A stretch of DNA of 64,000 nucleotides from contig NZ_JAFRDR010000012.1 of assembly GCF_017377795.1 (NCBI RefSeq), positions 1 through 64,000 on the forward strand, written 5' to 3'. Source of the DNA: Williamsia soli. Lineage in GTDB: Bacteria; Actinomycetota; Actinomycetes; Mycobacteriales; Mycobacteriaceae. Each line of letters begins with the position of its first letter. Within the stretch, counting starts at the first letter, position 1. The notes under the pieces are model-generated. The model was not told where the DNA came from, searched no databases, and worked only from the letters and a program-made list of their open reading frames with translations. A program made the translations under genes and the position numbers. This document shows, one piece after another, positions 1-64,000 of this stretch.

Positions 1-128
1 ATCACCCACGTGTTACTCACCCGTTCGCCACTAATCCACCAGCAAGCTGGCTTCATCGTTCGACTTGCATGTGTTAAGCACGCCGCCAGCGTTCGTCCTG
101 AGCCAGGATCAAACTCTCCATGAAAACC
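1..128 (-). rRNA. rrs: 16S ribosomal RNA, 5' end (partial)
   Basis: The reverse strand reads the universal 16S start (GAGTTTGATCCTGGCTCAG) followed by the conserved GGCGGCGTGCTTAACACATG and GTGGCGAACGGGTGAGTAAC segments, so this is the first ~125 nt of a 16S gene running out of the window. The V1 loop (CCAGCTTGCTGG) and the end ACACGTGGGTGAT suit Mycobacteriales. The mature 5' end is not defined exactly; about 127-130 is my estimate from the family. The gene lies downstream of tyrS on the same strand, like rrnB of fast-growing mycobacteria. Confidence 0.96.
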
Positions 129-449
129 TTCCAAAAACCATCCCCCAAAAGGGACGCTTTTCAAAAAAATATGTCCTGAAGAGATTCCATAATCCCAACC
201 AAACAAAAACTGACACCACCACAGGACTCAAAACCTGCGATGGGATCAAAAACAAACTATTCAAACCAATTCGATCCCAGCACCACCACCACAACCTCCC
301 TCCTATACCGGAGAAAAGTCACAGTGACAGAAGCCAGAACCATAAATGGCACTAACAATCCATCGACACACTATCGAGTTCTCAAAGAACACACCCGCCC
401 CGACTTCGACACGCACTTCACGTGGCGCGCCATCCCGGAGGAGCTATGT
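129..449 (-). other. pre-16S rRNA leader, non-coding
   Basis: This stretch between the candidate rrn promoters and the 16S 5' end is clearly more A/T-rich than the surrounding genes and has no credible coding frame; the short open frames in it run antisense or into the rRNA. It should be the transcribed, processed leader of the rrn operon. It contains the boxA-like element listed separately. RNase III stem partners in the 16S-23S spacer are outside the window. Confidence 0.7.
367..391 (-). promoter_or_regulatory. boxA-like antitermination element in rrn leader
   Basis: On the minus strand the segment begins TGTTCTTTGAGAACTCGATA. This is the conserved element found in actinobacterial rrn leaders and resembles the boxA (TGCTCTTTAACA class) where NusB/NusE load for rRNA antitermination. 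Its position, about 240 nt upstream of the mature 16S, fits a leader element. Confidence 0.65.
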
Positions 450-477
450 ATTATCTTGCTTAGAAGTCCTACTCCAA
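450..477 (-). promoter_or_regulatory. candidate rrn promoter, proximal
   Basis: On the minus strand TTGGAG (477-472) and GATAAT (455-450) are separated by 16 bp, a fair sigma70-type match just upstream of the rRNA leader. Assigned by pattern and position only. Confidence 0.45.
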
Positions 478-500
478 ACCCAGTTTGGCGCAGGTCTCCC

Positions 501-529
501 AACCTACCAGCCTTGAAACCTGCTCGCAA
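501..529 (-). promoter_or_regulatory. candidate rrn promoter, distal
   Basis: On the minus strand TTGCGA (529-524) and TAGGTT (506-501) have an ideal 17 bp spacer. Tandem promoters are usual for rrn operons in this order. The 250-bp gap between this site and the tyrS stop has no other recognisable feature. Confidence 0.4.
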
Positions 530-787
530 CATTCCGTTTCCGGCGTGTTGGCTGAAGTCTGTCGACCTTCGGCCACCCACGACGATACGCTCCACACTGA
601 GTGGACTCGTTTCCATCCTGGGCGGTCAACGTTGTTCCTTCAGGAAAACATCCCGTCGGTGTTCTTGGCTACCCGGACTCTCGCTCTCCGGCGCCTCACT
701 CGCTGACTTGAAGAAAGTTACGGGACTACCTCGCTACGAGTCAAATCGCCAGGTCAGGGGCCTACGACGGAGTGCCGACGGTCGAAG

Positions 788-2077
788 TCAACCGATGCGG
801 GCGCCGGCAAGGTTCTTCTTGCCGCGACGCACGACCAACCAAGCGCCGTGCAAAAGGTCGGTGCCGGCAGGCCGCCAGTCTTCTGCGGTCACCTTCTGGT
901 TGTTCACGTATGCGCCACCTTCTCCGACCGTACGACGCGCGGCCTTGTTGCTCTCAGACAGTCCGGTGCCGACGAGAAGCTCGACAATCGTGGGTGTCGA
1001 GTCCGCGTCGAACTGGGCGACGGTGGTTTCTGACAGCGCTGCCGCGAGGGTTCCCTCGTCCAAGTCGGTGAGCTCGGCTCGACCGAACAGAGCCTGACTC
1101 GCGACCTGTACGGCATCGGTGTTCGCCTGGCCGTGGACCAACGTTGTCATCTCGGCGGCGAGACGTCGCTGCGCCTCCCGCAGATGGGGCGTCTCCAGGG
1201 TCACGCGCTCGAGGTCGTCGATCTCTTCGCGTCCGAGGAACGTGAACCACTTGAGGTACCTGATGACATCAGCATCTGCGGTGTTCAGAAAGTACTGGTA
1301 CCAGGCATACGGGGTTGTCTTCTCTGGATCGAGCCACAGACTGCCACCACCCGTCGACTTGCCGAACTTCTTTCCATCCGCAGCGGTGACGAGAGGCACG
1401 GTCATTGCATGCACCGAATCACCGGAGACACGCCTGGTCAGATCGACGCCGGCGATGATGTTGCCCCACTGGTCCGATCCGCCGATCTGCAACGAACAGT
1501 CGTACTCGCGGTGCAGTTGCACGTAGTCGTTCGCCTGCAGGAGCATGTAGCTGAACTCGGTGTAGCTGATGCCGTCGCTCGCGAGGCGACGACGCACCGT
1601 GTCCCGCGCGAGCATCGTGTTGACCGAGAAGTGCTTGCCGACATCGCGCAGAAAGTCGACCACCGAGAGTTTGCTTGTCCAATCCAGATTGTTGACCACC
1701 ACGGCCCCGGTAGGACTCTCGTCGAAGTCGACGAAACGCTCCAACTGGAGCCGAATCTTCTCGGCGGAATCGGCCACCGTCTCGGCGGTCTGCATGACCC
1801 GCTCCCCCACATCACGCGGATCGCCGATCATGCCGGTGGCTCCGCCCGCCAAAACGATCGGACGATGTCCGGCCCGCTGAAAGCGGCGCAAGGTGAGCAG
1901 CGGGACAAGATGACCTGCGTGAAGGCTTGGTGCGGTGGGGTCGAATCCCGCATACAACGTCGTGCGATCGCCGAGCACCTTGCCCAGCTCGTCGAGGTCA
2001 GTGCTCTGGGCGATGAGTCCACGCCACGTCAGTTCGTCGAGGATTGCTGTGGGCTGGTCGGGATTCGCTGCGGTCAC
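788..2077 (-). CDS. tyrS: tyrosyl-tRNA synthetase
   Basis: Class I aminoacyl-tRNA synthetase that charges tRNA-Tyr with tyrosine in the cytoplasm; 429 residues, full length for the bacterial TyrRS family. The HIGH-type signature appears as HAGH near residue 54 after the [15 protein letters not shown] block, and the KMSKS loop as KFGKS near residue 235. The C-terminal ~65 residues ([18 protein letters not shown]) form the S4-type RNA-binding domain. It overlaps the 3' end of mpg by 4 bp (ATGA), so the two are translationally coupled, and it precedes the rrn operon. Synteny mpg-tyrS matches M. tuberculosis Rv1688-Rv1689. Confidence 0.97.
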
Positions 2078-2757
2078 GACCCCGATCCTCCCCCATCGAC
2101 ACGCGGTACCGAAAGCCGGAGGGCACCGATCGGGTCGGCGCGCCGGTACTTGGACACAGCCGAACTACGCCCGTCCCATAACCGCCACGGTTGGTCCTGC
2201 GCTGAACTGACCCCGACCCTGGGTCCCGACCGCACCGCGGACGACGGGATACGCGGCCCTCGAAACAGTCGAACCGGAGAATCGGGTTTGCTCACATCCG
2301 ATCCGTTGAGCTCGCGGGTGATCCCCATCGCGGATCCCACATTGCCTGGGCCGCAGGCATATTGAGATTCTTTTCGCGCGGTCGGACGTCTCACGGACAT
2401 GAGATCATGTCCTGCCTGTATCTCACCCGCACGCATCAGCACCCCGCCGCACTGACCAACCGGCCCATACGAGATGTTGCCGCACCAGTGAATCCCGTAG
2501 GACCGGTACACGTAGAGGTGACCGGCGCTGCCGTACATCACCCAGTTGCGCTCGGTAGGGCCCCGATATCCGTGCGAGGCGGGATCGGGGAACTGACTGT
2601 CGGGCGAGCCGCCATACGCCTCGACTTCCACGATGCGCATCCGGGCGGTCCCGTCAGGAGCGTCGACCTCCAGCAGCGACCCGAGAAGCCGCCGCGCCGC
2701 CTGTAACGGTGTGGCAGTGGCCAAGCGGACGACGTCGAAGGGGACGAGATCAGCCAA
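2074..2757 (-). CDS. mpg: 3-methyladenine DNA glycosylase (AAG/MPG family)
   Basis: Monofunctional base-excision glycosylase that removes alkylated purines such as 3-methyladenine and hypoxanthine; 227 residues. The AAG family signature is clear: VEVEAYGG with the catalytic Glu, then [14 protein letters not shown], then a Tyr-rich stretch [16 protein letters not shown] that forms the intercalating pocket. The C-terminal half carries the GPRIG-like segment (GPRVGV). It sits between the Trm112-like gene (2 bp gap) and tyrS (4 bp overlap), so it is probably cotranscribed with both. Confidence 0.93.
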
Positions 2758-2759
2758 GA

Positions 2760-3044
2760 TCAGTCCGGGACAGGACCGGTGGTCGCGGTGGCGCGAGCGA
2801 GCAAAGCCTCGTGCTCCTCGGCGTCGACGTCGCGGGCGTCATCGATCAGGAGCGCCGGGATGCCGTCATCGATCCGATACGAGCGACGCAATCGAGGGTT
2901 GTACATCTCTTCATCGCCGATCACCAGCAAGGGACCATGGTCCTGCGGGCACGCCAGCAACGTCAGCAACAGGGGACTCAAACCGGCTTCGTGTGACACG
3001 GCATCAACCGTACCCGGCTCCGCCCTGGTGTGATCCCGAGCCAT
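2760..3044 (-). CDS. Trm112 family protein (UPF0434)
   Basis: Small protein of up to 94 residues with a CPQDHGPL segment and the family hallmark NPRLRRSYRIDDGIPALLIDDAR. In eukaryotes and archaea Trm112 is a zinc-binding activator subunit of methyltransferases; the role of the actinobacterial short form is not established. Only one Cys of the zinc-binding set is visible here, so metal binding is doubtful. The family usually starts at the hydrophobic LSPLLLTLLACP segment, so the true start may be the internal GTG around residue 16. It is the gene immediately upstream of mpg, with a 2 bp gap. Confidence 0.75.
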   Translation of the reverse strand: MARDHTRAEPGTVDAVSHEAGLSPLLLTLLACPQDHGPLLVIGDEEMYNPRLRRSYRIDDGIPALLIDDARDVDAEEHEALLARATATTGPVPD

Positions 3045-3060
3045 CAGTGCAGTTCGGCCA

Positions 3061-6054
3061 TCAGAGAAGCTCGGTTACGGCGCCGACGACCGTGGCGCCG
3101 GGCTCCCAGCCGAAGTCAGACGCGATCGCCCTGGTCAATCGGCGATACCGGCCATCTTCGTCGCGGAACCAGACGCCTGCGCCCGCCGCAGGTATGCCGG
3201 CCTCGCGCATCGACTCGGCCCGTGGGCGATACGAGTTCGTCACCTCGATCTTGTCGAGCACTCGGATGATGTGCGGTCGTTGTGCGGGCGTCAGCCCGGC
3301 GAGGGCAAGGCGCAGCGACGACCCGGTGGGCGAACCGGTGTCTTCCTGTTTCGAGACAGCAGCGATGGCCAACTGGTTGCCTGGCTCCCCCACCTTGTAG
3401 ACAACGGCATGTTTCACCTGGATCAGGCGCGACAGTCCGTCGATGATCGGCTGGGGGTACACGTAGCCATCTTTCGAGATGACGATGCCGCTGGTGTGTC
3501 CCATGAACCAGAAATCGCCGTCGGCGTCGCGCTTGAACATGTGCTCGGACAGCTGCCAGCGGTCACCGATACTGAACACGTCACGCAGGACGGTCGCGCC
3601 TACTTCATACTGCTGCCCCGCCTTCGACATCATCACCCCGACCTCGTCGACACGCGCTTCACGCACGAAGCCATTCGTATCGGTGATCAAGCGACCCTCA
3701 CTGAGGTCGAAGGCCGCGATCGCGACATCGTTGACGCCGGGCACGGGTCGACCGGCCGAACCGACCTTCGTGCCGGTCACGTTGGCCAGGATGGCGGACC
3801 CGTCGCCGGTGGCGAAGAACTCGAGTACTCGTGCCCTCGGGAACCGCTCGACGAGATCATCCCAGAGACCGGTCGGCATACCGGAACCCATGAACAATCT
3901 GATCGGGTTGTGTACGCCGATTGCCAACTCGTCGGAATGGATGACGTCCTGAAGCATCGACCAGGTGTACGAGACGACCGTGATGCCGTAACGGTAGACC
4001 TCCGCGGCGAAACGTTCCGGATCGATCTCGCCAGACAGCGCGATCCGTGCGCCTCCGGCGACGGTACCGCCGAGCGCGGTGAGAAGGCCGGAGGCATGAT
4101 GAAGAGGCGTGAGGCAGTAGACGGTGTCGCTGCCACTGAGCGCCGCAGCAGACGCCGCGCCGAAGGCCGACAACGCCCACCGGTGATTCGTCACCGGCCA
4201 CTTCTCCAACGTGCCACCGTTCTTGCTGAACAGCACAAACGCCAGATCGCCGGCCCGACCTGGATCGGGCCGATACCACGACGGCACCTCGACCGCGTCC
4301 GGATCGATCTGCTCCATGTCGATGATTCGTTCACCATCGGCCTGCGCCAGTGTGCGGGCGTCGCCGCCACCGAGCACCAGGACACGGTCCGCGATGGCGG
4401 CCGAGTCGTCGAGATTGGCGGGATCAGCCACCACCAACGAGCAATCACCAAGGCGCAGCGACTGTTTGAGATCGTTGCCCGGCGAGAGCATGACTGCCAC
4501 CGCGCCGAGCCGCGACAGCGCCGCGATCGCCACCAAGGCACTTGGCCTGGTGGCCATCAACACGCCTACGTGCTGACCCGGTCGCACCCCACAGGAGATG
4601 AGGCCACGGACCACATTGTCGATTCGATCGTTCACCTGACGATGGCTCAGTACCCGGTCCTCGAAGAGGAAGAGCTCCTGCTGACCGTGCTTGCGCGCGT
4701 TCTCGTTCATCAGCTTGCCGAGTGAGATCGTGGTCCTCGACTGCAACTGACCCAACCGGACAAGCCGGGGAAGTACGCGCGCAGATTCACGGAAGACCGC
4801 GTCGGTGGTGCGGGTGACCGAGCGCGCCGCCCCGACGATGTCGCGGCCCGCGTCCGCACCGACGCCCGCAGCGGAACCGAGACCGTGCGCCAACCGCGAC
4901 GACAAACTCACACCGGTCTGGCCGCTGCGGTCGCTGTCGTCGTGCATCTTCTCGATGGCCTCGGGCTGCGGCCCGGTACCGTCGTGCCAGCGAATCCACT
5001 CCGCGGTGGTCGGCCACGTCCGGGTTCCCGCAGCCGAACCGACCACGAGTCCGAAATGTCCGACCGGCAGCGAAGATTCGTACACCTGAGACAGTGGGGC
5101 GGCCCGCAGGATGCCGCGAACGGCCACAGGCTGGCCGATGTCATCTGCTTCGCCGAGAAAGGCCAGTACCGGGCTGGTGACCTCGGCCAGCGTGACCACC
5201 TGATCCCCGATGACGAACCCGCCGCCGACCATCCGGTTGTGCACCACGAACTGCCGCAACAGTTCGGCCACCGCCGGGCCGGACCAGGCGACCCAGCCAT
5301 CGACCTCGATGAACCGTCGCGAATCCTCGCGCGGGAGCAGCGCTTCGCGATCGTGCAACTGCCGGAGGAAGTCGATCCTGCTGCGGGCCGCCTTGACCGG
5401 GTCGACAAGCTGGAATCCGGTGCGCGCCAGCCAGCCGGGAATCGCGAGGCGATTGAAGACATTGTCGGCGAGGAACTGCGCACCCGGCGATACCAGGGCT
5501 GCGGGCAGACCCAGCGGAAGCGCCCCGAGCACGTCGACGGGGCTGCCATACGTGATCACACTGGCAACGCCCTTGGATCGCCGATAGGCGGCCGCCTGAT
5601 AGCAGAACATCCCGCCTTGGGAGTACCCGGCGAGATGGACATCTCGGCCGGTGACCTCGCGCACGCTGTCGATGACCTCGCTGATCGACACGATGTGATC
5701 GGCGAGCGTTCGGTCCATGCCGCCGTCGACCTTGTCGGGTGATCCGAAGTCAACCACCCACGGGTCGAGCCCTGCGTTGTGCAGGATCGTCACTGCCCCG
5801 TTGTCAGCGGTGACGTCGTATACGTTGGCCGACACCATCATCGGTGGAACGAGCACGACCGGCGGTCCATCGGCGGCGTCGTCGGGGAAGTACCGGCGCA
5901 ACCGGTACATCGGAACCGTTTCCTCGACCCGGAAGGGAGCCGGTTTGGTGCCGGTTTCGAGACTGCCGTACCGGATGACCTCCAGTCCGTTCTGAGCCGT
6001 GGCTACAACACGATCAAGGGATTCCTTGATGTTGGGAAGGCCGCGCACAAACAC
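3061..6054 (-). CDS. bifunctional lipase/acyl-CoA synthase-like fusion (Rv1683-type)
   Basis: A 997-residue two-domain protein. Residues ~40-375 are an alpha/beta hydrolase of the PHA-synthase-like class with the nucleophile elbow GYSQGG (Ser145), Ser replacing the Cys of true PHA synthases. Residues ~450-980 are an AMP-binding (FadD-like) fold. M. tuberculosis Rv1683, the same size and position, is described as a bifunctional lipase and long-chain acyl-CoA synthase involved in triacylglycerol metabolism. The adenylation motifs are unusual: the P-loop region reads FSKNGGTLEKWPVTN instead of YTSGTTGxPKG, and the C-terminal catalytic-Lys motif reads VTNSYRPRAES with no Lys. Acyl-CoA synthase activity is therefore uncertain. 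Start GTG at 6054; a second GTG lies two codons downstream. Confidence 0.85.
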   Translation of the reverse strand: MFVRGLPNIKESLDRVVATAQNGLEVIRYGSLETGTKPAPFRVEETVPMYRLRRYFPDDAADGPPVVLVPPMMVSANVYDVTADNGAVTILHNAGLDPWVVDFGSPDKVDGGMDRTLADHIVSISEVIDSVREVTGRDVHLAGYSQGGMFCYQAAAYRRSKGVASVITYGSPVDVLGALPLGLPAALVSPGAQFLADNVFNRLAIPGWLARTGFQLVDPVKAARSRIDFLRQLHDREALLPREDSRRFIEVDGWVAWSGPAVAELLRQFVVHNRMVGGGFVIGDQVVTLAEVTSPVLAFLGEADDIGQPVAVRGILRAAPLSQVYESSLPVGHFGLVVGSAAGTRTWPTTAEWIRWHDGTGPQPEAIEKMHDDSDRSGQTGVSLSSRLAHGLGSAAGVGADAGRDIVGAARSVTRTTDAVFRESARVLPRLVRLGQLQSRTTISLGKLMNENARKHGQQELFLFEDRVLSHRQVNDRIDNVVRGLISCGVRPGQHVGVLMATRPSALVAIAALSRLGAVAVMLSPGNDLKQSLRLGDCSLVVADPANLDDSAAIADRVLVLGGGDARTLAQADGERIIDMEQIDPDAVEVPSWYRPDPGRAGDLAFVLFSKNGGTLEKWPVTNHRWALSAFGAASAAALSGSDTVYCLTPLHHASGLLTALGGTVAGGARIALSGEIDPERFAAEVYRYGITVVSYTWSMLQDVIHSDELAIGVHNPIRLFMGSGMPTGLWDDLVERFPRARVLEFFATGDGSAILANVTGTKVGSAGRPVPGVNDVAIAAFDLSEGRLITDTNGFVREARVDEVGVMMSKAGQQYEVGATVLRDVFSIGDRWQLSEHMFKRDADGDFWFMGHTSGIVISKDGYVYPQPIIDGLSRLIQVKHAVVYKVGEPGNQLAIAAVSKQEDTGSPTGSSLRLALAGLTPAQRPHIIRVLDKIEVTNSYRPRAESMREAGIPAAGAGVWFRDEDGRYRRLTRAIASDFGWEPGATVVGAVTELL

Positions 6055-6081
6055 CCCTCACGAACGACGAACTACCTGGTT

Positions 6082-6102
6082 GGTGACTGCCGTCACACTC
6101 TA
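6082..6102 (-). promoter_or_regulatory. candidate promoter with CRP-like site for the lipase fusion
   Basis: On the minus strand a -10-like TAGAGT (6102-6097) is followed at once by TGTGACGGCAGTCACC (6097-6082). This matches the CRP-type pattern TGTGA-N6-TCACA at 9 of 10 positions. It would overlie the transcription start about 30-40 nt before the start codon, which suggests repression if functional. Sequence match only. Confidence 0.35.
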
Positions 6103-6137
6103 CCCCCGTGCCCGCGACCGGAATGCCCGGCAGCCGA

Positions 6138-8746
<2,609 letters not shown>

Positions 8747-8831
8747 GAGGGGGTCACTCCTTGTTTCTATTGGTTGTACAACTGCCAGAGTCTTGATGAT
8801 CTGAAAGGTCTTCGTTTTGTCGGTCAGAATC

Positions 8832-11414
<2,583 letters not shown>

Positions 11415-11418
<4 letters not shown>

Positions 11419-12352
11419 GATTTGTCCTCGATCGGTGGTTTCTCGCCGTAGGCCCCAGGGATCACGTGATCCTCATCGGGCACGACCATGGTTCCGTTGC
11501 CTTCGGTGGTGAAGAGCTCGAGCAGCGTCGAATGCGGTGTGCGGCCGTCGATCACGTGAGCTCGGCGCACACCCCCGGCGACAGCTCGCAGGCACGCCTC
11601 CATCTTGGGCACCATGCCGGCGTCCAGCCCGGGCAACAGCTGCGCCAGCGCGGTGGTCCCGATCTCGGAGACGAGCGACCCGCGGTCCGGCCAGTCGGTG
11701 TACAGGCCTTCGACGTCGGTCAGCATCACCAGCTTCTCCGCCCCGAGAGCCTGCGCCAGCGCAGCGGCCGCGGTATCTGCGTTGATGTTGTGGACGACTC
11801 CGTCGGCGTCGGGTGCGATGGTCGACACGACCGGGATACGGCCGGCGGCGATGAGATCGGTGACCGCCGCGGGATTCACGGTGGTGACGTCGCCGACGAG
11901 TCCGATGTCCGTGGCCTCACCATCGACGAGTACCGAACGCCGGGTGGCGGTGAACAGGTGCGCATCCTCTCCCGAGATACCTACCGCGTAAGGGCCGTGC
12001 GCGTTGATGAGTCCGACGAGTTCGCGCCCCACCTGCCCGAAGAGCACCATGCGGACGACGTCCATCACCTCGGGTGTCGTCACGCGGAAGCCCCCGCGGA
12101 ACTCACCGGTCATGTCGAGGCGTTTGAGCATCGCCGAAATTTGCGGACCGCCCCCGTGTACGACCACCGGATGAATCCCACACGTGCGCAGGAAGACCAT
12201 GTCCTCGGCGAAAGCGGCTTTGAGCTGGTCGTCGATCATGGCGTTGCCACCGTATTTGACGACGATCACCTTGCCGGAGAAGCGCTTCAGCCACGGTAAC
12301 GCCTCGGCCAGCACGTGCGCTTTGTCGAGCGCCGTCAGCAGTGTCGGATCGC

Positions 12353-12356
<4 letters not shown>
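11415..12356 (-). CDS. argB: acetylglutamate kinase
   Basis: Phosphorylates N-acetylglutamate, the committed and usually arginine-inhibited step; 313 residues. Amino-acid kinase fold with [18 protein letters not shown] and [11 protein letters not shown] motifs, and an [12 protein letters not shown] nucleotide-binding segment. The N-terminal ~20-residue helix ([19 protein letters not shown]) is the type that mediates hexamerisation in arginine-sensitive NAGKs, so feedback inhibition is likely (inference from family). It overlaps argJ by 4 bp. Confidence 0.96.
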
Positions 12357-15337
<2,981 letters not shown>

Positions 15338-15358
15338 GGCGGCTCCTTTCAGGAATGG

Positions 15359-15925
15359 TCACAACTGGCCGGCAACGCGGCGATCCGCGGCGGTCTTGGG
15401 CTCATGCGAAACGTCTGCGTCAGTGAATTCCTTGGTCCAGCAGGCGAACTCCAGGAGAACTCCATCGGGGTCCTGGAAGTAGAACGACCGGACGAAAGTG
15501 CCCGCGTGCACGTGGCGACTGGCGCCGATCGCACTGTCGTCATGGTTCAGTATTCGGCTGACGTGCAGACCTTCAGCCTTGATCTGGCTGTAGTACTCGT
15601 CGAACTTCTCCTGCGGGACGGCGAACGCAACATGGTTCATGGACCCCACCGCACTGGCCAGTTCGCCCTCATCGGGCAGCCCCTTGGGCGCGGCGACGCC
15701 CGGCGCCGCGTCCGGCGAGTCGGCCAACCAGAAGAACGCGATCGTGTTGCCGCCGCCGCAGTCGAAGAAGAAATGCTGACCCAGGCCACCGGGCAACTCG
15801 ATCGTCTTGACGAGCGGCATGCCCAGCGTTCCCGAATAGAAGTCGATGGTGCGCTTCATATCCGAGCACACCAGCGCCAGGTGGTTGATGCCGTCGAGCT
15901 GGTATCTCGTGTTCGAGGTGCTCAT
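15359..15925 (-). CDS. VOC family (glyoxalase/extradiol dioxygenase-like) protein
   Basis: 188 residues with two beta-alpha-beta-beta-beta modules. Metal-ligand-type residues are visible at INHLALVCSD and MNHVAFAVP and at the C-terminal GVLLEFACW, the usual His/His/Glu triad of vicinal oxygen chelate enzymes. The start at 15925 is preceded by GGAAGGA at good spacing; the open frame upstream is ignored. Divergent from a TetR regulator whose palindromic operator lies 45 bp upstream, so it is probably controlled by it. Reaction unknown. Confidence 0.75.
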   Translation of the reverse strand: MSTSNTRYQLDGINHLALVCSDMKRTIDFYSGTLGMPLVKTIELPGGLGQHFFFDCGGGNTIAFFWLADSPDAAPGVAAPKGLPDEGELASAVGSMNHVAFAVPQEKFDEYYSQIKAEGLHVSRILNHDDSAIGASRHVHAGTFVRSFYFQDPDGVLLEFACWTKEFTDADVSHEPKTAADRRVAGQL

Positions 15926-15969
15926 CCGAGTCCTTCCGATGCGGTGGGGCTGTCCACCAGAGCAAACAG

Positions 15970-15989
15970 ACATGACTTGACAGTCATGT
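15970..15989. promoter_or_regulatory. palindromic TetR operator
   Basis: ACATGACTTGACAGTCATGT is an inverted repeat with perfect 8 bp arms and a 4 bp centre, in the intergenic region between the divergent VOC gene and the tetR gene. It embeds TTGACA (15977-15982), a consensus -35 for the rightward gene. Binding would therefore repress tetR and probably also the CMD/VOC pair. Confidence 0.7.
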
Positions 15990-16011
15990 CACCTGTTGGG
16001 AGAGTTTGTCT

Positions 16012-16650
16012 GTGGCCAAGCCGTCTGTCAACCCCCCGTCCGCCCCCGCAACTGTCGAGTCACTGACGCCGCGAGGCCGTAAGACGCGCGACTCGCTGAT
16101 CGGCGCTGCGCGAACGGTGTTCGAGGACGTCGGGTTCCTCGACACGCGCGTAGAACACATCGCACAAGAGGCGCACGTCTCGTACGGCACCTTCTACCGC
16201 TACTTCGAGTCGAAGGAAGAGATCTTCTACGAATTGAGTACACGGCTGTTCGAAGACGTGCATCACCACCGGGAGCCATCGGAGTCGGCCGGCTCCCCCG
16301 CCGAGAAGCTGATCGCCTCCAATCGCGCCTACTACGAGGCTTATCGTCGTAACGCCCGTCTGATGGCCATCGTCGAACAGGTCGCGACCTTCAACGAGGA
16401 CTTCCGCCTCGTGCGCCAGGAACACCGCCGTCAACTGACCGACCGGACCGCGCGCGCCATCAACCGGTGGCAGCGAGATGGCAGGGTCAGAGCCGATCTC
16501 GACCCTGTCCTGGCAGCCCGCGCCATGGCGGCAATGGTCGATCACACCCTGTACCTCTGGCTCGTCCAAGGCGACACGGCCGACGCCGAAGCCCTCCTCG
16601 ACACCCTCGACAGCATGTGTCTCGGCGCGCTGGGACTCGGGCAAGGCTGA
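16012..16650 (+). CDS. TetR/AcrR family transcriptional regulator
   Basis: 212 residues. The N-terminal TetR DNA-binding domain is clear (AARTVFEDVGFLDTRVEHIA then AHVSYGTFYRYFESKEEIF), followed by a helical ligand-binding domain. GTG at 16012 is preferred over TTG at 16006 because GGGAGAG lies 7 nt upstream of the GTG. Positioned between a divergent VOC/CMD pair and a downstream ABC exporter and MFS exporter; likely autoregulated through the palindrome at 15970-15989. Confidence 0.9.
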   Translation: MAKPSVNPPSAPATVESLTPRGRKTRDSLIGAARTVFEDVGFLDTRVEHIAQEAHVSYGTFYRYFESKEEIFYELSTRLFEDVHHHREPSESAGSPAEKLIASNRAYYEAYRRNARLMAIVEQVATFNEDFRLVRQEHRRQLTDRTARAINRWQRDGRVRADLDPVLAARAMAAMVDHTLYLWLVQGDTADAEALLDTLDSMCLGALGLGQG

Positions 16651-16728
16651 CCCCCGGCGAGCTTCGTCGAGGAAGCCAGGCATGTCGAATCCCTGCGGAG
16701 TTCGCGTGGTGAGCGGTATGAATGACCG

Positions 16729-17445
16729 ATGACGGCATCTCTGGCGATCGCTGTGGACGCGCTGCGGGTCATCCGTGGTGGGCATCCGGTGTTACACGGG
16801 GTGGACATCAAGGTCCCGGCAGGTTCGATCACGGGCCTGTTGGGACCCTCTGGTTGTGGGAAGACCACCTTGATGCGCGCGATCGTCGGCACCCAGCGGA
16901 TTGATTCCGGGACGGTCACCGTCCTGGACCTGCCTGCCGGGAGTGCCCGGCTACGACGGTCGGTGGGATACGTGACGCAGGCCCCGTCGGTCTACACAGA
17001 CCTGACCGTCGGACAGAACGTCAGGTACTTCGCAGATCTCTACGGCAACTCCGCCGGCGTCCGCGATGCCCTCGACGCCGTGGGTCTGACCGAACTCGAA
17101 GCGCGCAACACCCGCGACCTGTCCGGTGGTCAACGCAGCCGGGTCTCCATCGCCTGCGCTCTCGTCGGCTCGCCAGACCTGCTGATCCTCGACGAGCCGA
17201 CCGTCGGCCTCGATCCGCTTCTGCGCGAGGATCTCTGGAACAGGTTTCACGACCTCGCCGCGAGCGGGACCACTCTGCTCGTCTCGAGCCACGTGATGGA
17301 TGAGGCAGACCGGTGCGACAACCTGATCCTCATGCGCGACGGCCTGATCCTCGCGGCGCTCACACCGGCCGAACTCCGCAGCCGGACCGGACAGGACAAT
17401 TTGGAAAAAGCGTTCCTCCAACTCATCACTGAGGAAGCGGCCTAG
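16729..17445 (+). CDS. ABC transporter ATP-binding protein (DrrA/ABC-2 type)
   Basis: 238 residues with Walker A GPSGCGKTT, signature LSGGQRSRV, Walker B LLILDEPT and the switch His in SSHVMDEADRC. The C-terminal extension is short. The stop overlaps the GTG of the permease by one base (TAGTG), so the two form an exporter unit. Located 78 bp after tetR on the same strand, consistent with regulated efflux. Substrate not predictable. Confidence 0.92.
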   Translation: MTASLAIAVDALRVIRGGHPVLHGVDIKVPAGSITGLLGPSGCGKTTLMRAIVGTQRIDSGTVTVLDLPAGSARLRRSVGYVTQAPSVYTDLTVGQNVRYFADLYGNSAGVRDALDAVGLTELEARNTRDLSGGQRSRVSIACALVGSPDLLILDEPTVGLDPLLREDLWNRFHDLAASGTTLLVSSHVMDEADRCDNLILMRDGLILAALTPAELRSRTGQDNLEKAFLQLITEEAA

Positions 17446-18200
17446 TGCACCCCGCGTTGTTCTGGTCGACGACGATCCGGATCCTGCGCCAGCTGCTCGA
17501 CGACCGCCGCACGGTCGCGATGATCCTGGTCGTTCCGTGTGTCCTGATGGTGTTGCTGTACTTCATGTTCGACTCGCAGCCCGGGCCTCGGCCAGGGACC
17601 ACGATGTTCGACAAGGTCGGGCTGATCATGCTCGGACTGCTGCCCTTCGTCCTCATGTTCATCACCACGTCCATCGCGATGGTCCGCGAACGCACCTCCG
17701 GAACACTCGAACGCCTGCTCACGACACCACTGGGCAAACTCGACCTCCTGGCCGGATATGGCGCGGCGTTCTCGCTAGCCGCCGCCGTGCAGGCAGCGCT
17801 CGCGAGCGCACTCGCATTCTGGGTACTCGACCTCGACATCGCGGGCAATCCGGTCTGGGTCGTCCTGATCGCCGTCCTGGCCGCGGTCCTCGGTGTCGCA
17901 CTGGGCCTGTTCTTCTCCGCCTTCGCCCGAACGGAGTTCCAGGCCGTCCAGTTCATCCCTGTCGTCGTCATCCCGCAGCTACTGCTGTGTGGCCTGTTCG
18001 TCGCGCGAGATCAGATGACCAACTGGCTTCAGTGGATCAGCGATGTGCTCCCCTTGACCTACGTCGTCGACGCTCTGCAGGAGGTGGCAGAGCATTCGAA
18101 CGCTACGAGCACCATGTGGCGAGATCTGGTTGTGGTGGTCGCCTTTTCGATGGTCGCGTTGGTTCTGGGTGCAGCCACGCTGCGTCGCGTCACCCCCTGA
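17445..18200 (+). CDS. ABC-2 type transporter permease
   Basis: 251 residues with six predicted membrane segments: residues ~24-42, ~57-78, ~100-125, ~130-155, ~165-185 and ~225-247. The family motif region ERTSGTLERLLTTPLGK, typical of ABC-2 (DrrB/NatB-like) exporters, is at residues 85-101. Partner of the ATPase immediately upstream. Drug, lipid or ion export is possible. Confidence 0.9.
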   Translation: MHPALFWSTTIRILRQLLDDRRTVAMILVVPCVLMVLLYFMFDSQPGPRPGTTMFDKVGLIMLGLLPFVLMFITTSIAMVRERTSGTLERLLTTPLGKLDLLAGYGAAFSLAAAVQAALASALAFWVLDLDIAGNPVWVVLIAVLAAVLGVALGLFFSAFARTEFQAVQFIPVVVIPQLLLCGLFVARDQMTNWLQWISDVLPLTYVVDALQEVAEHSNATSTMWRDLVVVVAFSMVALVLGAATLRRVTP

Positions 18201-18301
18201 CACCCTGACACCCTAACGAATGTGAGCTGTCGTTCGTCCGATCGACGGCTCCAAGAAAATGACCAAGAAGACGCCAAGCGGTCTGGCGCAGCGTGAAACT
18301 C

Positions 18302-19774
18302 ATGACATCGCATACCCGCCCAAGAACCACATACTCAGCGACGGTGAGACGAGCGACCCTCGTGGTCGTCTGCGTCACCACCGCCATGCTCATGCTCGAC
18401 ATCGCCGTCGTGAACACCGCCCTCCCATCCATCGCCGTCGACCTCGATGCCGGCATGACCAGCCTGCAGTGGGTCGTCGACGCCTACACCCTCGCACTGG
18501 CGACCGTGGTCCTGAGCGCAGGCTCGTGGGCTGACCGGCGAGGCCGCAAACATGTCTTTGTCGTCGGACTCATCCTGTTCACCTCGGCATCCGTGGTGTG
18601 TGCGATCGCGCCCGACATCGTCACACTGGATGTCGCCCGCGCAATCCAGGGTCTGGGCGGCGCAATCTTGTTCGCGTGTTCGCTGGCGCTGCTCGCCGAC
18701 GTGTTCGCGCCGGGTAAGGATCGCGCGGGCGCACTGGCTGCCTATGGCGCCACCATAGGCGGCGCATTCGCACTCGGGCCATTGGTCGGCGGCATGCTCA
18801 CGGAGTGGCTGGACTGGCGGGCGATATTCATCGTCAATCTCCCGATCGGCATTCTCGCGCTGTGGGCGACGATGACGTGGGTACCCGAATCACGTGACCC
18901 GAACTTCCGTCGCCTCGACGTAGGCGGGCAAATCTTCGCATCGATCGGCCTCGCGACCCTGGTACTGGCGCTGCTCCGCGGAAACGAGCACGGATGGACC
19001 GAGACCGTCACGGTGGCGTCGTTCGCGATCGCAGCAGTGTCGTCGGCGGCCTTCCTGGTCGTCGAGATGCGGGTGACCCAGCCGATGCTTCCCCTCGAGA
19101 TGTTCCGCAACCGAGCTTTCACCGGTGCTCAGGTCGCCGCCTTCGCGATCTCCGTATCCCTGTTCTCTGTGTTCCTGTACACCACCATCTATCTGCAGAG
19201 TGTGCTCGGCATGAGCCCGATCGAGGCGGGCCTGGTGTACCTGCCTGCCACCGCCGCGATGTTCATCGTCGCCGGCGCGACCGCGCAGCTCGGGCAGCGT
19301 GTGCCTGCGTGGATTCTGCTCTCCGGTTCGCTGCTGCTCGTCGGGGTCGGGCTCGCGATGACCACGGTGGCAGACGTCGACAGCTCCAAGTGGACCATCC
19401 TGCCGGGCATGCTCGTGGCCATGATCGGCGCCGGGATCTTCAACCCCGTGATGAGCGGTCTCGTTCTCGATGCCAGCGCAGCTGAGCACTCCGGGCTCGC
19501 GGCCGGCATCAACGATGCGTTCCGGCAGACGGGTATCGCGGTCGGCGTCGCGGCACTCGGTGCTCTGCTACCCGCAGAGTCCGTCTTCTCCGGAATGGAC
19601 CCGCACGTCTACGTCGCGGGTCTCGACAAAGCGTTGTGGGTCTCCGCCGGGTTGGCCACCATCGGCGCAGTGGTCTCGGCGTTGACGCTGCGCGGTCACC
19701 ACACCTCAGATGACGACAAGCCCTCGGCCCCCGAGGATCTGGTCAGTTCGACTGAGGGTCAGCCGCGCATCTGA
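18302..19774 (+). CDS. MFS transporter, DHA2 (EmrB/QacA) family
   Basis: About 490 residues with 14 hydrophobic segments. Motif A is GSWADRRGRKHVF after TM2, and the antiporter motif C region reads ALGPLVGGMLTEWLDWR, marking a proton-coupled drug exporter. D in LMLDIAVVNTALP (TM1) is the conserved DHA2 acid. The start may be the ATG at 18302 or the in-frame GTG at 18293; neither has a strong Shine-Dalgarno. Its 3' end overlaps the convergent pheT by 16 bp. Possibly part of the TetR regulon with the ABC exporter. Confidence 0.9.
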   Translation: MTSHTRPRTTYSATVRRATLVVVCVTTAMLMLDIAVVNTALPSIAVDLDAGMTSLQWVVDAYTLALATVVLSAGSWADRRGRKHVFVVGLILFTSASVVCAIAPDIVTLDVARAIQGLGGAILFACSLALLADVFAPGKDRAGALAAYGATIGGAFALGPLVGGMLTEWLDWRAIFIVNLPIGILALWATMTWVPESRDPNFRRLDVGGQIFASIGLATLVLALLRGNEHGWTETVTVASFAIAAVSSAAFLVVEMRVTQPMLPLEMFRNRAFTGAQVAAFAISVSLFSVFLYTTIYLQSVLGMSPIEAGLVYLPATAAMFIVAGATAQLGQRVPAWILLSGSLLLVGVGLAMTTVADVDSSKWTILPGMLVAMIGAGIFNPVMSGLVLDASAAEHSGLAAGINDAFRQTGIAVGVAALGALLPAESVFSGMDPHVYVAGLDKALWVSAGLATIGAVVSALTLRGHHTSDDDKPSAPEDLVSSTEGQPRI

Positions 19775-22236
19775 GCACCGACCGCTGACGTCGCCTTGGC
19801 CAGGGCGGCGTCGCGGGCGGCCGTGGCCTCGTCCTCGGTGAGGGTACGGTCCGTCGCGCGGAAGCGCAGCGAGAAGGTGAGCGACTTGCGTCCCTGCCCG
19901 ACCTGGTCGCCGGTGAACACGTCGAAGAGTCCGATGCTCTCGAGCAGGTCCCCGGCGCCTTCACGCAGTGCGGCGCGGACATCCTCGGCGGGCACGTCCG
20001 CATCGACGACCACCGCAAGGTCCTGCAACACAGGTGGATACGGCGAAATCCTCGGGGACACGAGCTCGGAGTTCACCGGGATTGCATCGAGATCGATCTC
20101 GAGAGCCAGCGATCGCGCAGGCAGATGCGACTTCTCCAGCACCGCCGGGTGCAGCTCACCTGCCCAGCCGACCACGGTGCCGCCGGCGAGGATCTGTGCG
20201 CACCGGCCCGGATGCCACGGCACCTCCGCTGCCGACTTCAGAGTCAACTCGACGCCCGCGGCCTGCCCGATGATGGCGACAGCATCGAAGATGTCGGTGG
20301 TGTCGGCGGCACGGCCCTTGCCCCACGGCCCGGCCGGTTCCCGCAGTCCGGTGAGGACCGCCGCGACATGCAGTGGTTGCGCCGGCAGCGATTCGACCAA
20401 CTCAGCGATCTGCTCGGCGGAAGGCCGACGGTCCACAGGCAACTGTGGAACGGGACGGACGTTCCCGCCACCGAGCACCACCTGACCGATCGTGTACATC
20501 GACAGATCTCGCTGTCCGCGAGCCAGGTTGCGGCCGACCATCTCGAGCAGTCCAGGCAGCAGAGTGGTGTTCAGCGCCGGCCGGTCGGCCTCGAGTGGGT
20601 TCAGGACCGTGACGGCGGCGCGACGCGGATCATCCGCGGGCAGGTTCCAGAGATCGAACACTCCCGCCGGCATGAACGGGTACGGCAGCACCTCGACATA
20701 TCCCGACAGCGCCAAACTGCGGCCGACGCTACGGCGCCGGATCTGACGCGGAGCCAAACCGCGCCCACCCGGTGCCGTCGGTAGTCGAACGGGAATGTTC
20801 TCGTAACCCTCGAGGCGCAGCACCTCTTCGACGAGGTCCGCGCTCTGGCGCAGATCGGGTCGCCAGCTGGGCGGGGTCACCGTCAGCATCTCGCCTGCCG
20901 CCTCGACAGCCGCGCCCACCTGGACGAGTCGTTGTTGGGCAACGCCGACCGGATACTCGATGCCGGCAGTTGCCGACGGCGCCTGCTCGGCCATCAGCAC
21001 CGTCGCGGGTGGAGGTACCGACCCGGCATCGGTGTACGTCGATTCGACGGTGCCCCCGCAGATCTCGACGAGGAGCTGGGCAGCGCGCAGCACTGCTACA
21101 TCGGTCACCTTCGGGTCGACCACCCGCTCGAACCGTTTGCTCGCCTCGCTCGTCAACCGGTGCCGCTTGGCAGTGCGGAAGACGGCGACCGGATCGAACG
21201 TTGCGGCCTCGAGCAACACGTCGGCACTCTGCGCACCGATCTCGGTCGCGGCGCCGCCCATCACACCGGCGAGGGCGATGGGGCCGCTGTCGTCGGTGAT
21301 GACAACATCTTCGGGGTCCAGCGTGCGCGTGGTGTCGTCGAGGGTGGTGAGCTGCTCCCCCGGGTTCGCGCGCCGAACCCGGATGTCGCCGGAGATCTTG
21401 CCCGCGTCGAACGCGTGCAGCGGCTGACCCAGTTCCAGCATGACGTAGTTGGTGATGTCGACTGCTGCCGAGATGGGCCGCACGCCGGAGAGCATGAGCC
21501 GCTTGGCCATCCACCACGGGCTCGGAGCCGTCGGATCGATCCCGCGAACCACCAGGGCGCAGTACCGGGTGGCGCCTGATTCGGGGTCGAGGTGCACGGG
21601 CCAGCCAGATTCTCCGACGCTGGTCCGGATCGACGGCGCGGTGGCCGGATCGACAAACGGCAGATCGAAGCTACAGGCGAGTTCACGCGAGAGGCCGCGT
21701 GCGGAGAATGCATAACCCCGGTCGGGCGTGACGTTGACGTCGATGATCGTGTCATCGAGGCCGAGTACCTCGCGGGCGTCGGTACCGGGTGCGGCGATCT
21801 CGGGGGGCAGGACCAGGATCCCGCTGTGGTCATTGCCGATTCCCATCTCCGACACCGAACAGATCATGCCGTCGGAGGTCTTGCCGTAAGTCGTGCGCGC
21901 AGCGATCGCGAAGTCGCCGGGCAGCACACTGCCGGGCAGCGCTGCGACGATCAAGTCGCCCTCGGCGAAGTTCTGGGCACCGCAGACGATCCCACGCGGC
22001 TCGGATTCGCCGACGTCGACCTGACAGAACCGGATCGGCTTCTTGAACTCGGTGAGCTGCTCGATGTGCTCGACTCTGCCGATGACCAGCGGTCCGGTGA
22101 TGACCGGCAACGGCGTGATCTCTTCGATCTCGAAACCGACTCGCACGAAGGCATCGTCGATCTCTGCCGACGGCCTCGTCCACCCGGGAGTGCCATGTTG
22201 CAGGATCTCGGTCAGCCACGACTGCGCTAGTTGCAC
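19759..22236 (-). CDS. pheT: phenylalanyl-tRNA synthetase beta subunit
   Basis: 825-residue large subunit of the (alpha-beta)2 PheRS. Domains in order: N-terminal tRNA-binding/OB fold (LVIGRVEHIEQL), B3/B4 editing domain (residues ~215-390), B5 domain, class II core-like domain, and C-terminal anticodon-binding FDX-ACB domain (FDVFTGDQVGQGRKSLTFSLRFRA). GTG start, 51 bp after pheS. Convergent with the MFS gene, whose end it overlaps. Confidence 0.97.
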   Translation of the reverse strand: MQLAQSWLTEILQHGTPGWTRPSAEIDDAFVRVGFEIEEITPLPVITGPLVIGRVEHIEQLTEFKKPIRFCQVDVGESEPRGIVCGAQNFAEGDLIVAALPGSVLPGDFAIAARTTYGKTSDGMICSVSEMGIGNDHSGILVLPPEIAAPGTDAREVLGLDDTIIDVNVTPDRGYAFSARGLSRELACSFDLPFVDPATAPSIRTSVGESGWPVHLDPESGATRYCALVVRGIDPTAPSPWWMAKRLMLSGVRPISAAVDITNYVMLELGQPLHAFDAGKISGDIRVRRANPGEQLTTLDDTTRTLDPEDVVITDDSGPIALAGVMGGAATEIGAQSADVLLEAATFDPVAVFRTAKRHRLTSEASKRFERVVDPKVTDVAVLRAAQLLVEICGGTVESTYTDAGSVPPPATVLMAEQAPSATAGIEYPVGVAQQRLVQVGAAVEAAGEMLTVTPPSWRPDLRQSADLVEEVLRLEGYENIPVRLPTAPGGRGLAPRQIRRRSVGRSLALSGYVEVLPYPFMPAGVFDLWNLPADDPRRAAVTVLNPLEADRPALNTTLLPGLLEMVGRNLARGQRDLSMYTIGQVVLGGGNVRPVPQLPVDRRPSAEQIAELVESLPAQPLHVAAVLTGLREPAGPWGKGRAADTTDIFDAVAIIGQAAGVELTLKSAAEVPWHPGRCAQILAGGTVVGWAGELHPAVLEKSHLPARSLALEIDLDAIPVNSELVSPRISPYPPVLQDLAVVVDADVPAEDVRAALREGAGDLLESIGLFDVFTGDQVGQGRKSLTFSLRFRATDRTLTEDEATAARDAALAKATSAVGAQMRG

Positions 22237-22287
22237 TGGAAACTCAGCTCTTTCGTTTGTTCTGCGGGCTCTGGCTTGGCGGGGCGC

Positions 22288-23334
<1,047 letters not shown>

Positions 23335-23367
23335 CTAAGGTAGGTGACTTCTGGGCTGAAGTACGGG

Positions 23368-24192
23368 TCAGTGGGTCGGTTTCGATCCGGTTCGAGGGTA
23401 GTCGACCCGGCTCCGGGCATCGGCGCTGGCATAGAGGCAGATCGCTGCCGCCGCGGCCAGGTTCAGACTCTCCGCACGGCCGTGGATCGGTATGGAGATC
23501 CGGTGGTCGGCACGGGCCAATACCTCCGGCGACAGGCCGTGCGCCTCGTTCCCGAACAGCCAGGCCGTCGGGCCGGAGAGCACTTCAGCGGCGTCAGGCA
23601 GACTCAGCTCCCCATCACCCGCGGTCGCGCAGATCGCCACCCCGGCTGCACTCAGCGCCGAGAGCACCTCATCGGTGTCTCGTTCCCGGGCTATCGGGAT
23701 GTGGAACACGCTGCCTGCGGTGGACCGGACGCACTTGCCGTTGTGGGGGTCGACGCTGTCCCCGGCGAGGATGACCGCATCGGCCCCCATGGCGTCGGCT
23801 GTCCTGATCAGAGTCCCGGCATTGCCGGGGTCGGTCATCTCGACGGGAACGGCCAGCAGTTGCGGCGCGCTCTGGAGCACCGACGTCATCGACACATCGA
23901 GCAGATCGCAGACCACGAAAAGACCCGCGCTCGTGATCGTCTCGGCGAGTTTGCCGGCGGCCCCGTCGGAGATCCGCACGACCTCGACCCCACCGTCTGC
24001 GGCGGACGCGATGAGGTCCGGATACCGATAGAGCGCGTCGTCGGTGGCGAGCAGCACTGCCGCGCGCCGGGTGGCAAGCGCCGACTCGACGGCGTTGGCC
24101 CCCTCGGCCAGGAACGCCCCGGCCTTACGACGACCAGCGGACCGGTGCAGCTTGGCAAACGAAACAACCCGCGCCGAACGTTCGGTGAGAAC
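23368..24192 (-). CDS. TrmH/SpoU family rRNA 2'-O-methyltransferase (TsnR-like)
   Basis: SPOUT methyltransferase. The knotted-fold motifs are visible: VPVEMTDPGNAGTLIRTADA (motif 1), WLFGNEAHGLSPEV (motif 2) and ISIPIHGRAESLNLAAAAAI (motif 3). The frame's first ordinary start codon is GTG 24057, but that would remove the N-terminal RNA-binding region. In-frame residues upstream (LTERSARVVSFAKLH, then RRKAGAFLAEGAN) match the family N-terminus, which in homologues begins about (M)LTERSARV. At the expected codon (24190-24192) the sequence is GTT, not GTG, and it lies inside the terminator stem of the preceding rplT. I give the full-length extent, 274 codons; the start is uncertain. M. tuberculosis tsnR (Rv1644) has the same position. 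Confidence 0.8.
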   Translation of the reverse strand, partial: VLTERSARVVSFAKLHRSAGRRKAGAFLAEGANAVESALATRRAAVLLATDDALYRYPDLIASAADGGVEVVRISDGAAGKLAETITSAGLFVVCDLLDVSMTSVLQSAPQLLAVPVEMTDPGNAGTLIRTADAMGADAVILAGDSVDPHNGKCVRSTAGSVFHIPIARERDTDEVLSALSAAGVAICATAGDGELSLPDAAEVLSGPTAWLFGNEAHGLSPEVLARADHRISIPIHGRAESLNLAAAAAICLYASADARSRVDYPRTGSKPTH

Positions 24193-24204
24193 GTCCGGCG
24201 CGGG
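24158..24204 (-). terminator. intrinsic terminator of infC-rpmI-rplT, overlapping tsnR 5' end
   Basis: On the minus strand, about 20 nt after the rplT stop, two 16 nt arms (CCCGCGCCGGACGTTC and GAACGTTCGGCGCGGG, one mismatch) flank a 5 nt loop. They are followed by TTGTTTCGTTT. This is a strong rho-independent terminator. It overlaps the presumed 5' coding part of the rRNA methyltransferase, so read-through would be needed for cotranscription. Confidence 0.8.
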
Positions 24205-24224
24205 GATGTTTATGGCGGGCTCGA

Positions 24225-24605
24225 TCAGGCGGCCGGAGCGTTGACGTCCGAAGGCAGGGCCTTCTTGGCAACAGCAACCAGACCCGTGAAGGCCTCGGGA
24301 TCACTCACAGCGATCTCGGCGAGGATCTTGCGGTCGACCTCGACACCAGCGATCTTCAGACCCTGGATGAAGCGGTTGTAGGTGATGTCGTTGGCCCGGG
24401 CCGCAGCGTTGATCCGCGAGATCCACAGCTTGCGGAACTCACCCTTGCGGGCGCGGCGGTCACGGTAGGCGTAGGTCAGCGAGTGGAGCTGCTGCTCTTT
24501 GGCCTTGCGGTAGAGCCGCGAACGCTGTCCGCGGTAACCCTTGGAAGCCTCCAGGGTTGAACGACGCTTCTTCTGGGCGTTCACTGCCCTTTTTACGCGT
24601 GCCAT
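24225..24605 (-). CDS. rplT: 50S ribosomal protein L20
   Basis: 126 residues, full length; [15 protein letters not shown] at the N-terminus and [16 protein letters not shown] in the middle are diagnostic. Assembles early onto 23S rRNA and in several phyla is the autogenous repressor of the infC-rpmI-rplT operon. It follows rpmI after 68 bp and is followed by a strong terminator. Confidence 0.98.
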
Positions 24606-24673
24606 AGCTTGATTTACCTCTTAGTAATTGGCCACCGGGAACCGGCAGCGGGGTGGTCTGGTTCGAAGCGCAA

Positions 24674-24868
24674 TCAGATGTTCAGCAACCGCTTGATGCG
24701 GGGAACATCGTTCTCGGAAACGACGACGGTGCCATCGAGTCGACGGGTTCGCTTGGTGGGCTTGTGCTCCATCAAGTGGCGACGATTCGCCCGCTGGCGA
24801 ACGATCTTGCCGCTGCCGGTCACCTTGAAACGCTTCGCGGTTCCCTTGTGGGTTTTGCTCTTGGGCAT
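24674..24868 (-). CDS. rpmI: 50S ribosomal protein L35
   Basis: 64 residues beginning [20 protein letters not shown], the hallmark L35 start, and ending [11 protein letters not shown]. The frame extends upstream into infC, but the ATG at 24868 is fixed by homology. Middle gene of the infC operon, 37 bp after infC. Confidence 0.98.
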
Positions 24869-24905
24869 GGAAATGCCTTCCTGTGTCGTCGACCTGTGAG
24901 TGCGA

Positions 24906-25541
<636 letters not shown>

Positions 25542-25632
25542 GGGGCCTCCTCATTTGTGTCCGCGTACGTAGGTGGTTCCTCGTGGCAGACGTTTTCAGT
25601 TTGACCGCAGCCGCAACTGGTGAGACAGATCC

Positions 25633-25692
25633 TCAGCGAAAAGGCCCCGGATCGATGAATGTCATCGACGGGGCCCACACCGACCGGTTCAT
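25633..25692 (-). CDS. putative leader peptide (uORF) in the infC leader
   Basis: A 19-codon frame, MNRSVWAPSMTFIDPGPFR, spans exactly the leader terminator: its stop codon follows the U-tract. A translating ribosome would melt the hairpin. The ribosome-binding site is poor (AGGTG only 2 nt from the ATG), and a frame this short can occur by chance. No homologue is known to me. Treat as hypothesis. Confidence 0.25.
   Translation of the reverse strand: MNRSVWAPSMTFIDPGPFR
25637..25675 (-). terminator. intrinsic terminator (attenuator) in the infC 5' leader
   Basis: On the minus strand the arms GGCCCCG-TCGATGA and TCATCGA-TC-CGGGGCC flank a CAT loop (14 bp with a 2 nt bulge) and are followed by TTTTCGC. 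No gene lies upstream on this strand before 26320, and ilvD there runs away, so the hairpin most likely sits in the infC mRNA leader ~100 nt before the start codon. That makes it a candidate attenuator. On the plus strand the hairpin has no U-tract. Confidence 0.65.
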
Positions 25693-25738
25693 GTCACCTA
25701 TCGCATCACAGCGATCAAAGCCTCCAACTCAGAGACCA

Positions 25739-25769
25739 CCGGAGATATTCCGCGGTGCGGCATCTCCGG
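25739..25769 (-). promoter_or_regulatory. nested hairpin in the infC leader region
   Basis: CCGGAGAT and ATCTCCGG (8 bp perfect arms) enclose a second stem CCGC/GCGG. It lies ~65 nt upstream of the attenuator hairpin and could be an RNA regulatory structure (ribosomal-protein leader) or a protein-binding palindrome. The whole 25542-25896 stretch has no convincing gene other than the small uORF. Confidence 0.35.
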
Positions 25770-25896
25770 CGACAAAACCGGACCGTTCAACTGTTCGTTG
25801 GTTCTTGCGAACGCACGATGTCGAGCGGTGGGAGTGTGAACTCCACTTGCAACCCCGGCGTGAGCCAGGGCGGTCGTAGGTGAAAGTCTAACAGGC

Positions 25897-26241
25897 ATGA
25901 CGGAAAACATGAATTCCGAGCCTGACGTGCGTGACCTGGCCGAAATCCCGGCGATCGAGGTGATCACGCGGTCCGCGGTGATGCTGATGAGTGCAGCGGC
26001 CGAGAAGCTCGGCCTGTCCGAGGCCGACCCGTCGACGAGCCCCCATCTGGATCTCGACGAGGCGCGCAAACTGATCACCGCGCTCGCCGGGCTGATCCAA
26101 GCGTCGGTGTCCGACCTCGGGATCCACGCCTCTGCACTCCGCGACGGACTCAAGAGTCTGCAACTCGCGTTCCGGGAGGCCAGTGCGCACCCGGACGAAC
26201 CCGGTCAGGGACCCGGCGAAAAGCAGACCGGCCCCGTCTAG
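25897..26241 (+). CDS. DUF1844 domain-containing protein
   Basis: 114 residues. The conserved DUF1844 segments are AVMLMSAAAEKLGL and LDEARKLITALAGLI, predicted to be helical; the C-terminal ~20 residues are low complexity (HPDEPGQGPGEKQ). Function unknown in the family, which is widespread in actinobacteria and found near infC. Divergent from infC and convergent with ilvD. Confidence 0.8.
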   Translation: MTENMNSEPDVRDLAEIPAIEVITRSAVMLMSAAAEKLGLSEADPSTSPHLDLDEARKLITALAGLIQASVSDLGIHASALRDGLKSLQLAFREASAHPDEPGQGPGEKQTGPV

Positions 26242-26242
26242 C

Positions 26243-26307
26243 CCGGTTTTGGTGGCTTCTGGCGGAGCCGACCTGGGCTTCTTCTCGCCAAAAGCCACCA
26301 AAATCGG
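26243..26307. terminator. bidirectional terminator-like inverted repeat
   Basis: A 22 bp left arm (beginning CCGGTTTTGGTGGCTT) pairs with a right arm ending AAGCCACCAAAATCGG, with two mismatches and a ~20 bp loop. It lies exactly between the stop codons of the convergent DUF1844 gene and ilvD. The position and the internal T/A runs fit a shared transcription terminator. Confidence 0.6.
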
Positions 26308-26319
26308 AGGGGCCGGGGG

Positions 26320-28008
26320 TCAGTGGGTGACGGCGCCGACCGACGCCGAGCGGACGAGCTTCGCGTACTTCGAGAGCACACCCCGCTGATACTTGTGGTC
26401 GAGCGGCTGCCAGTCCTGCTTTCGCGCCTCGAGTTCGTCGTCGTCGACGAGGAGGTCGAGGGTGCGGCCCGCGATGTCGACGCGGATCGTGTCGCCGTCA
26501 CGGATGAACGCGACCGGTCCCCCGTCGGAGGCCTCGGGAGCGATGTGGCCGATGCACAGACCGGTCGTGCCACCGGAGAACCGGCCATCGGTGAGGAGCA
26601 GGACGTCTTTGCCGAGGCCCGCGCCCTTGATCGCGCCGGTGATGGCCAACATCTCACGCATGCCGGGGCCACCCTTGGGTCCTTCGTAGCGGATGACCAC
26701 CACGTCGCCCGCCTTGATGACGCCGTCGGCCAGCGCAGCCAACGCACCCTGCTCCCGTTCGAAGACCCGGGCAGGCCCCTCGAAGGTGTCGGCGTCGAAG
26801 CCTGCCGACTTGACCACTGCGCCCTGCGGTGCGAGCGAACCGTGCAGGATGGTGATCCCACCGGTCTTGTGGATCGGGTTGTCCAGGGCGCGAATGACTT
26901 TGCCGTCGAGTGGGGCGATGTCCATCTCGCCGAGGTTCTCGGCAAGAGTCTTGCCGGTCACGGTCAGCGCGTCGCCGTGGAGAAGGCCGGCATCGAGCAG
27001 AGCCTTCATGATCACCGGGATGCCGCCGTATCGGTCGAAGTCGTTCATGACGTAGCGCCCGAACGGCTTGAGATCGCCGAGGTGCGGGGTGCGGTCACCG
27101 ATCTTGTTGAAGTCGTCGAGATGCAACTCGACCTCGGCCTCGCTCGCGATGGCCAGCAGATGCAGCACTGCGTTGGTCGAGCCGCCGAGGGCCATCGTGA
27201 TGGTGATGGCGTTCTCCAGCGCAGCCTTGGTGATGATGTCGCGCGTGGTGATGCCCTGGCGGATCAGGTTGACGACGGCTTCGCCGGAGCGATGTGCAAA
27301 GGCATCGCGGCGCCGGTCCGCTGCCGGCGGCGACGCCGACCCGGGCAAGCTCATACCCAGCGCTTCCGCGATGGACGCCATCGTGTTGGCGGTGTACATG
27401 CCACCGCACGCACCTTCACCCGGACAGATCGCACGTTCGATGCGGCCGAGATCGTCCTCGGACATCTTGCCGGCCCGGCATGCCCCGACGGCCTCGAAAG
27501 CGTCGATCAGGGTGACGTCGCGTTCGGACCCGTCGCTGAGCTTGACCCAACCAGGCGCGATGGTGCCGGCGTAGAGGAAAACCGACGCCAGGTCGAGGCG
27601 GGCGGCAGCCATGAGCATCCCCGGCAGCGACTTGTCACAACCGGCGAGGAGCACTGATCCGTCGAGGCGCTCGGCCTGCATGACGGTCTCCACCGAGTCC
27701 GCGATGACTTCCCGCGACACCAACGAGAAGTGCATCCCCTCGTGACCCATCGAGATTCCGTCGGACACGGAGATGGTTCCGAACTGCAGCGGGTAGCCGA
27801 GACCGGCATGAACACCCTCTTTGGCGGCCTGGGCCAACCGGTCGAGCGACAGGTTGCACGGGGTGATCTCGTTCCACGAGCTCCCGATGCCGATCTGGGG
27901 CTTGTCCCAGTCTTCGTCGCCCATGCCGACCGCACGGAGCATGCCGCGGCTGGGAGCCGCGGTGATTCCGTCGGTGACCGTGCGACTGCGGGGTTTCATG
28001 TCGACCAT
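26320..28008 (-). CDS. ilvD: dihydroxy-acid dehydratase
   Basis: Fe-S dehydratase of valine, isoleucine and leucine biosynthesis (dihydroxyisovalerate to ketoisovalerate); 562 residues from the chosen start. Cluster-ligand Cys motifs [10 protein letters not shown] and [15 protein letters not shown] and the C-terminal PEASDGGP-type region are present. The frame is open 28 codons further upstream; the ATG at 28008 has AGGAGCC at good spacing. The other ilv genes are not nearby. Stands alone between uvrA and the DUF1844 gene. Confidence 0.96.
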
Positions 28009-28048
28009 GTACTGGCTCCTAGAGTTGGTGCGCGGTCCGAGGGCTGAC

Positions 28049-31003
<2,955 letters not shown>

Positions 31004-31376
31004 TGTGGTCCTTTTCGGTGTCGAATCAGGTGTTGCCGACTGTCGCTGCTGGGGCTTTCGCTGCGACTCCGTCGGCCTTTGGTGTTTGCCGCAGGCGTAC
31101 CCGGCAATGCTAGAGGCACCCTCTGACAAGGTACCGGTGGCGGCGGACCCGTCGTACCACCCGCGGGTGGAGACTCCGCTTCGGCGTCTTCCTGACCAGC
31201 GAAGACGAACACGATCACGGCCGTGAGCGAGTCAACGGTCACAAAGGGAACCACAGCGACGCCAGGTCCATTCCCCAGTACACGGCCACGCCGATCACCG
31301 CCCCACCCCCATCGCGACCGACACGGACATCTGCGTCGTGTCCCGCGACTCCTTCGACCCCGACGACCGCCGGGGC
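31004..31376 (-). other. intergenic region with possible remnant of a small membrane-protein gene
   Basis: 373 bp between uvrA and the MFS gene (both minus strand). On the minus strand, from about 31336 down to 31240, two frames read MSVSVAMGVG then, one base out of phase, AVIGVAVYWGMDLASLWFPL before a stop. Joined, they would be a ~30-residue single-pass peptide. This looks like a frameshifted or decayed small ORF, or chance. The remainder to 31004 should hold the uvrA promoter, but no convincing -10/-35 was found. Confidence 0.25.
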
Positions 31377-32684
31377 TCAAGTATGCGCCGGGGTCGGTGC
31401 CTCCACGCCTTCCGCAGGTGCCGGCCGACGCCGAATGCCGACGCAGAGCAGCGCGGCCACCAGGCACAGGCCCGATGCTGCATAGAACGCCATGTCGTAA
31501 CCACCGTGCTCGTCCCGCAGATAACCGGCACCGAACGCCGCGACGGCGGCACCGAGCTGGTGGGAAGCGAAGACCCAGCCGAAAACAACGGGCGTGTTGA
31601 CCCCGAAGTGGTTGCGGCACAGCGCGATCGTTGGGGGCACGGTGGCCACCCAGTCCAGCCCGTAGAAGATGATGAACACCCAGGTGCTCGGCTCCGCGTG
31701 CGGCGACAGCAGCACCGGCAAGGCAAGCAACGACACTCCCCTGCCGACGTAATAGACACCGAGCAGCACTCTCGGGTCGACGCGGTCGGTGAGCCACCCC
31801 GAGAAGATGGTGCCGACCACGTCGAAGACCCCGATCGTGGCGAGCAGACTCGCAGCCACCGTCGTCGGCATGCCGTGGTCGTGCGCGGCCGGGATGAAGT
31901 GGGTTCCGATCAGGCCGTTGGTGGTGGCACCACAGATTGCGAACGAGGCCGCCAACAGCCAGAACACCCGGGTGCGCGCACCCATGACGAGCCCGTCGAA
32001 CGCCGCACGGAAGCTGCCGCCGACTGCTGTGGGTGCGGTTGCCTGCAGCGGCGCGCCATAGGGGCCGATCCCCTTGTCCGCAGGGTGATCTCGCATGAAC
32101 ACGAGGATCAACGGGACCACCGCCAGAGCCGCAGCGGCAACGACGACCGCTGCGGGACGCCATCCGTGTCCGGTCGTGATCTGGGCGACCAGCGGCAGAA
32201 AGATCAGCTGCCCGGTCGCGCTCGCCGCGGTCAGGACACCGGTCACAAGACCTCGACGCTCCACGAACCAACGGGTGGCCACGGTCGCGACGAAACCCAT
32301 CGAGATCGAACCCGTGCCGATGCCGACGCAGACGCCCCACAGGAGCAGCAGCTGCCAGCTCTCGGTCATGAAGACGCTCAGCGCGGTCCCGACGGCGATC
32401 AGCGTCAGTGCTCCCGCGAGGATCGGCCGGACCCCGAACCGATCCATCAAGGCGGCCGAGAACGGCGCCGTGAGCCCGAACAGCGTCATGTTGATCGACA
32501 TCGCGAGTCCGACGGTCCCGTGCGACCAGCCGAACTCCATGTGCAGTGGATCCATCATCACGCTCGGCACCGACCGGAAACCAGCCGCCGCGAGCAGCGC
32601 GACAAAGCTCACCGCAGCAACGATCCACGCCCAATGCAGGCGGGGCCGAGCAGGACTCGCAGACGTTCGACGAACTGATGTCAC
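31377..32684 (-). CDS. MFS transporter (monocarboxylate/OFA-like)
   Basis: 435 residues with 12 hydrophobic segments in two six-helix halves. The loop 2-3 motif reads AALMDRFGVRPIL, and the second half contains SGWLTDRVDPRVLL. The N-terminal half (FGWSHGTVGLAMSINMTLFG) resembles oxalate/formate and monocarboxylate porter-like MFS proteins. Substrate unknown. Divergent from a GlxA-type regulator across a 70 bp region containing a palindrome, so probably its target. ATG start. Confidence 0.85.
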   Translation of the reverse strand: MTSVRRTSASPARPRLHWAWIVAAVSFVALLAAAGFRSVPSVMMDPLHMEFGWSHGTVGLAMSINMTLFGLTAPFSAALMDRFGVRPILAGALTLIAVGTALSVFMTESWQLLLLWGVCVGIGTGSISMGFVATVATRWFVERRGLVTGVLTAASATGQLIFLPLVAQITTGHGWRPAAVVVAAAALAVVPLILVFMRDHPADKGIGPYGAPLQATAPTAVGGSFRAAFDGLVMGARTRVFWLLAASFAICGATTNGLIGTHFIPAAHDHGMPTTVAASLLATIGVFDVVGTIFSGWLTDRVDPRVLLGVYYVGRGVSLLALPVLLSPHAEPSTWVFIIFYGLDWVATVPPTIALCRNHFGVNTPVVFGWVFASHQLGAAVAAFGAGYLRDEHGGYDMAFYAASGLCLVAALLCVGIRRRPAPAEGVEAPTPAHT

Positions 32685-32718
32685 CGCTCAACTCTGACCG
32701 GTTCGGGCTCATGACGCT

Positions 32719-32747
32719 ATTGGCATAAATGACAATATATGTAGAAT
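32719..32747 (+). promoter_or_regulatory. leaderless promoter and operator-like palindrome of the glxA-type gene
   Basis: TTGGCA (32720-32725), 16 bp, TAGAAT (32742-32747), then 7 nt to the ATG at 32755: geometry for a leaderless mRNA. ATTGGCATAAATGACAAT (32719-32736) is an inverted repeat with one mismatch that overlaps the -35 and lies between the two divergent genes. It is a candidate autoregulatory operator. Confidence 0.55.
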
Positions 32748-32754
32748 TACTGCC

Positions 32755-33723
32755 ATGTCGTGGCCACAGCATCGGATCGCGGTCCTCATGCTCGCGCCCG
32801 TCGTCGGGTTCGACGCGACCATTCCGTCGATGGTGTTCGGCCAGGCGGAAGACGATGCCGGCAACCCGCTCTACGTCGTGGAGATGATCGGGTTGGACGG
32901 CAGCCCGGTGAGCACCCTGTCGGGTTACGACATCGTGCCCGCCCGGGGATCCGACGCACTCGCCGACGCCGACACCGTGATCGTCCCGGGGACACGGATG
33001 GAGCAGGTGCGCTTCGACGGGACATTTCCCGATGAGCTGCGTGCGGCGTTCGATTTCATCCGGCCCGGAACCCGCATGGTGTCGATCTGCACGGGCGCCT
33101 TCGCGCTCGCAGCTGCGGGCATTCTCGACGACAGACCGGCCACAACCCACTGGGGCAAGGCCGCTGACCTGCGGCGGCTCTATCCCTCGGTGCGACTCGA
33201 CGAGGACGTCCTGTTCGTCGACGATGGCGACGTGTTGACGTCGGCCGGCCTGGCCGCGGGCATCGACCTCTGTCTCCACATCATCCGTACCGACCACGGG
33301 ACCAAGATCGCCAACCGGGTGGCCAAGTACTGCGTGGTGCCGCCCTGGCGCGATGGTGGGCAAGCACAGTTCATCGACTCTGCAGTGCCGGACAGTACCG
33401 ACAACTCGACGTCGGCGACCCGGAGTTGGGCGGCCGAAAACCTCACCGAACCGCTCACGGTGGCGCAGCTTGCCGGGCGCGCGAACATGAGCGTGCGCAC
33501 GTTCAATCGCCGGTTTCGGGAGGAGACCGGCGACACCCCGGCAATGTGGGTGCGCAAGCAGCGAATGCATCGGGCACGCGAACTGCTCGAGTCCCACGAC
33601 CTGCCGATCGACGAGGTGGCCAGGCGGTCCGGCCTGGCCACCGGCGCGAACCTACGGCACCAACTGCGCAAGCATCTCGGGATGTCGCCGACGCGATACC
33701 GGCGTACTTTCGGTGGCGAGTGA
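32755..33723 (+). CDS. GlxA-type AraC family transcriptional regulator (DJ-1/PfpI domain)
   Basis: 322 residues. N-terminal DJ-1/PfpI-like domain (residues ~5-175) with the nucleophile-elbow Cys in MVSICTGAFALAAAGIL, and C-terminal AraC double helix-turn-helix (residues ~225-320: LAGRANMSVRTFNRRF and VARRSGLATGANLRHQL). Such regulators sense small metabolites; the ligand here is unknown. Likely regulates the divergent MFS gene and itself. ATG start, leaderless promoter. Confidence 0.9.
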   Translation: MSWPQHRIAVLMLAPVVGFDATIPSMVFGQAEDDAGNPLYVVEMIGLDGSPVSTLSGYDIVPARGSDALADADTVIVPGTRMEQVRFDGTFPDELRAAFDFIRPGTRMVSICTGAFALAAAGILDDRPATTHWGKAADLRRLYPSVRLDEDVLFVDDGDVLTSAGLAAGIDLCLHIIRTDHGTKIANRVAKYCVVPPWRDGGQAQFIDSAVPDSTDNSTSATRSWAAENLTEPLTVAQLAGRANMSVRTFNRRFREETGDTPAMWVRKQRMHRARELLESHDLPIDEVARRSGLATGANLRHQLRKHLGMSPTRYRRTFGGE

Positions 33724-33747
33724 GGCGCACGCCCGAGGCGCACCGGA

Positions 33748-33753
33748 TAGGGT
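33748..33753 (+). promoter_or_regulatory. -10 element of a leaderless promoter (MBL-fold gene)
   Basis: TAGGGT followed by exactly 7 nt and the ATG at 33761. The TANNNT-N6/7-start arrangement recurs in this window and marks leaderless transcripts in actinobacteria. Confidence 0.5.
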
Positions 33754-33760
33754 TGTCGCC

Positions 33761-34435
33761 ATGAGCGCAGCGGCCCCGATCTCCGACACCTACACCGGCG
33801 ACTTCAGCGAATCCGAAGTGCCACAACGCAAGTCCACGCCCAAAGCGACGATCGTCAAGCTGTCCGTCGGCCCGATGGACAACAACGTCTACGTGATCAC
33901 CGACAAGAGCACCGGCAAGGCATTGCTGATCGATGCCGCGAACGATGCCGACACCCTGATCGAGTTGATCAAGTCCCACGGCAACATCGAGCTGATCTTC
34001 ACCACGCATTGGCACCCCGACCACTGGATCGCGCTCGAGGAAGTGGTCAAGGCAACCGGGCTGCCCACCGCGGCCGGCCGAATCGACGCCGAACCCATCC
34101 AGGTGCACACCGACCGGCTGATCGACGAGGGCGACGTCATCGAAGTCGGCGACCTCCGCCTCGAAGCCATTCACCTCAAAGGCCATACCGATGGCTCGAT
34201 CGCACTGTTCTTCGACGACGACGTGACCCACCTGTTCACCGGGGACTCACTCTTTCCGGGCGGCGTGGGTAAAACTCAGACGCCCGAGGACTTCGACTCG
34301 CTGATCGACCATGTGAAGACAAAGTTGTTCGACCGCTTCGACGACAGCACCGTCGTCTATCCCGGTCACGGCCTGGACACCACGATCGGTGCCGAGCGTC
34401 CCCAGCTCGAGGAGTGGCGCGAGCGCCGTTGGTGA
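33761..34435 (+). CDS. MBL-fold metallo-hydrolase
   Basis: 224 residues. Complete binuclear zinc motif set: THWHPDH (HxHxDH), His in LKGHTDGS, Asp in TGDSLFPG and His in YPGHGLDT, like glyoxalase II/hydroxyacylglutathione hydrolases. Substrate not known; mycothiol- or persulfide-linked thioesters are possible in this order (inference). Matches M. tuberculosis Rv1637c in type and position near uvrA. The frame is open 16 codons upstream, but the -10 placement and homology favour 33761. Confidence 0.88.
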   Translation: MSAAAPISDTYTGDFSESEVPQRKSTPKATIVKLSVGPMDNNVYVITDKSTGKALLIDAANDADTLIELIKSHGNIELIFTTHWHPDHWIALEEVVKATGLPTAAGRIDAEPIQVHTDRLIDEGDVIEVGDLRLEAIHLKGHTDGSIALFFDDDVTHLFTGDSLFPGGVGKTQTPEDFDSLIDHVKTKLFDRFDDSTVVYPGHGLDTTIGAERPQLEEWRERRW

Positions 34436-34438
34436 TTG

Positions 34439-34987
34439 CTACAGCAGGGTGTCCCACCGCGCCGCACGTAATTGTCCAGCCGTTTGACGCGCCGCGATGA
34501 GCCGGGCCAGTCCCCGCACCTCGTCGTCGGTGAAATAGCTGGGGTTCGACATCATGGGCGCGCGTAGTTGCTCACACGCGGCCAGCTCAGGCGTGGCCTG
34601 CATCAGCGATCGCGCGATGTGACCGCTGCGCCCCAGACGAATCGCCTGGTAGTGGAGCTTGTCCTGCGGTGCGCCAGTTCCGTTGACGAACTCGGAATCG
34701 GCGATGGGTTCCTGCGGCTTCACGCCGGTGACCCATCCGTACTCATAGATGCCGGGGTCCTTCGGGCCGGTGACCCACAACGCGACGAGGTCGCCCTCAC
34801 GCACCAGGGTGCGGCGCCCCGAGCGGGCACTCAGACACCAACTGTCAGCGAGTGTGACGGTCGACGACACGCCCATCGAAATCATGTTATCGAGCGTCCC
34901 GAAGTAGTCGGTTCCGGTTGCCGGATTGCACTTGATGATCCAGCATCCGACATCCGTGCGAGTGATCGGCAATACCCTTCCTTCCAT
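34439..34987 (-). CDS. EVE/PUA-like domain protein
   Basis: 182 residues. The N-terminal half resembles EVE-domain proteins of the PUA superfamily, which read modified bases: CWIIKCNP, then REGDLVALWVTG, then GIYEYGWVTG. The C-terminal half (residues ~115-182) is helical and unassigned. ATG 34987 is preferred over the TTG at 35005. Convergent with the MBL gene (3 bp between stops). EVE proteins are often linked to modification-dependent restriction, but no restriction gene is present here, so a housekeeping role is as likely. Confidence 0.55.
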   Translation of the reverse strand: MEGRVLPITRTDVGCWIIKCNPATGTDYFGTLDNMISMGVSSTVTLADSWCLSARSGRRTLVREGDLVALWVTGPKDPGIYEYGWVTGVKPQEPIADSEFVNGTGAPQDKLHYQAIRLGRSGHIARSLMQATPELAACEQLRAPMMSNPSYFTDDEVRGLARLIAARQTAGQLRAARWDTLL

Positions 34988-35107
34988 TGTTTGAGGACTA
35001 GCCAAGCGGACTATTGGGTACCCCGGGCCCGCCAGGTCTATAGGCTCGACGGAGTCCGTCCGTTAAGCAGGTTCGACACAGACCAATGTCTTGAGGAGGC
35101 CCTTTAA

Positions 35108-36412
35108 ATGCTGATCCGCCGAATTGCCCGTCCCTTGCTCGCGAGCGCGTTCATCGCCACTGGGATAGATGCGATCCGACGCCCAGAACAGCTAGCCGAA
35201 ACCGCGCAGCCGTTCGTCGACAAGGCTAAAACCCAACTCCCCCCGCAGGTTGCCGATCTGATCCCCGCAGACGCACAGGTCGTCGTGCGGGTGAACGGAG
35301 CCGTGCACATCATCGGTGGTCTCGCTCTCGCCACCGGAAAATTCCCCCGCCTGGCCTCCTTGACCCTGGCCGGAGTCGTCATTCCCACGACACTGGCGGG
35401 CAACGACTTCTGGAACGAGACCGACCCCCACGAGCGCGCCGAGCAGCAGGCCCACTTCATCAAGAACCTCGGTCTCCTCGGCGGACTGCTGATCGCCACG
35501 GTCGACACCGAGGGCAAGCCGTCGCTGGCGTGGCGGGGTCGTAAGGCCGCAGCCGTCGCCGGAGACAAGGTCGTCGCGGTGCTGCCGTCTGGTTCCTCCG
35601 GGTCCACCGACGCGCTCGCAGACAAGGCCTCGCACCTCGCCGAGGTGGTCTCCGAACGCACGAGTGAACTGGCCGAGGTCGCTGCCGATCGCGGCGGCAA
35701 GTTCGCGGACGTGGCGTCCGACCGGGCGTCGGTGCTGGCACAGATCGCCTCCGAGAAAGCAGCCGCGTTCGCCGACGTCGCCTCTGAACGTGGTTCAGAG
35801 CTCGCCGAGGTCGCAGCCAAGCGCGGTTCTGAGTTTGCCGACGTCGCGACCAAGCGTGGTGCGGTGCTCGCCGGTGTCGCGTCCGAGCGGGCATCGGAGC
35901 TGGCTGATGTCGCGTCCAAGAAGGGCAGCAAGTTCGCCGACGTGGCAGTCGGCCAGACCGCTGCCCTGAGCAAGGCCGCGTCCAAGCGGCAGGCCAAGTT
36001 GGCCAAGCAAGCCGGCAAGAAGCAGGCCAAGCTCAGCAAGCGGGCTGACAAGAAGCAGACGGAGCTGATCAAGGCAGCCGCCAAGAAGCAGGCTGAATTG
36101 AGCAAGGTCGCTGCCAAGAAGCAGGCCACGCTCACTGCGCAAGCCGTCAAGAGCGGCGCGAACGCCAAGGGCGTCGCGGCCGAACGCAGTGCTGAGCTCG
36201 CGGATTCGGCATCGAAGGCATGGCAGTCGACCAACGGCTACGCCGAGCAGTACCTGGCGACTGCTCGCGAGAAGGCTCCGGTGGTCGCCGACTCTGCCCG
36301 CGTCTACGCGGCACAGCTCGCCGAACGGGCCGCCGATGAGAGCGTCAAGCTGTCCGGTCGGGCCAAGAAGCAGGCCAAGAAGGCACAGAAGGCTGCGGCC
36401 AAGTTCCAGTGA
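35108..36412 (+). CDS. DoxX-like membrane protein with C-terminal 11-residue repeat domain
   Basis: 434 residues. Residues 1-135 resemble the DoxX membrane fold, with hydrophobic segments at ~7-20, ~62-77, ~83-98 and ~118-132, and the start MLIRRIARPLLASAFIATGID. Residues 175-372 are an unbroken series of 11-residue repeats (type SELAEVAADRG / GKFADVASDRA). They are mixed-charge in the first ten copies and strongly Lys-rich (AKLSKRADKKQ) in the next five. The tail (KQAKKAQKAAAKFQ) is histone-H1-like. The 11-residue period predicts a long continuous amphipathic or right-handed coiled helix. GAGGAGG lies 8 nt before the ATG. Function unknown; membrane-to-nucleoid or envelope spacer roles are speculation. 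Confidence 0.8.
   Translation: MLIRRIARPLLASAFIATGIDAIRRPEQLAETAQPFVDKAKTQLPPQVADLIPADAQVVVRVNGAVHIIGGLALATGKFPRLASLTLAGVVIPTTLAGNDFWNETDPHERAEQQAHFIKNLGLLGGLLIATVDTEGKPSLAWRGRKAAAVAGDKVVAVLPSGSSGSTDALADKASHLAEVVSERTSELAEVAADRGGKFADVASDRASVLAQIASEKAAAFADVASERGSELAEVAAKRGSEFADVATKRGAVLAGVASERASELADVASKKGSKFADVAVGQTAALSKAASKRQAKLAKQAGKKQAKLSKRADKKQTELIKAAAKKQAELSKVAAKKQATLTAQAVKSGANAKGVAAERSAELADSASKAWQSTNGYAEQYLATAREKAPVVADSARVYAAQLAERAADESVKLSGRAKKQAKKAQKAAAKFQ
35630..36223 (+). repeat. 33-bp tandem repeats encoding 11-residue units
   Basis: Eighteen consecutive 33 bp units without a single insertion or deletion, encoding residues 175-372 of the DoxX-like protein. Units share the pattern small-charged-hydrophobic-A-x-V-A-x-x-(R/K)-x. 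Units 1-10 are like SELAEVAADRG, units 11-15 are Lys/Gln-rich, and the last three are more degenerate. Confidence 0.85.
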
Positions 36413-36466
36413 TCTACCGACTGGATCCGTTCGACCTGTAGTTCTTTCGACCAGTGCGCGAGTAGT

Positions 36467-38152
36467 TCAGCCCAGTTCGGTCCGGGCGACTGCTCGCGCA
36501 CTCGTCGGATCAGAGGTCTCCAAAACCGCTGCCGCCGCACGCTTACAGTCGTCCAGGGTCACCGATTCCAGCTTCGCACCGACTCCGGCGACCGCCGATG
36601 CCGCTGCCGACAGAGACGTGATCCCGAAGCCGACCAGGATGCACGCCAAGAGCGGGTCGGCGGCCGCCTCGCCGCAGACCCCGACGGGCTTGTTCACCGC
36701 CGCACCCGCTGCAGCAGTCCTTGCCACCAGGGAGAGCACTGCGGGCTGCCACGGGTCCGTCAGTTCGGCCAGTTCGGCCGACATCCGGTCCGCCGCCATC
36801 GTGTATTGCGCGAGATCGTTGGTTCCCACGGACAAGAAGTCGACGTGGTCGAGGATTCGCTCGGCCAACAGCGCCGCGGCCGGAACCTCGATCATCACGC
36901 CTGGGACCAGGCCGCGCTCGCGCACCTTTCCGGCGAACCACCTCGCCTCGGCTGCCGTCGCAATCATCGGCGCCATCACCCAGGGCGCACTTCTCAGCCC
37001 CACGGCAGCATCGACAATTGCGTCGAGCTGCCGATCCAGGATGCCGCTGTCTTTCGCGGCAATACGAATCCCCCGCACGCCCAGAGCCGGATTTGCCTCA
37101 TCCGGGTGCTCCGCGAACCGCAGCGGTTTGTCCGAACCCGCATCCAGGGTCCTGATCACCATCTTCTTCTCGGGGAAGGCGTCCAGCACCTGGCGATAGA
37201 TGGCCGCCTGCTCCGGAACGGTCGGCTCGGTCTCCCGGTCCAGGAAGCAGAGCTCGGTGCGGAAAAGTCCAACACCACCCGCCGCGGTCCCAGCAGCGAC
37301 CCGCGCACCGGCGCCGTCCTGCACGTTGGCGAGCACATCCACCCGATGGCCGTCGGACGTCGTGCCCGGGCCCGTCCAGGCAGCAGTTCGCTCCGCGATC
37401 AGGCGATACTTCGCGACGGCCTCGATAGCGGCCTGCGGATCGGGCGAGACAGTCAGTTCGCCGGCCTCGCCGTCGAGCATCACCGGCGTACCGGTCTCGA
37501 TGGCTTCCAGACCTACGACCGCGACGACACAAGGAATACCCAGCTGACGGGCGATGATCGCGGTATGGCTGGTCGGCCCTCCGAGCGAGGTGGCCAGCCC
37601 GACGATCATCGTGGGGTCGAGGCCCGCGGTGTCGGCGGGCGCCAGATCGTCGACGAGCAGGATCGACGGCACCTCGGGCACCGGGATCCCGGGTTCGGGC
37701 GCGCCGACGAGCTCGGCCAGCACCCGGTCGCAGACGTCGCGGAGGTCCGTCACCCGTTCGGCCATCAACCCGCCGAGCTTGGTGAAGAGAGCGGCGAACT
37801 GTTCGGTGGCGGCCAGTGCGGCCGAGGTGGCAGAGCTGCCGGCGGTGATGAGCTTCTCAGCGGCACCGAGCCAGCCACGGTCAGCGGCCATCGCGGCGTT
37901 CGCAGCGAGAACCTCGGACGCCGAACCGCTGGATACGGCTGCACGATCCTGCAGCCGCGTGGCGACGGCGGCGCTCGCGGACCGGAAGGCCTGCAGTTCG
38001 GCGTCGCGTCCCTCCTCGGGCACCACATCTGCGTTTATCTGCGGTTGGACGCGAGGCGCGGGCACAATCGCCGGCCCGGCCACCACTCCCGGGACCACAG
38101 GAGTGCCCTGCAGCACCCCTCGTGGGCTCTTCACCAGCGCGGATGTAGTCAT
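36467..38152 (-). CDS. ptsI: PTS phosphoenolpyruvate-protein phosphotransferase (Enzyme I)
   Basis: 561 residues; takes phosphate from PEP and passes it to HPr. The active-site His is in GGPTSHTAIIARQLGIP, and the PEP-utilising C-terminal barrel shows LFRTELCFLDR and DFLSVGTNDLAQYTMAADR and the catalytic Cys in GVCGEAAADP. ATG 38152 is preceded by AAGGAGG. Divergent from the deoR-fruK-fruA-ptsH operon, so this locus supplies the general PTS enzymes together with the fructose permease. Confidence 0.95.
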   Translation of the reverse strand: MTTSALVKSPRGVLQGTPVVPGVVAGPAIVPAPRVQPQINADVVPEEGRDAELQAFRSASAAVATRLQDRAAVSSGSASEVLAANAAMAADRGWLGAAEKLITAGSSATSAALAATEQFAALFTKLGGLMAERVTDLRDVCDRVLAELVGAPEPGIPVPEVPSILLVDDLAPADTAGLDPTMIVGLATSLGGPTSHTAIIARQLGIPCVVAVVGLEAIETGTPVMLDGEAGELTVSPDPQAAIEAVAKYRLIAERTAAWTGPGTTSDGHRVDVLANVQDGAGARVAAGTAAGGVGLFRTELCFLDRETEPTVPEQAAIYRQVLDAFPEKKMVIRTLDAGSDKPLRFAEHPDEANPALGVRGIRIAAKDSGILDRQLDAIVDAAVGLRSAPWVMAPMIATAAEARWFAGKVRERGLVPGVMIEVPAAALLAERILDHVDFLSVGTNDLAQYTMAADRMSAELAELTDPWQPAVLSLVARTAAAGAAVNKPVGVCGEAAADPLLACILVGFGITSLSAAASAVAGVGAKLESVTLDDCKRAAAAVLETSDPTSARAVARTELG

Positions 38153-38234
38153 ACGACCTCCTTGAACGATCCCTGAGAGTGATGTGCGTACGACCACTCG
38201 TGTGTATCTCTGTGACACAGATTACCCAAAATCC

Positions 38235-38276
38235 TTGACAAAGCAATACGAACGGGCATAAAACAACATAAAGCAA
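38235..38276 (+). promoter_or_regulatory. promoter and direct-repeat operator of the fructose operon
   Basis: Consensus TTGACA (38235-38240), 16 bp, then CATAAA (38257-38262). The -10 lies inside two adjacent direct repeats CATAAAACAA/CATAAAGCAA (38257-38276), followed by a degenerate third. Direct repeats of this kind are typical operators of DeoR-family sugar repressors. Confidence 0.55.
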
Positions 38277-38313
38277 CGAAGCGAATCAACACAGCCCCAC
38301 ATTGGAGGACAGT

Positions 38314-39081
38314 ATGTACGCAGAGGAGCGGCAGCAGGAAATGGCCGCACTGATTGCGCAGAAGGGCCGGATGTCGGTCGCGGATCTGTCCGAGCTCTAC
38401 GGGGTCACCACCGAGACCGTGCGACGCGATCTCGCCACGTTGGACCGCTCCGGTGTCATCCGGCGGGTGCATGGCGGCGCAGTCCCCTCCTCGGCGTTCA
38501 CGACCATCGAGCTCGGAACCGACGAACGCGAGCACGCGTACACGGGCGAGAAAGAGCGCATCGGCAAGGCCGCCATCGATCAGCTGCCCTCGGTCGGCGG
38601 AAGCGTGTTCGTCGACGCCGGCACCACCACCGCCCGGCTGGCCGCGCATTTGCCCACCGATAGCGACCTCGTCGTCGTCACCAACTCGATCCCAGTCGCC
38701 GCACGCGTCGCCGGACTCGGCGGGACGCGACTGCATCTCCTCGGCGGCCGGGTCCGCGGTATCACCCAGGCCGTCGTCGGCGACGACGCGATCCGGGCTC
38801 TGCGCTCGATGCGTCTCGACGTCGCCTTCGTCGGAACCAACGGCATCAGCCTCCGTCATGGCTTGTCAACCCCCGACAGCGACGAGGCAGCCATCAAGAG
38901 GGCCATGGTCGAAAGTGCGCATCGCGTTGTCGTGGTCGCCGATTCATCGAAGGTCGGCCGGGAAGACCTGATCAGCTTCGCCCCCATCGATCGCATCGAC
39001 GTGCTCGTCACCGACACCGCCATCGCCGACCGAGATCGTAAAGAACTCACAGACAACGACATCGAGGTCGTGACCGCATGA
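38314..39081 (+). CDS. DeoR family transcriptional regulator (FruR-like)
   Basis: 255 residues. N-terminal winged HTH (MSVADLSELYGVTTETVRRDLATL, followed by VHGGAV) and a C-terminal sugar-phosphate-sensing domain of the ribose-5-phosphate isomerase fold (VFVDAGTTTARLA, VVTNSIPVA, FVGTNGIS). ATG at 38314 with GGAGGA 4 nt upstream is preferred over TTG 38302. The ligand is probably fructose 1-phosphate or 1,6-bisphosphate (inference from the operon). Its TGA overlaps the fruK ATG by 4 bp. Confidence 0.92.
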   Translation: MYAEERQQEMAALIAQKGRMSVADLSELYGVTTETVRRDLATLDRSGVIRRVHGGAVPSSAFTTIELGTDEREHAYTGEKERIGKAAIDQLPSVGGSVFVDAGTTTARLAAHLPTDSDLVVVTNSIPVAARVAGLGGTRLHLLGGRVRGITQAVVGDDAIRALRSMRLDVAFVGTNGISLRHGLSTPDSDEAAIKRAMVESAHRVVVVADSSKVGREDLISFAPIDRIDVLVTDTAIADRDRKELTDNDIEVVTA

Positions 39082-40058
39082 TCATCACCCTCACGGCCAA
39101 CCCGAGCATCGACCGCACGGTCAGCCTCACCGAACCGCTCCGACGCGGTGCCGTCCACCGCGCCACCGGCGCGACGACCCACCCGGGCGGCAAGGGCGTC
39201 AACGTCGCACGCGTCATCACCTCGGCCGGAAAACCCTCTACCGCCGTGCTTCCCGGAAATCAGGGCGAACCGATCCTCGTCGCGCTCTCGGACGCCGGCA
39301 TCGATCATCGCGGTATCGCCTACCCCGGAGCGGCACGTGTGAACCTCACTGTCACCGAGCCGGACGGAACGACAACCAAGATCAACGAACCCGGGGCCAC
39401 GCTGCCCCCGGAGTCGATCAGCGCGTTGACGACCTGCCTGCAAGATCTCGCCTCCACCGCGGCCTGGGTCGTCCTGTCCGGGTCGCTGCCGCCCGGTGTA
39501 CCCGACCGCTGGTACGCAGAACTGGTCGCGACGCTGCGCTCGGGAACGGCGCAGATCGCGGTCGACACCTCTGATGCCCCGCTGCTCGCCCTCGCCGCCG
39601 AATTCTCCTTTGCTGCACCTGATCTGATCAAGCCCAACGCTGAAGAGCTCGGACAGCTCACCGGTGTCGACGGACTTGCGCTCGAGGCGGCCGCCGAGCA
39701 GGGCGACCCGCTGCCGACGGCCCGCGCGGCGCGGTCCCTCGTCGACGGGGGCGGACCGCGAGCCGTGCTGGCCACGCTCGGCGCCGCCGGCGCAGTACTC
39801 GTCACCGACGAGGGCTCCTGGTATGCCACCACACCTCCGATCGCGCCTCGCAGCACGGTCGGCGCCGGCGATTCGTCGTTGGCCGGGTATCTACTCGCCG
39901 ATCTGGAGAACGCCGGACCGGCTGACCGCCTCGCGAGAGCGGTCGCCTATGGAAGTGCCGCTGCTGCTCTGCCGGGTACGGCGCTGCCCAGTCCCCACCA
40001 CACCAATCCCGAGGCCGTGACCGTCACAGCCCTCACCCCGCTCATCGGAAACCACTGA
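39078..40058 (+). CDS. fruK: 1-phosphofructokinase
   Basis: Phosphorylates fructose 1-phosphate, the product of the FruA PTS, to fructose 1,6-bisphosphate; 326 residues. PfkB/ribokinase fold with THPGGKGVNVARVI near residue 36 and the C-terminal anion-hole/catalytic motif VGAGDSSLAGYL. ATG overlaps the regulator's stop (ATGA). The stop at 40058 is followed after ~80 bp by fruA. Confidence 0.95.
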   Translation: MIITLTANPSIDRTVSLTEPLRRGAVHRATGATTHPGGKGVNVARVITSAGKPSTAVLPGNQGEPILVALSDAGIDHRGIAYPGAARVNLTVTEPDGTTTKINEPGATLPPESISALTTCLQDLASTAAWVVLSGSLPPGVPDRWYAELVATLRSGTAQIAVDTSDAPLLALAAEFSFAAPDLIKPNAEELGQLTGVDGLALEAAAEQGDPLPTARAARSLVDGGGPRAVLATLGAAGAVLVTDEGSWYATTPPIAPRSTVGAGDSSLAGYLLADLENAGPADRLARAVAYGSAAAALPGTALPSPHHTNPEAVTVTALTPLIGNH

Positions 40059-40138
40059 TGGCCGGCCCCGTCACACACTCGACAGCTTCAGATCCGCAAC
40101 TGCCGACTCCGAATCACCAAACACAAAGGGAACCAGCA

Positions 40139-42184
40139 ATGTCCAATCCGACGATCAGCACCGGCTCGGCGCCGGCGATCATCAGCCCGCAACTGATCGC
40201 GCTCGACGCAGATCTGGGCGACAGCAAGGAAGCGGTGATCGACGCACTCGCGTCGCGCCTCGCCGCCGACGGCCGTTCCGACGACCCCTCGGCGCTCAAG
40301 GCTGCGGCCCTGGCCCGGGAAGCCCAGTCGGCCACAGGCCTACCCGGTGGCATCGCCATCCCGCACTGCCGTGATGCCTCCATCGCCGCGGCATCCCTCG
40401 GATTCGCGCGGCTCAGTCCCAAGGTCGACTTCGGCGCCCCGGACGGCCCCGCGGACCTCGTCTTTCTCATCGCCGCACCCGATGGCGCAGGCGCCGAGCA
40501 CATGAAACTGCTCTCGAGCCTGGCCCGCGCATTGGTCAAGCCCGAGTTCGTGGCATCGCTACGCGCCGCCGCCACTCCGAACGACGTGGTCGCCCTGGTC
40601 GAGGATGTGCTGAAGCCTGCGGCACCGACCACGAAGGCCCCGGCCGCGCCGACAGAAGCGCCGCCTGCCACCCCGGTCCAGGACGATTCCCACTCTGCTC
40701 CCAACAAGACGATCGTCGCGGTCACCGCGTGCCCGACCGGCATCGCGCACACGTATATGGCAGCGGACTCCTTGGTTGCCGCCGGTGAGCGCGCCGGTGT
40801 GACCGTCCATGTCGAGACCCAGGGCTCGTCGGGTAGCACGCCCCTGCCGCCCGAGACGATCGCGGCCGCTGGTGCGGTCATTTTCGCGACTGACGTCGGC
40901 GTCAAGGGCAAGGAACGTTTTGCGGGTAAACCCGTTGTCGCCTCCGGCGTCAAGCGGGCCATCAACGAACCCGACGCGATGATCACCGAAGCGCTGCGCG
41001 CCGGACTCGACCCCACTGCCGCCAAGGTGGCAGGCGATGCGGTGGCGGACTCGTCAAGCTCCCCCTCCGGCGACGTTGGCTGGGGCACCCGACTCCGGCA
41101 GATCTTGCTGACCGGTGTGAGCTACATGATTCCGTTCGTCGCCGCCGGCGGCCTGCTCATCGCACTCGGCTTCCTCCTCGCCGGCTACGAGATCTCGGAC
41201 AAGGCAGAGACGATCACGCTCGACAACTCGATCTTCGCCCTTCCCGACGGCGGCCTGAAGACCTACCTCGGAGCGGTGCTGTTTCAACTGGGCTCCCTGG
41301 CCTTCGGATTCCTGGTACCTGCACTGGCCGGCTACATCGCCTTCGCGATCGCTGACAGACCAGGCCTCGCACCAGGTTTCACCGCGGGTGCAGTCGCCGT
41401 GTTCGTCGGCGCAGGCTTCCTCGGCGGGCTCGTCGGTGGTCTGATCGCCGGCTTCGCGGCACTGTGGATCGGCCGGATCGGCGTTCCACAGTGGGCACGC
41501 GGATTGATGCCTGTGGTGGTCATCCCGCTGTTCGCATCCTTGGTGGTCGGTCTGCTCATGTTCATCGTGCTCGGCAAGCCGTTGGCCGCGATCACCGACG
41601 GACTCACCGACTGGCTCAACGGACTCACCGGCTCGTCTGTCATCCTGCTCGGCGTCATCCTCGGCTTGATGATGTGCTTCGACCTCGGTGGGCCGGTCAA
41701 CAAGGCTGCCTATGCGTTCGCCGTCGCCGGACTGTCTGTCACCGACGAGGCATCCCTGCGGATCATGGCGGCCGTGATGGCAGCGGGTATGGTCCCACCG
41801 CTGGCCATGGCGTTGGCATCGACGATCCGGCCGAAGCTGTTCACCCCGGCCGAACGCGAGAACGGCAAGGCGGCCTGGCTTCTGGGTGCATCGTTCATCT
41901 CTGAAGGGGCCATCCCGTTCGCCGCGGCCGATCCGCTCCGGGTCATCCCGTCGATGATGGCGGGCGGCGCGGTCACCGGCGGTCTGATCATGGCGTTCGA
42001 TGTAACTCTCAGCGCCCCGCACGGCGGCATCTTCGTCTCGTTCGCGATCGGCGGGATCGTGTGGTTCTTCCTCGCACTTGCAGCGGGCACCGCTGTGGCG
42101 GCACTCTGTGTGGTCGCTGCCAAACAACTGATCAAGCCCAGGGCCAAGGTGGCTGCGGAGGACAAGGTCCTCACCACCGCCTGA
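40139..42184 (+). CDS. fruA: fructose-specific PTS enzyme IIABC
   Basis: About 681 residues in EIIA-EIIB-EIIC order. EIIA phospho-His is in GIAIPHCRD (His76). An Ala/Pro-rich linker (residues ~161-190) leads to EIIB with phospho-Cys in VTACPTGIAHTYMA (~198). EIIC begins near residue 320 with VSYMIPFVAAGGLLIALGF and has about eight to ten membrane segments. The frame is open 27 codons upstream; ATG 40139 with AAAGGG is chosen. Imports fructose as fructose 1-phosphate, feeding fruK. Confidence 0.95.
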   Translation: MSNPTISTGSAPAIISPQLIALDADLGDSKEAVIDALASRLAADGRSDDPSALKAAALAREAQSATGLPGGIAIPHCRDASIAAASLGFARLSPKVDFGAPDGPADLVFLIAAPDGAGAEHMKLLSSLARALVKPEFVASLRAAATPNDVVALVEDVLKPAAPTTKAPAAPTEAPPATPVQDDSHSAPNKTIVAVTACPTGIAHTYMAADSLVAAGERAGVTVHVETQGSSGSTPLPPETIAAAGAVIFATDVGVKGKERFAGKPVVASGVKRAINEPDAMITEALRAGLDPTAAKVAGDAVADSSSSPSGDVGWGTRLRQILLTGVSYMIPFVAAGGLLIALGFLLAGYEISDKAETITLDNSIFALPDGGLKTYLGAVLFQLGSLAFGFLVPALAGYIAFAIADRPGLAPGFTAGAVAVFVGAGFLGGLVGGLIAGFAALWIGRIGVPQWARGLMPVVVIPLFASLVVGLLMFIVLGKPLAAITDGLTDWLNGLTGSSVILLGVILGLMMCFDLGGPVNKAAYAFAVAGLSVTDEASLRIMAAVMAAGMVPPLAMALASTIRPKLFTPAERENGKAAWLLGASFISEGAIPFAAADPLRVIPSMMAGGAVTGGLIMAFDVTLSAPHGGIFVSFAIGGIVWFFLALAAGTAVAALCVVAAKQLIKPRAKVAAEDKVLTTA

Positions 42185-42229
42185 TGTCCCGTCCCGATAC
42201 TGTCAGCTCAACCATCTAGGAGAATCGAA

Positions 42230-42487
42230 ATGCCAAGCACCAATGTTGTTGTCGGATCATCCGTCGGGCTGCACGCCCGTCCAGCAGCAGTGATCGCGGA
42301 GGCCGTGGCCGACGCCGGAGCGCCTGTGACGTTGGCTGTCGCGGGCGGCGAGCCGGTAGACGCCGGCTCAGCGCTGCTCATCATGACCCTCGGCGCCACG
42401 GCCGGCACCGAGGTCACCGTCGAGAGTGAAGATCAGGACGCCCTCGATACTGTCGTGAAGCTCGTGGCCTCCGACCTCGACGCCTGA
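42230..42487 (+). CDS. ptsH: PTS phosphocarrier protein HPr
   Basis: 85 residues. The phosphorylation site is His15 in GLHARPAA. The Ser46-equivalent lies in DAGSALLIMTLGA, but actinobacteria of this order generally lack HPr kinase, so Ser regulation is unlikely. Follows fruA by 45 bp with AGGAGAA before the ATG, and is the last gene before a strong terminator. Confidence 0.95.
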   Translation: MPSTNVVVGSSVGLHARPAAVIAEAVADAGAPVTLAVAGGEPVDAGSALLIMTLGATAGTEVTVESEDQDALDTVVKLVASDLDA

Positions 42488-42511
42488 ATCTACGGCTAGA
42501 ATCGTCTGACC

Positions 42512-42551
42512 AACGCGGTGGGCGGGGAACGTTTTCCCCGCCCACCGCGTT
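42512..42551 (+). terminator. terminator of the fru operon
   Basis: Perfect 18 bp arms, AACGCGGTGGGCGGGGAA and TTCCCCGCCCACCGCGTT, around a 4 nt loop, 24 bp after the ptsH stop. The downstream U-run is short, but the stem is very stable. It separates the PTS operon from helR. Confidence 0.8.
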
Positions 42552-42638
42552 ACCCTTTGGCACTATTTTTGCTTGCTGAAGAAGCCAGAGCCGAGGCGCA
42601 GTCATCACCACGCCGCGTGCCAGCTATCGAGGAGGACC

Positions 42639-44891
42639 GTGTTCGAGGCCGAACAAGAACATCTCGACCGGGTGTACGGCCGGCTTGATCGGATGCGACG
42701 TAATACGCAGTCACGGCTGTCGTCTGCGTTGCGGAACACCGGCGGGACGCCTCAGGCCCGTTCGGAGCGTGAGTCGTACGAGCGGCTGTACACCGACGAC
42801 CTGACCAAATTCGATTCGGCGGAACACAATCTGTACTTCGGGCGTCTCGATCTCGAGGATGACGAGGTCCGCCGCATCGGTCGCATCGGCATCCTCGATG
42901 ACGACGATCAGGACAGCACCCTGCTGCTCGACTGGCGTGCTCCGATGAGTAGGCCGTTCTACCTCGCGACCCCGGCCTCGCCGGAAGGCGTCCGTACCCG
43001 AAGCCACGTTCGCACCCGCAACCGCACGATCACGGCCGTCAACGAAGAGCGTCTCGACGATGCAGAGCTGATCGACGCCGACAGCACCGGGCACGGCGAC
43101 GTGGTCAATGAATCTGCGCTCATCACTGCTCTCAACGCCGCCCGGACCGGGCAGATGACGGACATCGTCGAGACAATCCAGCGCGAGCAGGACGAGATCA
43201 TCCGGTCCACCCACCGCGGGGTCTTGGTGGTGCAGGGCGGTCCCGGCACCGGCAAGACTGCCGTCGCACTGCACCGAGCCGCGTATCTGCTCTACACCTA
43301 CCGCGAAACCCTCGCTCGCAGCGGCGTTCTCATCGTGGGCCCCAACGCGACCTTTCTGAACTACATCGGGCAGGTATTGCCGTCGCTCGGCGAGAGCGGT
43401 GTGCTGTTGTCCACCGTCGGCGACATGTATCCAGGCGTTCGCGCGCAGTTGACCGACAATTCGGCCGCCGCCACCCTCAAGGGGAGTCTCGACATCGTTG
43501 AGGTGCTGGGGCGTGCGGTGCGGGACCGCCAGGAACTGCCACAATCGCCCATCAACCTCAAGTTCGACGGATATCAGCTGACCATCAGCAGCAAACTGAT
43601 CCAGCGTGCCCGCGGGCGGGCCCGGTCGTCGAGGCGGCCGCACAACCACGCCAGGTCGATCTTCCTGCGCTCCGCGTTCGATTCTCTCGCGCAGCAGCAC
43701 GCCGATCGCATCGGTTCCAGCCTGCTCGACGGCTCACAGCTGTTGAGCAACAAAGACATCGCCGACATCCGTGATGAGATGAAGGCCGATCCGCAGATCG
43801 TGGCCGCGCTGTCCCACTTCTGGCCGCAGTTGTCACCGCAGGTGGTGCTGTCCGACCTGCTGACCTCCCCCGATCGCATCGCGTCCGCGACACCGAACTG
43901 GTCTGCTGCCGACCGCACGGCGGTTTTGCGCGACGAGCGCAATCAGTTCAGTGCCGCCGATGCGCCGCTACTCGACGAACTCGCCGAGATCATCGGCGTG
44001 GACGACGACGGGGACGAGGAGCGCGAGCGCGCGCAGTGGCGACAGAAGCTCTCGGACGCCCAGGACGCACTCGACATCCTGACCGGCTCTGCCCCACAGG
44101 ATCTCGAAGACGAGCTGGACCCGGAGATCCTGATGGCGTACGACCTCATCGACGCCGAACAACTCGCCGCTCGTCAGACGAACCGGGTCGCGCTGACCAC
44201 TGCGGAACGGGCGTACAGCGACCGCACCTGGACATTCGGCCATGTCATCGTCGACGAAGCCCAGGAACTCTCCGCGATGGCATGGCGAATGATCATGCGA
44301 CGCATACCCAATCGCTGGATGACGGTGATCGGCGACACGGCGCAGACCGGCGACCCGGCGGGCACCACGTCCTGGGATTCGGTCCTGACGCCGTACGTGG
44401 CGAAGCGTTGGCGCAAGTTCGAACTGACGGTCAATTACCGTACGCCGCGGGAGATCATGGAGGTCGCAGCGCCGATCCTCGAGCAGATCGATCCGACGAT
44501 GTCCGCACCGACGTCGATTCGTTCCAGCGGCAGACCGCCGACCTTCGAGCAGACATCGGCCGATGGTCTCGTTCCCGCCGCCCTGCGACTGGCCGACGAG
44601 GAGCTGGACGGGATCACCGCCATCATCGCTCCCGACGCCCTGGTCGAACAGATCCGAGCCCTCGGCACAGACGCGGCCGAAACGCCGGAGCTGTCGATTC
44701 TGACGGTCGCGCAATGCAAAGGTCTGGAGTTCGATCGGACCGTCGTCATCGAACCGGCCCAGATCGTCGCGCAGTCACAGCGCGGCTGGGGTGACCTCTA
44801 CGTGGCGCTGACCCGGGCAACTCAGCAACTGGCCATCGTGCACAGTGCTGAGCTGCCCGAGCCCTTACGCGTTCGCTCTCAGACCGTGTGA
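42639..44891 (+). CDS. helR: RNA polymerase recycling ATPase, HelR/HelD-like SF1 helicase
   Basis: 750 residues from the GTG at 42639, which has GGAGGACC directly upstream. An N-terminal charged coiled-coil (EQEHLDRVYGRLDRMRRN) of the type that enters the RNAP secondary channel is followed by Walker A GGPGTGKTAVAL (~200), Walker B VIVDEAQELS and UvrD-like C-terminal motifs (VNYRTPREIMEVA, VAQCKGLEFDRTVV, LYVALTRATQQL). HelD/HelR proteins remove stalled RNA polymerase; HelR also displaces rifamycins and gives resistance. I cannot separate HelR from other actinobacterial HelD classes with certainty, and no rifamycin-associated element is seen upstream. 3' end overlaps uspA by 13 bp. Confidence 0.82.
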   Translation: MFEAEQEHLDRVYGRLDRMRRNTQSRLSSALRNTGGTPQARSERESYERLYTDDLTKFDSAEHNLYFGRLDLEDDEVRRIGRIGILDDDDQDSTLLLDWRAPMSRPFYLATPASPEGVRTRSHVRTRNRTITAVNEERLDDAELIDADSTGHGDVVNESALITALNAARTGQMTDIVETIQREQDEIIRSTHRGVLVVQGGPGTGKTAVALHRAAYLLYTYRETLARSGVLIVGPNATFLNYIGQVLPSLGESGVLLSTVGDMYPGVRAQLTDNSAAATLKGSLDIVEVLGRAVRDRQELPQSPINLKFDGYQLTISSKLIQRARGRARSSRRPHNHARSIFLRSAFDSLAQQHADRIGSSLLDGSQLLSNKDIADIRDEMKADPQIVAALSHFWPQLSPQVVLSDLLTSPDRIASATPNWSAADRTAVLRDERNQFSAADAPLLDELAEIIGVDDDGDEERERAQWRQKLSDAQDALDILTGSAPQDLEDELDPEILMAYDLIDAEQLAARQTNRVALTTAERAYSDRTWTFGHVIVDEAQELSAMAWRMIMRRIPNRWMTVIGDTAQTGDPAGTTSWDSVLTPYVAKRWRKFELTVNYRTPREIMEVAAPILEQIDPTMSAPTSIRSSGRPPTFEQTSADGLVPAALRLADEELDGITAIIAPDALVEQIRALGTDAAETPELSILTVAQCKGLEFDRTVVIEPAQIVAQSQRGWGDLYVALTRATQQLAIVHSAELPEPLRVRSQTV

Positions 44892-45325
44892 ACGATCAGG
44901 ACGTCGCACTTCGACTTGCGGGCGACGTCCGCCGGAACCGAACCCAGCAGTCGGCCTGCAATGGAGTTCAGGCCCTTGTTACCGACGACGAGCAGGCCGG
45001 CCTTGCTGTCGGCGACGAGGTTCAGCAGGGCGTCCACCGGCGAACCGACCACGGGGCGGGTCTCGATGTTCCCTCCACCGGCAGCCACTGCCCTTTCCTT
45101 CGCCGTTCGCAGGATCTCTTCGGTAGGCGCGGATCCGTGAACTTGATACGCCTCTTCTTTCAGCACATCCGAAACTGCGGAAACGTCGCGGTCATCGGTC
45201 GGAAAGTAGGCGCAGGCAATGATCAACTTCGCCGAATCACCGCTGATGGCCCCCGCCTTCTCCACGGCCTTCATCGACGATTCAGAACCATCGGTTCCCA
45301 CAACGACGGTCTGGTATGCGCTCAT
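44879..45325 (-). CDS. universal stress protein (Rv1636-like, cAMP/ATP-binding)
   Basis: 148-residue UspA-fold protein. Nucleotide-binding motif G-2x-G-9x-GS is intact (VVGNKGLNSIAGRLLGSVPADV), and the N-terminus MSAYQTVVVGTDGSESS is nearly that of M. tuberculosis Rv1636, reported to bind cAMP. ATG 45325 has GGAGGA at 5 nt; the longer frame is not used. A near-palindrome TGTCAGTACAGACA lies ~20 bp upstream, and the 211 bp up to uvrB's stop contains nothing else clear. Confidence 0.92.
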   Translation of the reverse strand: MSAYQTVVVGTDGSESSMKAVEKAGAISGDSAKLIIACAYFPTDDRDVSAVSDVLKEEAYQVHGSAPTEEILRTAKERAVAAGGGNIETRPVVGSPVDALLNLVADSKAGLLVVGNKGLNSIAGRLLGSVPADVARKSKCDVLIVHTV

Positions 45326-45536
45326 CCATTCCTCCATAAGTGTGTCTGTACTGACAGCCGGCTCACACCTGTGTGCGAGCACTTGCGATAGAGCTCCGCC
45401 CTTCGGCGTCGCCTTCCTCCGAGAGGGTATCCCGTAACGCGCGTTCGATTACTCGGTATCCGGCGACGTGCTGTCTCGCCACCACGCCGACCAGCGACGT
45501 CGAGTTGATGGTCACGCCGGTCACACATACTTCTGC

Positions 45537-47696
<2,160 letters not shown>

Positions 47697-47702
47697 ACAA
47701 CC

Positions 47703-47766
47703 AGAGTAAACGCGACCTCCGACATCGCGCGTGCGCCGACAGCGAACGCCCGTCTCGGGATAGGTT
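47703..47766. promoter_or_regulatory. divergent leaderless promoters (uvrB and DUF402 gene)
   Basis: TACTCT (47708-47703, minus) ends 6 nt before the uvrB ATG, and TAGGTT (47761-47766, plus) ends 6 nt before the DUF402 ATG. Both fit TANNNT -10 boxes of leaderless transcripts. A weak LexA-like half site (GCGAAC at 47742) was not accepted as an SOS box. Confidence 0.4.
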
Positions 47767-47772
47767 GTCGCG

Positions 47773-48291
47773 ATGGCGGCGCTACACCCACCCAAACACG
47801 AGACCTTCGACGTACCGGCGAAGACCAACACCGACCCGAAGGGGTTCGTGCGCCAGGTCGAGACCTACCGGGCCACCGACTTCGGGCTCTACATGGACCG
47901 GTTCGCCGACCACCACGAGTTCGATCGCCTGCAATCGTGGCTGCTCCCGGCCTTCGGACTGCGGGCCACCATCTTCCACTACCGGCCCGGGCACGAACGC
48001 GACCAGCACCTCTACCTCGACATCGGGAGGTTCACCGGCCCCGACGCCGACGGACGCTGGCACTCGGAGGACTGGTATCTCGACTTGATCGACCGGCCGG
48101 GACGAGGGCTCGAACTCGAAGACGTCGACGAGCTGTTCGACGCCCACGCCGCCTGGCTACTCCCCCACGACCAGGCCGAGGCCGCCGTCCACATCGCGAC
48201 CCGCGCGATGGTCGGGGCGGCGTCCCACGGCAACGACGTCCAGGCCTGGCTCGCCTCCGAAGGCGCAGCCCTCACCTGGGACCTCCGATAG
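47773..48291 (+). CDS. DUF402 domain-containing protein (Rv1632c-like)
   Basis: 172 residues. The DUF402 core [11 protein letters not shown]...[24 protein letters not shown] is recognisable; acidic residues D and E of LDLID and ELEDVDEL are the conserved metal-site positions. DUF402 proteins include nucleoside-diphosphate phosphatases and RNA-binding FAU-1; the activity here is unproven. Divergent from uvrB and convergent with coaE (5 bp gap), the same arrangement as M. tuberculosis Rv1631-Rv1633. Confidence 0.8.
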
Positions 48292-48296
48292 TGGGG

Positions 48297-49214
48297 TCAG
48301 GAGACGGAGATGGTGACCGCTCGGCCCGGATCGGCGTTGGCGTGGACTCCGGCGCTGCGCTCGGGAAAACCGCCGTCGGCGAGTAGCGCGGTCACGTCCG
48401 CAGGCGCCTTTCCGTCCGCCAGTCGGACCTCGAACTCGAGCACGTCCGGCGCGCGGCCCGCCGAGGCCGCGGTCGGTCCGACGTGGACGACATCGGCGAT
48501 CGTGTCCCCGCCGACCACCCGCAACCGGTTCGTCAGCCTGGTTGCTTGCAGCGCCCACTCCGGGCGTACATCGACCTCCTCGGACGGCTGCGGTGCACAG
48601 ATCCGATTGCGGACGTTCCCCTCGTAGGGCACGAGCCGCTCGTCCCACAACGCTGCGGCCAGTGCCGCGAGATCGTCCGGGGTTCCGCTGTTGTCGAGCC
48701 AGACGTCGGCCACAGCCCGACGGTCCTCGACGCTCGCCTGCGACTTGATCCGCGCCCGAGCGTCCTCTTCCGGCATGCCACGCTGACCGGTCAGGCGGGC
48801 CAGCCGTACGTCCTCGTCCGCGTGGACGATCACCACGAGATGAAAGAAGGGTGCACTGCCGTTCTCGACGAGCAGCGGAATGTCCTGCAGCACGATTGCG
48901 TCGGCGGGCGCCGCTTCCAGCAACTCGAACGCCCGTGCGCCGACGAGCGGGTGGGTGATCCCGTTGAGTTTCTTGCGTTGCCCCTCGTCCACAAACGCCC
49001 TCGCGGCCAGTGCGGCCCGGTCCAAGGCGCCGTCGGGTTGGAGGATGCCCTCCCCGAAGGCCTCGACGAGTTGCGTCAGCCCGTCGGTCCCCGGCGCGAC
49101 CACCTCGCGGGCGATCACGTCCGCGTCGATGAGGTACGCGCCCCGCTCGGTCAGCGTGCGTGCGACTGTCGATTTTCCGGCGCCGATACCACCGGTCAGG
49201 CCTACTCGGATCAC
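48297..49214 (-). CDS. coaE: dephospho-CoA kinase with reduced C-terminal GrpB-like domain
   Basis: Final step of coenzyme A synthesis. Residues 1-~200 are the kinase: P-loop LTGGIGAGKST, DADVIAREVV, THPLV, and QRGMPEEDARARIKSQ lid region. Residues ~215-305 correspond to the GrpB (UPF0157) domain fused to CoaE in mycobacteria, but it is shortened and altered: HVGPTAASAG replaces the usual HVGSTAVPG-like motif, and the protein stops soon after HANADPGRAVTISVS. 305 residues against ~400 in M. tuberculosis. GTG start. Confidence 0.93.
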   Translation of the reverse strand: MIRVGLTGGIGAGKSTVARTLTERGAYLIDADVIAREVVAPGTDGLTQLVEAFGEGILQPDGALDRAALAARAFVDEGQRKKLNGITHPLVGARAFELLEAAPADAIVLQDIPLLVENGSAPFFHLVVIVHADEDVRLARLTGQRGMPEEDARARIKSQASVEDRRAVADVWLDNSGTPDDLAALAAALWDERLVPYEGNVRNRICAPQPSEEVDVRPEWALQATRLTNRLRVVGGDTIADVVHVGPTAASAGRAPDVLEFEVRLADGKAPADVTALLADGGFPERSAGVHANADPGRAVTISVS

Positions 49215-49240
49215 GAGATGAGTGTCACAGACGGGTCTTC

Positions 49241-49264
49241 GCGCGCACCCCGCAGGGTGCGCGC
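49241..49264 (-). terminator. hairpin terminator of the AztD-like gene
   Basis: Perfect 10 bp arms GCGCGCACCC/GGGTGCGCGC around CGCA, 21 bp after the aztD stop and just before coaE. No U-tract follows, so this is an actinobacterial stem-only type candidate. Confidence 0.5.
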
Positions 49265-49284
49265 GAGGACCCGATCCACTGCTG

Positions 49285-50523
49285 TCAGCCGGTGACGCCC
49301 GTCAATTCGTTCGGCGTGAAGTCGACCGTGGTCTCCTTCGACACAGTTCCCGACCCGAGATCGACAGCGAACAGCTTCTTGTTCGTCGGGTCGCTGACGT
49401 AGGCGGTCGAACCTTCGACGTAAAGGGCCGGGCGGGCCTCCTGCCAGTCCTCCGGCTCACTCCATTCTCCGATGACGGCGATCTTGTCGGTCACCGCGCC
49501 GCTGATCGGATCGATCACGTGGATGGCGCCGTCGGTCCCGAGCACCAGTGCCTCACCTTGCGGCCCACGTGCGAGCGAACGGAACGTGTAGCTCGTCCCC
49601 AGTTCGACGAGCTTGAGCTCCCCGGTATCGGTGTTGGTCAGGCTCACCCGGGTGGGCCGTTCGAGTTCTGCGTCTTCGTCGACCTTGTAGTCGCCGAGTA
49701 CGACGGGCGAGACCTCGGAGCCGGCCTGATTTCCGATGCGGCCGTACACATCTGGGCTCTGCACCTTGGTGATCTCGTTGCCACGGACGATCAGGATGCC
49801 ATCGGTGCAGCCGAACGCGAGCACGCCATTGGCCACGGCAGCTTCGCCGTGCAGATTCGGACACTGGTCGTTGGCTGCGATCTGCCGGAAGTCAGCATCG
49901 AGAATCTGCACCCCGGTGCGCTCGTCCTCGTTGCCGACAGAGACCACAGTGGTCCCGTCCTCTCGGGCCACGGCCACTCCGTGGTGCGGCTCGACTTTGT
50001 GACTGATGGCAACGCCATTGCCCCGCAGCAATTCCGCGGGCTCGACAATGTCGATCTCGCCGGTGCCGTCCGAGAACAGCGTAGTGCGATCATCATGCAC
50101 CACAACATGTCCCGGTTCCTCACCACCGAAACGGATATCCGTCAGCGCCGGCTCAGCAGTGTAATAGTGGTCGTGGTCCCCGTGCGACCGGCTCCATGTT
50201 CCAAGGTCGAGTGCCCGGAATCCCTCTGACTCCGACACGAATACGTGCCGACCGTCGCCGGCGGGGTTGAGCCGGATGAACCCCTCGGCCGGCAGGGTCG
50301 CGACCTGATCCAGGGTGGTGGCGTCGAGCACGGCGACGCCGCCGTCGTAGCTCACCGCCAAACGCGGCTGAGCCGACTCCTGTTCGACGCCTTTCGAATT
50401 CGACTCGGCCGAGCTCGAACTGGCGGACGAATCGCCGCCGTCGCTGCTGGAGCCACACCCGGCGACCAGGACCGTACCGATTGCGACAAGGGAAAGGGCT
50501 TGCAGCCCACGGGAAATATTCAC
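49285..50523 (-). CDS. aztD: AztD-like zinc-binding lipoprotein
   Basis: 412 residues. A signal peptide ends in the lipobox LVAGC (Cys ~24), followed by a Ser/Asp-rich tether and a beta-propeller-like body of short repeated strands. The segment SRSHGDHDHYY is a His/Asp cluster typical of AztD periplasmic zinc metallochaperones; further His pairs occur at KVEPHHGVAV and NLHGEA. GTG 50523 with AAGGAC upstream is chosen because it begins the signal peptide; the upstream ATG lies inside a Zur-box-like sequence. No aztABC transporter genes adjoin it. Confidence 0.75.
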   Translation of the reverse strand: MNISRGLQALSLVAIGTVLVAGCGSSSDGGDSSASSSSAESNSKGVEQESAQPRLAVSYDGGVAVLDATTLDQVATLPAEGFIRLNPAGDGRHVFVSESEGFRALDLGTWSRSHGDHDHYYTAEPALTDIRFGGEEPGHVVVHDDRTTLFSDGTGEIDIVEPAELLRGNGVAISHKVEPHHGVAVAREDGTTVVSVGNEDERTGVQILDADFRQIAANDQCPNLHGEAAVANGVLAFGCTDGILIVRGNEITKVQSPDVYGRIGNQAGSEVSPVVLGDYKVDEDAELERPTRVSLTNTDTGELKLVELGTSYTFRSLARGPQGEALVLGTDGAIHVIDPISGAVTDKIAVIGEWSEPEDWQEARPALYVEGSTAYVSDPTNKKLFAVDLGSGTVSKETTVDFTPNELTGVTG

Positions 50524-50543
50524 GTCCGAATTGTCCTTGCAAA

Positions 50544-50558
50544 CGATAACCATTGTCA
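50544..50558 (-). promoter_or_regulatory. candidate Zur box upstream of aztD
   Basis: On the minus strand TGACAATGGTTATCG matches the actinobacterial Zur consensus TGAAAATNATTTTCA at 10 of the 14 defined positions (7-1-7 geometry), 21 bp before the GTG start. Zinc-dependent repression would fit a zinc metallochaperone. Confidence 0.5.
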
Positions 50559-50599
50559 AAAAGCTATATGTGCATGGCTTGCCCACAATGGTGCCGCGA

Positions 50600-50638
50600 A
50601 ACAACAAAACGCCCCCCACCTTGCGGCGGGGGGCGTTT
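50600..50638 (-). terminator. rpsA terminator
   Basis: On the minus strand AACGCCCCCC and GGGGGGCGTT (50637-50608) form a 10 bp stem followed by TTGTTGTTT, 20 bp after the rpsA stop. A classical intrinsic terminator. Confidence 0.85.
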
Positions 50639-50656
50639 CGGTTGTCTAGATGTCTA

Positions 50657-52147
50657 TCAGGCGTTGCCGGACAGCTTCTCGCGCAGAGCAGCGAGCTGCT
50701 CGTCACTGGCAAGCGATCCACCACTCTTCGGAGCGGACGAAGACGACGAGGACGTCGCGGTGGCGGCGTCGTCACCACCCTTGTCAGCGGAATCCGACGA
50801 GTAATCGGTCGGAGCGTTGGCAGCGGCCTCGGCGGCAGCGGCAAACTTCTCCATCTGGGCGGTGTGCATCTTGTGGCGACGCTCGGCCTCGGCGTAGCGA
50901 GACTCCCACGCTTCCCGCTGCTTCTCGAATCCGTCGAGCCATTCGTTGGTCTCGGAATCGAAGCCCTCGGGGAAGATGTAGTTGCCCTGCTCGTCGTAGC
51001 TGTCGGCCATGCCGTACTTCGACGGGTCGAACTCTTCGGTGTAGTCCTCGTTGGCCTGCTTGAGGCTCAACGAGATCCGGCGACGCTCGAGGTCGATGTC
51101 GATGACCTTGACCATCGCGTCGTCACCGACGGCGACAACCTGATCCGGCACCTCGACGTGGCGCTCGGCCAGCTCCGAGATGTGGACGAGGCCTTCGATG
51201 CCCTCTTCGACCCGCACGAACGCACCGAACGGAACCAGCTTCGTGACCTTGCCGGGCACGATCTGGCCGATGGCGTGGGTACGAGCGAACTGGCGCCACG
51301 GATCTTCCTGAGTGGCCTTGAGCGACAACGACACCCGCTCGCGATCCAGATCGACGTCGAGAACCTCGACGGTGACCTCGTCGCCCACTGCGACAACCTC
51401 GGAGGGGTGGTCGATGTGCTTCCACGACAGCTCGGAGACGTGCACCAGACCGTCGACGCCGCCGAGATCGACGAATGCGCCGAAGTTGACGATCGAGGAC
51501 ACGACGCCCTTGCGGACCTGGCCCTTCTGGAGCTGGTGCAGGAACTCGCTGCGAACCTCGGACTGGGTCTGCTCGAGCCACGCACGACGCGAGAGCACGA
51601 CGTTGTTGCGGTTCTTGTCGAGCTCGATGATCTTGGCCTCGATCTCCTTGCCGATGTACGGCTGCAGATCGCGCACGCGACGCATCTCCACCAGCGATGC
51701 GGGGAGGAATCCGCGCAGACCGATGTCCAGGATCAGGCCGCCCTTGACGACCTCGATGACGGTGCCCTTGACGGCCTCGTCCTTTTCCTTGAGCTCTTCG
51801 ATGGTGCCCCACGCACGCTCGTACTGAGCGCGCTTCTTGGACAGGATCAACCGACCCTCTTTGTCCTCTTTCGTGAGGACGAGTGCTTCCACCTCATCGC
51901 CGACGCTGACAACCTCGCTGGGGTCGACGTCGTGCTTGATGGACAGTTCGCGGGACGGGATCACTCCCTCGGTTTTGTAACCGATGTCGAGCAGCACTTC
52001 GTCGCGGTCAACCTTGACGATGGTGCCCTCGACGATGTCGCCATCATTGAAGTACTTGATAGTGGCATCGATGGCGGCAAGAAAATCCTCAGCCGAGCCG
52101 ATATCGTTAACGGCTACTTGTGGTGAGGTAATGGTCGTGGACGGCAT
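50657..52147 (-). CDS. rpsA: 30S ribosomal protein S1
   Basis: 496 residues with four S1 (OB-fold) repeats at roughly 36-105, 125-190, 210-280 and 295-365. The repeats show the pattern G-x-V-x-x-I/L...G-A-F-V-x-L...G-L-V-H-V-S-E-L (e.g. VNFGAFVDLGGVDGLVHVSE). The C-terminal ~120 residues are charged and then Ser/Ala-rich, as in mycobacterial S1. Actinobacterial S1 has four instead of six domains. ATG start; the 5' region is divergent from a methyltransferase gene. Confidence 0.97.
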   Translation of the reverse strand: MPSTTITSPQVAVNDIGSAEDFLAAIDATIKYFNDGDIVEGTIVKVDRDEVLLDIGYKTEGVIPSRELSIKHDVDPSEVVSVGDEVEALVLTKEDKEGRLILSKKRAQYERAWGTIEELKEKDEAVKGTVIEVVKGGLILDIGLRGFLPASLVEMRRVRDLQPYIGKEIEAKIIELDKNRNNVVLSRRAWLEQTQSEVRSEFLHQLQKGQVRKGVVSSIVNFGAFVDLGGVDGLVHVSELSWKHIDHPSEVVAVGDEVTVEVLDVDLDRERVSLSLKATQEDPWRQFARTHAIGQIVPGKVTKLVPFGAFVRVEEGIEGLVHISELAERHVEVPDQVVAVGDDAMVKVIDIDLERRRISLSLKQANEDYTEEFDPSKYGMADSYDEQGNYIFPEGFDSETNEWLDGFEKQREAWESRYAEAERRHKMHTAQMEKFAAAAEAAANAPTDYSSDSADKGGDDAATATSSSSSSAPKSGGSLASDEQLAALREKLSGNA

Positions 52148-52225
52148 ATGTTAGATGGCTCCGGACAGGTTGGGTTGTAGGGACAGTAATGCGGGATCAA
52201 CAGTGGCCACAGATGAGTGACCGGC

Positions 52226-53110
52226 ATGAAGAACCACGCGAGCTCAGGCACGCGCGTGTCTGAGGATACGCCAGCCCCGCTGGACTGGGCAAATACCTCC
52301 GTGTCATACCCGTATCTGCGCACGGGCGTCGACTCGAAAACCAGCGTGTCGGCGAATCGTCGCTGGTGGGACGCCGACGCCGACTCCTACCACGGTACGC
52401 ACGGCGACTTCCTCGGCGCCGACAGCGTCGACGGAGACTTCGTGTGGTGCCCCGAAGGGTTGCGCGAAGACGATGTCGAACTGCTCGGTGACGTCGCAGG
52501 CAAGGCTGTATTAGAGATCGGATGCGGCTCCGCGCCATGTAGTCGGTGGCTGAGCGGACACGGCGCACATGCGGTCGGATTGGACCTGTCTCGGGAGATG
52601 CTCCGGCGCGGCCAGCAGGCGATGGCTCGAGGTGGTCCGCAGCCCGGACTGGTGCAAGCCGGAGCGGAGGACCTCCCGTTCGGCGACGGGGTCTTCGATC
52701 TCGCCTGCTCGGCGTTCGGTGCGGTGCCGTTCGTCGCCGACTCGGCACGGGTGATGAGCGAAGTGGCCCGGGTACTACGGCCGGGAGGTCGCTGGGTGTT
52801 CTCGGTCAATCATCCGATGCGGTGGGCCTTCCCCGACGACCCCGGACCCACCGGGTTGACGGTGATCCTGCCGTACTTCGACCGCACGCCCTACGTCGAG
52901 ACCGAGGACGACGGGACGGTCAGCTACGTCGAGCATCACCGCACCCTCGGGGATCGGATTCGGGAGATCCGGGCCGCCGGCCTCATCCTCGACGACCTCA
53001 TCGAACCCGAGTGGCCCGAAGGTTTCGACCGCGAGTGGGGACAGTGGAGCCCGCTGCGCGGGCACTACTTCCCCGGCACCGCCATCTTCTGTACTCGCAA
53101 GCCCACGTAG
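52226..53110 (+). CDS. class I SAM-dependent methyltransferase
   Basis: About 294 residues. Motif I is VLEIGCGSAPCSRWL, followed by AVGLDLSREML (acidic residue for ribose), LVQAGAEDLPFGDGVFD (motif II region) and VARVLRPGGRWVFSVNH (motif III). The substrate-binding C-terminal half (MRWAFPDDPGPTGLT, SPLRGHYFPGTAIF) is unassigned. The start may be ATG 52226 or GTG 52217. Divergent from rpsA, convergent with a hydrolase; a weak hairpin at ~53131-53153 separates the stop codons. Confidence 0.85.
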   Translation: MKNHASSGTRVSEDTPAPLDWANTSVSYPYLRTGVDSKTSVSANRRWWDADADSYHGTHGDFLGADSVDGDFVWCPEGLREDDVELLGDVAGKAVLEIGCGSAPCSRWLSGHGAHAVGLDLSREMLRRGQQAMARGGPQPGLVQAGAEDLPFGDGVFDLACSAFGAVPFVADSARVMSEVARVLRPGGRWVFSVNHPMRWAFPDDPGPTGLTVILPYFDRTPYVETEDDGTVSYVEHHRTLGDRIREIRAAGLILDDLIEPEWPEGFDREWGQWSPLRGHYFPGTAIFCTRKPT

Positions 53111-53197
53111 CCCTGCCACCCCCGGAGATGTGCCCTTGTGGCGAGCACAAGGCCTGGTCGGCTCCGCCATACCCACCCTCCGTCGGGGGCGGCGGGA

Positions 53198-54106
53198 TCA
53201 GGCCGGTACTTCGCGCTGCAGGAACTCGATCTGATCGGCGGTTGCCTGCTCGAACGCGTCGCCGACGTAGATGTCGAAGTGGCCGAACGGATACCGCCGG
53301 ACCGTGCCGTTCGGGGTCGCCGCAGCATATTTCAGCGTGGGGCCCGGGGGTGCGACGGTGTCCGTGTCACACACACAGAACAGCACCGGCGCCGAAATCT
53401 TCTTGGCCGCACGCCCCGGTCTCGCCAACGGGATGGCCAGGCCGACCCGAGCCGCGACGCCGTTGACGATGGTCTCGGATTCGGGCACCAGGCCGAGATA
53501 CCCGTCGACGACGTCCGGTGCATTCATCAGCGCCGTCTCACCGGGATCACCGGCGAGGGGCACGAGTACAGGGTCCCGGCCACGTGCGGCTGCCACCAGG
53601 TCACGGATAGCAGCGAGGGTGACCCCGATGGTCGCCCGAGGCCCGAGCGTCAGCGCCGACGCCGGTCCTTCGGTGAACGGGCACTGCGAGATGACGGCAG
53701 CCAACCGGGAGTCGTCGGCGGCGACGGCGAGCACGTGTCCACCCCCGAAAGATGTTCCGAAGATGCAGATCTTGGCCGGGTCGACGCCGTCCAGCGTGCG
53801 CGCGTAGGCGATCGCTGAGTGCCAGTCCTCGCGTTGGCGTCCGATACTGAGCAGCTGACGCGGGGTGCCTTCGCTATCGCCGAAGTGCCGGTAGTCGAAA
53901 ACGAGCGCCGCATATCCGGCGGCCACGAATCGCTCGGCGTAGGCATCGAGACGCATGGTCCGTACTGCTCCGAGACCATGCGCCAGGATGATGAGCGGCG
54001 CGCATCCGGAACCATCTCCTGCAGGCCGGTACAGCCACGCCGCGCAGTGCGCCCGCGCACTCCCCCGCCCCGATGCGAAGACCACGTCTTCTCTCACGCC
54101 TGCCAT
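53198..54106 (-). CDS. alpha/beta hydrolase
   Basis: 302 residues. The nucleophile elbow is GTSFGGGHVLAVA (Ser ~116), the oxyanion region LAHGLGAVRTMRLDAYAERF, the acid in CVCDTDTVAPP and the catalytic His in YPFGHFDIYVG. The sequence style (DYRHFGDSEGTPRQ) matches dienelactone-hydrolase/DUF1100-like serine hydrolases. Substrate unknown. ATG with AAGGGGG upstream. Lies 18 bp downstream of the isopropylmalate/tartrate dehydrogenase-like gene, so probably cotranscribed with it. Confidence 0.85.
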   Translation of the reverse strand: MAGVREDVVFASGRGSARAHCAAWLYRPAGDGSGCAPLIILAHGLGAVRTMRLDAYAERFVAAGYAALVFDYRHFGDSEGTPRQLLSIGRQREDWHSAIAYARTLDGVDPAKICIFGTSFGGGHVLAVAADDSRLAAVISQCPFTEGPASALTLGPRATIGVTLAAIRDLVAAARGRDPVLVPLAGDPGETALMNAPDVVDGYLGLVPESETIVNGVAARVGLAIPLARPGRAAKKISAPVLFCVCDTDTVAPPGPTLKYAAATPNGTVRRYPFGHFDIYVGDAFEQATADQIEFLQREVPA

Positions 54107-54124
54107 GCCGCCCCCTTGTTGGTG

Positions 54125-55228
54125 TCACTGCTCATTGGCAAGGTTAGTGCCAGGCGGTGGATTCTCGAGAATATCGAGCACCGCGTCCGTGAAACCTGCG
54201 GTGGTGGCGGTTCCACCCAGGTCGGCGGTCGCGATGCCGGCCGCGAGCGCTGTGCTGATCCCGCTCCGGATGCTCTCCGCGGCGACCGCAAGCGCATCGT
54301 CTCCGGTGCGGAGCGCCTGCCACTCGATCAGCATCGCGGCCGAACCGATGATGCCGACAGGATTCGCGACCCCGCGACCGGCGATGTCGGGTGCGGCGCC
54401 GTGGGCGGCCTGTGCCATCGCCTTGGTGGCCGAGGTGTTGATCGACGCCGCGATGCCCAGCGACCCGGCCAATTCGGCGGCCAGGTCCGAGAGGATGTCG
54501 CCGAACAGGTTCTCGGTGACGACGACATCGAACCGCCGGCCATCACGCACCAGATGCGCTGCCATGGCGTCGACGTGTTCGTCGTCGACACGTACGTCGG
54601 GATACCGCTGCGCGACCTCGAGGCAGACGTCGCGGAACAATCCTGTGGTCATCGACAGGACGTTCGCCTTGTGGACGATGGTGACGTGCTTGCGACGGGA
54701 GCGGGCAAGTTCGAACGCGGACACCGCGATTCGCTCGGTGGCCGCGCGGGTGATCACGCCGACCGACAGCGCAACGTCGGGGGTGGGCATGAACTCCCCC
54801 GTGCCGCGGGCCATGTTCCGATCGGCGTACAGCCCCTCGCTGTTCTCCCGCACGATGACGAGATCGAGATCGGGGTTTGTCGCACGTACGCCGTCGTGTG
54901 CGAGCGCAGGGCGAATGTTGGCGTAGAGGTCATAGCGTTTACGAATGGCTCCGCCCGGTGTCAGCCCGGCGCGATGCTCCGATGGGTAGCCGGCCGAATC
55001 GTGGGGTCCCAGGATCCAGAGCGCGAGGTCGTCGAGTGCGGCCAGCGTTGCCTCCGGGATCGCGGTGCCGTATCTCTCGATGGTCGTGTGCCCGAGTTCC
55101 AGTGGCACCCAGTCGACCGAGCGTCCTGCGCCGCTCAGCGCCTGCTCGACGACCCGTGCCGCCGCCGGGACGATCTCCGGGCCGATCCCGTCGCCGTCGA
55201 TGAGTCCGATGCGATATCTGTTCGCCAT
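54125..55228 (-). CDS. isocitrate/isopropylmalate dehydrogenase family protein (tartrate dehydrogenase-like)
   Basis: 367 residues, an NAD(P)-dependent beta-decarboxylating dehydrogenase. Family landmarks: GDGIGPEIVPAA at the N-terminus, VIVRENSEGLYA substrate loop, HKANVL, the metal site in ENLFGDILSDLAAELAGSLG, and the cofactor loop AHGAAPDIAGRGVANP. Not obviously LeuB, because no leuCD is nearby. Tartrate/malate or isopropylmalate-like 2-hydroxyacids are the likely substrates. Divergent from the BisC-like molybdoenzyme, upstream of the hydrolase. Confidence 0.82.
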   Translation of the reverse strand: MANRYRIGLIDGDGIGPEIVPAAARVVEQALSGAGRSVDWVPLELGHTTIERYGTAIPEATLAALDDLALWILGPHDSAGYPSEHRAGLTPGGAIRKRYDLYANIRPALAHDGVRATNPDLDLVIVRENSEGLYADRNMARGTGEFMPTPDVALSVGVITRAATERIAVSAFELARSRRKHVTIVHKANVLSMTTGLFRDVCLEVAQRYPDVRVDDEHVDAMAAHLVRDGRRFDVVVTENLFGDILSDLAAELAGSLGIAASINTSATKAMAQAAHGAAPDIAGRGVANPVGIIGSAAMLIEWQALRTGDDALAVAAESIRSGISTALAAGIATADLGGTATTAGFTDAVLDILENPPPGTNLANEQ

Positions 55229-55314
55229 GATTGTGATCGTTCCAGAGCGCTATCGAACCGGGATATACGTGTGCTGACCAAACCACAGACGACGACCGAT
55301 GAAAGAATCCACGC

Positions 55315-57612
55315 ATGGCTGCAGAAGAACTGGTCAACAGCTCGCATTGGGGTGCATTCTCGGCATCGCTCGACGAGCAGGGACTGTCTGTGACGCCCGA
55401 CCCCGCCGACCCTGATGCGTCGGAGCTCCTCCGCAACATTCCGGCGTCGCTGGACAAAGGCGTCCGCGTACTGCATCCGTCTGTCCGACGGGGCTGGCTC
55501 GAGGACGGTCCGGGGCCGTCGGGCCGGCGCGGATCCGACGAGTACGTCGAGGTGAGCTGGGACCGCGCTCTCGACCTCCTTGCGGGCGAACTCGAGCGAG
55601 TCCGCAGCACGTACGGCAATCCGGCGATCTTCGGCGGATCCTACGGTTGGGCAAGTGCCGGCCGCTTTCATCACGCACAGAGCCAGATTCACCGGTTCTT
55701 GAACACCATCGGCGGTTACACCCGATCGGTGCACAGTTACAGCCACGGAGCGTCGAGTGTGTTGCTCCCGCACATCGTCGGCGACGAGGCGCCGCTCTAT
55801 CGACCCACTACCTGGAACGTCCTGAGTGAACACACTGACCTCTTCGTGTGTTTCGGAGGGATACCGGCCAAGAACGTCCAGATCAACGCGGGTGGGATCA
55901 GTCGGCACACGGTGCGGGAATCGCTCGACCGCGCCCGCGCCCGAGGCGCCGAGTTCGTGACCATCAGTCCTCTTGCCGACGATCTGGCGACGGTGACCGA
56001 CGCCCAGTGGATCTCCATCAACCCGGCCACGGATACCGCGCTCATCCTGGCCCTGTGCTGGGTCTTGCTCACCGAAGGGCTCTGCGACCTCGAGTTCGTC
56101 GACAAGTACACGGTCGGATTCGAGCAGTTCGCCCGCTACCTACGCGGGCAAACCGATGGGATCGCGAAAACCCCGGGCTGGGCAGCGAACATCTGCGGGA
56201 TCGACGCCCCGACCATCGCTGACCTCGCCCGCCGCATGGCTGCCGGGCGGACCCTGGTGACCACCTCATGGTCGTTGCAGCGGGCGCAGTTCGGCGAACA
56301 ACCGTTGTGGGCGTCGATCGCGCTGGCCGCGTTTCTGGGTCAGATCGGGCTCCCCGGAGGAGGATTCGGTCACGGATACGGGTCGACCGGCGGTATGGGC
56401 GCAGGCAAACTCCCCTACCCGTTGCCGACGTTCCATCAGGGCGTCAATCCCGTCAGCGACTTCATTCCGGTCGCCCGCATCTCGGACATGCTGCTCGAAC
56501 CCGGTGCCACCTATGAGTTCAACGGCCAGACGCGGGTCTACCCCGACACCAAGCTGATCTATTGGGCAGGCGGCAACCCGTTCCATCACCATCAGGATCT
56601 CGTGCGCTTGCGCGCCGGCTTCCAAAGACCTGACACGGTTGTCGTGCACGAACCGTTCTGGACTGCGACGGCGCGGCACGCCGACATCGTCCTCCCGGTC
56701 GCGACGACGCTGGAACGCAACGACATCGGCTGCGGTCGGTACGACGAGATCATGACCGCGATGCAGCAGGTTTCACCGCCTGTCGGTGAGTCGTTGACCG
56801 ACTACGCAATTCTCACCGAACTGAGTAAGCGGCTCGGCGTCGAGGAACAGTTCACCGAGGGCCGCCATGAGTGGGGTTGGCTCGAGCACATCTACGAACG
56901 CTGGCGCGAGGCGATCCCTGACCGGTTCACCCCCGCCCAGGACTTCGGCGAGTTCTGGGAGGCGCGCCACCTCGACCTCCCGGGCGCAGACTCCAAACAC
57001 GTTCTGTTCGAAGACTTCCGTAGCGATCCCGACAGATATCGTCTCGCGACACCCAGCGGCCGGATCGAGATCTCGTCGTCGACGATCGCCGGCTTCGGCT
57101 ACGACGACTGCCCGGCCCATCCGACGTGGCTCGCACCTGCCGAGACCGTCGATGTGGGATCCGGCCCGTACCCGTTGTGCCTCGTGGCCAATAATCCTGC
57201 CTCGCGCTTGCACAGCCAGCTCGACAACGGCGCCGTCAGTGTTGAGTCCAAGGTCGTCGGACGCGAGCCGATCCGCCTGAACCCGGCGGACGCACAAGCC
57301 CGCGGGATCGCGACGGGCGACGTCGTGCTGGTACGCAGCGACACCGGCGACATGCTGGCCGGAGCAGTCGTCGACGACCGCGTTTCCGGCAACGTCGTAC
57401 AGATCTCGACGGGCGCCTGGTTCGATTACAGCTCACCGGATGTCGCCGCCTGCATCCACGGCAATCCGAACGTGCTCACGCGAGACACCGGCTCGTCGAG
57501 ACTCGCGCAGGGGTCGACCGGTCAATTGGTTCGTGTCGAGGTCCAGGTCTATCGCGGTCAGGTTCCCGACGTCGTCGTCCATGATCAGCGCTTGTGGATG
57601 GACCCCGCCTGA
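55315..57612 (+). CDS. molybdopterin oxidoreductase, BisC/TorA-like
   Basis: 765 residues of the DMSO reductase family without an N-terminal Fe-S domain. The Mo-ligand Ser is expected in GGSYGWASAGRFHHAQSQ, which matches the TorA/BisC/DorA subgroup (IFGGSYGW). Other cofactor-binding segments are WAGGNPFHHHQDL, TTLERNDIGCGRYDE and ANNPASRLHSQLDNG. No twin-arginine signal is present, so it is cytoplasmic, like biotin or methionine sulfoxide reductase BisC, rather than a periplasmic TMAO reductase. ATG at 55315. Electron donor not evident. Confidence 0.85.
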   Translation: MAAEELVNSSHWGAFSASLDEQGLSVTPDPADPDASELLRNIPASLDKGVRVLHPSVRRGWLEDGPGPSGRRGSDEYVEVSWDRALDLLAGELERVRSTYGNPAIFGGSYGWASAGRFHHAQSQIHRFLNTIGGYTRSVHSYSHGASSVLLPHIVGDEAPLYRPTTWNVLSEHTDLFVCFGGIPAKNVQINAGGISRHTVRESLDRARARGAEFVTISPLADDLATVTDAQWISINPATDTALILALCWVLLTEGLCDLEFVDKYTVGFEQFARYLRGQTDGIAKTPGWAANICGIDAPTIADLARRMAAGRTLVTTSWSLQRAQFGEQPLWASIALAAFLGQIGLPGGGFGHGYGSTGGMGAGKLPYPLPTFHQGVNPVSDFIPVARISDMLLEPGATYEFNGQTRVYPDTKLIYWAGGNPFHHHQDLVRLRAGFQRPDTVVVHEPFWTATARHADIVLPVATTLERNDIGCGRYDEIMTAMQQVSPPVGESLTDYAILTELSKRLGVEEQFTEGRHEWGWLEHIYERWREAIPDRFTPAQDFGEFWEARHLDLPGADSKHVLFEDFRSDPDRYRLATPSGRIEISSSTIAGFGYDDCPAHPTWLAPAETVDVGSGPYPLCLVANNPASRLHSQLDNGAVSVESKVVGREPIRLNPADAQARGIATGDVVLVRSDTGDMLAGAVVDDRVSGNVVQISTGAWFDYSSPDVAACIHGNPNVLTRDTGSSRLAQGSTGQLVRVEVQVYRGQVPDVVVHDQRLWMDPA

Positions 57613-57628
57613 CCCCTCCGGAATGTCC

Positions 57629-57634
57629 TAGGGT
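57629..57634 (+). promoter_or_regulatory. -10 of a leaderless promoter (LigT-like gene)
   Basis: TAGGGT followed by 6 nt and the GTG start at 57641, the same pattern as the MBL-fold gene. Confidence 0.45.
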
Positions 57635-57640
57635 GAACCC

Positions 57641-58165
57641 GTGGCACATTCGATAGAACTCATCTTTGACGCGGAGACAGAAGAGGCCATCATCTCGCAG
57701 TGGGATGCTTTGGCGGCGGCCGGTTTGCCGAGCCAGGGCCGCACGCGCTCCGAGTCGAACCGGCCACATGTCACGCTCGTCGCCGCCGACTCCATCGACG
57801 GTGCCGTCGACCGTGACCTGTCCGCCCTCGCCGACGTGCCCGGCATGGAGGTGAACATCGGCGCAATGCTCCTCTTCCGTGGTCGTCGCGCGACGGCAGC
57901 CCGGCTGGTGGTCCCGTCCCGCGAGCTCTGCGATCTACACGCCCACATCTTCGAGTTGTCGCACGGTCACATCAGCGGCGAACCGCTACCGCATATTCAA
58001 CCCGGAGCCTGGACACCCCATGTGACGCTTGCACGCCGACTGGCGGACGACCAGATCGGTTACGCCCTCACCACATTGGCCTTCGCACCGGAGATCTTCA
58101 CCGCAACCGTGACAGGAATCCGACGCTGGAACAGCGACACCCGCGAGGAGTTCTACCTACTGTGA
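57641..58165 (+). CDS. 2'-5' RNA ligase/cyclic phosphodiesterase (LigT-like) family protein
   Basis: 174 residues of the 2H phosphoesterase superfamily. Both catalytic H-x-T motifs are present, RPHVTLV near residue 43 and TPHVTLA near residue 126, about 80 residues apart as expected. Members hydrolyse 2',3'-cyclic phosphates or ligate RNA; the natural substrate here is unknown. GTG start, leaderless promoter. Its end overlaps the convergent mak gene by 9 bp. Confidence 0.85.
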   Translation: MAHSIELIFDAETEEAIISQWDALAAAGLPSQGRTRSESNRPHVTLVAADSIDGAVDRDLSALADVPGMEVNIGAMLLFRGRRATAARLVVPSRELCDLHAHIFELSHGHISGEPLPHIQPGAWTPHVTLARRLADDQIGYALTTLAFAPEIFTATVTGIRRWNSDTREEFYLL

Positions 58166-59536
58166 CGCGGTGAGCCGACCGATGGCGTTGAGCGGCAACG
58201 GCAGCCAACTCGGCCGATGCTTGGCCTCGTATCCCGCCTCGTAGACGGCCTTGTCGAGTTCGTACGCACGCAGGAGTGCTGACCGATCGCGCGGGTCTGC
58301 GCCGGTGACCGAGGCGTATCCCTCGCAGAACGCCGAGGCGTTCCGGTCCACCCATTCGACCGCTCGAAATGCGCGCTGCGCAGTCACATTCGGAGCACCC
58401 TGGCCCAACAGATGCTGACCTGCATAGTCGAAGGAACGAAGCATTCCGGCGACGTCACGGAGCGGACTGTCGGGTTTGCGACGCTCGGCGACCGGCTTGA
58501 TGGGTTCACCTTCGAAGTCGATCAGCAACCAGGTCGACGGCGTCCGCAGCACCTGACCGAGGTGCAGATCTCCGTGGATGCGCTGCACCGTGTCGGACCC
58601 GGATTGCGCTGCCTCGTCATATACGGCCGCGATTGCAGCGCGGTGTTCTGCAAGCTCGGGAATCGTTTCGGCCGCGACGTCGAGTCTCGACCGCATGTCA
58701 TCGATTGCGTTCTCCCCCGGTGCGCGTACCTCGGTGCCCAGACTTCGGGCCAGGTCGGCATGCACGTGTGCGACCGCGGCGCCGAGCCGTTCGGCGTCAC
58801 CGGCGAAGTCGCTACCGAGCTCCGCGGCGTGCAGGTCTGCCTCGGTGAACAGGTCACGCACGCTGATCAAGGCCATACTCCAGCCGTCGGCTGCGTTTTC
58901 GATGAAGTCCTGCGCCATCGCCAGGGTCGTCGGTTCCCCATCGACGTCGGCCTCGACCCACCCGCGCAGGTCTGCCACATATTCACAGCCCACCCCACTG
59001 AGCGCTCGGTGGAGTTCGACGTCGGGGTTGATCCCGGCCTCGAGCTGCCGGAAAACCTTGAACAGCAGCGTCTCTCCGAAAACCAACGATGTGTTCGACT
59101 GCTCGGCCCCGAGCACATGACCAGATTCAGCGGTATCGATCACCGTTCCGGGGATGGTCTCGAAACGCAGGTCCCCGATGTGCTCCTGCGCACCCAGCGC
59201 CGTCAGATACCGAGCGATCACATCCGGATCGTGCAGTCCGTCATACGCGGCGACACCACCGGTCGTCGATTCAGGCAATGCCCAGGACACCAACGGCTCG
59301 GAGAGGTGCGCGCGAAATCCCAGCGGAACCTGGTAACGAACCGGCGGCCCGCTCGCGAACTCGACCTCGACAAGCACGTGCTCGCCGGCAAACCCGTCGT
59401 CAGACGTCAGCGGCACGCGCGTCGAGATCGATACCCGCGTGATGTCACGGTCCTTGGCCGAGAACCACCGCTGATGAGGGAGCCACTGTCGAAGCGCCTC
59501 GGCGAGCTGCTGGTCGGTGGGTACGTCGATGCTCAT
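58157..59536 (-). CDS. mak: maltokinase
   Basis: 459 residues; phosphorylates maltose with ATP to maltose 1-phosphate, the substrate of GlgE for alpha-glucan synthesis. Eukaryotic-kinase-like fold: phosphate-positioning [12 protein letters not shown], catalytic loop [12 protein letters not shown] and metal-binding DFEGEP, all as in M. tuberculosis Mak (Pep2). The N-terminal maltokinase cap (residues ~1-90) is present. ATG overlaps the treS stop by 4 bp, so TreS and Mak are made together; they form a complex in mycobacteria. Confidence 0.95.
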
Positions 59537-61359
59537 GGTCGAACCGCCGCCTCGGCCTCACTGCTGAGTGGATATCCTTGGGCCACATTGGAATCAGATG
59601 GGTCGGGCTGTAGTGCAAACCAGTAGAAGCCGTGGCCGGGCAGGGTGATCATGTAACCGTCGGGTCCGATTTTCGGGAACGGGATCGACCCGGTCAGCTC
59701 GACCGGGATCCGGCCCTCGAATGCCGAGAGGTCCAGGATCACGCCCTGCGGAAAACGCGACAGGTTGTTGACGCACAATATGACGTCGCTGGTGCGGCGC
59801 TCCTGGTTCGACGGTGCCAGCTCGCGTAGGTAGGTCAGCACCGATGGGTTGCTGTTACCCAGCTCCGTGAACGTACCCAGACCGAATGCGGGGTGTTGCT
59901 TGCGGACCTCGATCATGCGTCTGGTCCAGTGCAGCAAAGTGTTGGTGGCGTTCATCTGTGCCTCGACGTTGACCGATTGGAATCCGTAGGTGGGGTCCAT
60001 GATCACCGGCAGGTACATCCGGCCCGGATCGGTCCGCGAGAAGCCGGCGTTTCGATCGGGAGTCCACTGCATCGGGGTGCGCACCGAATCACGATCGCCC
60101 AGCCAGATGTTGTCGCCCATCCCGATCTCGTCGCCGTAGTACAGCATCGGCGACCCGGGGAGGCTGAGCAACAATGCGGTGAACAGTTCTAGCTGGTTGC
60201 GATCGTTGTCGAGCAGCGGCGCCAGTCGCCGCCGGATGCCGATGTTCGCCTTCATGCGCGGATCCTTCGCGTACTCGGCGTACATGTAGTCGCGTTCCTC
60301 GTCGGTCACCATCTCCAGCGTGAGCTCGTCGTGGTTACGCAAGAAGATCGCCCACTGCGCAGACTTCGGGATCGGCGGCGTCTGCTCCAGGATCTCTGAG
60401 ATCGGGAAGCGGTTCTGTCGGCGCACGGCCATGAAGATGCGGGGCATCAGGGGAAAGTGGAAGGCCATGTGGCACTCGTCGCCGACATCGGGTTCACCGA
60501 AGTACTCGACCACGTCGGCAGGCCACTGGTTGGCCTCGGCCAGCAGGACGCGGCCCGGGTACTCCTCGTCGACCACCTTGCGGCAGCGTTTGAGGAAGAC
60601 GTGGGTCTCGCCGAGATTCTCGCAGTTGGTCTGATCGCGTTCGAACAGGTAGGGCACCGCGTCGAGCCGGAATCCGTCGATGCCGAGGTCGAGCCAGAAC
60701 CGCAACACGTCGATCATCGCGTCGGCGACTTCGGGATTGTCGTAGTTCAGATCGGGTTGGTGCGAAAAGAATCGGTGCCAATAGTATTGGCCCCGAACGG
60801 GATCCCACGTCCAGTTGGAGATCTCCGTGTCGACGAAGATGATGCGCGCCTCTGGATAGCCGGTGTCGTCGTCGGCCCAGACGTAGTAATCGCCGTAGGG
60901 TCCGTCCGGATCGGACCGCGACTCCTGGAACCACTGGTGACTGTCGGACGTGTGATTCATGACCAGGTCGGTGATGATGCGGATCCCGCGCCTGTGTGCC
61001 TGATCGATCAGTTCGACGAAATCGTCGACGGTGCCGAACTCGGGCAGCACCGTCCGGAAGTCCCTGATGTCATATCCGCCGTCGCGGAGCGGGGAATCGT
61101 AGAACGGCGGCAACCACAGACAGTCGACGCCGAGCCACGACAGGTAATCGAGCTTGTCGGTGAGTCCGCGAAGATCGCCCACGCCGTCGTTGTTGGAGTC
61201 GTTGAACGCTCGCACGAGGACCTCATAGAAGACGGCCTTCTTGAACCAGTCGTTGTCGACCCGCAGCGGTTTGGCATGGTCGAAGTCCTCCGATTGCGCC
61301 TCGACCAGATGGCCGTCGGCGGTGTGTTCGGCTTCGTCCTGCGGATTCTCCAACGGCAT
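59533..61359 (-). CDS. treS: trehalose synthase (maltose alpha-D-glucosyltransferase)
   Basis: GH13 enzyme that interconverts trehalose and maltose; 608 residues from the chosen start. Catalytic nucleophile Asp in [13 protein letters not shown], acid/base Glu in LLAEANQWP and the third Asp in [19 protein letters not shown] and [13 protein letters not shown] are TreS-typical. The frame also opens with TTG 61398, but TAGGGT directly there would be a -10 box; ATG 61359 has GAGGTG 3 nt upstream. With mak it channels trehalose into the GlgE pathway; glgE and glgB are not in this window. Confidence 0.95.
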
Positions 61360-61471
61360 GCGCACCTCGACTGTCGGCTCTACGGTGTACTCGGTCAACC
61401 CTACGTGCCAGGGACGTAGTTGGTCCGGCGGGCGAGTACCCAGTTCGAGTCGAAACTAACGCATAGCGGCC

Positions 61472-62218
61472 TCAGCGCCGAAAAAGCTTGTCACCCAACC
61501 AGACCAATGGGTCGTACTTGCGATCAGCAACACGTTCCTTCATCGGGATCAGGGCGTTGTCGGTGATCTTGATGTGTTCGGGGCATACGTCGGTACAGCA
61601 TTTGGTGATGTTGCACATCCCCAGGCCGTGCTCTTCTTGTGCTGAATTCCGGCGTTCGGCGACGTCGAGTGGGTGCATGTCCAGCTCGGCCACCCGCATC
61701 AGATACCGCGGGCCTGCAAAGGCTTCTTTGTTCTCCTCGTGATCACGCACCACGTGGCAGGTGTCCTGGCACAGGAAACACTCGATGCACTTGCGGAACT
61801 CCTGCGACCGCTGCACATCGACCTGCTTCATGCGGTACTCCCCCGCCTTCAGCCCCTCGGGTGGCGTGAACGAATGGATCTCGCGTGCTTTCTGATAGTT
61901 GAAGGAGACATCGGTGACGAGGTCCCGGATCACCGGGAACGTGCGCATCGGGGTGACCGTGATGACCTCGTCCTCGGTGAACGTGGACATCCGGGTCATG
62001 CACAGCAGCTTGGGCCTCCCGTTCACCTCCGCCGAGCACGAGCCGCATTTGCCTGCCTTGCAGTTCCACCGGACGGCGAGATCGGGCGTCTGGGTGGCCT
62101 GTAGTCGGTGGATGATGTCGAGGACGACTTCACCGTCGTTGGCCTGCACGGTGTAGTCCTGCAGATCGCCACCGTCGGTGTCGCCGCGCCACACCCGGAA
62201 CTTCGCGTCGTAGCCCAT
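61472..62218 (-). CDS. sdhB: succinate dehydrogenase/fumarate reductase iron-sulfur subunit
   Basis: 248 residues. The [2Fe-2S] ligands are in NCKAGKCGSCSAEVNG and KLLC, and the C-terminal cluster ligands are in CIECFLCQDTCH and CNITKCCTDVCPEH, which suit the [4Fe-4S]/[3Fe-4S] pair. Start ATG 62218 with AGGAG 7 nt upstream; one base separates it from the sdhA stop. Resembles M. tuberculosis Rv0247c (Sdh1-type) rather than the classical SdhB. No membrane anchor gene follows, so it must lie upstream of sdhA, beyond the window. Confidence 0.93.
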   Translation of the reverse strand: MGYDAKFRVWRGDTDGGDLQDYTVQANDGEVVLDIIHRLQATQTPDLAVRWNCKAGKCGSCSAEVNGRPKLLCMTRMSTFTEDEVITVTPMRTFPVIRDLVTDVSFNYQKAREIHSFTPPEGLKAGEYRMKQVDVQRSQEFRKCIECFLCQDTCHVVRDHEENKEAFAGPRYLMRVAELDMHPLDVAERRNSAQEEHGLGMCNITKCCTDVCPEHIKITDNALIPMKERVADRKYDPLVWLGDKLFRR

Positions 62219-62219
62219 C

Positions 62220-64000
62220 TCAGTTCTCCTTGGTCCCGCCGGCATCAGGGTGTCCTGCAATTTCCCCTGCTGTGTAGTACTTTTCGATCTCGGAGAAGTC
62301 GAAGAGTTCCAGCAACTCCGGACGCATCGGCGTCTGCTCTTCCTTGACCACGGTCACCTCGGGCACAGGCGAGTCGTCGTTTCCGTCCGCGGTGCAGACC
62401 AGCAGGGTGTTACGCCAGTCCGAGTCCATACCCGGGTGGTCGTCTCGGGTGTGACCGCCCCGGCTCTCGGTCCGCAGTAGCGCGGCCTTCGCCACGCACT
62501 CGCAGACCAGCAGCATGTTCCGCAGGTCCACTGCGAGGTGCCAGCCGGGGTTGAACTGTCGGTGGCCTTCGACCTGCATGCCTGCGAGACGGCCGCGGAT
62601 ACCTGCGAGCACCTCGATCGCCTCCTCGACCTCGTCGGCTTTGCGGATGATCCCCACGAGGTCGTTCATCGACTGTTGCAGGTCCGTATGCAGCGTGTAG
62701 GGATTCTCCGCTCTGCCCTCGGTCGGCGGGTCGAACGGCGAGAGTGCGAACCTCGCTGCTCGATCGATGTCCTCGGCCGCGACCTCAGGCCGCTTCTTCA
62801 GGCCCTCGACATAGGCGGCCGCACCCAGTCCGGCGCGACGGCCGAACACCAGCAGATCCGACAACGAGTTGCCGCCCAATCGGTTTGATCCGTGCATGCC
62901 GCCCGAGCACTCCCCGGCCGCGAACAGTCCGGGAACTCGTGCAGCCGCGGTGTCCGGGTCGACCTCGATGCCGCCCATGACGTAGTGACAGGTGGGCCCG
63001 ACCTCCATCGGTTCAGCAGTGATGTCGACGTCAGCGAGCTCTTTGAATTGGTGGTGCATCGACGGCAGCCTGCGGATGATCTCGTCAGCGGGCATGCGCG
63101 ACGCGATGTCGAGGTAGACGCCGCCGTGGTCGGTACCGCGGCCGGCTTTGACCTCTTCGTTGATGGCCCGGGCGACCTCGTCGCGCGGAAGCAGATCGGG
63201 GGTTCGCCGGGCACTGTCGTTGTCCGCCAGCCACTTGTCCGCTTCTTCTTCGGTCTCGGCGTACTGGCCTTTGAAGACGGGCGGGATGTAGTCGAACATG
63301 AAGCGTTTTCCGTCAGTGTTCTTCAGGACCCCGCCGTCGCCGCGAACGCCCTCGGTGACGAGGATCCCCTTCACGCTGGGCGGCCAGACCATCCCGGTCG
63401 GATGGAACTGGATGAACTCCATGTTGATCAAACTTGCACCGGCGCGCAGAGCCAGCGCGTGACCGTCGCCGGTGTATTCCCAGGAGTTCGAGGTCACCTT
63501 GAAGGATTTGCCGATGCCGCCGGTGGCCAGCACCACCGCCGGCGACTCGAACAGCACGAAACGGCCGGATTCGCGCCAGTAACCGAAGGCGCCCGAGATG
63601 GCGTCACCGTCCTTGAGCAGTTCGGTGATGGTGCACTCGGCAAAGACCTTGATCCGGGCCTCGTAGTCCCCGGTCGCCGCGAAGTCCTCTTGCTGCAGCG
63701 CGACGATCCTCTGCTGCATCGTGCGGATCAGTTCCAGACCGGTGCGGTCGCCGACGTGGGCAAGTCTGGCGTAGGTGTGGCCACCGAAGTTGCGCTGCGC
63801 GATCCTGCCGTCCTCGGTGCGGTCGAACAGGGCGCCATAGGTTTCCAGTTCCCAGACCCGGTCCGGGGCCTCTTTGGCGTGGAGTTCGGCCATACGCCAG
63901 TTGTTGAGGAACTTTCCACCGCGCATGGTGTCCTTGAAGTGGGTCTGCCAGTTGTCCTTGGAGTTGGCATTGCCCATCGACGCCGCGCAACCGCCCTCGG
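62220..64000 (-). CDS. sdhA: succinate dehydrogenase/fumarate reductase flavoprotein subunit (partial)
   Basis: The C-terminal ~593 residues; the frame is open through the window edge (EGGCAAS precedes the internal MGNANSKDNW), so the N-terminal FAD-binding Rossmann motif and the covalent-FAD His are outside. Visible: HVGDRTGLELIRTMQQ, the substrate-binding TCHYVMGGIEVD, and the FAD-binding FAAGECSGGMHGSNRLGGNSLSD. Matches the Rv0248c-type flavoprotein of the Sdh1 complex. The internal ATG at 63977 is not the start. Confidence 0.93.
   Translation of the reverse strand, partial: EGGCAASMGNANSKDNWQTHFKDTMRGGKFLNNWRMAELHAKEAPDRVWELETYGALFDRTEDGRIAQRNFGGHTYARLAHVGDRTGLELIRTMQQRIVALQQEDFAATGDYEARIKVFAECTITELLKDGDAISGAFGYWRESGRFVLFESPAVVLATGGIGKSFKVTSNSWEYTGDGHALALRAGASLINMEFIQFHPTGMVWPPSVKGILVTEGVRGDGGVLKNTDGKRFMFDYIPPVFKGQYAETEEEADKWLADNDSARRTPDLLPRDEVARAINEEVKAGRGTDHGGVYLDIASRMPADEIIRRLPSMHHQFKELADVDITAEPMEVGPTCHYVMGGIEVDPDTAAARVPGLFAAGECSGGMHGSNRLGGNSLSDLLVFGRRAGLGAAAYVEGLKKRPEVAAEDIDRAARFALSPFDPPTEGRAENPYTLHTDLQQSMNDLVGIIRKADEVEEAIEVLAGIRGRLAGMQVEGHRQFNPGWHLAVDLRNMLLVCECVAKAALLRTESRGGHTRDDHPGMDSDWRNTLLVCTADGNDDSPVPEVTVVKEEQTPMRPELLELFDFSEIEKYYTAGEIAGHPDAGGTKEN

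Follow-up and report, generated by a model that had tools for sequence, protein, structure and literature searches.

Introduction

LEA group 3 proteins are built on an 11-residue consensus with nonpolar residues at positions 1, 2, 5 and 9, acidic or amide residues at positions 3, 7 and 11, and basic residues at positions 6 and 8 (PMC10295645, PMC8123400), and 11-mers of this kind have been reported in contact with model membranes (PMC8123400). In Rhodococcus jostii, the Lys-rich end of MLDS is described as binding DNA to lipid droplets (PMC5504291). In Mycobacterium smegmatis, MSMEG_3255 ('DoxX subfamily') is reported to fall by log2 3.16 and 5.18 in a sigF mutant and to have the sequence GTTT-N15-GGGAA 36 nt upstream; the SigF consensus given for this organism is GTTT-N14-19-GGGTA, with GGGAA among the listed sites (PMC4694148). 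The RDD gene MSMEG_3254 falls by log2 0.96 and 3.85 in the same source (PMC4694148), and the MSMEG_3255-3254 pair has been confirmed as an operon (PMC5741613).

Here, we analysed a gene from a 64,000-nt stretch of Williamsia soli DNA (contig NZ_JAFRDR010000012.1, positions 1 to 64,000; hereafter the window), whose product joins a DoxX domain to a long array of 11-residue repeats. In the open-access literature, we found no publication on the repeats of this protein and no paper joining DoxX with desiccation.

Results

A DoxX domain followed by 11-residue repeats

The gene, its parts and its upstream neighbours are arranged as follows:

33713..34435, forward strand: MBL-fold hydrolase gene, upstream neighbour of the DoxX gene
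34439-35005, reverse strand: 188-residue ORF between the MBL and DoxX genes, no Pfam or NCBIfam match
35093..35099, forward strand: ribosome-binding site GAGGAGG, read from the sequence upstream of the DoxX gene
35108..36412, forward strand: ORF of the DoxX-repeat gene, ATG start, 434 aa
35108..35533, forward strand: DoxX core, residues 1-142 (PF07681 E 3.1e-9, hydropathy, conserved columns)
35534..35635, forward strand: linker, residues 143-176, with a weak hydrophobic stretch at 147-163
35636..35965, forward strand: ten charge-balanced 11-residue units, residues 177-286 (sequence layout)
35966..36130, forward strand: five Lys/Gln-rich 11-residue units, residues 287-341 (summed charge +15)
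36131..36229, forward strand: three more in-phase units, residues 342-374 (sequence layout)
36230..36409, forward strand: C-terminal stretch, residues 375-434, with three units past a 7-residue phase shift and then a Lys/Ala-rich end

The DoxX profile PF07681 matches residues 6-97 of the window protein (E 3.1e-9; 37.8 bits against a curated cut-off of 23.6) and is found at E 0.1 or better in all 47 aligned family members. The window gene ranks seventh of the eight DoxX places in its genome, with 41.1 bits (other seven, 28.2 to 80.0), and the genome contains no second copy of it, the next best match having an E-value of 0.085. Hydrophobic segments were located by hydropathy at about residues 1-23, 56-80, 79-101 and 114-134, and the core is left through the motif DTEGKPSLAWR, which is conserved as DTEGKPSLxWR. 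Positive charge at the N-terminus (RR) and just where the fourth segment is left (KPSLAWRGRK) would place both ends, and hence the tail, in the cytoplasm. Judged by hydropathy and charge, the DoxX core probably anchors the protein in the membrane by four helices with both ends cytoplasmic; MSMEG_3255, the presumed M. smegmatis member, is listed with two membrane helices, not four (PMC11898655).

Residues 177-374 form 18 in-phase 11-mers with no indel, and the self-similarity of the tail stands far above that of shuffled sequences (z of 14.1 at lag 11, 16.0 at lag 22 and 14.3 at lag 33). An earlier note, made from the sequence of the window, had described about 18 uninterrupted repeats behind a DoxX-like domain, and both features hold. 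The note had also called the array exact and without indels; the second part stands for residues 177-374, but the copies have diverged, as Tandem Repeats Finder reports two short 33-bp arrays at 35769-35920 and 35982-36132, with 73% and 71% matches, respectively. Since they are only 71-73% alike at the DNA level, the repeat copies must be old. Nor do the repeats stop at residue 374, as extra units start at residues 382, 393 and 404, past a 7-residue phase shift. The switch from mixed charge to Lys-rich units was likewise recovered: the ten balanced units (starts 177-276) sum to -4, the five Lys/Gln-rich units (starts 287-331) to +15, and the last three have charges of +1, 0 and 0. The end of the protein is Lys/Ala-rich, and the term 'histone-H1-like' that had been applied to it describes composition only.

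The repeat-tailed protein is a conserved family

In a survey of 61 whole genomes, including that of the window, a homologue was present in 51, namely in 33 of 37 genomes of the window's family and in 18 of 24 from other families of the order. The lag-11 z exceeded 5 in 30 of the 34 tails read from the own family and in 5 of 16 from the other families, where tails are mostly short or unpatterned (11 of the 16 read). The tails of L030, L048, L049, L050 and L053, all from other families, are 11-periodic and not in LEA order; those of L030, L050 and L053 are short with 11-residue repeats of their own and might have independent origins.

A scan of named genomes, from which the best 80 of 495 matched relatives were kept, gave 10 loci from Williamsia (one titled Kitasatospora), 16 from Gordonia, 38 from Rhodococcus and its segregates, 13 from Mycobacterium and allies, and one each from Skermania, Aldersonia and Antrihabitans. 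Long repeat tails are present in 78 of these 80 loci, and the lag-11 z is 4.7 or more in 79 of the 80 tails, the exception being L105, which is cut by a contig end; the tail-bearing protein of L058 is short (219 aa). The repeat-tailed DoxX protein is thus a conserved family and not one odd protein. The retention of DoxX alone in close relatives, which had been put forward as a sign of neutral expansion, was not seen near the window. The gene is held by 104 of 118 sampled genomes of the genus of G036, presumed to be Mycobacterium, and two of these 104 copies (from 3.2 and 3.3 Mb genomes) carry internal stops. The locus L057 (NZ_JNYV01000007.1), titled Kitasatospora arboriphila, is Williamsia-like throughout, and its genome is probably mislabelled. 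Rhodococcus globerulus and Rhodococcus sp. ARC_M6 each have two DoxX-repeat genes in separate places (L077/L091 and L078/L088).

The comparison of copy number that the earlier note had suggested showed that relatives differ: protein length is 434, 423, 403 or 381 aa among loci of the window's genus, the number of units per tail ranges from 5 to 20 across the family, and the close Rhodococcus loci L082 and L083 differ by exactly 22 residues. We also considered whole-unit steps in orthologue lengths (among 225 unequal pairs, the difference is a multiple of 11 in 60 and equals 5 mod 11 in 55); these length differences were not used as support because the pairs are not independent and the linkers vary too.

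The repeat unit follows the LEA group 3 order

The window tail and 78 other long tails were reduced to 64 non-redundant tails with 774 units. The pooled unit reads L/F/W-A-E/D-V-A-R-E/D-R-G/A-x-E, with nonpolar residues in 99, 96, 98 and 77% of units at positions 1, 2, 5 and 9, D/E/Q/N in 80, 65 and 64% at positions 3, 7 and 11, and K/R/H in 51 and 90% at positions 6 and 8; glycine makes up 48% of position 9. Among the 6300 distinct ways of arranging these residue classes, the LEA-3 consensus ranked first with a score of 0.800, by a small margin over the next (0.787). The 18 units of the window protein agree on average at 5.5 of the 9 consensus positions, compared with 3.38 for shuffles (maximum 4.11 in 2000 shuffles); its Lys-rich units reach no more than 3 to 5 of 9, as they have Lys in place of acidic residues. 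Scored over eight consecutive units, 78 of the 80 members, all but L058 and L105, outscore every one of 629 other ORFs called mechanically in these loci (window protein, 0.78 versus 0.58 for the best other ORF). As judged from these sequence patterns, a resemblance to LEA group 3 proteins is well supported.

We rejected LEA membership by the Pfam profile LEA_4 (PF02987), which gave no match over its cut-off: one homologue scores 11.4 bits against a cut-off of 51.1, the profile is absent for the window protein and among the 25 families listed for 47 members, and it was found in 0 of 41 genomes, in a search in which control genomes were equally silent. The window protein, which has hydrophobic DoxX segments in residues 1-134, is also not hydrophilic and soluble throughout, as is expected of group 3 LEA proteins.

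Helix phase is kept and the tail is under selection

Of 710 steps between successive units, 656 are exactly 11 residues and 675 a multiple of 11; the remaining 35 are all 3, 4 or 7 mod 11. Shifts of these three classes keep the nonpolar side of an alpha-helix in line. When insertions 1 to 10 residues long were planted in simulated arrays, the unit detector recovered them evenly and hence has no preference for these classes; as the 35 events are partly shared by descent, we claim no exact probability. The dN/dS of the tail is 0.05-0.18 in 12 of 13 close pairs, and the 13th pair shows no replacement at all. The kept helix phase together with purifying selection indicates that the tail is a selected, helix-forming sequence, and the earlier suggestion of a LEA- or apolipoprotein-type segment is thus borne out as a DoxX domain joined to a selected, helix-phased 11-residue array.

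The mean hydrophobic moment is 0.30, versus 0.24 in shuffled units, and amphipathicity is therefore weak; acidic residues are centred 136 degrees from the nonpolar centre, and Arg 8 lies only 35 degrees from it. We accordingly dropped strong amphipathicity as an argument for lipid binding. Such weak amphipathicity is nearer to that of LEA motifs than to that of a strong lipid binder. Among 47 homologues, weak profile matches at E 0.1 or better point to apolipoprotein in 21, to YtxH in 10 and to apolipophorin III in 5, and those at E 0.01 or better to ATP synthase subunit b in 12 and to phasin in 9, with scores below the curated cut-offs wherever scores were shown. For PF01442 (apolipoprotein A1/A4/E), the best E-value in homologues is 5.9e-7, and scores of 16.6 and 16.8 bits fall below the cut-off of 90. 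The window protein itself has no apolipoprotein, phasin, YtxH, subunit b or LEA profile match, and none to PF01442 at E 1.

A Lys-rich block in Williamsia and Gordonia

An inner 33-residue stretch with a net charge of +8 or more is present in all 10 Williamsia tails and 7 of 14 Gordonia tails, and elsewhere in 3 of 38 Rhodococcus, 1 of 13 Mycobacterium and 0 of 3 other tails. Across 79 tails, the tail middle has a median net charge of -1, and the last 30 residues are positive in 76. Binding of DNA or another polymer by a basic distal half, as proposed in the earlier note, is not supported as a general function by these counts. Since few tails outside Williamsia and Gordonia have the Lys-rich block, any DNA binding would be no more than an addition in particular lineages and could apply to Williamsia and part of Gordonia.

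A SigF-type promoter element in mycobacterial members

The SigF-type element GTTT-N15-17-GGG(T/A)A begins 34-36 nt upstream of the start codon in 12 of the 13 named mycobacterial loci and was also present in 30 of 30 further mycobacterial loci, the best-scoring 30 of 104, of which at least two look like genomes already in the 13-locus set. In controls, it occurred in 0.18 of 13 random windows and upstream of 0 of 74 other plus-strand genes. The element lies further upstream in Skermania, Aldersonia and Antrihabitans (3/3). In Rhodococcus, a relaxed pattern, chosen after some of the loci were seen, finds it in 22 of 37 loci (control 0/129). It is absent from the Gordonia (0/16) and Williamsia (0/10) loci and from the window gene; the window genome encodes a SigB/F/G-type factor that scores over its cut-off.

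We presume that MSMEG_3255 is the M. smegmatis member on the basis of the doxX-RDD gene order and the promoter spacing in Mycolicibacterium loci, not of its sequence. The FhaA interactome table pairs MSMEG_3255 with Rv2458 (PMC11898655). Rv2458 is a homocysteine methyltransferase gene, and the pairing may therefore be a slip. For log-phase cells of repeatedly spray-dried lines, an intensity ratio of 1.3 (log scale) is given for MSMEG_3255 (PMC5445863), a rise that is not specific because it is shared with much of the SigF regulon.

Gene neighbourhood

The MBL-fold hydrolase gene is present in 54 of the 80 related loci, and in 41 of the 80 its end is no more than 320 nt upstream of the DoxX gene; relatives of the intervening 188-residue ORF (34439-35005) occur in 5 of 80 loci, each belonging to the window's own clade. 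We make no claim of an operon with the MBL gene, which is close in many loci but separated by this opposite-strand ORF in the window's clade. Outside the mycobacteria, the DoxX-repeat gene often lies between the MBL-fold hydrolase and a HelR-like RNA polymerase motor, with uvrA, a universal stress protein gene and uvrB nearby (loci among the 80: HelR-like 53, uvrA 42, universal stress protein 39, uvrB 23). The HelR-like gene scores 740.8 bits, below the HelR family cut-off of 1100. This putative RNA polymerase recycling motor (L083:7340-9661) is directly downstream of the DoxX gene in many loci, and in some Gordonia a 240-residue protein without Pfam match (L064:7175-7897, cluster c43) is encoded between the two. 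In mycobacterial loci, the DoxX-repeat gene often has a DUF6328 gene before it and an RDD gene after it. In the window's clade, only the MBL gene is kept, set apart by another ORF, and the gene that follows is ptsI, in the opposite orientation. Because the gene company changes among lineages, the neighbourhood gives no firm function.

Discussion

We propose that the product of this gene is a stress protein tethered to the membrane and similar to group 3 LEA proteins (apolipoprotein-like), a proposal to which we attach about as much belief as doubt. The DoxX core would anchor the protein while the tail lies in the cytoplasm, presenting a nonpolar stripe (positions 1, 2, 5 and 9, with position 4 beside it), an acidic far side and Arg/Lys at positions 6 and 8. 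In the dilute cytoplasm, the tail would probably be loose, as LEA-3 motifs are, and the frequent glycine at position 9 (48%) argues against a stiff tail in solution. Upon water loss or at a lipid surface, we infer that the tail switches from coil to alpha-helix. Under stationary-phase, osmotic or drying stress, it could then cover and steady the inner membrane face or an adjoining lipid droplet, and the Lys-rich stretch of Williamsia and of half of the Gordonia members may add attraction to an anionic surface. Both the lipid contact and the protective effect are what we infer from this arrangement, and the lipid-surface mechanism seems to us the most economical account.

The main rival of the lipid-surface reading is a hendecad coiled-coil stalk, in which the tails would pair, straight or right-handed and up to ~30 nm long, and cluster DoxX proteins or hold a partner off the membrane, in a manner comparable to ATP synthase subunit b. 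A right-handed hendecad core expects nonpolar residues at positions 1, 4, 5 and 8, whereas these positions are nonpolar in 99, 65, 98 and 3% of units, and position 8 is Arg, Lys or His in 90%. A copy number that varies freely between 5 and 20 units would also be odd for a fixed-length spacer, and the glycine content of position 9 does not suit a stalk either. Due to these observations, we consider a stalk unlikely, even though a packed helix would go well with the strict helix phase and MSMEG_3255 belongs to the FhaA interactome (PMC11898655). Profile matches also speak for a stalk: F0F1 subunit b is weakly matched by 12 of 47 homologues and the coiled-coil protein Wag31 by two, and the solved structures hit by the profile include subunit b chains and designed helical bundles.

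One might also speculate that the protein is a membrane-to-nucleoid or polyanion tether, in which the Lys-rich units would keep DNA or another polyanion bound close to the membrane. The +15 charge of five units of the window protein, its basic end and the positive last 30 residues of 76 of 79 tails would fit, and there is a precedent in MLDS, an apolipoprotein-like protein of a related genus with a DNA-binding Lys-rich end (PMC5504291). Such a tether seems quite improbable when set against the distribution of the strong basic inner block, which is found in 17 of 24 Williamsia and Gordonia tails but in 4 of 54 of the rest, and against the median charge of -1 in the tail middle. If the DoxX domain alone were functional, a neutral low-complexity expansion of the tail could account for the differing copy numbers, such as the exact 22-residue difference between L082 and L083, and for the existence of DoxX proteins with short tails in other families of the order. 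It is scarcely credible in view of the long tails in 78 of 80 named loci and the residue classes that are kept although copies are only 71-73% alike at the DNA level, and neutral slippage was ruled out by the low dN/dS of the tail (0.05-0.18) and by the conservation of helix phase in all 35 off-register steps.

Returning to the tethered LEA-like protein, the survival of drying and long dormancy in mycobacteria, rhodococci and their kin is only partly explained, and the protein described here is a family-wide candidate. It also suggests a testable role for a gene that is listed only as 'DoxX subfamily, putative' in the published SigF list. To our knowledge, such protection is otherwise known from soluble proteins; if the proposal is true, membrane-tethered LEA tails would be a fixed-in-place version of LEA protection. 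Tentatively, and with more doubt than confidence, we extend this to the possibility that mycolic-acid bacteria possess a membrane-tethered LEA family, in which ~5 to 20 LEA-3 units are kept by a DoxX anchor on the inner side of the plasma membrane and the gene is turned on with SigF in mycobacteria. On water loss or in dormancy, the tails might fold onto the membrane and lipid droplets and steady both, the Lys-rich ones catching the nucleoid.

Compared with known systems, the family shares with group 3 LEA proteins of plants and animals, and with the bacterial DosH of Deinococcus radiodurans, an 11-residue unit in many tandem copies, nonpolar positions 1, 2, 5 and 9, charged or amide residues at positions 3, 6, 7, 8 and 11 and, in its mycobacterial members, a putative stress-type regulation, for which the window, Williamsia and Gordonia loci show no SigF-type element. 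It differs from them in being tethered by DoxX, in being Arg/Leu-rich rather than Lys/Thr-rich and in scoring below the LEA_4 profile cut-off. Exchangeable apolipoproteins, apolipophorin III and bacterial phasins likewise have a long 11-based amphipathic helix, in accordance with the weak matches in up to 21 of 47 homologues, but are soluble and strongly amphipathic, whereas the tail described here is weakly amphipathic and anchored. MLDS of R. jostii, compared by its description only, combines an apolipoprotein-like part with a Lys-rich end in a related genus and is stress-protective, and no DoxX anchor is described for it in that source (PMC5504291). Residues 6-97 place the window protein over the cut-off of the DoxX family PF07681, to which it adds the DTEGKPSLxWR exit motif and the repeat tail. 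Lastly, in ATP synthase subunit b, which 12 of 47 homologues weakly match, a long 11-periodic helix likewise extends from a membrane anchor, but the family described here has a charged unit position 8, glycine-rich units and a variable copy number.
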